Below, piece after piece: positions 1 to 35,494 of a DNA stretch of 35,494 nt. Within the stretch, counting starts at the first letter, position 1. Each line of letters starts with the position of its first letter. This DNA is from a virus. Position numbers and translations under genes: made by a program. The DNA is taken from positions 1 through 35,494 of the IMG/VR virus record IMGVR_UViG_3300006641_000086, one strand, 5' to 3'. The notes beneath the pieces were generated by a model. The model searched no databases and was not told the origin of the DNA. It saw only the letters and a list, made by a program, of their open reading frames with translations.

Positions 1-1
1 A

Positions 2-448
2 GAGCATATTCAAGAGCATGGCTGCATTGCGGCGGCGGTGGATGTGATCGGGATTGGTTCTGGCGTATTCGATACATTGAATCGGCTCAATCCGTGTCAT
101 ATTTTAGCCGTCAATGTGGCTGAATCAGCCGATGAACCGGATCGGTTTGCACGAAAACGGGATGAAATCTGGTGGACGTTGCGTGATCGGTTCCAACGGG
201 GCACAATTTCTATTCCGCACAATGACACGCTGATCGGTGAGTTGAGCATCATTAAATATAATTTCCAACGGGCTTCCAAGGAACGAATAAAAATTGAAAG
301 CAAGCAAGAATTGCGAGATAGAGGCATCGCCTCTCCGAACTATGCCGATGCACTAGGGCTGAGCGAATATGCGGCGAACTATGTCGGGAGACGATTACAA
401 CGCGCCAGCACAATTCATCGAAAACCGCTATCCGCGTGGGTGGGATAA
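2..448 (+). CDS. Terminase large subunit, C-terminal part (5' end outside window)
   Basis: The reading frame is open from the first complete codon at base 2 and ends at TAA 446-448, so the N-terminal ATPase half lies upstream of the window. The visible ~148 residues fit the end of a large terminase nuclease domain: a GIGSGVFDTL segment like the RNase H-fold strand, then a basic C-terminus (RKRDEIWWTLRDRF) seen in phage packaging ATPase/nucleases. The enzyme would cut and pump DNA into the prohead. Position directly before a P22-type portal supports the call. A GTG at base 38 is an internal codon and not the likely start. The nuclease catalytic residues cannot be verified because most of the protein is missing. 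The gene's last 21 bases overlap the antisense endonuclease gene. Confidence 0.75.
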   Translation, partial: EHIQEHGCIAAAVDVIGIGSGVFDTLNRLNPCHILAVNVAESADEPDRFARKRDEIWWTLRDRFQRGTISIPHNDTLIGELSIIKYNFQRASKERIKIESKQELRDRGIASPNYADALGLSEYAANYVGRRLQRASTIHRKPLSAWVG

Positions 449-895
449 GTAATTTATGGCTTGCATCAAAAGGGTAATATGATCCTTGAAGTATCCAATC
501 CCAAGATTGCACCGATGGCATAGCAGGCCGCGTATTTTATTGGAATGATGGTCATGGTCAACGGAGAGAGAGTGACGAGTTGGGGGAGTATGGCAAATGG
601 CACAGGCTCCTCCCTGCATTTTCAGCAAGGCATCATATTCCTCTGCACTTATTCCAAACTTTCGCGTTCTATGCTTTTGAACTTCTCCCGTCAGACAGTT
701 TTTACATCGTTCAATGCCTGGCTTGTGCGGTTCTTTCCCGCATCGGGAGCACAAACCAGCCTGAAGTCTCTTCTCTCTTCGACGATTCGTACAATTTCTA
801 TGTTGGGCAAGACATTTCAGGCATTGCGTGCTCCCAGGTTTGACAGGTCTTCCGCATCGCCTACGTTTGCATACGATCTGTTCTTGAATCGACAT
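428..895 (-). CDS. Endonuclease VII-like HNH nuclease with N-terminal zinc fingers, antisense to the late operon
   Basis: This 155-residue protein ends in a recombination endonuclease VII domain (about residues 80-150). C98, C101, C126 and C129 form the structural zinc site. The DHDH run at 113-116 carries the catalytic histidine, followed by the family's RGLLC. The N-terminal half has additional CxxC-type pairs (C25/C28, C49/C52, C64/C67), probably zinc fingers for DNA binding. T4 endonuclease VII resolves branched DNA during packaging; small relatives in phage genomes are often free-standing homing nucleases. The gene runs against its neighbours, between terminase and portal, and its stop lies inside the terminase 3' end. 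A GGGGGG ribosome site sits 6 bases before the ATG. Placement and orientation suggest insertion as a mobile nuclease gene; a role in resolving packaged DNA is the alternative. Confidence 0.8.
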   Translation of the reverse strand: MSIQEQIVCKRRRCGRPVKPGSTQCLKCLAQHRNCTNRRREKRLQAGLCSRCGKEPHKPGIERCKNCLTGEVQKHRTRKFGISAEEYDALLKMQGGACAICHTPPTRHSLSVDHDHHSNKIRGLLCHRCNLGIGYFKDHITLLMQAINYLSHPRG

Positions 896-957
896 ATAGC
901 GCCCCCCAGCAATTTATACGATTGTATTACAAAACGCAGCAATATGGAAGATTAAAC

Positions 958-1140
958 ATGGATCAGCCCGTCATGGTGAGCCGCGATCTCTTGATGCAGC
1001 TCTATCGGCACTTGAAACCCACCGCAGAATGCGTGCGGATGCTGGAAACGGTGCTGTATCCCCCTGACCAGTTGACAGAACGTGTCGAACGTGCTATGCG
1101 AATAGATATCTACACGTCCTCTACGCCGCCTCGCCGGTAA
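958..1140 (+). CDS. Small hypothetical protein before portal
   Basis: A 60-residue frame starts at ATG 958 behind a GGAAG ribosome site; an upstream in-frame ATG at 922 has weaker support. The protein (MDQPVMVSRDLLMQLYRHLK...) is mostly helical in character with no recognisable domain. Small proteins of this kind are common between terminase and portal genes. It is in the same reading frame as the portal gene, and only a single TAA (1138-1140) and 30 open codons separate the two. It could therefore be a separate gene, or the N-terminal part of a portal precursor interrupted by a stop. Confidence 0.45.
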   Translation: MDQPVMVSRDLLMQLYRHLKPTAECVRMLETVLYPPDQLTERVERAMRIDIYTSSTPPRR

Positions 1141-1230
1141 CGGCCTCGCAGCGGTGCAGCTTCCCTGGACGATTTCCAGTATTACGGTAACAATCCCGCC
1201 GAAAAAGACGAACTGATCCAACTGGATCGG

Positions 1231-3249
1231 ATGTTTCGTCTTGCCGCCGATCATCCCATTGTCACGAAATGGCGCTTTAACGCCGATACCTGCTACCGCT
1301 TTGAGCATGGCGACCAGTGGACCACGGAAGAAAAGGCCATTCTCAAGGACCGCAATCAGCCCGTTATCGTTGAAAACGAGATTCGCCCCACCATCGAACG
1401 CCTCCAAGGGCAGTTTCGCCGCCAGCGCACGAATATTAAGTTCATGGGCAGGAACCAGTCGGATGAGCAGAAGGCCGCTGGCTATTCCGACCTCCTCAAG
1501 CATATCGACTATGTGAACCAGTTTGAGTTTGTCGAAGGCGAGTCCATCAAAGACCAGTTGATTGGCGGTATCGGCTGGGTCGAAGCGATTGTCCACCGCA
1601 ACGAACTGGGTGAACAGCAAGTCCGCTACCGGCGCGAAGATCCGTTTACCATGTTTGTGGACCCGTTCTGCCGGTCCTATGACATCAACATCGAAGCGCG
1701 GTATGTCTGCCGCGCCAAGTGGTTTGATGAAGATATCGCCGTCGAACTGTGGGGCGAAGAGAAAGCCGCGCTGATTCAACAGGTCTTAGGCACCTCGCAA
1801 CCCTCCCTCGCCAATCTCAGCAACATTGACCCGGACGCGCTCAAGCTCAGGAATTGGGAGATTGGCCGCTACTACGATGTGAAAAACCGGCGCTTTCGTC
1901 CCGTCGAGATTTGGTACAAGAAACGCGCCACGCAGTACTTGATCGAACTGCCTACGGGTGAAACCAAGTCGGTCTATAAAGAACGCGGCGTCACGAAATC
2001 GTCCCTCAAGGATGCGCTGGCTGAACTGCCTGGGTCCGTCATTACCGAACGGTCGGTGGACCGGATGTGGGTGGCCGTGTACTGCGGTGGGCTGTTCCTG
2101 GACGGCCCGAAACCCTCTCCCTATCGCTGCAATCTCTTCCCCTTCATTCCGTACTACTGCTACCGCAAGATCGACGGCGAGCCGCAAGGCTATGTGTCGG
2201 GCCTGATTGACCCGCAGCGGGAAATCAATGCGCGACGGTCCAAAGCCCTGTGGTCGCTCAATAATCGACAAACGATCTACGAACGCAACGCGATCCGCGA
2301 CAAGAACGAATTGGCGAACGAACTGGCCCGTATGGACGGCCAGATTGAAGTCGAGAACGGCAAGTTTGACCGCTTCGTGATTAAGGAAAACGCCGACATC
2401 TCGCAAGGCAACCTGACCATGCTTCAGGAAGCCAAAATGAGCATGCGGCGAATCAGCGGCGAAGATCAGTTGAACCCCGCCCCCGAAGTGCGTTCAGGAG
2501 TGGGCATTCAGCGATTGCAGATGATCCATCAGGCCGGGGTGATGCCGATTTACGACAACATCCGGCGTTCACGCCGCATGAAAGCTGTCCTCACCCTCGA
2601 AATGATTAAGCAATTTTATACCGATGAAGTCGTCTTCCAAATCTCGGAAGACCCTGGCTTGGTTCGTACCGTTCGCCTCTCATCCGAACATTTTGAGAGC
2701 TTGAGGGAGGAAATCTACGATCTGATTGCGGTGGATACCGTCGATCATACGACCTCGCAAGCCGAACAGTTTGAAACCCTGGCGACCACGCTCCCGCAAG
2801 TGCTTCAGTTTGGGCCGCAGTGGGCCAAGCTGTTCATTTCCATGAGCGATCTGCGGAATAAAGAGGGCCTGTTGCAAATCGTGGACGGGATGAGCCAGGC
2901 CCCACCCATTCAACCCAAAGTCTCGGTCGCCTTTCAGTGGAACGAACTCACGCCGGCAGAGAAGGCGATTATGGCGAAGCAGTTCCAGTGGGACATGCTG
3001 GCGCAGGCCGAAATGCAAGGACTGGGCGGGACGGATGCGGCCAGCACACTTCAGAACAAGGCCGAAATCATCAAGATGAAGATGAAGACCGATGCCGATG
3101 TGGAACGCGCCAAGATTGCGGCGATTTCCACGCACCACGGGCAGCGGGTCGAGCTTGAAACCAACGCCATGAAAAACGTGGCCGCTATTCACGCAGCGAG
3201 GATACAAAGTGAGTCGAGAAATCAGGATCCCACACAGCCGACTGAGTGA
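1231..3249 (+). CDS. Portal protein (P22-like)
   Basis: The 672-residue product matches the P22-type portal family in length and layout. The early GDQW segment followed by NQPVIVENEIRPTIERLQGQFRRQR is the family's N-terminal signature. Later regions include the DPFCRSYD segment, and the C-terminal part is rich in charged helices, as expected for the barrel. Twelve copies form the ring at the head vertex through which DNA is packaged and ejected and onto which the tail assembles. The start is uncertain. ATG 1231 has no clear ribosome site, and the frame stays open upstream to 1141 with portal-like sequence (DDFQYYGNNPAEKDEL) but no ATG, GTG or TTG. It is followed by an overlapping small gene starting at 3209. 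Confidence 0.88.
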   Translation: MFRLAADHPIVTKWRFNADTCYRFEHGDQWTTEEKAILKDRNQPVIVENEIRPTIERLQGQFRRQRTNIKFMGRNQSDEQKAAGYSDLLKHIDYVNQFEFVEGESIKDQLIGGIGWVEAIVHRNELGEQQVRYRREDPFTMFVDPFCRSYDINIEARYVCRAKWFDEDIAVELWGEEKAALIQQVLGTSQPSLANLSNIDPDALKLRNWEIGRYYDVKNRRFRPVEIWYKKRATQYLIELPTGETKSVYKERGVTKSSLKDALAELPGSVITERSVDRMWVAVYCGGLFLDGPKPSPYRCNLFPFIPYYCYRKIDGEPQGYVSGLIDPQREINARRSKALWSLNNRQTIYERNAIRDKNELANELARMDGQIEVENGKFDRFVIKENADISQGNLTMLQEAKMSMRRISGEDQLNPAPEVRSGVGIQRLQMIHQAGVMPIYDNIRRSRRMKAVLTLEMIKQFYTDEVVFQISEDPGLVRTVRLSSEHFESLREEIYDLIAVDTVDHTTSQAEQFETLATTLPQVLQFGPQWAKLFISMSDLRNKEGLLQIVDGMSQAPPIQPKVSVAFQWNELTPAEKAIMAKQFQWDMLAQAEMQGLGGTDAASTLQNKAEIIKMKMKTDADVERAKIAAISTHHGQRVELETNAMKNVAAIHAARIQSESRNQDPTQPTE

Positions 3250-3406
3250 CCCGCACGCCACGACGGTTGAAACCGAACGGGCGTTTCAGGGCCAGGACTT
3301 GAATCTCCATGTGCATGAAGTCGAGCAGATGGACGACGACTATAAGCGCGGGGAGCGGATTCTGAAGGTTAAGAATACGCGGTATGTGTTCTTAGGGGGT
3401 AAATGA
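3209..3406 (+). CDS. Small hypothetical protein overlapping portal end
   Basis: A 65-residue protein starts at GTG 3209 with a GAGGA ribosome site about 6 bases upstream, inside the portal 3' end. Its stop overlaps the next gene's ATG (ATGA), which suggests translational coupling. The protein is polar (HATTVETERAFQGQDLNLHVHEVEQMDDDYKRGERILK) and has no domain I recognise. Context suggests a head assembly accessory. Confidence 0.6.
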   Translation: MSREIRIPHSRLSDPHATTVETERAFQGQDLNLHVHEVEQMDDDYKRGERILKVKNTRYVFLGGK

Positions 3407-3918
3407 TGTTGCTGGAATATCGAGGACCGAAACCCTTGCCCTATAAGCTCAACACCCCTATCCCGTTTGTCTCACGCAGCGAACGCGAAGGGCAGTTAGA
3501 GTTTAATCCTCAATGTCATGTCGAGAACGAAGACTGGGCCAAGTTTCTCTTAGAGGAATGCGGCGAGAACTTCTTTATGCCTGAACAGCCGATTAACAAG
3601 TATGCGCCGATCAGTGATGACGAAAAGGCCAAGCGGCATGTCGAGCGGGTACAAGCGACCATTGGCAAGAAGTTCCGTGGCAAGCCTGGGAAATGGCAGG
3701 CGCAAGCGTTCTTGAAACGCCACGACCTGACGAACGATTTGGGGCTGAAGAAGCTCCAGATTGGCGACAAGGTGATTCATTGGGAGTGCGTCCCTCTTCC
3801 CTTGGCAGATGTCAAGGTCAGGGATGCCGAGTCAGTTGAACCGCCCATCCCCGCGCAAGCGGAAGGGCTTGAGGAGGTCATAGACCATGAGTACGAGAGC
3901 GACAGCATCAGCATCTGA
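3403..3918 (+). CDS. Hypothetical head-region protein
   Basis: A 171-residue protein between portal and scaffold. It starts at ATG 3403 (or the adjacent ATG 3406) behind a GGGGGT run. The middle section is lysine-rich (KKFRGKPGKWQAQAFLKRHD) and the C-terminus is acidic and proline-rich. No catalytic motif is visible. The last 32 bases overlap the scaffold gene. Genes at this position in P22-like phages often encode small head-assembly factors, but I do not recognise this one. Confidence 0.6.
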   Translation: MMLLEYRGPKPLPYKLNTPIPFVSRSEREGQLEFNPQCHVENEDWAKFLLEECGENFFMPEQPINKYAPISDDEKAKRHVERVQATIGKKFRGKPGKWQAQAFLKRHDLTNDLGLKKLQIGDKVIHWECVPLPLADVKVRDAESVEPPIPAQAEGLEEVIDHEYESDSISI

Positions 3919-4777
3919 GACCAGCACCACCCCATCAGTCCTGACCGCGTTAGGACTAGGGAATAGTGCGCCCACCGTTACCCCTGAGGAGGTCGGTCAT
4001 GTCCCTGCGAGCACGCCTGTTGAATCTGTGGATAAATCTTCTGTTGCGGTTGCGCCTGAGTCCAAAGCAGAAGCACCCAAAGAGTCGGCAGACAAGCCCG
4101 AAGAGAAAGCCGCCGATGCAGACACGGACAAAACTCAGAAAGAGCTGACGCGCCTCAATAAGCAGTTGAAAGACACGCGGGATGCCTACACCCGCGAGCG
4201 TCAAGTCAATGTAGAAACGCAGCGCAAAATCGACACTCTTACCAAACAGATTGAGGTGTTGGGCAAGAAGTTCGATGGCACCTACGATGAGCAGAAGGAC
4301 GCCCCGAAAGTCATGCCGCCGGAAGTCCTGGTCGATGAGGCGAAGAAGTCGGAACGCGTGGCCGCGTCCCATTGGGCGGCGGTTGAGCAATATGGCGAAG
4401 AGTACGTCATGAAGACGATATGGGCCGACGATGCGCCCTTTCGTCAGTTTGACGCAGACCCCGCCGTGCAGGCTCGGGTCTTCAGCGCGAAATTGCCGCT
4501 TCTGGAAGCCATTAAAGTCGTCAAGGAAGCCGAGGCGAAGGCCAAGTACGGGTCTGATCCTGATGCCATGCGGAAGGCCATTGAAACGGAAGTCCGCACC
4601 AATCTGGAAAAAGAAGTCCGCGAAAAAGTCTTGAAAGAAATGAAATCCAAGGGCGTGGCATTAGACACCATCAAGGGCCTTGGCGGGGTGGCAAGTGTCA
4701 CACCTGGCACCCCTGATGAGAAACCGCGACTGGTGTTCGACAGCTTGTTCCCTGGATTCAGCAAGACAGCGGGCTAG
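3887..4777 (+). CDS. Probable scaffolding protein
   Basis: The 296-residue product has the composition of a phage scaffold. It has a disordered, Ala/Pro/Glu/Lys-rich N-terminus (about 1-85), a coiled-coil segment of charged heptads (about 85-130, KELTRLNKQLKDTRDAYTRE), more helices, and a charged C-terminal helix region (KAIETEVRTNLEKEVREKV) used in relatives to contact the coat protein. It lies directly before the coat gene, the usual order. It starts at ATG 3887 after a GAGGAGG site. Scaffolds organise coat subunits into a prohead and then leave. Sequence identity among scaffolds is low, so the call rests on composition and position. Confidence 0.75.
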   Translation: MSTRATASASETSTTPSVLTALGLGNSAPTVTPEEVGHVPASTPVESVDKSSVAVAPESKAEAPKESADKPEEKAADADTDKTQKELTRLNKQLKDTRDAYTRERQVNVETQRKIDTLTKQIEVLGKKFDGTYDEQKDAPKVMPPEVLVDEAKKSERVAASHWAAVEQYGEEYVMKTIWADDAPFRQFDADPAVQARVFSAKLPLLEAIKVVKEAEAKAKYGSDPDAMRKAIETEVRTNLEKEVREKVLKEMKSKGVALDTIKGLGGVASVTPGTPDEKPRLVFDSLFPGFSKTAG

Positions 4778-4790
4778 AAAGGTTTAGGCG

Positions 4791-5855
4791 ATGGCCTACA
4801 CAGAAGTTTTAACGAGCCACGGCGTGACCGTCTCCCAATGGGAGGATCGGATTGCCGCAGAATATATCGGGCAGTTGTGGATGAAAAACCTGATGGGGCC
4901 GTCCACGGATGCCGTCATTCAGGTCAAGCAGGACTTGGCGAAGATGCCAGGGGATGCGATCAACGTCGGGATTCGTTCGCAGTTGAAGGGTGGCTACGTG
5001 AGTGGCAACACCTTCGGACTCGGCAACGAAGGACGGGTTGAGTTCTATAACCAGCGCATCACCATCGACAATATCCGGCATTTGGTCCGGTTTGACGATG
5101 TGCCGATGTCGCAGAAGCGTGTTGGCTGGGATTTGCTCAACCAGGGCCGCGAAGCCTTGGTCGAGAAAGCTCGCATCCGCTTGGATGAGGACATCATTGC
5201 CGCCTTGTCCGGCACCTCCACAGGCCGCGTCAGAGGACGGTACCTGTACGGGGCGCTGGATTCCAATTGGAACAGCACCCACACCACGGCGCTGACCAAC
5301 GTGGACAACACAGCGGACCAGTTGACCACGAACGTCATTCGCATTGCCAAGCGCAAGGCGTTGATTCCGGTGAATGCCGTCTCGCGTATTCGCCCGATGA
5401 ACGTGAAAGTCGGGATGAATTTTGAGCAGTGGTTTGTCTTTGTGGCGCATCCCTACGCGGTGCGTGACATGGTGGACAATGACGCGGCCTATCGCAACGC
5501 GCAGCTCTTGCTGCCGCCGAACGGCAACCGCGACTCCTCGTTGTTTACCGGCAATTCGTTCCGTGGATCGTATGACGGCGTACTCATTTACGAGTATGAC
5601 CGCGTGCAGTTGGTGTCGAGCACCATCCAGTGCGCGCATAACCTCTTTATGGGGGCGCAGGCGGGGACGGTGGTCTGGGGCCAGATGCCGAAGTTCAACG
5701 AACAGGAACAGGATTTGGGCCATACGGTCACGTATGAGGTCCATGAAATCCGTAACACCGCCAAGCTGGTCTATGGACGCAACGCCATTGATTCATCGCT
5801 CTCCGATGAAGATAACGGCGTAGTCCATGTGTTCACGGCTGCGGTGGCTGACTAA
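4791..5855 (+). CDS. Major capsid protein (N4 gp56 / DUF4043-like)
   Basis: This 354-residue protein follows the scaffold gene and has features of the N4-gp56/DUF4043 coat family. These include the early ITIDNIRHLVRFDDVPMSQKR segment, a WFVFVAHPYAVRDM strand, the SLFTGNSFRGSYDGVLIYEY loop, the MGAQAGTVVWGQ strand and a C-terminal EVHEIRNTAKLVYG section. It should form the HK97-fold icosahedral shell. The gene begins 13 bases after the scaffold stop. No truncation is apparent. Confidence 0.85.
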   Translation: MAYTEVLTSHGVTVSQWEDRIAAEYIGQLWMKNLMGPSTDAVIQVKQDLAKMPGDAINVGIRSQLKGGYVSGNTFGLGNEGRVEFYNQRITIDNIRHLVRFDDVPMSQKRVGWDLLNQGREALVEKARIRLDEDIIAALSGTSTGRVRGRYLYGALDSNWNSTHTTALTNVDNTADQLTTNVIRIAKRKALIPVNAVSRIRPMNVKVGMNFEQWFVFVAHPYAVRDMVDNDAAYRNAQLLLPPNGNRDSSLFTGNSFRGSYDGVLIYEYDRVQLVSSTIQCAHNLFMGAQAGTVVWGQMPKFNEQEQDLGHTVTYEVHEIRNTAKLVYGRNAIDSSLSDEDNGVVHVFTAAVAD

Positions 5856-5866
5856 GGGAGGGACCG

Positions 5867-6133
5867 ATGGCACAAACAGCCTATGGACCCGTGAGAGTCA
5901 AGGTCACTGGTGAGACGACGCATCTGATGTCTGGAATTGGCGGAGGATCGGGAACCAGCACGGTCATTACGCTGCCGATTCCGGCCAACGCCGTGATTAC
6001 CGGTGTGCAGTGCGGCAGTTGCACCAGTGCGACAGGAGCCTATTGCGCGACCATTTCAGGGACCACGTTCACGGTGACTACCGCGAATAATGACCTGTTT
6101 TGGTACAACGCGCATGTGAAAGGTGGCATTTAA
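5867..6133 (+). CDS. Small beta-rich structural protein
   Basis: An 88-residue protein follows the coat gene with a strong GGGAGG ribosome site before ATG 5867. It is rich in Thr, Ser, Gly and Val in alternating patterns that suggest beta strands (STVITLPIPANAVITGVQCG), with four cysteines. Its size and position directly after the coat gene would suit a head decoration protein. No family is recognised. Confidence 0.65.
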   Translation: MAQTAYGPVRVKVTGETTHLMSGIGGGSGTSTVITLPIPANAVITGVQCGSCTSATGAYCATISGTTFTVTTANNDLFWYNAHVKGGI

Positions 6134-6204
6134 CGGACTGGAACGCACGGGGGTCGGGATGGCCTGGCCCCCTGAAACCGTCCATACGATAAGGAGTTCT
6201 GACT

Positions 6205-6921
6205 ATGGCTAGCAATTATGTTGAATGGCAGTTTCAGTTGTTTGATTTGCGCTTGAACCGCCCGATTAGCGATTCCACTGGCACCTGCCAAGTCCTGACG
6301 GCGAGTTCCCCGGCGAAGCTGACGATTTATAGCGATGCCCAAGGCACCAGCGCCACGAACCCCTTGACGTTCTCTAACGGCCAAGTGCGGTTCTTCACCG
6401 ATGTGGCGACGACCTCAGCGGATTTGTCGATCATCACCGCGAACGGGATTGCCCTGTTCTTGCAGGGGGTGACGACAAGCACGCACCGCATCAACGTCGA
6501 TCCTGACCGGATCGAACAGATGGGCATTGTCGCCTGGTTTGCCACCGCCTCAGGCGTGGTGGCGGGGTCCGGCGTGGCCTTGCCGCAAGCCTCTCGCTTG
6601 ATTGACGCTTGGTTGCGGGTGACAACCCCTGCTTCTGGCGCCGTCTTGGATGTGGGGTGCAGCACCACAGTGACCGGCTTCCTTGTGGGGTGCACCGTGG
6701 AAGTCACGGGCTACCGTGTGGTGGATGAAGGATCGACAACCCTTGGCGCACGCGGGACGTTGCTGAACAACGCGGTCACGGCCACGTTGCAGAACATCAC
6801 GAAGATGTACATTCCCGCCAATGCCACGAGCGGCGTGAATATCGTGTGGCAGAACACCACGGCGGCGAGTGCCGGCACAGGTTACATCTACCTCCGATAC
6901 AATCGGATGGTCGGAGCCTAA
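6205..6921 (+). CDS. Beta-rich virion protein, hypothetical
   Basis: A 238-residue protein with an AAGGAG ribosome site before ATG 6205. The N-terminal part (about 1-100) reads like a phage fibre/adaptor module: a product-like segment, an SPAKLTIYSDAQGT strand pair, then NPLTFSNGQVRFFTD. The remainder is alternating hydrophobic and Thr/Gly strands ending in GTGYIYLRYNRMVGA. It is probably a virion surface or head fibre protein. No catalytic motif is seen. Confidence 0.65.
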   Translation: MASNYVEWQFQLFDLRLNRPISDSTGTCQVLTASSPAKLTIYSDAQGTSATNPLTFSNGQVRFFTDVATTSADLSIITANGIALFLQGVTTSTHRINVDPDRIEQMGIVAWFATASGVVAGSGVALPQASRLIDAWLRVTTPASGAVLDVGCSTTVTGFLVGCTVEVTGYRVVDEGSTTLGARGTLLNNAVTATLQNITKMYIPANATSGVNIVWQNTTAASAGTGYIYLRYNRMVGA

Positions 6922-6923
6922 TC

Positions 6924-8600
6924 ATGACGGATATCACCTGTGGCGTACGCGATCAGTCGGACTATTACATCCGGCAGGTGCGCGCCAAAATGATATCCGG
7001 CGAGTATGCGATGGAGTCTGTGTCCTGCGTGTGCGGGAACACAGGCTCCGTCCTCGTCACTGAGCAAGACCGATATGGTATCCCCTATAAGCTGCATTGC
7101 TGTACGACATGCGGCGTGCTCTACGCCTCTCCGCGCATGACAGCAGAGGCATTCATCCAGTTCTACGCGCAGGAATACCGCAAGATTTACGACGAACAGA
7201 CCACGCAAGAGCATGAATTTAAGAGTGCCCACAATGACGGCGGCTCACTCCTTGAGTTGTTACGCGCCTTCGATGTGACCCCAACCAGCGTGATTGACCT
7301 CGGCTGCAATCGTGGCGGGATGCTCCAAGCCTTTGCGGACATTGGATGCCGCGTGCTGGGCATTGATGCCGATCCTACGTCAGTCGCCTATGGACAAGCG
7401 CACGGGCTGAATCTTCGGCATGGCACCTTTGACGATCTCTTGGTGACAGGTGAGAAGGCCGATGTGGTCATTCTGCATCATGTCTTAGAGCACTGCCTAG
7501 ATTTGCCCCATATGCTCGATACCGTGCGGCGTCTGATGAACAAAGATGGCGTGGTGTATATCGGCGTCCCTGGCCTCAAGACGGCCAATCTGACGCGGCT
7601 CTGGCAGCAGGCGCATGTCTACCAATTCACCTATGACACGCTGACGTATGTCATGGAGCATTGTGGATTTGAAGCCCTCTACTGCGATGAGAACATCACG
7701 TCCCTGTGGAAATATACGGGTGCCGTCAGACCGTGGGAAGTGGTCGATCCACAGGCCGCGTCCGCCAATCTGGATTGGATCTTTGCTGAGAAGCGGAAGA
7801 TCCCGGAAATCAAAGTCTTTAACAAGTTCCCGCTGAGTGCGCGGAAGGCCAACATTGACACCATGCTCTCACGCAAATGGCCGGATATGGCCGTGCTGGA
7901 AGGCAAGGAAACAGGCCGCGAAGCTATCGTCATTGGTGGCGGTCCGTCGGTGGATGGGCAGTTAGAAGTCCTCCGCACACTCAAGCAACAGGGCGCGGTG
8001 ATCGTGGCGATTGAGCGCATGTATCAGTGGTGCGTCTCACATGATCTGACCCCTGACTATGTGATCTGCCTCGATGCCAGTGAGGACATTCGGCAATCCT
8101 TGGCGCTGCCCGTCAAAGGCGTGACGCATCTGATAGCCACACAAGTCAACCCGTTCTGTGTCGAACATCTGGACGGCTTGCCGCTGTACATCTTCAACAC
8201 CCCGCAGGGCGGTTTACCCCTGACGGAATACTGGGACAAACACGGCTATACCGATTGCCTGGTGTTGAATGCCGGGGGAAGCGTGAGCCTCGCCGCCATG
8301 AGTGCCAGCCTCTTTCTCGGCTGCCGCTCCCTGCACATCTTCGGGTTTGATTGTCACATTTCTGAGGGGTGCTACGCCTCAGGTATTACAGGAGTCGGGG
8401 CAGTGGCAGACAGTTATGAAGTGGAGATCGGCGAGCAGGTGTTTCGGACCACCAACGCCTATTTCAGCTTTGCACAACAGTTCTTTGTGCTGATGGATAT
8501 AGCGAAACGATTGGGGCATCTCAAGGCAGTGCATCTCTATGGCAACAGTCTGGCCTCCGCGTTGGGGCAAGACGCGATCAAAGGATATAACCATGACTAA
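6924..8600 (+). CDS. SAM-dependent methyltransferase fused to DUF115 (MAF flag10-like) domain
   Basis: A 558-residue two-domain enzyme. Residues about 30-70 hold cysteine pairs (C35/C37, C60/C63) of a zinc knuckle often found before class I methyltransferases. VIDLGCNRGG at about 123-132 is SAM-binding motif I, with an acidic residue after the next strand (GIDAD) and HHVLEH downstream. From about residue 334 a second domain begins with AIVIGGGPSVDG and continues to DYVICLDAS, the pattern of DUF115 (MAF flagellar glycosylation factors and MptE-like pyrophosphokinases). It starts at ATG 6924 behind GGAG and sits between virion protein genes. A role in modifying a sugar or nucleotide-sugar on a surface structure is inference; the substrate is unknown. 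Confidence 0.8.
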   Translation: MTDITCGVRDQSDYYIRQVRAKMISGEYAMESVSCVCGNTGSVLVTEQDRYGIPYKLHCCTTCGVLYASPRMTAEAFIQFYAQEYRKIYDEQTTQEHEFKSAHNDGGSLLELLRAFDVTPTSVIDLGCNRGGMLQAFADIGCRVLGIDADPTSVAYGQAHGLNLRHGTFDDLLVTGEKADVVILHHVLEHCLDLPHMLDTVRRLMNKDGVVYIGVPGLKTANLTRLWQQAHVYQFTYDTLTYVMEHCGFEALYCDENITSLWKYTGAVRPWEVVDPQAASANLDWIFAEKRKIPEIKVFNKFPLSARKANIDTMLSRKWPDMAVLEGKETGREAIVIGGGPSVDGQLEVLRTLKQQGAVIVAIERMYQWCVSHDLTPDYVICLDASEDIRQSLALPVKGVTHLIATQVNPFCVEHLDGLPLYIFNTPQGGLPLTEYWDKHGYTDCLVLNAGGSVSLAAMSASLFLGCRSLHIFGFDCHISEGCYASGITGVGAVADSYEVEIGEQVFRTTNAYFSFAQQFFVLMDIAKRLGHLKAVHLYGNSLASALGQDAIKGYNHD

Positions 8601-9174
8601 GCGGATTGTGTGGCTCGTTCTTGGACTCTGTTGGGTGTTCTCGCCACAGCAGGCGATGGCCGAATGTACCGTCTACACCACCGCGCCCGTCTATATCGCG
8701 GGGAAGCTGGTGCAGAACGTGTGCAACGTGTCCGGTGGGCAATGGACTTCGATGGTGACGCCCGCAGGTGATACGGCGATGGATGAGACGAACGACGCCG
8801 TGAGAACGACGTTAGTCACACAGATATCCGGCGAAGATCAAACGGCTACTAGCGGCGGGAGTGCAACCGGCGTGATGGTCACAGAGCAACGCTATCTGCT
8901 CAGTGCGACGGTCACAGCCGATACACAAATTAAAGCCACAGCGGGATTCATGAAAGACATTACCTGCATTGGCACCGATGCGGCGGCGACGGCAGGCAGT
9001 ATTATTCTCTACAACAACACGACCGAAACATCCCCGGCCATTTTTACGTGGAACGTGGCAGCAGCCGCCGTCCTCACGCCGATCACCTTCCCAATAGATT
9101 TTGTGGCCTCCACGGGCATTTATCTCGGTTTTACGACCACGGCAGATGTGGCCTGTTACGTGCGCTATCGCTAA
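8593..9174 (+). CDS. Secreted beta-rich protein with Sec signal peptide
   Basis: A 193-residue protein starting at ATG 8593, which overlaps the previous stop by 8 bases, with AAAGGA as ribosome site. The N-terminus (KR, then a hydrophobic run, then AMA before ECTVY) is a clear signal peptide with a cleavage site near residue 23. The mature part is Thr/Ala/Gly-rich with probable beta strands and a few cysteines. No domain is recognised. A signal peptide is unexpected for a protein encoded among virion structural genes, so it may be exported from the infected cell or displayed on it. Confidence 0.65.
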   Translation: MTKRIVWLVLGLCWVFSPQQAMAECTVYTTAPVYIAGKLVQNVCNVSGGQWTSMVTPAGDTAMDETNDAVRTTLVTQISGEDQTATSGGSATGVMVTEQRYLLSATVTADTQIKATAGFMKDITCIGTDAAATAGSIILYNNTTETSPAIFTWNVAAAAVLTPITFPIDFVASTGIYLGFTTTADVACYVRYR

Positions 9175-9179
9175 CCACT

Positions 9180-10034
9180 ATGGCACGCCTGTTCGATAAC
9201 AACGCCGCGAACTACATGAGCCGGGGGTCGGTGAACCTTGGCTTCAATGGAGCTACGGCGTGCTCGTTTGCGTTTTGGGTCAATCTGACGGCGCTGAACA
9301 TCACCGCACAACAGAGTTGCATCGCAAAGCCGTTTACGACCGACCACACGCTCAATGCACGGTTTACGGTGAACGCTTCTACGCTCACGCTGGGATTCGA
9401 CAACACCAGCCTGTCGCAATGGCCGACATGGGTCTCGAATACTTCACTCGGCACAGGATCATGGACCCGTGTGCTGTTTGCCTGGGCACGATCAGCGGGG
9501 ACCGGGGCTGATGGCATCCTCTATCTCAACGGAGTCGCCACGACCTGCACGTTTACGGCGAACGGCTACGCAGGCACATTTACGATGGCCGAAGGGAGTA
9601 ATACGCTGGCCTACGGAATCGGCGGGGATCTCGCCACGAAATCGCTGAATGGGGCATTGGCATGGGTCTGTGTGTGGAACCGACAACTCACGGCTACGGA
9701 AGCCCTCGTCGATTACAACGATGCGCGTTCCATCTCACTAGGAAGAATACATTGCGTCGAATGCAATTCCGATACAGATATCAGCGGGTATGGGAACGAT
9801 ATGACCGTAACTGGCACGCTGGCTGATGCGGGGTTTGAACCCACGCAGCGAGAGGGCAGTTTCCTCAATATGGCACAAGCGGATTATCCCGGAGCGGGGC
9901 CAAAATCACCTGCCGTGCGCTTTTACAAATCGCCAACAGGGATCACCACCCCCATCCCTAGCACGGTGGTCTTTCGGAAAACCTTATCGTCGATTGGCAC
10001 ACGCACTGGCTCCCGCCAAGTGCAGTATTCGTAG
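9180..10034 (+). CDS. Concanavalin A/LamG-like lectin-domain protein
   Basis: A 284-residue protein with the layout of a laminin-G-like jelly roll over most of its length. It opens with a sequence resembling FDNNAANYMSRG and then shows the typical order: SFAFWVNLTAL, a strand carrying WTRVLFAWA, GADGILYLNG, and SLNGALAWVCVWNRQLTATEA. The last motif is the LamG C-terminal strand. The C-terminal 60 residues are different and proline-rich. Such domains bind glycans or act as virion surface folds. It starts at ATG 9180, five bases after the preceding stop, with no strong ribosome site, suggesting coupling. Confidence 0.7.
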   Translation: MARLFDNNAANYMSRGSVNLGFNGATACSFAFWVNLTALNITAQQSCIAKPFTTDHTLNARFTVNASTLTLGFDNTSLSQWPTWVSNTSLGTGSWTRVLFAWARSAGTGADGILYLNGVATTCTFTANGYAGTFTMAEGSNTLAYGIGGDLATKSLNGALAWVCVWNRQLTATEALVDYNDARSISLGRIHCVECNSDTDISGYGNDMTVTGTLADAGFEPTQREGSFLNMAQADYPGAGPKSPAVRFYKSPTGITTPIPSTVVFRKTLSSIGTRTGSRQVQYS

Positions 10035-10043
10035 GAGGAATCT

Positions 10044-10640
10044 ATGTCCGCACAAGGATGGAATGAATGTCTGGTCAATCTCACCGCCGCTGGGCAGTTG
10101 TACAACACCTATACCACGGCGAAGTCCATGTTTACGTCTGCTACCGCGCTGGCGGGGGCTTCGTCTGGACTGATTACACTGCCGCCGAACTTCTTTGACC
10201 GTCCAGGGAAAGGCCTGCATATTCAAGGGGTGGCGGGAGTCAGTAACCGCGTGACCGGCCCCGACACCTTCACCATGCAAATCATGGTGGGTGCCGTGAT
10301 TGCCTTTACCACTGGGGCAATCAACCTGACCACCACGGCGCATACGACCATTCCCATGTGGTTTGACATTATGTTGACGGCTCGCACGGTGGGCAACGGC
10401 ACGCTGGCGACCCTGATGGGGCAAGCCTCACTGCACGGTCAGATGGTCGCACAGTTATCAGGATCAGCCGACAATGCCGCAGGCACGGGACGATGTATGG
10501 CCCCGAACACCGCGCCAGCAGTCGGCACAGGGTTTGACTCTACAGTGTCGAATACGCTGGATCTCTTTGTGGCGCAGTCGGTGAGCAACGCCGGGAACGG
10601 CTTTCAGATTCAACAGTACCGCGTATTTGCCATTAACTAA
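10044..10640 (+). CDS. Hypothetical virion protein
   Basis: A 198-residue protein behind an excellent AGGAGG site. Segments such as LPPNFFDRPGKGLHIQGVAG and FTMQIMVGAVIAF, and the Thr/Gly/Ala-rich composition, suggest a beta-sandwich tail or capsid surface protein. No enzymatic motif. Its size and position among virion genes support a structural role. Confidence 0.6.
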   Translation: MSAQGWNECLVNLTAAGQLYNTYTTAKSMFTSATALAGASSGLITLPPNFFDRPGKGLHIQGVAGVSNRVTGPDTFTMQIMVGAVIAFTTGAINLTTTAHTTIPMWFDIMLTARTVGNGTLATLMGQASLHGQMVAQLSGSADNAAGTGRCMAPNTAPAVGTGFDSTVSNTLDLFVAQSVSNAGNGFQIQQYRVFAIN

Positions 10641-10648
10641 GGGGCGCT

Positions 10649-11785
10649 GTGGCTGAACTGAAGCAAAACACCGCCCGTGTCCGCATGTTTAAGATGATCG
10701 ACTCAGCAGATCATTTTAGCAAAAAGACCGGCCTCACTTGCACCGTTAACCTGAGCAAGAACGGCGGGGCATTCGGTGCAGCTGGTGGGGCGGTGGCTGA
10801 AGTGGCGAACGGCTGGTATAGCGTCTCACTCACCACGACTGACACCAATACGCTCGGCGATCTCGCCTACTACATCACGGCGACAGGAGCCGACGATACC
10901 GACTTTTGCGATTCAGTCACCGCGCAAATCCTTGGCGATACGCTGACGGCGAATACCACGCAGTTAGCAGGGCAGACGGTGACGGCAGCAGCAGGGGTGA
11001 CGTTCCCCTCCTCGGTAGCCTCTCCAACGAACATCACGGCAGCGACAGGTATTGTGCTGTCAGGCGTGACGCATACGGGCGCGGTCATTCCAACGGTGAC
11101 GACGGTCACGAACCAGCTTACCGCCGCGCAGATTGCCACGGGCGTATGGCAGGACGCGACAGCAGGCGACTTCACGACGGCGAGTAGCATTGGGAAGAGT
11201 CTCTATACTAGCGGTGCCGTACCTGGCGCGGCAAACGGGCTGTTTATTGCCGGATCGAACGCGGCCACTACGGTCAACTTCACCGGCAACCTCAGCGGGT
11301 CCGTAGGGAGTGTCACTGGTGCGGTCGGGTCCGTGACGGGTGCGGTGGGCAGTGTGACCGGAAATGTCGGGGGCAATGTCACCGGATCGGTGGGGTCTGT
11401 GGTCGGCGCGGTTGGATCGGTCACGGGGGCAGTCGGGAGCGTGACAGGGAATGTCGGTGGAAACGTGGTGGGATCAGTAGCCAGCGTGACCTCAGCCGTG
11501 GCGATTACGTCCAACATCAAGCAGAACCAAGCCCTCGCCGCGTTTGAATTTCTCATGACGGACAGCACGAACCATGCGCCATCCACCGGATTGGTAGTCA
11601 GTGTCACGCGCTCGATAGATGGTGGGGTGTTTGCGGCAGGCACACTCAGCGCCGTAACAGAAGTGGGCAGCGGACTCTATAAGGTGGACTTTGGCGCAGG
11701 CGATCTCAACGGGAAAGTGATTGTACTGAAGGCGACGGCAGCGGCATCCGATACCACGATTGAACGCATTATCACACAGGTCTAA
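10649..11785 (+). CDS. Virion/tail protein with GAVGSVT tandem repeats
   Basis: A 378-residue protein starting at GTG 10649 after AAGGGG. Residues about 1-95 and 290-378 resemble each other in outline: each pairs an F-x-M-x-D segment with an SKNGGAF or SIDGGVF turn and a final G-x-Y strand. They flank a repeat region (about 215-275) of 7-residue units of the type GAVGSVT, with NVGGNV inserts. This pattern is frequent in phage tail and surface proteins and probably forms an extended beta structure. The function is likely structural; the family is not recognised. Confidence 0.65.
   Translation: MAELKQNTARVRMFKMIDSADHFSKKTGLTCTVNLSKNGGAFGAAGGAVAEVANGWYSVSLTTTDTNTLGDLAYYITATGADDTDFCDSVTAQILGDTLTANTTQLAGQTVTAAAGVTFPSSVASPTNITAATGIVLSGVTHTGAVIPTVTTVTNQLTAAQIATGVWQDATAGDFTTASSIGKSLYTSGAVPGAANGLFIAGSNAATTVNFTGNLSGSVGSVTGAVGSVTGAVGSVTGNVGGNVTGSVGSVVGAVGSVTGAVGSVTGNVGGNVVGSVASVTSAVAITSNIKQNQALAAFEFLMTDSTNHAPSTGLVVSVTRSIDGGVFAAGTLSAVTEVGSGLYKVDFGAGDLNGKVIVLKATAAASDTTIERIITQV
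11296..11480 (+). repeat. In-frame heptapeptide repeat region
   Basis: About 185 bases encode successive GSVTGAV-type units. A longer unit (GAVGSVT twice, then GNVGGNV) occurs two times. Codon choice differs between units, so the repeat is kept at protein level and is not a recent DNA slippage product. Confidence 0.7.
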
Positions 11786-11971
11786 ATGGTCACGACACTT
11801 TCGACACAAGCTGCACGCCGCTACCCGCAAATGAGCGCGATTGGATGGGGCCAACTCCATGCCAGTTCATTCGGCACAGCGGCCTCTCCTGGGTTGCAAC
11901 TGTATAGGCGCATCATTCGTGGCGATCAGCCTGACGGAGCAGATGACTATATGCTGAGTTATCAGGGGTAA
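11786..11971 (+). CDS. Small hypothetical protein
   Basis: A 61-residue protein whose ATG follows the preceding stop directly (TAAATG). It is basic at the N-terminus (STQAARRYPQMSAIGWGQ) and ends in DGADDYMLSYQG. No domain or membrane segment. Tight packing in the operon supports it being translated. Confidence 0.5.
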   Translation: MVTTLSTQAARRYPQMSAIGWGQLHASSFGTAASPGLQLYRRIIRGDQPDGADDYMLSYQG

Positions 11972-11973
11972 AC

Positions 11974-12258
11974 ATGGCAGACGATTTGACCGGCAATCCA
12001 TGGGTCATTGATACGACAGGCACCAAGGCGAGCGCAGAGTTACGCATTGCCCGTATCTCTTGGAAGAATGCGACGACCTTGAATCATACGGTCTTAGTGG
12101 TGGACGGGTTTGGAAAGACCATCTTTGAGGATTTTGCGTCAGGCGCGACCTATAACACCTCTGAACCGATTGGCCGCGTGTATGCCGGTCTGAGCGTGTC
12201 TACCTTGAGCAGCGGCAAATTATACATCTATCTGGATCAGAAACCACGAACGAACTAG
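11974..12258 (+). CDS. Small beta-rich hypothetical protein
   Basis: A 94-residue protein with CAGGGG shortly before ATG 11974. It alternates strands (LRIARISWKNATTLNHTVLVVDG) and ends in GKLYIYLDQKPRTN. It resembles small tail or head accessory proteins in composition only. No assignment. Confidence 0.55.
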   Translation: MADDLTGNPWVIDTTGTKASAELRIARISWKNATTLNHTVLVVDGFGKTIFEDFASGATYNTSEPIGRVYAGLSVSTLSSGKLYIYLDQKPRTN

Positions 12259-12266
12259 GAGGCGAT

Positions 12267-12686
12267 ATGGCCGTGCAGGAATCTCCGCAAGTCATGGAAC
12301 TGAATAACTTGAACGCCGCCATTGGGCGGTTGACGGCTGAAAAGAAGTCGCTTGAAAGCATCATCAAGGATCTGCATGAGCAGACGCGCCTTGCCTCCGT
12401 GGACATGAAACAGAAGATCAGCGAGTACGAACGTCAGCATGAGCAGCGCGTGACGGAACTCCATGCACAGATTGCCCCGTTGGAACACCTGAAGTCTCAG
12501 GTGGCGCATTATGAACAGCAAGTGATTAGAGAGAAGCAGCGCATCCACGACGAATCAGCCAAGCTCAAGCATGAACGCATTCAGGAAATGGCGCGGCTGG
12601 ATCAGTTGGTTGCTACCGCTGCACAGCGGCTAGAGAAAATTAATCAGGTGATTCACGACTGCAAACAATCCGTTGAGGAATTGTAA
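12267..12686 (+). CDS. Coiled-coil protein
   Basis: A 139-residue protein that is almost entirely a predicted coiled coil (about residues 10-135), rich in Glu, Gln, Lys and His. It is preceded by AGGAGG. Its stop overlaps the start of the gp4-like gene (TAATG), so the two are probably translationally coupled. It may be a scaffold-like, tape-like or chaperone factor for tail assembly. No catalytic features. Confidence 0.65.
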   Translation: MAVQESPQVMELNNLNAAIGRLTAEKKSLESIIKDLHEQTRLASVDMKQKISEYERQHEQRVTELHAQIAPLEHLKSQVAHYEQQVIREKQRIHDESAKLKHERIQEMARLDQLVATAAQRLEKINQVIHDCKQSVEEL

Positions 12687-13558
12687 TGACCGTCGGCACG
12701 ACCTATGACTTTACGCTGACACGGGATCAGCTCATTGAGATGGCGCACAAGCTAATCGGTGTGCTGGCCCCTGGGCAGACGTTGGACGGGGCGCAATCGC
12801 AGGACGCGATCAAGCTCCTGAATCTGATTGTGCGGGAAGTCGATGAAACGGGCGACCTGAAGTGGACCAGGGCCGCCGCCTCTTCTCTCACGTTGGTAGC
12901 CAATACCTTCGTCTATACCACTTCCAACGGCCTCCCCACAGATATAGCGAAGATCGACACGGCGACCTACCGCGATGGGCAAGCCATGGATTACCCCATG
13001 GCGATTGTCACGGCGATGGAATACGAGGGCATCCAGAACAAGACGGATAGCGGCGATCCGAAGAAGGTCTACCTCACCGACCATCGGGATAGCGCCAGCC
13101 GGACGCTCTATGTGGCCCCGATGCTCGCCACGGTCAATACACAATCGGTAGTGACCGGCACCGATACCGTTGCCTACAAGTGCATCCGCTCGCATACCGC
13201 TGATACCACCAACAAGCCGATCACCGGCGCAAATTATTTGCTGTACTGGACGGCAGGGGGAGCAGGCCCATCCACATGGACCAGCGGCACCAGTTATACC
13301 GCTCCGCAGCAGATTCGCTTGCTGTATCAACGCCCCTTGTTCGACTTCGATACCGCATCCGATACGCCGGACTTTCCGCAACAATGGCCGCGTATGCTGG
13401 TGTACAAGCTCGCCTTTGACTTGGCCGATCTCTACGGCATTGCGCTGCCTGAACGGGAATATCTCATTCAGAAGGCCAAGGGAGCCTATACCGATATCTT
13501 CGATAAGAGCATGAAGCCCACGACCTCCAACTATCATGGAAAGGCGTCCTACTTATAA
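12686..13558 (+). CDS. Head-to-tail adaptor, P22 gp4-like
   Basis: A 290-residue protein. The N-terminal 60 residues (RDQLIEMAHKLIGVLAPGQ, then AIKLLNLIVREVDE) and the C-terminal section (DFPQQWPRMLVYKLAFDLADLYG, then EYLIQKAKGAY) match the P22 gp4 tail-accessory family, which extends the portal ring and stops DNA leaking. Residues about 160-207 look like an inserted module (YKCIRSHTA..., then YWTAGG, then a W and Y) resembling small carbohydrate-binding inserts in phage tail proteins. The next gene encodes a gp10-like protein, the partner in P22. Start and stop overlap both neighbours by one base. Confidence 0.8.
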   Translation: MTVGTTYDFTLTRDQLIEMAHKLIGVLAPGQTLDGAQSQDAIKLLNLIVREVDETGDLKWTRAAASSLTLVANTFVYTTSNGLPTDIAKIDTATYRDGQAMDYPMAIVTAMEYEGIQNKTDSGDPKKVYLTDHRDSASRTLYVAPMLATVNTQSVVTGTDTVAYKCIRSHTADTTNKPITGANYLLYWTAGGAGPSTWTSGTSYTAPQQIRLLYQRPLFDFDTASDTPDFPQQWPRMLVYKLAFDLADLYGIALPEREYLIQKAKGAYTDIFDKSMKPTTSNYHGKASYL

Positions 13559-14973
13559 TGGCGTGGCAACCGACACCGCTCTTTGGACAGCCATACGAGT
13601 CCGTTGAGGAAATCGAACTCGACCAAACGGCTTCCACGGTCATTGATGGCTATGTGAACGAGTTTGACCATGTGCCGATGCGCCCTGGCCTCATCTCCTT
13701 TAAGGACACAGGGACGAACCTCCCGATTGACGGCCTCTACTGGTGGGATGAACAGCACTGCGCGTTGGCCGTGTCCAATCGCCGCGTGTGGAAGATCACC
13801 GATAGCGCCGGCACCATGACAGAGATTACTGGTTCGTCCGCCTTGCTCCCCAGTTCGCCTGTCACCTTTGCAACGGACGGCACCAAGTGCGCGATGGCGA
13901 ACGGGGCCAATATCGTCCATACAGACCTCTCGACCTTGACCACAATGGCCGATGTGGATGCGCCGACGGCAGTGACGCATGTGGCCTATCTGGATGGGTA
14001 CTTGCTCGCCAATAGTACAGGAACCGCTCGATTTAACTTTAGCTCACCCACCGATATGACGGCGTGGAACGCCTTAGACTTTGCCTCAGCCGATGGCGAA
14101 CCTGACCGTGTGGTAGCGATGAAAACCGGATTCAGGGAAGTCATTCTGCTTGGCCGAACGTCGGTGGAGTTCTGGATTAACGACGGCGTAACGCCGTTTA
14201 CACGCCTCGACGGATCGGTGCAATCGTTTGGCTGCTCAGCTCCCTACAGCTTGGCGAAAGTCGGCAATACCTGGATGTGGCTGGACCATGAACGCCGGTT
14301 AGTGACCATGCAAGGCCGCGCTGTGCAAGCCGTCTCGACTCCCTATGATCGGGTCATTCAGCACTATGCCTCTGTTGATGATGCGATTGGCTACGTGGTG
14401 AGCATCGAAGGCTATCCGCTCTATGTGCTGAACTTCCCCACGGCTGGTCAGTCATTGGTCTACAACTACAAAACTGAGAAGTGGAGTAAGTGGGGATACT
14501 GGAATACCGTCTCAGGCAGCTACGGAAGGTTCAGGGGGAACGCCTACTGCTACGCCCGTGACTGGAACATGCACCTCGTCGGCGATTGGGCCAACGGTTT
14601 GATCTACAAATTTGACAGGACCGCCTTTACTGATAACGGGAACCCCATTCGCACGCTGGTCCGCACGGGCCATATCAACTACGGCATGGATGTCACCAAG
14701 CGCAGTAATCAGCTTCGCGTGAAGATGAAGCGCGGGGCAGGCAACGGAACGGTGAGTGATCCACAAGTGACCATGCGGAGGCGGGTGAACAATGCCGCGC
14801 AATGGGAAACGGAACGCTGGGCCTCGCTAGGGCAAGTCGGACAGCATGAGCAATTAGTCAACTGGCGTAGGAACGGCATCTACAAAACTGTGCAGTATGA
14901 ATTTGTTCACAGTGATGATTCCGATTTCATCCTCATCTCCGCGCAAGAGGATGTGGAGGCGTTAGGACGATAA
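13558..14973 (+). CDS. Packaged DNA stabilisation protein, P22 gp10-like
   Basis: A 471-residue protein of the P22 gp10 tail-hub family. Features include an early YVNEFDHVPMRPGL segment, repeated beta-propeller-like strands (GLYWWDEQHCALAVSNRRVWKI; VAYLDGYLLAN), the EVILLGRTSVEFWIND strand, and a C-terminal beta sandwich after RTGHINYGMD. In P22 this hexamer sits under gp4 and carries tailspikes and needle. It directly follows the gp4-like gene with a TAATG overlap and is complete. Confidence 0.85.
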   Translation: MAWQPTPLFGQPYESVEEIELDQTASTVIDGYVNEFDHVPMRPGLISFKDTGTNLPIDGLYWWDEQHCALAVSNRRVWKITDSAGTMTEITGSSALLPSSPVTFATDGTKCAMANGANIVHTDLSTLTTMADVDAPTAVTHVAYLDGYLLANSTGTARFNFSSPTDMTAWNALDFASADGEPDRVVAMKTGFREVILLGRTSVEFWINDGVTPFTRLDGSVQSFGCSAPYSLAKVGNTWMWLDHERRLVTMQGRAVQAVSTPYDRVIQHYASVDDAIGYVVSIEGYPLYVLNFPTAGQSLVYNYKTEKWSKWGYWNTVSGSYGRFRGNAYCYARDWNMHLVGDWANGLIYKFDRTAFTDNGNPIRTLVRTGHINYGMDVTKRSNQLRVKMKRGAGNGTVSDPQVTMRRRVNNAAQWETERWASLGQVGQHEQLVNWRRNGIYKTVQYEFVHSDDSDFILISAQEDVEALGR

Positions 14974-15323
14974 TGGCGAAACCGTTGCGAAGTTCCCCTA
15001 GCGTGAAGGAACGGGATGACCCCCGCGCCAATGAGTACTTTAACAATTCCACGGCGAACTTCCTGGGCATGGTGGGGACGGTGACGGTTGATGTGGGGAA
15101 CATTCTAGCCGGCGCAATCGGAACGTTTACGGTGACGGTGACAGAAGCCCGCCCTGACCAGCAACAGACAGTGCAAGTGGCGGTGCCGTCCACGTTCAAT
15201 ACCGGGTTAGTCCCGTGGGGATATGTGAGCGCCAAAGGGGTTGTGACGGTAGTGCTCTACAACCGAACGGGCGTGGCGATTGATCCGCCGAGTGCCGTGT
15301 ACGGAGTTAGGGTGATGCCATGA
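14973..15323 (+). CDS. Small beta-rich tail-region protein
   Basis: A 116-residue protein with TAATG and ATGA overlaps on either side. After a short polar N-terminus it is nearly all beta (MVGTVTVDVGNILAGAIGT, then VTVVLYNRTGVAIDPPSAVYG). It resembles small phage virion proteins with an immunoglobulin-like or jelly-roll pattern. No defined family is recognised. Confidence 0.6.
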   Translation: MAKPLRSSPSVKERDDPRANEYFNNSTANFLGMVGTVTVDVGNILAGAIGTFTVTVTEARPDQQQTVQVAVPSTFNTGLVPWGYVSAKGVVTVVLYNRTGVAIDPPSAVYGVRVMP

Positions 15324-15799
15324 ATGATGTGATTACCAAAGACGAAACCATGCGCGAGTCCATTTGCGCGATTGAAGCGGCCTTGCTCAAGGGGATTGCC
15401 GAGAAGCAGTTGCAGGAAGTGGACTGCCCCCTGCATCACCAATTCGCGCCAGGGGCCTATGCACGCACGATCTTTATCCCGGCGCATACACTGGTAGTCG
15501 GGAAGATCCACAAGCACGCGCACCTGAATATGCTGGTGGCTGGGCGGGTGTCCTTAGCGACAGAGGAAGGGCCGCAACAGTTGGAAGCGTTAAAGATTAT
15601 GACCTCGAAAGCGGGGACGAAACGAGTGGTCTATACCCATACCGATACGGTCTGGACGACGATCCATTTGACCAACGAAACCGATCTGCAAAAGATCGAG
15701 GACGAAATCATCGTTCCGTCTTACGCTTCTTTTGATGCGCTGTGTGATACAGATGTGAGACAATTGCTGCCAGTCATGCAGCAGGAGGGAACGCTATGA
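15320..15799 (+). CDS. Cupin-like phage protein
   Basis: A 159-residue protein with a central segment typical of a small cupin barrel: ARTIFIPAHTLVVGKIHKHAH, then LVAGRVSLATEEG, then YTHTDTVWTTIH. The KHAH histidines and a later histidine could bind a metal. Such proteins are often encoded beside the ejection proteins of short-tailed phages; their function is not established. It overlaps both neighbours by ATGA junctions. Confidence 0.7.
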   Translation: MNDVITKDETMRESICAIEAALLKGIAEKQLQEVDCPLHHQFAPGAYARTIFIPAHTLVVGKIHKHAHLNMLVAGRVSLATEEGPQQLEALKIMTSKAGTKRVVYTHTDTVWTTIHLTNETDLQKIEDEIIVPSYASFDALCDTDVRQLLPVMQQEGTL

Positions 15800-16548
15800 C
15801 CTGGGTAGCCGTAGGAGCCGCAGGAGTTGGCGCGGTGGGCGCGATTGGTGGGGGTCTGCTTGGCGCAAGTGGAGCCTCAAAAGCTGCCGCCTCTGCCAAA
15901 GACGCCGCCTATATCAATCGCCAAACGCTCTATGAGTTAGACAATCGGGCACGGCAAGACCTGGACCCGTTCGCCGCCGTGGGTCGGTCCACGGCTCCCA
16001 TTCTGCAAGACCTGATGACGGGCAAGGCGAACATCTCTGACCAACTCTCCCGCGATCCCACGTTTCAATGGCAGTCAGAAGAATTGCAGCGGTTCAACGA
16101 ACGGCAGTTAGCGCGGCAAGGGTTGACGAACTCAGGGGCCGGACTGGAATTGAACCGGCGCGGGTATTCGCAACTGTTAGGCGACAACGCCCAACGCTAC
16201 TTTAACAACCTCTACAACACCGTCTCGCTCGGTGAGAACGCCGCCGCACGACAGGCGAGTAATTCCCTGCAAACGGGGCAAAACCTCGCACAATCGAACA
16301 CCCTAGCAGGCCAACAGATTGGCAACGCGCAAATGCAGCAAGGCGTGGCCTACGGAAACATCGCCACAGGCATCTCCAATTCGGTGCAGTCCGGCATCGG
16401 CCTGTATCAGAACCAACTGAACGCGCAAACCTATCAACAAATGTTCCAGAACATGATGCAACGGAACGTCCCGCAGACCACGCAATTCAGCAGCGGCGGG
16501 AGTCCGTTCTTAGTCAATACGCCTGGTTCTTTAAGCACGACATCATAA
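15796..16548 (+). CDS. Internal virion (DNA ejection) protein, P22 gp7-like
   Basis: A 250-residue protein. The N-terminus is a glycine- and alanine-rich hydrophobic helix (VGAAGVGAVGAIGGGLLGAS) followed by a long Gln/Asn/Ala-rich helical region, the makeup of the small ejection proteins of P22- and T7-like phages that enter the cell envelope ahead of the DNA. Its place after tail-closure genes and before two larger helical proteins matches the gp7-gp20-gp16 order in P22. The ribosome site AGGAGG precedes ATG 15796. Confidence 0.75.
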   Translation: MTWVAVGAAGVGAVGAIGGGLLGASGASKAAASAKDAAYINRQTLYELDNRARQDLDPFAAVGRSTAPILQDLMTGKANISDQLSRDPTFQWQSEELQRFNERQLARQGLTNSGAGLELNRRGYSQLLGDNAQRYFNNLYNTVSLGENAAARQASNSLQTGQNLAQSNTLAGQQIGNAQMQQGVAYGNIATGISNSVQSGIGLYQNQLNAQTYQQMFQNMMQRNVPQTTQFSSGGSPFLVNTPGSLSTTS

Positions 16549-16557
16549 CGAGGACCT

Positions 16558-18519
16558 ATGCCGATTGAACCGACGCAGCCAATCCAACTCTCCGATGTGT
16601 GGAACCCCATGCAGGCGGTCGCACCCATGGCGCAACTGGCAGGCATGGCACAGCATCAAGAATCCTTGGATCAGCATAAACGCGCCATTGACATTGACCA
16701 GATGCGGACCGAACAGCAAGGCAAGCACTTCGCCAACGAGGAGCGGATTAAAGTGCTGACGGAACAAGTGCAGCACGGCGATCTGTTCCAATCGTGGAAC
16801 GCCAACAACGAACTAGCGAAGATGCAGGGCTTGCCGTCCATGGGGCCTGACGAATGGATTACAGCCAAGAGCGTAGTGCAAGAGGCGGTACGGCAAAAGA
16901 ACGAAGGCGACACAGACGGACTACAAGCCAGCATGCAAAAGCTCACGCAGGTCGCTCCCAATTATGCCAAGAAGCTCTCAGACACGTTTCAGCAGCAATC
17001 ACAGGCTAGGGCAGGGGCCTTTGCCGCACGGGAAAGCGGTCTCATCAATCAGGCGACTTCTCCACAGGATGCCGCCGCTGTCAGTGAAGCGGTAGGAGGT
17101 AGCAAGGAACTCCTCAATACCACCATCAAGCATGCGTTAGACAATCCGTTGACACAGGCGAAGATCGACACGCTGAATCAAAAGATTTTTGAGAACTCAG
17201 CAAAGATATCCTTGATGGAGCGGGAAACGCAGTCCGATCCCATGTTGCGGGGGCCCTTGGATCAAATCAACCGCAACGTGATGGCACGTATGCAGGAGAA
17301 GTCGGGACTCTCCACACTGCCAGGTGATGAGCAGACCAGCTATCCGAGCATCGACAAAGCCTATGCCCAACAGATTACCCCGGACGAACGCGCCAAAATG
17401 GGCACGCTGGTTGCTCCACTCACGCAAAAGATCGACGGCTACTCCACGGAGATTGAAGCCCTCAAGCAGAAAATGGCGGTCGCCTCTCCGATGGATCAGC
17501 AAGGGCTGGCCTCGCAACTTGGCGGGTTAGAGCTCTTACGTGAACGGGAAGAGGCACGCAAGGCGTATGTGGAGAACCCCATCAAGCGCACCTATGACGC
17601 GTGGCAGGAGAAGGAAAAGGCGGTGGACCGCACGCGAACCGATCTGACCCGCTCTAACGAAACGCTGCAACAGCAGAAGTTCAGCTACACGCAATCGAAG
17701 GACGCACAAAAGACGGCAGGCGAACAGGCGACCAATGACGCCATGGCGAAGTTCATGGCCTTGCCGAAAACGCAGCAAACGCCCGCGATGGCGGCACGAT
17801 TGGCTAGAGAAGCGGGGCCAGGGGTGTCGCCGCGCACCGTCTATGAATCCATCAAGGAACTGAACCCATCCCTGGTGACGATCAACAACAAGCAGGAAAC
17901 GGCAGAGTCGCAGAAGGTGGGCGAAGGATTCGGCACCGAGTACGCCGATCTGCAAAAGTCGGCCATTACCGCCACAAATCAGTTAGCCAAACTGGACCGG
18001 ATGCAACAACTCCTCCAAGGCGTACAGACCGGCAAGCTGGCCCCCGCCATGACGCAGATACAGGCACTAGGGGATTCCCTAGGCTTCAAGGTGGACCCAT
18101 CGCTACCAGCCAAGCAAGCTTTAGAAGCGTTGTCCAATGAAATCGCGCTGACACTGAGAAACCCAGCCGGCGGTGCGGGTATGCCTGGGGCCTTGTCCGA
18201 TAAGGACCGTGAATTCTTGCAATCCATGACGCCGGGACTCGGCAAGACCACCGAAGGCAACACGCTCATTATCAATACCGCGAAGGCGTTGAATCAGCGC
18301 AGCCAGGTAGTCGCAAAGATGGCGCGGGACTATCGCAAGAAGCACGGGCATTTCGATGAAGGCTTTTACGACGAATTGCAGACCTATAGTGACGCACACC
18401 CATTGTTTGCAGGTCAGGCGATGCCGAAAGAAGCGGCACCAGCCTCCCCAGTGTCACCCTATTCTGACCCTGATAAGGAACGCCGCTATCAGGAATGGAA
18501 GAGGTCACAAGGCAAATGA
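16558..18519 (+). CDS. Internal virion (DNA ejection) protein, gp20-like position
   Basis: A 653-residue protein, overwhelmingly helical and polar, rich in Gln, Ala, Lys and Glu with coiled-coil stretches (about 85-130, 190-240, 280-370). There are no membrane spans. These properties and its position as the second of three ejection-type genes suggest an internal head protein delivered with the DNA. No lysozyme motif is visible. The GAGGA site precedes ATG 16558. Its stop overlaps the next start. Confidence 0.65.
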   Translation: MPIEPTQPIQLSDVWNPMQAVAPMAQLAGMAQHQESLDQHKRAIDIDQMRTEQQGKHFANEERIKVLTEQVQHGDLFQSWNANNELAKMQGLPSMGPDEWITAKSVVQEAVRQKNEGDTDGLQASMQKLTQVAPNYAKKLSDTFQQQSQARAGAFAARESGLINQATSPQDAAAVSEAVGGSKELLNTTIKHALDNPLTQAKIDTLNQKIFENSAKISLMERETQSDPMLRGPLDQINRNVMARMQEKSGLSTLPGDEQTSYPSIDKAYAQQITPDERAKMGTLVAPLTQKIDGYSTEIEALKQKMAVASPMDQQGLASQLGGLELLREREEARKAYVENPIKRTYDAWQEKEKAVDRTRTDLTRSNETLQQQKFSYTQSKDAQKTAGEQATNDAMAKFMALPKTQQTPAMAARLAREAGPGVSPRTVYESIKELNPSLVTINNKQETAESQKVGEGFGTEYADLQKSAITATNQLAKLDRMQQLLQGVQTGKLAPAMTQIQALGDSLGFKVDPSLPAKQALEALSNEIALTLRNPAGGAGMPGALSDKDREFLQSMTPGLGKTTEGNTLIINTAKALNQRSQVVAKMARDYRKKHGHFDEGFYDELQTYSDAHPLFAGQAMPKEAAPASPVSPYSDPDKERRYQEWKRSQGK

Positions 18520-20039
18520 ACGAACAGGAAGAGTTTGAATTCAGGGCACGGGCTGAAGCGGAGTCACACATTACTCCTCCCGATCCTGGCTTTATGAAAG
18601 TGGCAGGTAACGCCGCCGCGACAGCCGCAGCCAGTGCGCCTGACTTCTGGACGAACGTAGCGACGGGTCCTGGGGCTGGCGCACTAGGCACCGTGGCAAA
18701 GGGCGTAGCCGCTGGCGTGAATTATTTACGCGGCAATGAGCAGGCGCTTGACCAAGTGCAACGCCCTGCACGCCCGAACTTAGCACGCAAGGCGCTTGAG
18801 AAAGTCGGCATCATTCGCGCTGAGAACGAACCGCAAACCGGACCACAACGCATCCTCGATACCGCTGTGCAGGCTGGCGTGAATACGATGTTGGCTCCCG
18901 CGCAATCCCTGGGACAAGTGGCGGTCAATGCGGGCATGGGGTTGCTCAGTGGTGGCGCGGCAGGAGTCACGAAGGAACTCACCAAGCCGATTCTTGGAGA
19001 AACAGGAAGCAACATAGCCTCTACCGTTGTGGGCATGACCACGCCATTAGGTCTGAGCCGCCTCTATGCCCCTGGCACCAAGTCGATCTTAACGGCTGAA
19101 GGAAATGAGAATTTACAGGCCGCACGCGACGCGGGCTATGTGGTGCAGCCGTCATCCGTCAAGCCGTCATTTGGAACCAGTAAGGCAGAATGGATGGCGG
19201 GATCTGGCGCGATCAGGAACGAAGCCGCATTGAAGAATCAGCCGGTGACGAATGAACTAGCGGCACAAGCAGTAGGATTGCCGAAAGGTACGCCAGTCAC
19301 GCCGGATTCGCTCAAGTCTGTCCGATCAGGCGCAGAACAGGTCTATCAGGAAGTCGCCAATCTTTCCCCGCGTTCAAAGTCTGCGCTAGAAGCCATGAAG
19401 CAGGCGAGGGCTGATGCCTCCGCTTATTACAAATCCTACTATAGCCCAATGTCTCCGGCTGATCCGTCAGTGCTTCAGAAAGCTAAGGCTCTCGACAATA
19501 AAGCCAATCTGTATGAGCGAGTTATTGAAAAGGAAGCGTCACGGCTGAGTCCTGGCACAAACCTCATGGACAGGTTTAGGGAGTCACGCACGCTCATAGC
19601 CAAAACCTATGATGTGGAGCGGGCATTGCTAGAGGATGGCAACGTCTCAGCGAAAATACTAGGCGAGATGTTGGACAAAGGGAAGCCGCTGAGTGGCGAA
19701 CTCAAAGTCATTGGTAAGTTTGCACAAACCTTCCCCTATGCGGCACGCGATCAACGCATGATTCCCCCGCCTGAATCCAGTGCCACGAACATGATGGTCG
19801 CAGGGGCAGGATTGACCACAGCCGCAGCCGCCGCCGCATCAGGGAATATCCCTGGCATGTTGGCAGGGGCGGCGATGGCCGGTGGGCCATTCCTTCGTGC
19901 GCCCATGCGATCAGGGTTGCTTTCCAATATGTATCAGAACCGTCTCCTCAGAGAACCAGCGACCTACAACATCGCCGCAATTCGTGGCGGGCTAGTCGGT
20001 AAATCGCTCATGGATTATCACGATGAGGTCTTCAAGTGA
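18516..20039 (+). CDS. Internal virion (DNA ejection) protein, gp16-like position
   Basis: A 507-residue protein. I prefer ATG 18516, which overlaps the previous stop (ATGA), over the in-frame ATG 18495. It has Ala/Gly-rich amphipathic stretches (AAATAAASAPDFWTNVATG; a second near residues 430-460, LTTAAAAAASGNIPGMLAGA) suitable for membrane insertion, separated by long helical segments. It is probably the third ejection protein, which in P22 helps move DNA across the inner membrane. Assignment rests on composition and gene order. Confidence 0.65.
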   Translation: MNEQEEFEFRARAEAESHITPPDPGFMKVAGNAAATAAASAPDFWTNVATGPGAGALGTVAKGVAAGVNYLRGNEQALDQVQRPARPNLARKALEKVGIIRAENEPQTGPQRILDTAVQAGVNTMLAPAQSLGQVAVNAGMGLLSGGAAGVTKELTKPILGETGSNIASTVVGMTTPLGLSRLYAPGTKSILTAEGNENLQAARDAGYVVQPSSVKPSFGTSKAEWMAGSGAIRNEAALKNQPVTNELAAQAVGLPKGTPVTPDSLKSVRSGAEQVYQEVANLSPRSKSALEAMKQARADASAYYKSYYSPMSPADPSVLQKAKALDNKANLYERVIEKEASRLSPGTNLMDRFRESRTLIAKTYDVERALLEDGNVSAKILGEMLDKGKPLSGELKVIGKFAQTFPYAARDQRMIPPPESSATNMMVAGAGLTTAAAAAASGNIPGMLAGAAMAGGPFLRAPMRSGLLSNMYQNRLLREPATYNIAAIRGGLVGKSLMDYHDEVFK

Positions 20040-21730
20040 GTAACGCCCAATTCTGTACGCTTGGACCCTTCTTTGATGCCGGCGCACTGATGACCTCGGC
20101 CAAGCTCTATCACTATCAGGTGGGATCCACCACGCTCAAAGATATCTGGTCGGATCGGATTGCAAGCACCACCTTAGCGCAGCCGTTTGTGAGTGATGCC
20201 AATGGCGTGTTCGCCTTCTTTGCGGACGGACTCTATAAAATCGTCATAGCCGATTCCAACGATGTGGTGAAATACACCTGGGACAATGTTCTGATTCAAG
20301 ACTTCTTGAATCCCAGTTTCAGCGAAGGATCATCCATTTCCTCTGCGTCCTCTATTGGGGTGGGGCCAGAATCATTCTTTCATATCACCGGCTCTGTCGA
20401 TATCAACACCATTACTGGCAGTATTCCATTCGTCTGGCTCTGCTTTGACGGCACGCTCTCATTGAACTATTCAGCCAATCTGCTCACACCGGGGAGTGTG
20501 AATCTCAGCGTGCAGTCAGGCGATGTGGTGTTCTTGCTCAACGAAGGCGCTGGCGTGTGGCGGGTCGCTGGACAAATCGCCAACTCGCTCTTAGTCAATC
20601 GCACATCGACGACGGTCAAAGTGAGTGACGGACGTACCAATACGGTCAACTCACCGTTGATCGTGACTGCTACGACCACCAATTCCCCAGCGGCAGGCAT
20701 CGGCACAGGCATGACGGTACGGGCACAAAGCGCCGATGAAAACCCTTCTGACTTTGGGTCAATTCAATTTGCGGCAAGCGATGTCACCGCCGCATCAGAA
20801 GATACCTATTTGGATGTCTTCTTGCGTGTGGCCGGGGCTGCATTGACGGCCTGCTATCGGTGGGTAGCGACAGGCGCGTTCAAGGGCATCTTTACGCATG
20901 CGAATACGGCAGACCGCACCTACTACTTGACGGATCGTTCGACAGGGTTAGGCGGGGCGCAATGCTATGACGGGCCGTCGTCCATTGGGGCAGGCAGTAC
21001 CCGAACGGGGGAAACCTTTACCTCTGCCACGGGCAACTTGAGCGGCATTCACTTTTATAGTGGCGATGTGACGCTCAATTCAGCGCATACGCTGACGGTC
21101 CCCTCTGGCAAACGTCGGGTAGTGATTGCGGCAACGGGAACCATCACGATCAACGGCACCATCACCGCAAGCGGGGCGGGTGGGGCTGGTGGAGCTGGTG
21201 GCGGCGGGGCAGGGAATGGCAGTGCCGGTGATGCTGGCACCGATCAAGTCGGCGGGGGTGGCGGTGGCAGCACGGGAGCCAATACGGGCGGTAATGGTGG
21301 AGCAGTCTTACGGCATGGGATCACGCTGCAAGCGGGTGGCGTAGGGGCGATCAATAGTGGCACGGCAGGCACACAACTGACAGCCAGTGACCTTGGCGGC
21401 ATGCTGGCGAATCCGTTGGAAGTCATGGGCGGGGCTGGTGGCGGCGGGTCATACGATACCGCAGGCGGGAATGGCGGCGGCAGCATCGTCCTGATTGCGC
21501 CGACAGTGGTGTTAGCGAATACCGCCGTCTTGAACACCAGTGGGGCCACGCCGAACAGTGTGAACTATGGCGCAGGCGGTGGAGGGGCAGGGAACGTCTA
21601 CATCATCACGCGATCTTATACCGACAACGGGGCTACGTTCACCATGACGGCAGGCGGGACCGATACCGGCGTATTGACAAACGGCGGCGCAGGGGCCGCA
21701 GGCGTAAAGCAAATTAACATTTATCAATAA
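20036..21730 (+). CDS. Tail fibre / receptor-binding protein with polyglycine region
   Basis: A 564-residue protein starting at GTG 20036 (GTGA overlap). Residues 1-90 form a virion-anchoring module widespread at fibre N-termini: a GPFFDAGALMTSAKLYHYQVG opening, then PFVSDANGVFAFFADGLYKIV. After beta-rich middle parts, residues about 375-535 hold glycine-rich runs (GAGGAGGGGAGNGSAG, VGGGGGGSTGANTGGNGG, GAGGGGSYDTAGGNGGGS). Comparable glycine blocks in T-even-type gp38 adhesins form polyglycine-II sandwiches whose loops select the receptor, so this end is the likely receptor-binding part. That last step is inference. Confidence 0.75.
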   Translation: MSNAQFCTLGPFFDAGALMTSAKLYHYQVGSTTLKDIWSDRIASTTLAQPFVSDANGVFAFFADGLYKIVIADSNDVVKYTWDNVLIQDFLNPSFSEGSSISSASSIGVGPESFFHITGSVDINTITGSIPFVWLCFDGTLSLNYSANLLTPGSVNLSVQSGDVVFLLNEGAGVWRVAGQIANSLLVNRTSTTVKVSDGRTNTVNSPLIVTATTTNSPAAGIGTGMTVRAQSADENPSDFGSIQFAASDVTAASEDTYLDVFLRVAGAALTACYRWVATGAFKGIFTHANTADRTYYLTDRSTGLGGAQCYDGPSSIGAGSTRTGETFTSATGNLSGIHFYSGDVTLNSAHTLTVPSGKRRVVIAATGTITINGTITASGAGGAGGAGGGGAGNGSAGDAGTDQVGGGGGGSTGANTGGNGGAVLRHGITLQAGGVGAINSGTAGTQLTASDLGGMLANPLEVMGGAGGGGSYDTAGGNGGGSIVLIAPTVVLANTAVLNTSGATPNSVNYGAGGGGAGNVYIITRSYTDNGATFTMTAGGTDTGVLTNGGAGAAGVKQINIYQ

Positions 21731-21739
21731 CGAGGCAGC

Positions 21740-22423
21740 ATGGCCGCAACCGCATTGTTCAAAGAATTTGGACCCTTCTTTAACGGGGGCAGTCTCGCTA
21801 CCAGCGCCTTGATTTATCACTATGTCGTCGGAACCACGACAACCAAGGCGTGTTGGACAGACCGCACGAAAATCACCACGGCGGCACAACCGCTCCAAGC
21901 TGATATTAACGGCATTGCCTCTGCCTATTTTGACGGACTGTATAAGATCGTGGTGAAAACCTCTGACGGCGCGACCACCTTAGCGACATGGGATCAGGTG
22001 CAACTCCTCGACCCGATTACCTCCACGCCTGCTACCTGGACCCCTTCGCTGTCATGTCTCACACCTGGCGATCTTGCTGTGACCTATGCCTACCAACAAG
22101 GCCAAGTGGTGCAGGTCGGAGATATGACCTGGCTGAGTGGCAATCTGATCTGTACACCGACCTATACGACGGCGACAGGGGCCGTACAAATCACGGGGGC
22201 CACGTATGGGCACACGGGGAACGTGACGCCGATTGGCTGCTGTACCATCGTCAATGCCTCAGGTGCCGCCGCCTACAAGTCGCACAGTGCCACGATTGAT
22301 GTGAGTAAAATCATCAAGATCAACAAAGTCTCGCACGATGTCTTTACCCCGCTGAATATCACGGATTTCACGACTGCCGCTGAGATTTGGATTTATTTCT
22401 CCATCATGTACGAGGGGGTCTAA
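21740..22423 (+). CDS. Second tail fibre protein sharing the N-terminal anchor module
   Basis: A 227-residue protein. Its first ~85 residues parallel those of the preceding fibre (FGPFFNGGSLATSALIYHYVVG, then ADINGIASAYFDGLYKIVV). The C-terminal 130 residues are a different, beta-rich domain ending in EIWIYFSIMYEGV, which could be a trimeric fibre tip. Two adjacent proteins with a shared anchor and different tips suggest alternative or stacked receptor-binding proteins. GAGG precedes ATG 21740. Confidence 0.7.
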   Translation: MAATALFKEFGPFFNGGSLATSALIYHYVVGTTTTKACWTDRTKITTAAQPLQADINGIASAYFDGLYKIVVKTSDGATTLATWDQVQLLDPITSTPATWTPSLSCLTPGDLAVTYAYQQGQVVQVGDMTWLSGNLICTPTYTTATGAVQITGATYGHTGNVTPIGCCTIVNASGAAAYKSHSATIDVSKIIKINKVSHDVFTPLNITDFTTAAEIWIYFSIMYEGV

Positions 22424-25400
22424 TGGCTATGCTGATTCGCTTGTTGTTGTGCCTGTTGTTGCTGCCGTCCATCGTGTCTGCGGCGGTGATTACGACGAAT
22501 GAATGGGAGTCGAAGCCGGGTTTTCCGTGGGCCTACGCAGGCACGGCGGTGGATTGCACGGTCACTCCGTCTCCATCGGGAGGATGTGCGCTCCAATTTA
22601 CCTATGCCGCTGGAACGTATAGCACCAGCTTCAGCGGAGGACGGGCAGAATACACGCTCCCGGCTGGGATCACTGACCTCTACCTAGGGGCGTGGATGCG
22701 CTATTCCAGCCCCGCGTCTTGGCAATCTATCGGCCAAAAGATTAACCAATTTGCGATGGATGGCGCGGTGAGTAGCACGGGATTCCCCAATAACATTCAA
22801 CTGTCATGGACTGGGGGAGCCTCATCCCTCTCTGGAACGCAACAGATTGTGTGGGGAGATGGGTCCGTCAATCACTATTGCAATCTCACAAATTTTACAG
22901 GCTATACGAACGAATGGAAATGGGTGGAGTTCCATGTTCAGTTGAATACGCCGGGGCTAGCCGATGGCGTCTATGATTCCTGGGTGAATGATGTGCAGTG
23001 CGCGCACTATACCAACATCTCCATCCGAGACAGTTCCACGTCTGCATCGGCAGGATGGGCCAATCTCCATCATACCGCAGAATGGGGCGGGGGAGGGGGA
23101 ACAGTCGCCTCAACATGCGCCGTGGGTGCGCCAGGATACCCCTGTCCGTACTATTGGTGGGTGGATCATACCGTGATCTCCACGACGCGTATTGGGATGC
23201 CTGGGGGCACGGTCATTCCCACACCGGACACCACGCCCCCCACGCAAGTCACGGGCGCATCGGCTACGGCCAGTGGCGATACCTCCATCATGCTGACCTG
23301 GACAGCGGCGACGGATGCGAACGGCATTGCTCGCTATAACCTTGTGCGATGCTCAGGGGCGGCCTGTACGACCTTTGCCAGCATCGGGTCAACCGCCTCA
23401 ACCACCTTCACCGATACTGGCCTGACGGCAAGTACACTCTATCGCTATACCATCACGGCACAAGACCCATCGGGCAATCTTGGCACCTCCTCAGCCATTG
23501 TGGAAGCGACCACTTCGGCCACGCCTGCGAGTGGATCGACACGGAGGACTACAATCACAGAGACGTTTGACCGTGCTGATAACCTGGACCTGGGTGCTTC
23601 GTGGGATGCCGGATATACCGGACGCGACTCCTGCAAGATCGTGGGCAATCGGGTACGGGCGACCACCAATTCCAACGAATGCCACGAAACCTATAACGCA
23701 ACCTCGTTAGCCAACGACCAGTGGGCGCAAGCCACGTTTTCCTCACTCACGGCAACGGGATGGCAGGGCATTCTCGTAGCGGTGCGGAATGCTGCCCCGG
23801 CGACGAGAACCTATTATGCGTTTCATGCGACCAATCAAACGGATTCCAATAGCACCTCCATCGAACGGTGTGTCGCTGGCACCTGCGCCACGTTAGCGAC
23901 GGCCATTGTGCCATGGATACAGGGGGACATTCTGCGGGGGGAAGTGCAGGGGTCCACCTTGCGGCTGTACCGCAACAATGTCCTCGTGGTCTCGGCGACG
24001 GATACCAACATCCCCACCGGAAGCAGGGCCGGTATTGCCATTTATACCGCCGATATTACCCTCGTGGAACTCGATAACTTTAGCGCAGGGGATTTCCAAA
24101 CCACGACCCCACCCTCTATCACCAACGCGACGGTGGATACCACGGGTGCCACACTCACCTATGGGGCGACTGCTCCGACTGCCGTGCTCGTACAGGTAAC
24201 GGGGAGTGTGGCGGCTGATGAAACCGTGACGCCTGCGACGATTGCCGGGGGGCTTGTGGGGATTGGTTCTGATACGTTTACACGGGCGGACGGGGCAGAC
24301 CTGGGTGCGAATTGGACCACGGTGGATAGTGCCTGGGCGCTCGCCACGAACGCCGCGCAAGTGGCAGCGGCGAATTCGTCGATGCGTGAAGTGGAAACCT
24401 CGACCCTCTCCGCGAACCAATGGGCGCAAGTGACACTCTCTTCGTTTGCTGGAACCGTGGAAACCTACGTGGGGCCGATTACGCGGAACCCCTCGACCAA
24501 CGGTGACGGGTATTCCTGCGTGGCGACACGGGGCGCAGCAGGAGACGGCACGCGCCTGGTCAAGCGCATCTCAGGCGTCAATACGAATCTAACAACGGAA
24601 TCTACGACCGTATGGGCGGCATCCGATACCCTACGGATCGAGTCTGAAGGCACCACCCACCGCTGTTATCGGAATGGGGCCTTACTCCTCACGACCACAG
24701 ATGGAGATATTGCCACGGGGTATGCCGGGATGGGGGCCTATATTGGCGTGGGCGGCACGGCCTCTGATGTGCGGCTGGATAATTTCCTCTCAGGCAATCT
24801 CACGCCGCTCGATACGAACGGACGCTATACACGGTCCTGGGTCAATGGACAAACCTCTGTCTCATTCTATGCCGTCGATGCGTTAGGTGCGGTGAATACC
24901 ACGGCGGGGCAGTTTGTCACCGCCAATCTCACCGGCATCACGAACATTGATACCACCCCTCCCGTGATTAGTGGTGGAGCACCGACCACGGCGTTAGCCG
25001 CTGGCACCACGAGCATCACGGAATCATGGGCGACGAACGAACCGGCGATCTGCCGACGCAGCACTACCGACCAAGCCTATAGCGCCATGACGCAGACGGC
25101 CACTACCGTCAACGGGCTTACGCATACGTGGGCTGCTACGGGGTTGGCAAACAATACGACGTATACCATCTACGTACGCTGCACCGATCAATACCCTACG
25201 GACACGGCACCGACGAATAACATCAACACCACGAGTTACAGCTTCTCTTACAGCGTGGCGGCAGCGGGTGGGGATATTACCGCACCCAGTACGGTGAGCA
25301 ACTTAGTCTGTATCCCCGTGGGCACATCGGGAGGGACCTGCACGTTTACCGCTGCCACCGATAACACGGCGGTTACTGGCTATGAAGCGTGGATCTGCCT

Positions 25401-25965
25401 CGGAGATGCCTGCTCCTCGTACTCCATTATTAATCCGACTTGGAGCGTGAGTACCACGCAGTCGATTGGCGGGTTGACGGCGGGACTGTCCTATACGGTG
25501 AAGATGAAGGCCTTTGACGCGGCAGGGAATCGCAGCGCGGCCTTCTCCAATACCTCCACCTTTGTCACGAACGCACAAACTGACATCACGCCGCCCTCTG
25601 ATATGACCGGGCTAACGGTCAGTGCATCCTATCGTGGCAGTCTCTTGCTCTCATGGACGGCAGGCACCGACAACAGCGGGGTCCTTGCCACGCCTTCTAT
25701 TGAAGCGTGTGCGGGTGCGGCCTGTACCGACTATGCGCCGATCACGATCATCCCGCAATCCACCACTTCTGCGCTGGTGCCAGGGCTGAACGCCTCCACC
25801 ACGTACCGCTTCAGAGGGAAGCATAAGGATGGGGCAGGCAATGCCAGCACAGCCTTTTCTTCTGTGGTGCAAGGGACTACGGGTTCTTCTGGCCTCACAC
25901 GGCCACGAGTGGGTGTACCGGAATTGCGTCCCCGCACGGGCAGCGGTACGAGAACGCCGAGGTAA
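22423..25965 (+). CDS. Large secreted lectin/FN3-domain protein
   Basis: An 1180-residue protein starting at ATG 22423 (TAATG overlap, GAGGGGG site). Residues 1-20 are a strong signal peptide (LLLCLLLLPSIVSA). Residues ~21-265 resemble concanavalin-like polysaccharide lyase or lectin folds (WVEFHVQLNTPG, then GVYDSWVNDV). An FN3 domain follows (~272-365). Next come two related ~180-residue jelly-roll modules (~374-555 and ~615-790), each opening with TFxRAD and closing with a strand containing LDNF. Three further FN3-like domains (~840-943, 950-1046, 1053-1152) end in a short basic tail. It is probably a glycan-binding or adhesive protein. Whether it is on the virion, the host surface or released is unclear because of the signal peptide. 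Confidence 0.75.
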   Translation: MAMLIRLLLCLLLLPSIVSAAVITTNEWESKPGFPWAYAGTAVDCTVTPSPSGGCALQFTYAAGTYSTSFSGGRAEYTLPAGITDLYLGAWMRYSSPASWQSIGQKINQFAMDGAVSSTGFPNNIQLSWTGGASSLSGTQQIVWGDGSVNHYCNLTNFTGYTNEWKWVEFHVQLNTPGLADGVYDSWVNDVQCAHYTNISIRDSSTSASAGWANLHHTAEWGGGGGTVASTCAVGAPGYPCPYYWWVDHTVISTTRIGMPGGTVIPTPDTTPPTQVTGASATASGDTSIMLTWTAATDANGIARYNLVRCSGAACTTFASIGSTASTTFTDTGLTASTLYRYTITAQDPSGNLGTSSAIVEATTSATPASGSTRRTTITETFDRADNLDLGASWDAGYTGRDSCKIVGNRVRATTNSNECHETYNATSLANDQWAQATFSSLTATGWQGILVAVRNAAPATRTYYAFHATNQTDSNSTSIERCVAGTCATLATAIVPWIQGDILRGEVQGSTLRLYRNNVLVVSATDTNIPTGSRAGIAIYTADITLVELDNFSAGDFQTTTPPSITNATVDTTGATLTYGATAPTAVLVQVTGSVAADETVTPATIAGGLVGIGSDTFTRADGADLGANWTTVDSAWALATNAAQVAAANSSMREVETSTLSANQWAQVTLSSFAGTVETYVGPITRNPSTNGDGYSCVATRGAAGDGTRLVKRISGVNTNLTTESTTVWAASDTLRIESEGTTHRCYRNGALLLTTTDGDIATGYAGMGAYIGVGGTASDVRLDNFLSGNLTPLDTNGRYTRSWVNGQTSVSFYAVDALGAVNTTAGQFVTANLTGITNIDTTPPVISGGAPTTALAAGTTSITESWATNEPAICRRSTTDQAYSAMTQTATTVNGLTHTWAATGLANNTTYTIYVRCTDQYPTDTAPTNNINTTSYSFSYSVAAAGGDITAPSTVSNLVCIPVGTSGGTCTFTAATDNTAVTGYEAWICLGDACSSYSIINPTWSVSTTQSIGGLTAGLSYTVKMKAFDAAGNRSAAFSNTSTFVTNAQTDITPPSDMTGLTVSASYRGSLLLSWTAGTDNSGVLATPSIEACAGAACTDYAPITIIPQSTTSALVPGLNASTTYRFRGKHKDGAGNASTAFSSVVQGTTGSSGLTRPRVGVPELRPRTGSGTRTPR

Positions 25966-25967
25966 AC

Positions 25968-26393
25968 ATGATTCTCTACCTCATCAGAGTGGGACAGTCA
26001 GCACGCGGAACCTTTGGCGTCTTGCGCTTTGGAGCGGTGCCATTTGTCCTGACCTTAGAACGCCCATGGCAAGACAATGAACCGAACCTCTCCTGTATTC
26101 CCCCTGGCCGTTACCGCTGTGGGCGGGTGCGTTCACCGAAGTTCGGTGAAACGTTTGAAGTGCAGAACGTCCCGAATCGGAGTCATGTCTTGTTCCACCG
26201 TGGCAATACCACCGAGGACACGCAGGGGTGCATCCTCGTGGGGGAAGAGTTCAGCGGGACATGGGAGAAGCCGATGATTGTGTCAAGTCAGCGGGGATTC
26301 TTGGAACTCATGACCTTGCTAGAAGAGGTGAATACCTTTGAATTGCAGGTCACGGAAGCCCCACCCGTTACCCTTGTGCCGGTGCTGGCATGA
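25968..26393 (+). CDS. DUF5675-family protein
   Basis: A 141-residue protein covering the whole DUF5675 pattern: TLERPWQDNEPNLSCIPPGRY, then SPKFGETFEV, then HRGNTTEDTQGCILVG. The H77 and C88 pair in the last motif recalls the HxG...GC arrangement of L,D-transpeptidase-type cysteine enzymes, so a cell-wall activity is possible but unproven for the family. It starts the lysis-type cluster two bases after the large secreted gene. No canonical endolysin is seen elsewhere in the window, making it the best candidate for a wall-acting enzyme. Confidence 0.75.
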   Translation: MILYLIRVGQSARGTFGVLRFGAVPFVLTLERPWQDNEPNLSCIPPGRYRCGRVRSPKFGETFEVQNVPNRSHVLFHRGNTTEDTQGCILVGEEFSGTWEKPMIVSSQRGFLELMTLLEEVNTFELQVTEAPPVTLVPVLA

Positions 26394-26488
26394 AAAAGTA
26401 TCTCTGTCCCTACTGCGGCGTGGCATTGAAGCATGACGAAGCGTATCCGCATACCCAGTACAAATGTCCGAAGAAGAACAAACGATAG
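26390..26488 (+). CDS. 32-residue zinc-ribbon-like peptide
   Basis: ATG 26390 overlaps the DUF5675 stop (ATGA). The peptide contains a CPYCG knuckle near its start and one further cysteine near the end, with two histidines between, and is lysine-rich. It could bind a single zinc. Support is the coupled start, the CxxC motif and its fit in the gap. Its function is unknown. Confidence 0.45.
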   Translation: MKKYLCPYCGVALKHDEAYPHTQYKCPKKNKR

Positions 26489-26527
26489 CGGCAATGGTGC
26501 CGAGAAGGGAGCGACGGTGCCTACAGG

Positions 26528-26797
26528 ATGTCTGGAAATGAGACGGAAGCCAATGAGATTAACGCCCTCTTCTCAAGGCCCTTCCTTGGTGCTTGTGGGG
26601 TTATCATTGCTTTGTGCGGGGTGGTTGTTGGGCTATGGTCTAGCTCCATCGAGCGGGACCTTGACGAAATCCGTAGTACCCTTAACGAGCGTGCATCCCT
26701 TCTTCCACGGACTACTGATTTGGAAAGGCGCACAGAGTCCCAAGAAGCTCGACTCAGAGAAATAGAGCGGCAAGTGTACATGAACGGGCGCAAATGA
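26528..26797 (+). CDS. Membrane-anchored coiled-coil protein (holin or inner-membrane spanin-like)
   Basis: An 89-residue protein with one hydrophobic helix (about residues 18-38, PFLGACGVIIALCGVVVGLW) followed by a charged coiled coil (SIERDLDEIRSTLNERAS, then DLERRTESQEARLREIERQ). An N-terminal membrane span with a periplasmic coiled coil is the topology of inner-membrane spanin subunits, and some small holin-like proteins also look like this. An AAGGGAG site lies rather far (16 bases) upstream. The overlapping frame from 26433 is less likely coding. Confidence 0.6.
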   Translation: MSGNETEANEINALFSRPFLGACGVIIALCGVVVGLWSSSIERDLDEIRSTLNERASLLPRTTDLERRTESQEARLREIERQVYMNGRK

Positions 26798-26808
26798 AGG
26801 AGACAACG

Positions 26809-27012
26809 ATGCTGACCAATTGGAAAACCTCACTCATGGGTGTGCTGGTGCTGGCCTGCGGGGGCACCAGCTACGCGGGGATCTTACCGGAAAAGTACAA
26901 CTCACTGTTGATGCTGTTCTGCGGCGTGTGTACCGCCTTCGGGTTGATTGCCGCGAAGGACAGCAATGTGAGCAATGCGCCGATTCCCGCCGAAGCTAAG
27001 CCGGTGAGCTAA
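26809..27012 (+). CDS. Small two-span membrane protein, holin-like
   Basis: A 67-residue protein from ATG 26809, chosen because AAGGAG sits 7 bases before it; an in-frame ATG at 26794 overlaps that site. It has two hydrophobic stretches (about 8-22 and 32-48) separated by a short polar turn and ends in AKDSNVSNAPIPAEAKPVS. The NWKTSLMGVL start and GLIAAKDSNV end are typical of small phage membrane proteins annotated as holins. It lies between other lysis-type genes. A holin would form the membrane lesion that times lysis. Confidence 0.6.
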   Translation: MLTNWKTSLMGVLVLACGGTSYAGILPEKYNSLLMLFCGVCTAFGLIAAKDSNVSNAPIPAEAKPVS

Positions 27013-27239
27013 TGGCCTGGTCTGAGGCGGTGCAATCTGTGGCCGACTTCGCCAAGGCGCTTTTTTCATGGGCCGCAGGAGGACGCACCAAGGATCAAAA
27101 TGTCCTGCGAGATGAAGCGGACCATTGGAAGGAAGAGTATGACAAAGCGATGGCGGCTGGTGATTTTCAGTCTGCTACTTACTGTATGCAGCGGTTGCGG
27201 GCTGTTAGGGACCAAGCCCGTGCTCAACGCGGGGCCTGA
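27012..27239 (+). CDS. Small helical protein in lysis cluster
   Basis: A 75-residue protein with a TAATG overlap with the preceding holin-like gene. An amphipathic N-terminal segment (AVQSVADFAKALFSWAAGG) is followed by a charged helix (DEADHWKEEYDKAMAAGD). No clear membrane span. The next gene, for a lipoprotein, begins inside it in another frame, an arrangement reminiscent of nested spanin genes. However, this protein lacks the expected transmembrane anchor. Function unassigned. Confidence 0.55.
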   Translation: MAWSEAVQSVADFAKALFSWAAGGRTKDQNVLRDEADHWKEEYDKAMAAGDFQSATYCMQRLRAVRDQARAQRGA

Positions 27240-27399
27240 CGGACGCGGCTGTATGGTGGGCATCATCGACAGCACCGAGGCGGCGATTCTTCGTGTCAAG
27301 AATCCCGCCGTCCATGCTGGGGATGTGGTCTTCACGCCATTCTGTGCCGAGCAGGTCGGAATTGATCTGCACAACGAGATTTACGAACTGACACGCTAG
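27139..27399 (+). CDS. Small lipoprotein, possible outer-membrane spanin subunit
   Basis: An 86-residue protein from ATG 27139 with GGAAGAG immediately upstream. The N-terminus (TKRWRLVIFSLLLTVCSGCG) is a lipoprotein-type signal with the likely lipidated cysteine at SGC. The mature part is short and contains two more cysteines. It starts within the preceding gene in a different frame (101-base overlap). Lysis-cluster lipoproteins of this kind can be outer-membrane spanins, but this one lacks an obvious proline-rich stretch. The stop at 27399 abuts the end of the convergent peptide gene. Confidence 0.6.
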   Translation: MTKRWRLVIFSLLLTVCSGCGLLGTKPVLNAGPDGRGCMVGIIDSTEAAILRVKNPAVHAGDVVFTPFCAEQVGIDLHNEIYELTR

Positions 27400-27564
27400 C
27401 TACCAGCACCGCGTAGAACAGACGCCGTTATAGCAGCAATTCGTACAGAGCATCACCTTCCCGTTAGGCATCGTCACATATTGCGACGTGCAATTCTCCG
27501 CCATCGCCAGCACCGGCAGACAGACCAACGCCAACCCCATCATTATGATTCGTAGTGTGTTCAT
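27400..27564 (-). CDS. 54-residue secreted six-cysteine peptide
   Basis: I take ATG at 27564 (reverse strand), which has a perfect AGGAGG site 5 bases upstream; the longer frame would ignore it. Residues 1-22 are a signal peptide (NTLRIIMMGLALVCLPVLAMA, cut before ENC). The mature ~32 residues hold six cysteines: one near the N-terminus, one mid-way, then a CxxxxxC-like cluster around TNCCYNGVCSTRCW. This suggests a disulphide-bonded miniprotein active outside the cytoplasm. It lies 13 bases after the integrase gene and probably shares its transcript, so it could be expressed from the prophage. No known toxin family is recognised. Confidence 0.65.
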   Translation of the reverse strand: MNTLRIIMMGLALVCLPVLAMAENCTSQYVTMPNGKVMLCTNCCYNGVCSTRCW

Positions 27565-27577
27565 GGAAACCTCCTGG

Positions 27578-28477
27578 TTAATGCGTGGTGCACTGTAACA
27601 GACGCTCCTCATGTTTACCTAGCATCGCTTTCACTGGCCCATCCATCACCTGCACATAATGGTCCGTGGCCTGGTAGGTGGTATGGTCTAGCATCCCTTT
27701 ACTCACCGCTGACAGGTTGCCGCACGTATCATTCGCCCATGTTGACCCCGTGCGCCGTAGGTCATAGCACCACACATGCGGGAGATTGGCGGCAGTTCTG
27801 ATGCTGTCCCATTTTGCAAACCAAAACTCTTTGGACAGCGGCTTCCCATTGCGCCCTGGAAACATCCACAACCCATCAGGGGCCAGCGTGGGGATATATA
27901 ACGCATACATCTCCGCCAGCGCCGGAGGGAGCGGTATCGTATGCTCCCGTGATGTCTTTGTCGATCCTTTGGGCTTCGTCCATAATCCCTGCCATATATC
28001 GCCTTCCTTCCATACCCGTACATCGTTCTTGTGTTGATGCTGTAGCTCTGTAGGCCGACAGGCCAGGATCAATGACGCATAGAAATACAGGCGTGGTTGC
28101 AGGGGTTGCGCGAAGATGGACGCCAACGCCTGTGGCATTTCATGCTCTCTGATGTAGGTTTTCCGCATGGGCTGGCGTTCATTCTTAATCCTGGCAGCCA
28201 GGTTAGGGCCGCTGTAGAGTTCCCATTCCACCGCCTTGTTATACAAGTGTCGTAAGTCTTTAAGGCACCCCATCGCTTGCACGGCACTGTGCGCCTTGAT
28301 ACTATTCCTCCACCGCGTAATGTCGATGACGCTGAGTTCAGCGAGCGGCCTGTCATACAGTGGGGGGAAATACTTCAGCATACGGGAACGGAGCGGGCGC
28401 GGGTCTTTCAATAGGGGAACGTGCAGCTCGAAAAACAAATCCACGAGGGCTTTGACTGTGACAGGCTTGATAGACAT
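27578..28477 (-). CDS. Tyrosine recombinase (phage integrase)
   Basis: A 299-residue site-specific recombinase. An N-terminal core-binding region (about 1-105, helical SAM-like) precedes the catalytic domain. Catalytic positions visible are R141 (ACRPTEL), R241 in YDLRR, H265 in LDH and the nucleophile Y274 in TDHYVQ; the beta-hairpin lysine is K168 or K174. The usual histidine of the HxxR box is Y238 here. Full length suggests activity. It would insert the phage chromosome into the host's and implies a temperate lifestyle. GGAGG precedes the ATG. It is transcribed opposite to structural and early genes and probably together with the cysteine-rich peptide. Confidence 0.9.
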   Translation of the reverse strand: MSIKPVTVKALVDLFFELHVPLLKDPRPLRSRMLKYFPPLYDRPLAELSVIDITRWRNSIKAHSAVQAMGCLKDLRHLYNKAVEWELYSGPNLAARIKNERQPMRKTYIREHEMPQALASIFAQPLQPRLYFYASLILACRPTELQHQHKNDVRVWKEGDIWQGLWTKPKGSTKTSREHTIPLPPALAEMYALYIPTLAPDGLWMFPGRNGKPLSKEFWFAKWDSIRTAANLPHVWCYDLRRTGSTWANDTCGNLSAVSKGMLDHTTYQATDHYVQVMDGPVKAMLGKHEERLLQCTTH

Positions 28478-28654
28478 GATGCCTCCACAAATGAATGGGG
28501 CACTGTAAGTCAGCCGAAGGGTCGAAAACTAGCGAGCAAAACTACTATACGCAGTTACGAGATCAGAGATTCCCTCACTCACCCTAGGGATGTCCCTAGC
28601 CACTGAAAGGATAATGTATGGTTCCTGTGAAGTCATTGAATACCCCGTATACAT
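28478..28654. other. Noncoding gap between integrase and RHH gene
   Basis: No convincing gene is seen in these 177 bases. They should contain the integrase promoter on the reverse strand and possibly the phage attachment site, but I cannot define att core sequences without the host. The one notable element is a 7-bp inverted repeat at 28584-28599. Confidence 0.4.
28584..28599. promoter_or_regulatory. Inverted repeat, possible operator
   Basis: CTAGGGA and TCCCTAG form a perfect 7-bp inverted repeat around TG, in the intergenic gap upstream of the integrase. It could bind a dimeric regulator such as one of the RHH proteins, or an integrase/excision factor. Too short a loop and no U tract argue against a terminator. 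Confidence 0.3.
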
Positions 28655-28873
28655 CTACTCAGGCCGTTTCCTGGGGGAATCCTGAGCAGGCCCTTGTGGT
28701 TTGATGGTCGGCGGCAACTGCCACGGTTCTTCTTGGATGCCGAACGTGATATCTAAAATCGTCCGCGCCATTGCCCCCGGTTTCGTGTGATTCTTCAGCG
28801 CCCACTTATCGAGTTCCCGCTTCAACTCTTTTGAGATCCGTACTACTAACGTCTCATCTAAGTTCCCTGTCAT
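28655..28873 (-). CDS. Ribbon-helix-helix (CopG/Arc-like) regulator
   Basis: A 72-residue protein. I choose ATG at 28873 because GGAGG lies 6 bases upstream. Residues about 5-45 fit the RHH fold: a strand (ETLVVRIS), helix (KELKRELDKWALKN), turn, and second helix (PGAMARTILDITFG). The C-terminus is proline-rich. RHH dimers bind DNA by a paired beta ribbon. It is divergent from a second RHH gene at 29029, and the shared intergenic region carries tandem 10-bp repeats. It may repress its own or the early promoter. Confidence 0.7.
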   Translation of the reverse strand: MTGNLDETLVVRISKELKRELDKWALKNHTKPGAMARTILDITFGIQEEPWQLPPTIKPQGPAQDSPRKRPE

Positions 28874-28904
28874 CACGCACCTCCCTGTTAGTGGCCTAGC
28901 ACAG

Positions 28905-28934
28905 ACCGTACCAATCTCCTTATACCGCTGTCAA
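28905..28934 (-). promoter_or_regulatory. Possible leftward promoter for the RHH gene
   Basis: On the reverse strand a perfect TTGACA -35 hexamer (28929-28934) is followed after 18 bases by TACGGT (28905-28910), a poor -10 match. The distance to the RHH ATG is about 32 bases. The -35 is convincing; the -10 is not. Confidence 0.35.
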
Positions 28935-28964
28935 ATTTATTTTCAGGGAAACGCATTTTTCTTA

Positions 28965-28993
28965 TTGACACGAGTAATACAATGCAGTACAAC
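28965..28993 (+). promoter_or_regulatory. Rightward early promoter
   Basis: TTGACA at 28965-28970 and TACAAC at 28988-28993 are separated by 17 bases, a good sigma-70-type promoter. It would start transcription about 30 bases before ATG 29029 and drive the rightward early region. The -10 hexamer lies inside the tandem repeats at 28978-29007, so a protein bound there would block RNA polymerase. Confidence 0.6.
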
Positions 28994-29007
28994 GCACTAC
29001 ATCAGAA
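28978..29007. repeat. Three 10-bp tandem direct repeats, likely RHH operator
   Basis: TACAATGCAG, TACAACGCAC and TACATCAGAA follow one another without spacing; the first two differ at two positions and the third is degenerate. Ribbon-helix-helix regulators commonly bind short tandem repeats spaced by about one helical turn. The repeats cover the -10 of the early promoter and lie between two RHH genes. Confidence 0.5.
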
Positions 29008-29028
29008 CCACATTGAATAGGAGGTGTC

Positions 29029-29217
29029 ATGCAAAAGAAATTTAATCTCAGTTTCCCCATCGACGCGGCCTTAGAAAAACAAATTCGGTCAGAGGTCAAG
29101 GCCACGGGCCTGAGCCGTGCAGATGTGGCCCGTATGGGTTTACGGATGATATTTGGGCTATCGCCTGCCGCAAAGAAAGCGAAGCTGACAAAGGGGGTCA
29201 CGCATGCAACTCGCTGA
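29029..29217 (+). CDS. Second ribbon-helix-helix-like protein
   Basis: A 62-residue basic protein with a perfect AGGAGGT site before ATG 29029. Its layout (FNLSFPIDAALEKQIRSEVK, then GLSRADVARMGLRMIFGLS) matches a strand followed by two helices of an RHH domain, with a lysine-rich tail. It is the first gene of the rightward early operon, directly behind the repeat-containing promoter, so autoregulation is likely. It pairs with the divergent RHH gene in the manner of a two-repressor switch. Confidence 0.65.
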   Translation: MQKKFNLSFPIDAALEKQIRSEVKATGLSRADVARMGLRMIFGLSPAAKKAKLTKGVTHATR

Positions 29218-29461
29218 GTCCATCCAGTTAGTCATTAGCATGCTCGGTAAAGGCGAAAAGTCCCCCTCAGATGAACGCAGGCTGAGAATAGAATTGCAGG
29301 CGTTGCTAGATGTGTATGAGGGCAATAGTGCGTTCGATGACCAGCGGTGGAATATCACCGAAGCATACACTTACAGGGAAGCATGGATCAGGGGGTTTCA
29401 TCAAGCCAACATTGAGGGCAAGGGAACTTTAGCCAAGGAGGTTCTACATGCAGACCGCTAG
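29204..29461 (+). CDS. Small early protein, hypothetical
   Basis: An 85-residue protein starting inside the end of the RHH gene (14-base overlap) with a GGGGG run upstream. It is helical (AESIQLVISMLGKGEKSPSD; RRLRIELQALLDVYEG) with no domain recognised. It ends inside the next gene. Confidence 0.55.
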   Translation: MQLAESIQLVISMLGKGEKSPSDERRLRIELQALLDVYEGNSAFDDQRWNITEAYTYREAWIRGFHQANIEGKGTLAKEVLHADR

Positions 29462-29630
29462 AGAGATGTCAAACGCCTTTTTGACGGATCGGGTGAGGGC
29501 GAAGGACAGGATGAAAGCACTGACCGCAACCACGCACATTATCGAGGATCAGCAGATTGAAGTGGTGGCCTATTGGGTTGTGCTGGGGATCGTGTGGAGC
29601 GTGGTGGCTGTCGTATGGGTGATGGCATGA
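29448..29630 (+). CDS. Small early membrane protein
   Basis: A 60-residue protein with a clear AAGGAGG site before ATG 29448. The first 35 residues are charged and helical; the last 22 (EVVAYWVVLGIVWSVVAVVWVMA) form one transmembrane segment. This tail-anchored topology suggests an inner-membrane effector. Function unknown. It overlaps both neighbours. Confidence 0.55.
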   Translation: MQTAREMSNAFLTDRVRAKDRMKALTATTHIIEDQQIEVVAYWVVLGIVWSVVAVVWVMA

Positions 29631-29827
29631 GAGGCGAAATCAGCCGTGAAAAGATGCACTACACCTCAGGCGATTGGGTGAATAGGCCAGAAATCAACCT
29701 GTCCGGCTGGCCGATCAATCGCAAAGGCCAACGGGTCGGGCGGCTCAATGCAGGGGCCACCAACATGGCGAGAAAGTTCCTGGCGCGGTACGACCAAGAG
29801 CAGCAAGCCAAGAAGGAGGTCAAGTGA
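29627..29827 (+). CDS. Small early protein, hypothetical
   Basis: A 66-residue protein from ATG 29627, which overlaps the previous stop (ATGA). It is basic and polar, with a WVNRPEINLSGWPINRKGQRVG segment and a charged helical end. No family recognised. Its stop overlaps the next GTG start. Confidence 0.5.
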   Translation: MRGEISREKMHYTSGDWVNRPEINLSGWPINRKGQRVGRLNAGATNMARKFLARYDQEQQAKKEVK

Positions 29828-30024
29828 AAATCACCATCTCCCTATCCGAAGGTGACTATTTATTAGTGCAGGAAAAGGCCAAGCAGGACTTTACCAACGC
29901 GGTATCTATAGCGGGACAAATCATCTCCTGCTGGGCAGCAGATCAGCGGCGGGACAAGCGGCTGAGACTCCCGGCGCACCATTACACGACAAGAAACGTG
30001 GATGATTTCGCAGACTCAGAATAA
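29824..30024 (+). CDS. Small early protein, hypothetical
   Basis: A 66-residue protein from GTG 29824 with AAGGAGG just upstream. The first half (KITISLSEGDYLLVQEKAKQ) could be a strand-helix pair as in RHH-like antitoxins or regulators, but the second helix is not convincing. No assignment. Confidence 0.5.
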   Translation: MKITISLSEGDYLLVQEKAKQDFTNAVSIAGQIISCWAADQRRDKRLRLPAHHYTTRNVDDFADSE

Positions 30025-30036
30025 CCGGAGATAGAT

Positions 30037-30570
30037 ATGCCTAAGAAGCTAAAGCCGGTAAGAATAGATGGAGACCTTGCATATATAACGCTGTCTAAAG
30101 GTTATGAGGCCGTCATTGATTTGGCCGATCTTCCTCTAGTCGGAATGTCTAATTGGTGTGCATTAGTTGGTCCCAATACCGTGTATGCAGTGCGTGCACT
30201 ATACGATAGGCGCGATGGCAGGCTGGTAAGTAAAACGATGACTCGTTTGCATAGCGTCATTCTGAATGCACCAAAAGGAATCAACGTGGATCACATCAAT
30301 GGGAATGGCCTAGATAATAGGCGGTCCAATCTTCGATTGGCTACAGTTCAGCAAAACGGATGCAACAGAGCGATGAGTAGGAACAATACGTCTGGGTATA
30401 AAGGCGTGACTCTATGTACTGGCAAGTGGAGTACAGGTAAGTGGAAATCTGAGATTAAGGTGAACATGAAAGGGATTTACCTTGGGGTTTTCCGCACTAA
30501 AGAAGAAGCCCATAAAGCTTACCAAGCTGCAAGTGTGAAGTATCACGGCGAATTTGGCAGGTCACGATGA
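30037..30570 (+). CDS. HNH homing endonuclease with AP2 DNA-binding domain
   Basis: A 177-residue protein of a family common in phages as free-standing homing nucleases. The N-terminal strands (VRIDGDLAYITLSKGYEAVID) lead into the HNH core: H72, then VDHINGNGLDNRRSNLR (about 84-100) with D85/H86 and N94/N98. Residues about 119-175 are an AP2 domain (SGYKGV, then YLGVFRTKEEAHKAYQAAS, then GEF). It would cut a specific phage site and promote copying of its own gene. Base composition is more AT-rich than the neighbours', consistent with separate acquisition. It overlaps the following gene by ATGA. Confidence 0.88.
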   Translation: MPKKLKPVRIDGDLAYITLSKGYEAVIDLADLPLVGMSNWCALVGPNTVYAVRALYDRRDGRLVSKTMTRLHSVILNAPKGINVDHINGNGLDNRRSNLRLATVQQNGCNRAMSRNNTSGYKGVTLCTGKWSTGKWKSEIKVNMKGIYLGVFRTKEEAHKAYQAASVKYHGEFGRSR

Positions 30571-30833
30571 CCGACGAAGAAATCATTGAGATCATCGCTA
30601 AACGCATGAGCGATGAGGTGGGGTGGAGTGAGGCATCCAAGGTGTTCAATCACTATGGATTTGTTGATGTGGTGACGTTTCTCTATAGCGAGCCAATGTT
30701 TCAGCCTACATTACTTGAATACTACAAAAACGAGATTGAACAAGCGCGATTTAGTGCAGCCTGCAAAGACTCTTACGATGACTCAGATGTGACGGATTGG
30801 AAGGCCGATGTAGCGACACGGGGAGGGTGCTGA
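30567..30833 (+). CDS. Small early protein, hypothetical
   Basis: An 88-residue acidic protein starting at the end of the homing endonuclease (ATGA). It reads as mostly helical (DEEIIEIIAKRMSDEVGWSE; LEYYKNEIEQARFS). No family recognised. Its stop overlaps the next ATG. Confidence 0.5.
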   Translation: MTDEEIIEIIAKRMSDEVGWSEASKVFNHYGFVDVVTFLYSEPMFQPTLLEYYKNEIEQARFSAACKDSYDDSDVTDWKADVATRGGC

Positions 30834-31069
30834 TGCCTATTTACCCCTGTCTGCGAGGATCTAGCGACTGCTCCATGTGTTCTGTCGAAATGCCGTGGCA
30901 TTGGAGCGGGTTGTGTGAACATTGCCGGGCTGAGACGCCATGCAGGAAGTGCGGGGAGATCTTGAAAGAGTACATGCTAGTTGAGTTGTGTGAGTCCTGT
31001 TACCGAACTGAACCGTTTCGCTATCGGCTCGTGCCGAAAAGGAGGACTGGTGGAATCGTCTCAAAGTGA
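30833..31069 (+). CDS. Multi-CxxC zinc-binding protein
   Basis: A 78-residue protein from ATG 30833 (TGATG overlap, GGGAGGG site). Four CxxC knuckles occur in order (CSMC, CEHC, CRKC, CESC), enough for two zinc ribbons, followed by a basic tail. Such small proteins often bind nucleic acid or bridge proteins. It ends inside the ERF gene's start region and may be coupled to it. Confidence 0.6.
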   Translation: MPIYPCLRGSSDCSMCSVEMPWHWSGLCEHCRAETPCRKCGEILKEYMLVELCESCYRTEPFRYRLVPKRRTGGIVSK

Positions 31070-31802
31070 GTCAATCAACGAACTAGCGGCGGCGATTGTC
31101 AAGGCGCAACTGGCCTTGGTGCCGGCAGCCAAGGATCATGTCAACCCATTCTTTAAGTCAAAGTATGCAGATCTTCCTACGGTATGGGAAGCCGCGGCAC
31201 CATTCAGGGACAACGGCATCGCAATCACGCAGAGTCCCATGGATGCGCCGGATGAGTACATTGTGCTGGATACGCAGCTCTCGCATACCAGCGGCCAATG
31301 GATGCGCTCACGGCTGAAGATTCGGGTAGCCAAGAATGACCCTCAAGGCTATGGCTCAGCCCTCACCTATGCGAGGCGGTATGCCCTTGGCAGCATGACC
31401 GGCATTGTGACGGAAGAGGATGACGATGGAGCAGCGGCGAGTCCACAACCACAAGGACGCTATGCTTCTGGAATCTTTGCGAATACCAGCAAGCAGACGG
31501 CACAGGCGAAGATTGCCGAACTCGCCAAGGAGATGCAGGAACCAGCGCGGCAGACTGGCGCTACAGGCGTGTCCGTTGGAACGATGGCCTCCGAGGAGGA
31601 GGCCCCAATAAGGAGCGATGCTGCCGCGCCCTTCATCTGGCGTGTAGGGAAGAACAGGGGAAAGGCTGTCACAGATATTAGCCTAGATGACCTCATTTGG
31701 TCGGCTACCAATATCAAGATGACCGATCACAAGCAAGCCGCTCAGGATGAGATTGATCGCAGACAAAAACAAGATGTAATGGCGTTTGAGGGGCAGGAAT
31801 AA
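31050..31802 (+). CDS. erf: ERF-family single-strand annealing recombinase
   Basis: A 250-residue protein from GTG 31050, chosen for the perfect AAAAGGAGG site 5 bases before it. Residues about 10-125 are the ERF core: NPFFKSKYADLPTVWE (32-47), a GIAITQSP strand, and GYGSALTYARRYALGSMTGIVTEEDDDG (100-127). A disordered linker follows, then a C-terminal segment (about 196-235, FIWRVGKNRGKAVTDISLDDL) like a small domain attached to nucleases and recombinases. ERF proteins anneal single strands and help circularise or recombine phage DNA. No exonuclease partner gene is seen in the window. Confidence 0.88.
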   Translation: MESSQSESINELAAAIVKAQLALVPAAKDHVNPFFKSKYADLPTVWEAAAPFRDNGIAITQSPMDAPDEYIVLDTQLSHTSGQWMRSRLKIRVAKNDPQGYGSALTYARRYALGSMTGIVTEEDDDGAAASPQPQGRYASGIFANTSKQTAQAKIAELAKEMQEPARQTGATGVSVGTMASEEEAPIRSDAAAPFIWRVGKNRGKAVTDISLDDLIWSATNIKMTDHKQAAQDEIDRRQKQDVMAFEGQE

Positions 31803-31807
31803 CGAAT

Positions 31808-31915
31808 GGATCAGGCGAGAAACCTGTCTCACAGCAGGAAGTTGGATCTCGTGACAAGACAAACATCTGTGAGGATGCGCTTGTACGCCGGTTCGATTCC
31901 GGTCCTGATCCACCA
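31808..31915 (+). ncRNA. tRNA-like cloverleaf with encoded CCA and kissing arms
   Basis: Eight bases (GGATCAGG, 31808-31815) pair perfectly with CCTGATCC (31904-31911), followed by ACCA. A canonical T-arm (GCCGG-TTCGATT-CCGGT, 31887-31903) stacks on this stem. In place of D and anticodon arms are two longer arms. Arm 1: CGAGA 31816-31820 with TCTCG 31847-31851, and inner CCTG/CAGG closing loop TCTCACAG. Arm 2: ACAAG 31854-31858 with CTTGT 31880-31884, and inner CATC/GATG closing loop TGTGAG. The loop of arm 2 is complementary over 6 bases to CTCACA in loop 1. No standard anticodon arm exists, so it is not an ordinary tRNA. RNase P processing at 31808 is a reasonable prediction. Starts 5 bases after the ERF stop. 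Confidence 0.65.
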
Positions 31916-31923
31916 ATACGGGT

Positions 31924-32012
31924 TGCTGGTGAACCGTTGAAACCAGCATTGAGGCACCTGTCTGTACGAAGCAGGTGACGGGGAGGGGCCGCTAGAGGTG
32001 GCGGCTCCTCCT
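31924..32012 (+). ncRNA. Array of three strong hairpins
   Basis: Three stems follow the tRNA-like element: TGCTGGT/ACCAGCA (31924-31948, 11-nt loop), CACCTG/CAGGTG (31955-31977, 11-nt loop) and a 12-bp GC-rich stem (31981-32012, loop TAGAGGTG). The second hairpin repeats the ACCTGTCT...GCAGG sequence of arm 1 in the preceding tRNA-like element. None is followed by a T-run, so they are not terminators. Together with the flanking elements they indicate one or more folded RNAs. Confidence 0.5.
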
Positions 32013-32023
32013 GACAGGGAGAA

Positions 32024-32239
32024 TGTGCAGGCGGCGTGATGGGAACACGCTCGGAACAGTCAGCGTATCTAGGGTTACTACCGGGGTTCTGTGACCGATG
32101 CGAACCGTGGCGGCGGAAGGTCTGGGGGCGGGTACGCGGGAACGGTCCGGCACACTGTAGATACGATGGCCGCTATAGACGATGGGGCTGCGCTGACGGC
32201 TGAAGGCCCCGCAAGCCGGTTCAAATCCGGCCCTGCACA
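32024..32239 (+). ncRNA. Second, larger tRNA-like closed structure
   Basis: TGTGCAGG (32024-32031) pairs with CCTGCACA (32232-32239). A canonical T-arm (GCCGG-TTCAAAT-CCGGC, 32215-32231) stacks on it, and a D-arm-like hairpin (GCGTG-ATGGGAA-CACGC, 32034-32050) follows the 5' strand after two bases, as in tRNA. The place of the anticodon arm is taken by ~145 bases with long-range helices: GTCAG 32059-32063 with CTGAC 32193-32197, and CGTATCT 32064-32070 with AGATACG 32159-32165. CCA is not encoded in full (ACCTG). It is not a normal tRNA and I see no tmRNA tag frame or group I intron core. It ends 18 bases before the next gene. Confidence 0.55.
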
Positions 32240-32257
32240 CCTGACAATGGAGGAATC

Positions 32258-32608
32258 ATGCGCTGTACTCGATGTGGAGGGCTTGTACTAGAACAGCATG
32301 GATCATTCGCGTGTGTGAATTGTAGTCACGACCCATTCTTAGTCCTCATCACCGTCAAGTGCAGCACCGCTGACTGCCGCATGCTGCCTGAACTGTTTGG
32401 CTATTGCGCGACCTGTTGGCATAGCCGCAAGCGGAGTGAACTAAGTGACGCAGAACGCAGCAGAAAGTATCGGGAGTTGATGCGCGGCAAACAACGGGCG
32501 AGACGGGCGAAAGCCAAGGAGTTAAAGCGTGAGCAGTCCAACACAGCGCAGCAAGAGCCATGCGGACAGGAAAATGATTCTCTTGAAAGCCTGTTACGAC
32601 ATGCTTAG
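32258..32608 (+). CDS. Zinc-finger protein with basic tail
   Basis: A 116-residue protein behind GGAGG. Residues 3-22 (CTRCG, then CVNC) form one zinc ribbon and residues about 35-53 (CSTADC, then CATC) a second. From about residue 58 a strongly basic helix (SRKYRELMRGKQRARRAKAKE) could contact DNA or RNA. It follows directly after the structured RNA region and might bind it, but this is speculation. Confidence 0.6.
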   Translation: MRCTRCGGLVLEQHGSFACVNCSHDPFLVLITVKCSTADCRMLPELFGYCATCWHSRKRSELSDAERSRKYRELMRGKQRARRAKAKELKREQSNTAQQEPCGQENDSLESLLRHA

Positions 32609-32735
32609 AAAGCAGAAAGACGCTGGCTATATCGTTTCTCCATTTGAAATGACAGTGTTCTATGACGAAGCAGCTTGCGACGGATACTGTTTGATGGAGG
32701 ATATCGAATTGGAATTAGGTATTGAGGAGGAATAA
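32529..32735 (+). CDS. Small conserved-type phage protein
   Basis: A 68-residue protein from GTG 32529 with AAGGAG 7 bases upstream, starting within the previous gene. The segment FYDEAACDGYCLMEDIELEL recalls a small acidic protein family I have seen often in phage early regions; its function is unknown. Its stop overlaps the next ATG (TAATG). Confidence 0.6.
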   Translation: MSSPTQRSKSHADRKMILLKACYDMLRKQKDAGYIVSPFEMTVFYDEAACDGYCLMEDIELELGIEEE

Positions 32736-33673
32736 TGCAGCAAGCGTTCACGATTCCCAACACGAACTTCCCCGGCAGGAAAGCGTTAGCGAATCGCCGG
32801 TACCGTGCTCGCAAGAAGGGCCTTCCTGTGCCCTTGCTGTTTCGTCCATGGACTGAAGAAGAGTGTAAGGACTTGATTTGGGCATATAAAGCCAATGAAG
32901 GCAGCAAGGCTCCATGGCTGAAGATGCTGGCAGTCCGTTTTGGGAGACACCCTGCTAACGTTGTGAGAAAAGCGCGTTCATTGGGGTGCGTGACAAACAG
33001 AGTGCGGGTGGTGCCATTCGACTTGAAGTTACCGAAAGTCCAGAAGCAGATTCTTCGCAGGCAAATGACACCAGAAGAAAGACATGTGGAGCACAGCAAC
33101 AGGGCAAAGGAACAATGGAAAATCTACCCGCATCCAAGAGGGATGCTTGGCAAACATCATACGCCAGAAGTTTGCGCCAGGATAAGTAAGGCGCACTTCG
33201 GATCGACGCGGCCTCCATTCACAGAGGAACATCGCATGAAAATATCAAAGGCAGTCGTGGCAAGGATGAAAAGTAATCCCGCCTCATTTTCCAGAAAACT
33301 CAATCGAGGAATCTATGGACGAAGGGCAGACATCGGGAACCAATTCTTCAGGAGTCGTTACGAGGCCAACTACGCACGTTTTCTCAACTACCATCAAATA
33401 GAATGGACCTACGAGAAAAAGACCTTCTGGTTTTTGAATATTAAGCGCGGGGTGCGATCCTATACGCCTGACTTTTATTTACCCGCGACAAACGAATATC
33501 ATGAAGTGAAGGGCTGGATGGATGCCAGGTCAAAGACAAAGCTCAAGCGTATGAAGAAGTATCATCCTGATACAAAGATCGTGGTTATAGATGGGGCATG
33601 GTTCAAGGCGGCAAACAAGCAGCGTATGTGCCACTTTATACCGGGATGGGAATGCGATCACAAACGGCATTGA
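32735..33673 (+). CDS. Modular homing-type nuclease: HTH, NUMOD3 repeats, PD-(D/E)XK domain
   Basis: A 312-residue protein. Residues about 36-90 resemble a SANT/Myb-like helix-turn-helix (RPWTEEECKDLIWAY, then RFGRHPANVVRKARSLG). Two NUMOD3-type DNA-binding motifs follow (GMLGKHHTPEVCARISKA, about 136-153; PFTEEHRMKISKAV, about 161-174). The C-terminal domain carries a PD-(D/E)XK signature: E210 in SRYE, D246 in YTPDFYL, and E257/K259 in HEVKG. NUMOD motifs are typical of homing endonucleases, mostly with GIY-YIG or HNH cores, so a PD-(D/E)XK core is less usual. An AGGAGG site precedes ATG 32735. Confidence 0.75.
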   Translation: MQQAFTIPNTNFPGRKALANRRYRARKKGLPVPLLFRPWTEEECKDLIWAYKANEGSKAPWLKMLAVRFGRHPANVVRKARSLGCVTNRVRVVPFDLKLPKVQKQILRRQMTPEERHVEHSNRAKEQWKIYPHPRGMLGKHHTPEVCARISKAHFGSTRPPFTEEHRMKISKAVVARMKSNPASFSRKLNRGIYGRRADIGNQFFRSRYEANYARFLNYHQIEWTYEKKTFWFLNIKRGVRSYTPDFYLPATNEYHEVKGWMDARSKTKLKRMKKYHPDTKIVVIDGAWFKAANKQRMCHFIPGWECDHKRH

Positions 33674-33756
33674 TCTGGCAGATAAGCGACAGCTTTCTCG
33701 TACATAAAGACAACTGGCGGGTGGATGTGCTGATAACCGAGATGGAGGAAGTATGA
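33652..33756 (+). CDS. 34-residue hypothetical peptide
   Basis: ATG 33652 begins inside the end of the nuclease gene, and the stop overlaps the next ATG (ATGA), filling an otherwise empty 79-base gap. The sequence starts MRSQTALIWQISDSFLVHKD and is followed by an acidic end. The ribosome site is weak (GGGATGGG), so translation would depend on coupling. Confidence 0.3.
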   Translation: MRSQTALIWQISDSFLVHKDNWRVDVLITEMEEV

Positions 33757-34040
33757 CGGACGCACAGCGGCAGGAGCTGGTGACGGAGATGTTGTCGCAT
33801 CTCGTTCTGAAGATTGAGGGCATCAACGGACAGGTGTGCGTTTCCTACAATGCCGACATGATGAGGCGGGTGATTGCACAAGCCCTGGCCGATGCGGAAC
33901 GGCGTGTGTGGGAAAAGGTTGAGAAGGAATGCCAGGCCCGTTCCTATGTGGCTGGAATGAATGAGCCATTGCGAATCAATCATCTCTACCAATTTCTTGA
34001 ATGGATTCGCACCCATGCCGGGCAGGAGGTGCAGCCATGA
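33753..34040 (+). CDS. Early hypothetical protein
   Basis: A 95-residue helical protein with GGAGGAAGT immediately before ATG 33753. Segments such as RVIAQALADAERRVWEKVEKE suggest a long helix. No family recognised. It overlaps the next start (ATGA). Confidence 0.55.
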   Translation: MTDAQRQELVTEMLSHLVLKIEGINGQVCVSYNADMMRRVIAQALADAERRVWEKVEKECQARSYVAGMNEPLRINHLYQFLEWIRTHAGQEVQP

Positions 34041-34279
34041 TGCAGGTGAAATGGGTATTCAGTCAAACTGAATTGCTCGATGCAGAGCAACGATGCAAAT
34101 GCTGCGAGGATTCATATCTTCCCGTCATCGAACTCTCCGCGCTCGCAGAGGTGGTGGATGCGTTAAGACTGGCATTGGATTATTACATGTCTATCGGTAC
34201 GCAAAAAATCAATCCCTACACCGTTGAGCAAGCCTTAGAAAAGGCCATCGCCCAGCTTGCGCCACAGAAGGAGGGGTGA
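34037..34279 (+). CDS. Early hypothetical protein
   Basis: An 80-residue protein from ATG 34037, chosen for the CAGGAGG site and the ATGA overlap. It contains a CKCC cluster near residue 20 and a helical second half (LSALAEVVDALRLALDYYMS; TVEQALEKAIAQL). No assignment. Confidence 0.5.
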   Translation: MMQVKWVFSQTELLDAEQRCKCCEDSYLPVIELSALAEVVDALRLALDYYMSIGTQKINPYTVEQALEKAIAQLAPQKEG

Positions 34280-34281
34280 AT

Positions 34282-34593
34282 ATGTGGTGTGCAGACGAAC
34301 CGTTAGGTCAGCCCACGCCTAGCCCATTGAAGCGGGAGCAGGTGGAGAATCTGTGTGACGATATTCGTGATATGGGACATATGTCTGTGAGGGCGCAAAT
34401 GTTACGGGACCATGACGCCGCGCTCCGTCTCACGATCACCCAGCTTCAGGCCACCCTCACGGCGCGGGAGGCGCGAATTACTGCACTTGAATCGGCCATG
34501 CGCGAGGCGTTCCCAATGCTGAACAATACGAGTGATGACGATACAGATCTAAAAGAACGGCTGCGGATGCTGTTAAATCTTCACGAGGAGTAA
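34282..34593 (+). CDS. Early coiled-coil protein
   Basis: A 103-residue protein. ATG 34282 is better spaced from AAGGAGGGG than the in-frame GTG 34276. Residues about 40-75 (MLRDHDAALRLTITQLQATL, then TAREARITALESAMREAF) form a predicted coiled coil. The role is unknown; such proteins are frequent in phage early regions. Confidence 0.5.
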   Translation: MWCADEPLGQPTPSPLKREQVENLCDDIRDMGHMSVRAQMLRDHDAALRLTITQLQATLTAREARITALESAMREAFPMLNNTSDDDTDLKERLRMLLNLHEE

Positions 34594-34596
34594 TAC

Positions 34597-34626
34597 ATGA
34601 TTCTATACTCACAGGAGGGATTCTAA
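34597..34626 (+). CDS. Nine-codon mini-ORF
   Basis: MILYSQEGF is encoded between a GAGGAG site and a TAA that overlaps the next ATG (TAATG). The mini-ORF itself contains the AGGAGG site of the following gene, so translating ribosomes would cover or expose that site. It is probably a coupling device, if real. Confidence 0.25.
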   Translation: MILYSQEGF

Positions 34627-34799
34627 TGGATCGCCTTGTCTTCATCTATACTATGCAAGCGATTGGGCTGCTGCTCGCGGCTAACGCCTTGGGGAATCTT
34701 GCGCCATTCGATAATGGGGATCTAGATAAATTGTCCCGAATGATGGGGTTTGCCTGCTTACTCGCTGGCCTGTTCATGCTGTTGTGGGTTGTCGCATGA
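34626..34799 (+). CDS. 57-residue two-span membrane protein
   Basis: ATG 34626 follows a perfect AGGAGG. Two hydrophobic helices (about residues 3-23, LVFIYTMQAIGLLLAANALG, and 38-57, RMMGFACLLAGLFMLLWVVA) are joined by a short acidic loop (FDNGDLDK). It overlaps the following gene (ATGA). It could be a small holin-like or membrane-effector protein of the early region. Confidence 0.55.
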   Translation: MDRLVFIYTMQAIGLLLAANALGNLAPFDNGDLDKLSRMMGFACLLAGLFMLLWVVA

Positions 34800-34966
34800 T
34801 TCTCCGTGAACCCATCTCTTTAACATACTTGCTTATCACCGCATTAACCCTCGCCTTTTCCGGCGAACTCTTCACCGTGTTCCTCACCAAGCATGAGCGG
34901 GATTGCCATGCCAGGAATGAACGCTTGCTAGAGAGTGGATCGGCTGGCCCCTTGCAGGCGTGTTGA
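34796..34966 (+). CDS. 56-residue membrane protein
   Basis: ATG 34796 overlaps the previous stop by ATGA. One hydrophobic segment (about residues 8-28, LTYLLITALTLAFSGELFTV) is followed by a basic, soluble tail (TKHERDCHARNERLLE). The coupled pair with the preceding membrane protein suggests joint function. No family recognised. Confidence 0.5.
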   Translation: MILREPISLTYLLITALTLAFSGELFTVFLTKHERDCHARNERLLESGSAGPLQAC

Positions 34967-34991
34967 CATGCCCTGCATGTAATACAAATGC
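34963..34991 (+). promoter_or_regulatory. Possible promoter upstream of the replication leader
   Basis: A perfect TTGACA (34963-34968) overlaps the end of the preceding gene, and TACAAA (34983-34988) is the best -10 match but only 14 bases away. An inverted repeat ACATG/CATGT (34966-34980) overlaps the -35 and could be an operator. Confidence is limited by the -10 spacing. Confidence 0.35.
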
Positions 34992-35034
34992 TTGCGTGTG
35001 TGCCGTTTGTGTGATACAGAAGGCAAGACATATT

Positions 35035-35145
35035 TCCGTGGGACTAGCACGGATTCGGTATTCCCCTCAGTGGACTTCACCCCATTGAGGCGAAGTAAAC
35101 GGCTCTGATCGGTACTAGTCCTACCGGCCAGAGCCGTCTTATTTT
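35035..35145 (+). ncRNA. Structured leader RNA with complementary hairpin loops, ending terminator-like
   Basis: Three hairpins lie in the 190-base gap. HP1: TCCGTG/CACGGA (35035-35053), loop GGACTAG. HP2: CCTCAGTGG/CCATTGAGG (35065-35090), 9 bp with one G-U pair. HP3: ACGGCTCTG/CAGAGCCGT (35099-35137) with inner TCGGTA/TACCGG closing loop CTAGTCC. The 7-nt loops of HP1 and HP3 are exact reverse complements, so a kissing interaction is possible. HP3 is followed by CTTATTTTG, a modest T tract, and may terminate transcription. The next gene starts 12 bases later. It is either a regulatory leader or a short free RNA of about 100-170 bases. Confidence 0.6.
35099..35145 (+). terminator. Probable rho-independent terminator or attenuator
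   Basis: A 9-bp perfect GC-rich stem, extended to about 15 bp by an inner helix, followed by CTTATTTTG. It sits before the replication gene and behind a possible promoter, so it may act as an attenuator. It could instead simply end the upstream operon. Confidence 0.5.
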
Positions 35146-35156
35146 GAGGCCAAAAT

Positions 35157-35494
35157 ATGCAGGTTAAGAACTGGGCTGAGTTCCAGCATTTCAAAGACCG
35201 CAACCCTATCTGGATTAAACTCTATCGCAAGTTACTCGACGACAAGCAGTGGTACGACCTCGATCCTGTCTCTTCCAAGCTCCTCATTATGCTGTGGCTA
35301 CTCGCCTCAGAGAACCACGGCGCGCTTCCCTCCATTCCTGATATCGCCTTTCGTTTACGACTGCCAGAAAAGCAAGTCTTTTCAAGTGTTTCAAAGCTAT
35401 CACATTGGCTGATACAGGATGATATCAAGCCGATATCAACTTGTCATCAAGTTGTCATCTCAGAGACAGAGACAGAGACAGAGACAGAGACAGA
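35157..35494 (+). CDS. Replication-organiser-like protein (3' end outside window)
   Basis: The frame opens at ATG 35157 with GAGG 8 bases upstream and is still open at the window end after 112 codons. The start (MQVKNWAEFQHFKDRNPIWI, then KLYRKLLDDKQWYDLDP) and the MLWLLASENHGALPSIPDIAFRLRL segment match the N-terminal domain of phage replication proteins related to replisome organisers, which bind the origin and recruit the helicase loader or helicase. A winged-helix-like region is followed by a low-complexity Glu-Thr linker at the edge. The missing C-terminus prevents naming a subfamily. Confidence 0.7.
   Translation, partial: MQVKNWAEFQHFKDRNPIWIKLYRKLLDDKQWYDLDPVSSKLLIMLWLLASENHGALPSIPDIAFRLRLPEKQVFSSVSKLSHWLIQDDIKPISTCHQVVISETETETETET
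35457..35494 (+). repeat. GAGACA hexanucleotide tandem repeat at window end
   Basis: At least five GAGACA units run to the last base, encoding alternating Glu and Thr. Charged low-complexity linkers at this point are frequent in this protein family. The window ends inside the repeat, so its full length is unknown. Confidence 0.7.

Follow-up and report, generated by a model that had tools for sequence, protein, structure and literature searches.

Is an RNA that ends like a tRNA, with an acceptor stem, a T-arm and an encoded CCA, but in which no usable anticodon is found, a tRNA at all, and if not, what does it do for the phage that encodes it? This question is raised by a 108-nt element, here called E1, in IMG/VR virus record IMGVR_UViG_3300006641_000086 (35,494 bases; the window below is this whole stretch of DNA). 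Phages carry tRNAs and were recently shown to alter them to escape tRNA-cutting defences, and tRNA mimics of viruses and bacteria are known kinds. Conservation in phages of an RNA in which the enzyme-binding parts of a tRNA are retained and its decoding part is lost would show that tRNA imitation itself is a phage tool.

The window encodes a P22-like portal, a major head protein, a head closure protein, an ERF recombinase, an HNH endonuclease and a tyrosine integrase. The portal, head and integrase genes agree with the phage origin that had been assigned to E1 in the initial annotation, and by this gene content the source is a tailed, probably temperate phage, for which a portal search in genomes returned no host. 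A second record, IMGVR_UViG_3300025872_000103 (G001; 42,759 bases), overlaps the window at 99.99-100% identity. The overlaps lie at both ends and in permuted order, which suggests that the two records together represent a circular or circularly permuted genome of about 43 kb. Among the structural genes, positions 6846-8600 of the window encode a protein that combines a methyltransferase domain with an MptE-like domain (PF01973). On the plus strand, the order around E1 is recombinase, E1, a stretch of three hairpins, a second tRNA-like RNA (E2) and a gene for a protein with CxxC pairs:

27578-28477: tyrosine integrase, 3.3 kb from E1
30981-31802, plus strand: ERF-type single-strand annealing recombinase (phrog_2324, PF04404), stop codon 5 nt before E1
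31808-31915, plus strand: E1, tRNA-like RNA with two inserted hairpins and a putative kiss, described from sequence, fold and a relative (L059:10482-10589, minus strand; also L060 and L062)
31808-31815, plus strand: 5' strand of the E1 acceptor stem, GGATCAGG, pairing with 31904-31911
31816-31851, plus strand: E1 arm 1, D-arm-like, with P1 (CGAGA/TCTCG), the P2 insert (31823-31838) and AGTTGGA (31840-31846)
31828-31833, plus strand: kissing sequence CTCACA in the P2 loop, complementary to 31868-31873 and invariant in both phages that carry E1
31854-31884, plus strand: E1 arm 2, anticodon-arm-like, with P3 (ACAAG/CTTGT) and the P4 insert (31864-31877)
31868-31873, plus strand: kissing sequence TGTGAG in the P4 loop, complementary to 31828-31833 and likewise invariant in both phages
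31887-31903, plus strand: E1 T-arm GCCGG-TTCGATT-CCGGT, with the canonical pattern G53-T-T-C-R-A-N-N-C61
31904-31915, plus strand: 3' strand of the E1 acceptor stem, CCTGATCC, and the ACCA end, from the sequence and the same in the relative
31924-32012, plus strand: conserved stretch of three hairpins that separates E1 from E2 and is retained by relatives without either element
32025-32241, plus strand: E2, a further tRNA-like RNA whose family has at least four members in phages, identified by its frame, relatives and covariation
32258-32608, plus strand: small protein with CxxC pairs, 3' of E2, conserved in relatives, likely zinc-binding from its sequence and without a match in PHROG or Pfam

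The initial annotation had described E1 as an 8-bp closing stem followed by ACCA, a canonical TTCGATT T-arm, and two two-step arms whose loops are complementary over six bases, and all of these elements are present in the sequence where they had been placed. The closing stem is formed by GGATCAGG and CCTGATCC. Arm 1 consists of CGAGA/TCTCG and CCTG/CAGG with the loop TCTCACAG, arm 2 of ACAAG/CTTGT and CATC/GATG with the loop TGTGAG, and the complementary bases of the two loops are CTCACA and TGTGAG. A seventh loop-loop pair, G27-C60, is possible and would compete with the closing pair of the arm 2 hairpin. The two arms had also been regarded as extra, which they do not appear to be. Arm 1 is better read as a D-arm that keeps a D-loop-like AGUUGGA, with a 16-nt hairpin (P2) inserted in the 5' half of the D-loop, and arm 2 as an anticodon-like arm whose 5-bp stem carries an inserted 14-nt hairpin (P4). 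Hence, E1 would be a modified cloverleaf rather than a different fold. The D/anticodon stack ends in two loops, from which the inserted hairpins grow, and it is plausible that P2, the kiss and P4 form a helix of about 14 bp beside this stack. Both the D-loop-like stretch in arm 1 and the presence of E2 had been missed in the initial annotation.

E1 thus has the acceptor stem, T-arm and CCA of a tRNA, and the prediction programs do not call it one. As had been claimed, there is no confident standard tRNA prediction: ARAGORN reports 0 genes, and the tRNA model RF00005 does not match E1 even at E<=10, while 14 of 14 control genomes score above its cut-off. ARAGORN at default settings also returns nothing for E1 with both hairpins left out. 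Calls obtained with introns allowed or with lowered thresholds are inconsistent (Leu, His, Ser, Pro) and were rejected. Enumeration of both E1 sequences yields no 7-nt loop with U33 on a 5-bp stem that is compatible with the acceptor stem and T-arm. The broader claim that no 7-nt loop can be drawn on a 5-bp stem comes close to being correct: ACAGG/TCTGT of the relative closes the 7-nt loop CCAAACA, which lacks U33, and the corresponding stem of the window has an A-C mismatch. Without P4, the 5-bp stem of arm 2 closes a 7-nt loop (ACAAACG), again lacking U33.

Known RNA families did not account for E1 either. The Rfam comparison that had been proposed left E1 without a match at the gathering threshold, and an ARAGORN tmRNA search of the window was negative. 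GOLLD and ROOL had no match in the window at the gathering threshold, nor at E<=10 in positions 31700-32400, where the relaxed scan returned T-arm-sized tmRNA pieces plus unrelated weak matches. For E1 alone, the scan at E<=10 returned T-arm-sized pieces of tmRNA models and YrlA, with GOLLD, ROOL, tRNA and tRNA-Sec absent.

We examined how often the features of E1 arise by chance. The combination of acceptor stem and canonical T-arm had 0 matches in 40 shuffles of the window, both strands included. In 801 kb of phage sequence, a set that includes repeat copies of the same records, it matched, outside called tRNAs, only E1, E2 and the relatives of E2. Two hairpins with loops complementary over at least 6 bases and outer stems of at least 5 pairs each occurred in 1 of 20,000 dinucleotide shuffles of the inner 71 nt of E1, and kissing hairpin pairs alone in 371 of 20,000; this test overstates the significance, as the motif had been seen before it was defined. 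The best nested fold of E1 is 2.3 sd more stable than shuffles. In the window, the minimum free energy (MFE) fold (-38.4 kcal/mol) differs from the nested part of the proposed one (-33.7 kcal/mol); in the relative, the MFE fold reproduces the acceptor stem, P1, P3, P4 and the T-arm. ViennaRNA cannot score the kissing pair, and the two loops as an isolated duplex come to about -7 kcal/mol. A nested pairing of CTCACAG with CTGTGAG in place of the kiss is energetically possible (-34.8 kcal/mol, versus -33.7 kcal/mol for the two-arm fold without the kissing pair), and was set aside because it leaves a paired change between the two phages, U18/A29 to C18/G29, unexplained.

One other distinct E1 sequence was found, in two records with identical E1 (L059 and L060; the phage of L062/L059 is referred to as G030). 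It lies at the same place and is identical to the window at 103 of 108 bases. IMG/VR scans with three patterns (T-arm/acceptor, kissing pair plus T-arm, D-arm of E1) returned the same three records every time. Searches in isolated phages and plasmids gave T-arm-sized matches only, and a genome scan with the kissing pattern gave no match. A covariance-model search, which the initial annotation had proposed, covered 31 records that had supplied relatives of the recombinase, plus 6 others; it recovered the known copies and nothing new. E1 is known from only two distinct sequences of one phage group.

All five differences between these sequences fit the fold. Two of them form a single compensatory pair in P2 (U18-A29 to C18-G29), one changes A-U to G-U in P3, and two fall at unpaired positions. 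The comparison of two sequences is suggestive, not proof, and the shuffle control on their alignment (251 of 500) has no power. Compensatory changes in both arms and in the loop-loop pairing had been named as a check on the fold. Arm 1 provides one such pair and arm 2 only the A-U to G-U change, and the loop-loop pairing offers no covariation, since neither loop varies between the two sequences.

The second phage is 87.7% identical to the window over the portal region. Around E1, identity is 84% in the 61 bases before and 81% in the 104 bases after. Of the 108-nt windows aligned between the two phages, E1 belongs to the top 3%, the rest of which come from the portal/head gene region. The recombinase gene preceding E1 (30981-31802) is mostly different in L062, where only the beginning of this region and its final codons are clearly shared. 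This pattern reads as gene replacement between conserved ends, with E1 retained directly after the stop codon.

The stretch of three hairpins that follows E1 lies between the recombinase and CxxC genes, shows pairing-preserving changes among three phages (window 31924-32012; L003:4769-4884; L062, 3' of E1), and contains CCTGTC/GACAGG repeats that could pair alternatively. E1 and E2 are both missing from L003, a more distant phage (recombinase 69% identical) that shares the genes and the three hairpins, and in the G030 phage E1 and the hairpins are present and only E2 is missing. Where E2 would lie, L062/L059 carry GCCGGTG...GGCAACGAGGTTGCC-CACCGGC-TCCA, an element of about 70 nt with an acceptor-like stem and no T-loop, possibly a smaller tRNA-like element, although the resemblance may be chance.

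E2 begins 109 bases downstream of E1 and is better supported as a tRNA-like RNA than E1. It comprises a 7-bp acceptor stem (8 bp with T32024-A32239), a CG linker, a D-arm, a 164-nt middle and a canonical T-arm. When IMG/VR was scanned for exact matches to the D-arm GCGTGATGGGAACACGC alone, five further records were returned, three of which carry the whole frame; the other two lack it. The parts of E2 and its three relatives are:

32034-32050, plus strand: E2 D-arm GCGTG-ATGGGAA-CACGC, preceded by an invariant CG, with exact matches in the L086, L087 and L088 elements
32215-32238, plus strand: E2 T-arm GCCGG-TTCAAAT-CCGGC (32215-32231) and acceptor 3' strand CCTGCAC (32232-32238)
L086:3554-3673, plus strand: E2-type copy of 120 nt, acceptor CGATCGG/CCGATCG
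L087, reverse complement of 1172-1293: E2-type copy of 122 nt, acceptor GGCGCGG/CCGCGCC
L088, reverse complement of 10267-10442: E2-type copy of 176 nt, acceptor GCAGCAG/CTGCTGC

The T-arm and acceptor stem occur at the expected places in all three relatives, though neither was part of the search pattern. Among the four RNAs, the acceptor stems differ in sequence yet are perfectly paired, the T-arm is canonical, and the middle varies from 70 to 164 nt. In the four cores 100% of the cells pair, with 8 doubly changed pairs, a result that none of 500 shuffles equalled. Free folding of the L086 and L087 copies recovered acceptor stem, D-arm and T-arm without constraint. The invariance of the D-arm is partly due to the exact search; the CG that precedes it lay outside the search pattern. 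We propose to define the family by a 7-bp acceptor stem, the CG linker, the D-arm GCGTGATGGGAACACGC, and a canonical T-arm abutting the 3' acceptor strand, a combination found in E2 and the L086, L087 and L088 copies. No Rfam family matches the window member, and the covariation is strong evidence that the frame represents an RNA family absent from Rfam.

With introns allowed, ARAGORN called E2 a tRNA-Val(GAC) with a 138-nt intron. This candidate was rejected: the other members give different anticodons or no call, and the middle is unconserved. In this mode, ARAGORN also made 1 call in 20 random sequences of window length. The relatives of E2 argue against a decoding role. The phages that carry these RNAs appear unrelated in the gene content examined; the L086 record, for example, encodes a RecA-like protein. 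The L088 copy (L098, G034, around 8799-9975) occupies a position about 170 nt upstream of a tyrosine integrase gene, where attachment sites are typically located. A partial tRNA match of 26.4 bits is found elsewhere in this record, at G034:28477-28533.

The T-arms of E1 and E2 are near-identical (GCCGG-TTCRAWT-CCGGY) and both elements have CAGG/CCTG in the inner acceptor stem, so that a common origin is possible. E1 has no D-arm motif of the E2 type, and was kept apart from the family. A padded BLAST search with short motifs returned nothing, perhaps because the motif is too short to register. No description of E1 or E2 was found in the literature, most subscription papers being beyond the reach of the search. 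The kissing hairpins inserted in both loops and the E2 family are not found in Rfam or in the literature searched, mostly open papers. The E2 family makes the idea of tRNA imitation testable, because it has four members, unambiguous covariation in the acceptor stem and a fixed D-arm that can be looked for in any collection of phages.

What would such RNAs do? The presence of two tRNA-like elements in one phage suggests imitations made for a purpose other than translation. We tentatively favour the reading, a serious possibility rather than a probable one, that E1 is a non-decoding tRNA mimic of a temperate phage, processed by the host and acting in trans on a tRNA-binding protein. P2 and P4 would kiss and create a second helix beside the D/anticodon stack, fixing the shape of E1 and leaving no usable anticodon. 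Host RNase P would cut at G1, which lies 5 nt beyond the recombinase stop codon, and 3' trimming would expose the encoded CCA. The freed RNA of about 108 nt might then occupy a host protein that recognises the acceptor or elbow of tRNA; candidate partners are tRNA-maturation, tRNA-modifying, translation and tRNA-directed defence proteins. Its role might be that of a decoy, a regulator or a processing signal. E2, from a separate family with a fixed D-arm, would likely act similarly.

The main reason for favouring a role in trans is that a single intergenic region holds two different tRNA-like RNAs, and that the family of one of them extends across unrelated phages. Further reasons are the fold and chance controls, the conservation of E1 in a second phage with none but fold-compatible changes, its retention next to a differing recombinase, the covariation in the family of E2, and the absence of an ordinary tRNA call. 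Against it stand the invariant kissing pair, the nested fold that differs from the MFE fold, and the origin of both E1 sequences in one phage group. A wider proposal is more doubtful: unrelated phage groups may make non-decoding tRNA mimics with a shared acceptor, D-arm and T-arm frame and a variable middle, which occupy or redirect host tRNA-binding proteins, E1 being a specialised form with a kissing-loop clamp in place of its anticodon arm. If so, such mimics could serve, for instance, as bait in infection conflicts over tRNA.

E1 might instead act in cis, as a signal at which RNase P and a 3' tRNA nuclease separate the recombinase from the downstream message, the excised RNA having no role. 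The start of E1 5 nt past the stop codon, the TAACGAAT leader kept in both phages, the co-directional genes, and the failure to find any promoter-like or terminator-like site near E1 would suit such a signal. Yet a plain acceptor stem and T-arm would suffice for it, which leaves the conserved inserted hairpins with complementary loops unexplained, and L003 has the same gene order without E1. We consider this explanation unlikely.

Phage tRNA genes decay, and the 3' ends of tRNAs are common attachment sites. That E1 is a decayed tRNA gene or an integration-site leftover would fit the tyrosine integrase in the window and the E2-family member next to an integrase (L098), but few stretches that the two phages have in common are as well conserved as E1, its acceptor stem is intact on both strands, the changes keep pairing, and the window integrase is 3.3 kb away, all of which makes such an origin improbable. 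Still less probable is a working tRNA with unusual insertions, perhaps hiding its anticodon until the hairpins are opened or removed. The 7-nt loops on 5-bp stems, ACAAACG without P4 and CCAAACA in the relative, would permit it; both lack U33, ARAGORN is empty by default and contradicts itself at low thresholds, and RF00005 is silent at E<=10. Least probable is a longer cis-regulatory or non-coding RNA (31808-32245) with E1 as one part. E1, the three hairpins and E2 do follow each other between the same two genes, but assort independently in L003 and G030.

The proposed mimic can be compared with several known RNAs. Canonical phage tRNA genes (RF00005) share with E1 the acceptor stem, T-arm, D-loop-like GG, encoded CCA and location in a phage early region. 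In contrast, hairpins interrupt the D-loop and anticodon-type loop of E1, U33 and a usable anticodon are lacking, and neither ARAGORN nor the tRNA model detects it. Bacterial tRNA-Sec (SelC) has an 8-bp acceptor stem and a 5-bp T-stem (a 13-bp stack). E1 resembles it in these lengths only: E1 has no tRNA-Sec match at E<=10, no long D-stem with a short loop, no UCA anticodon arm and no long variable arm. tmRNAs, including permuted forms (RF04321, RF01850), have a tRNA-like acceptor and T-arm with CCA. Their models match only the T-arm/acceptor region of E1 (16.0 and 11.9 bits; 9.5-16.0 bits overall, versus cut-offs of 84 and 47), and E1 contains no tag reading frame and no remainder of the tmRNA fold.

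YrlA (RF02553) is a tRNA-like module with a T-arm in a non-decoding RNA and is not known to have a CCA end of its own. In the scan of E1 alone it matches the T-arm region partially (14.3 bits, cut off at the 3' end; cut-off 69 bits), and a scan of the record at E<=10 gave no YrlA match. The tRNA cluster of phage T4 reportedly yields stable non-tRNA RNAs, species 1 and 2, which may resemble E1 as phage RNAs of tRNA-like size without a decoding role. Finally, the tRNA-like structures of plant RNA viruses are virus-encoded tRNA imitations recognised by tRNA enzymes (PMC5723415, a review; PMC13191261). Those structures are pseudoknotted 3' ends of RNA genomes, whereas E1 has an ordinary acceptor stem and lies inside the genome of a DNA phage.
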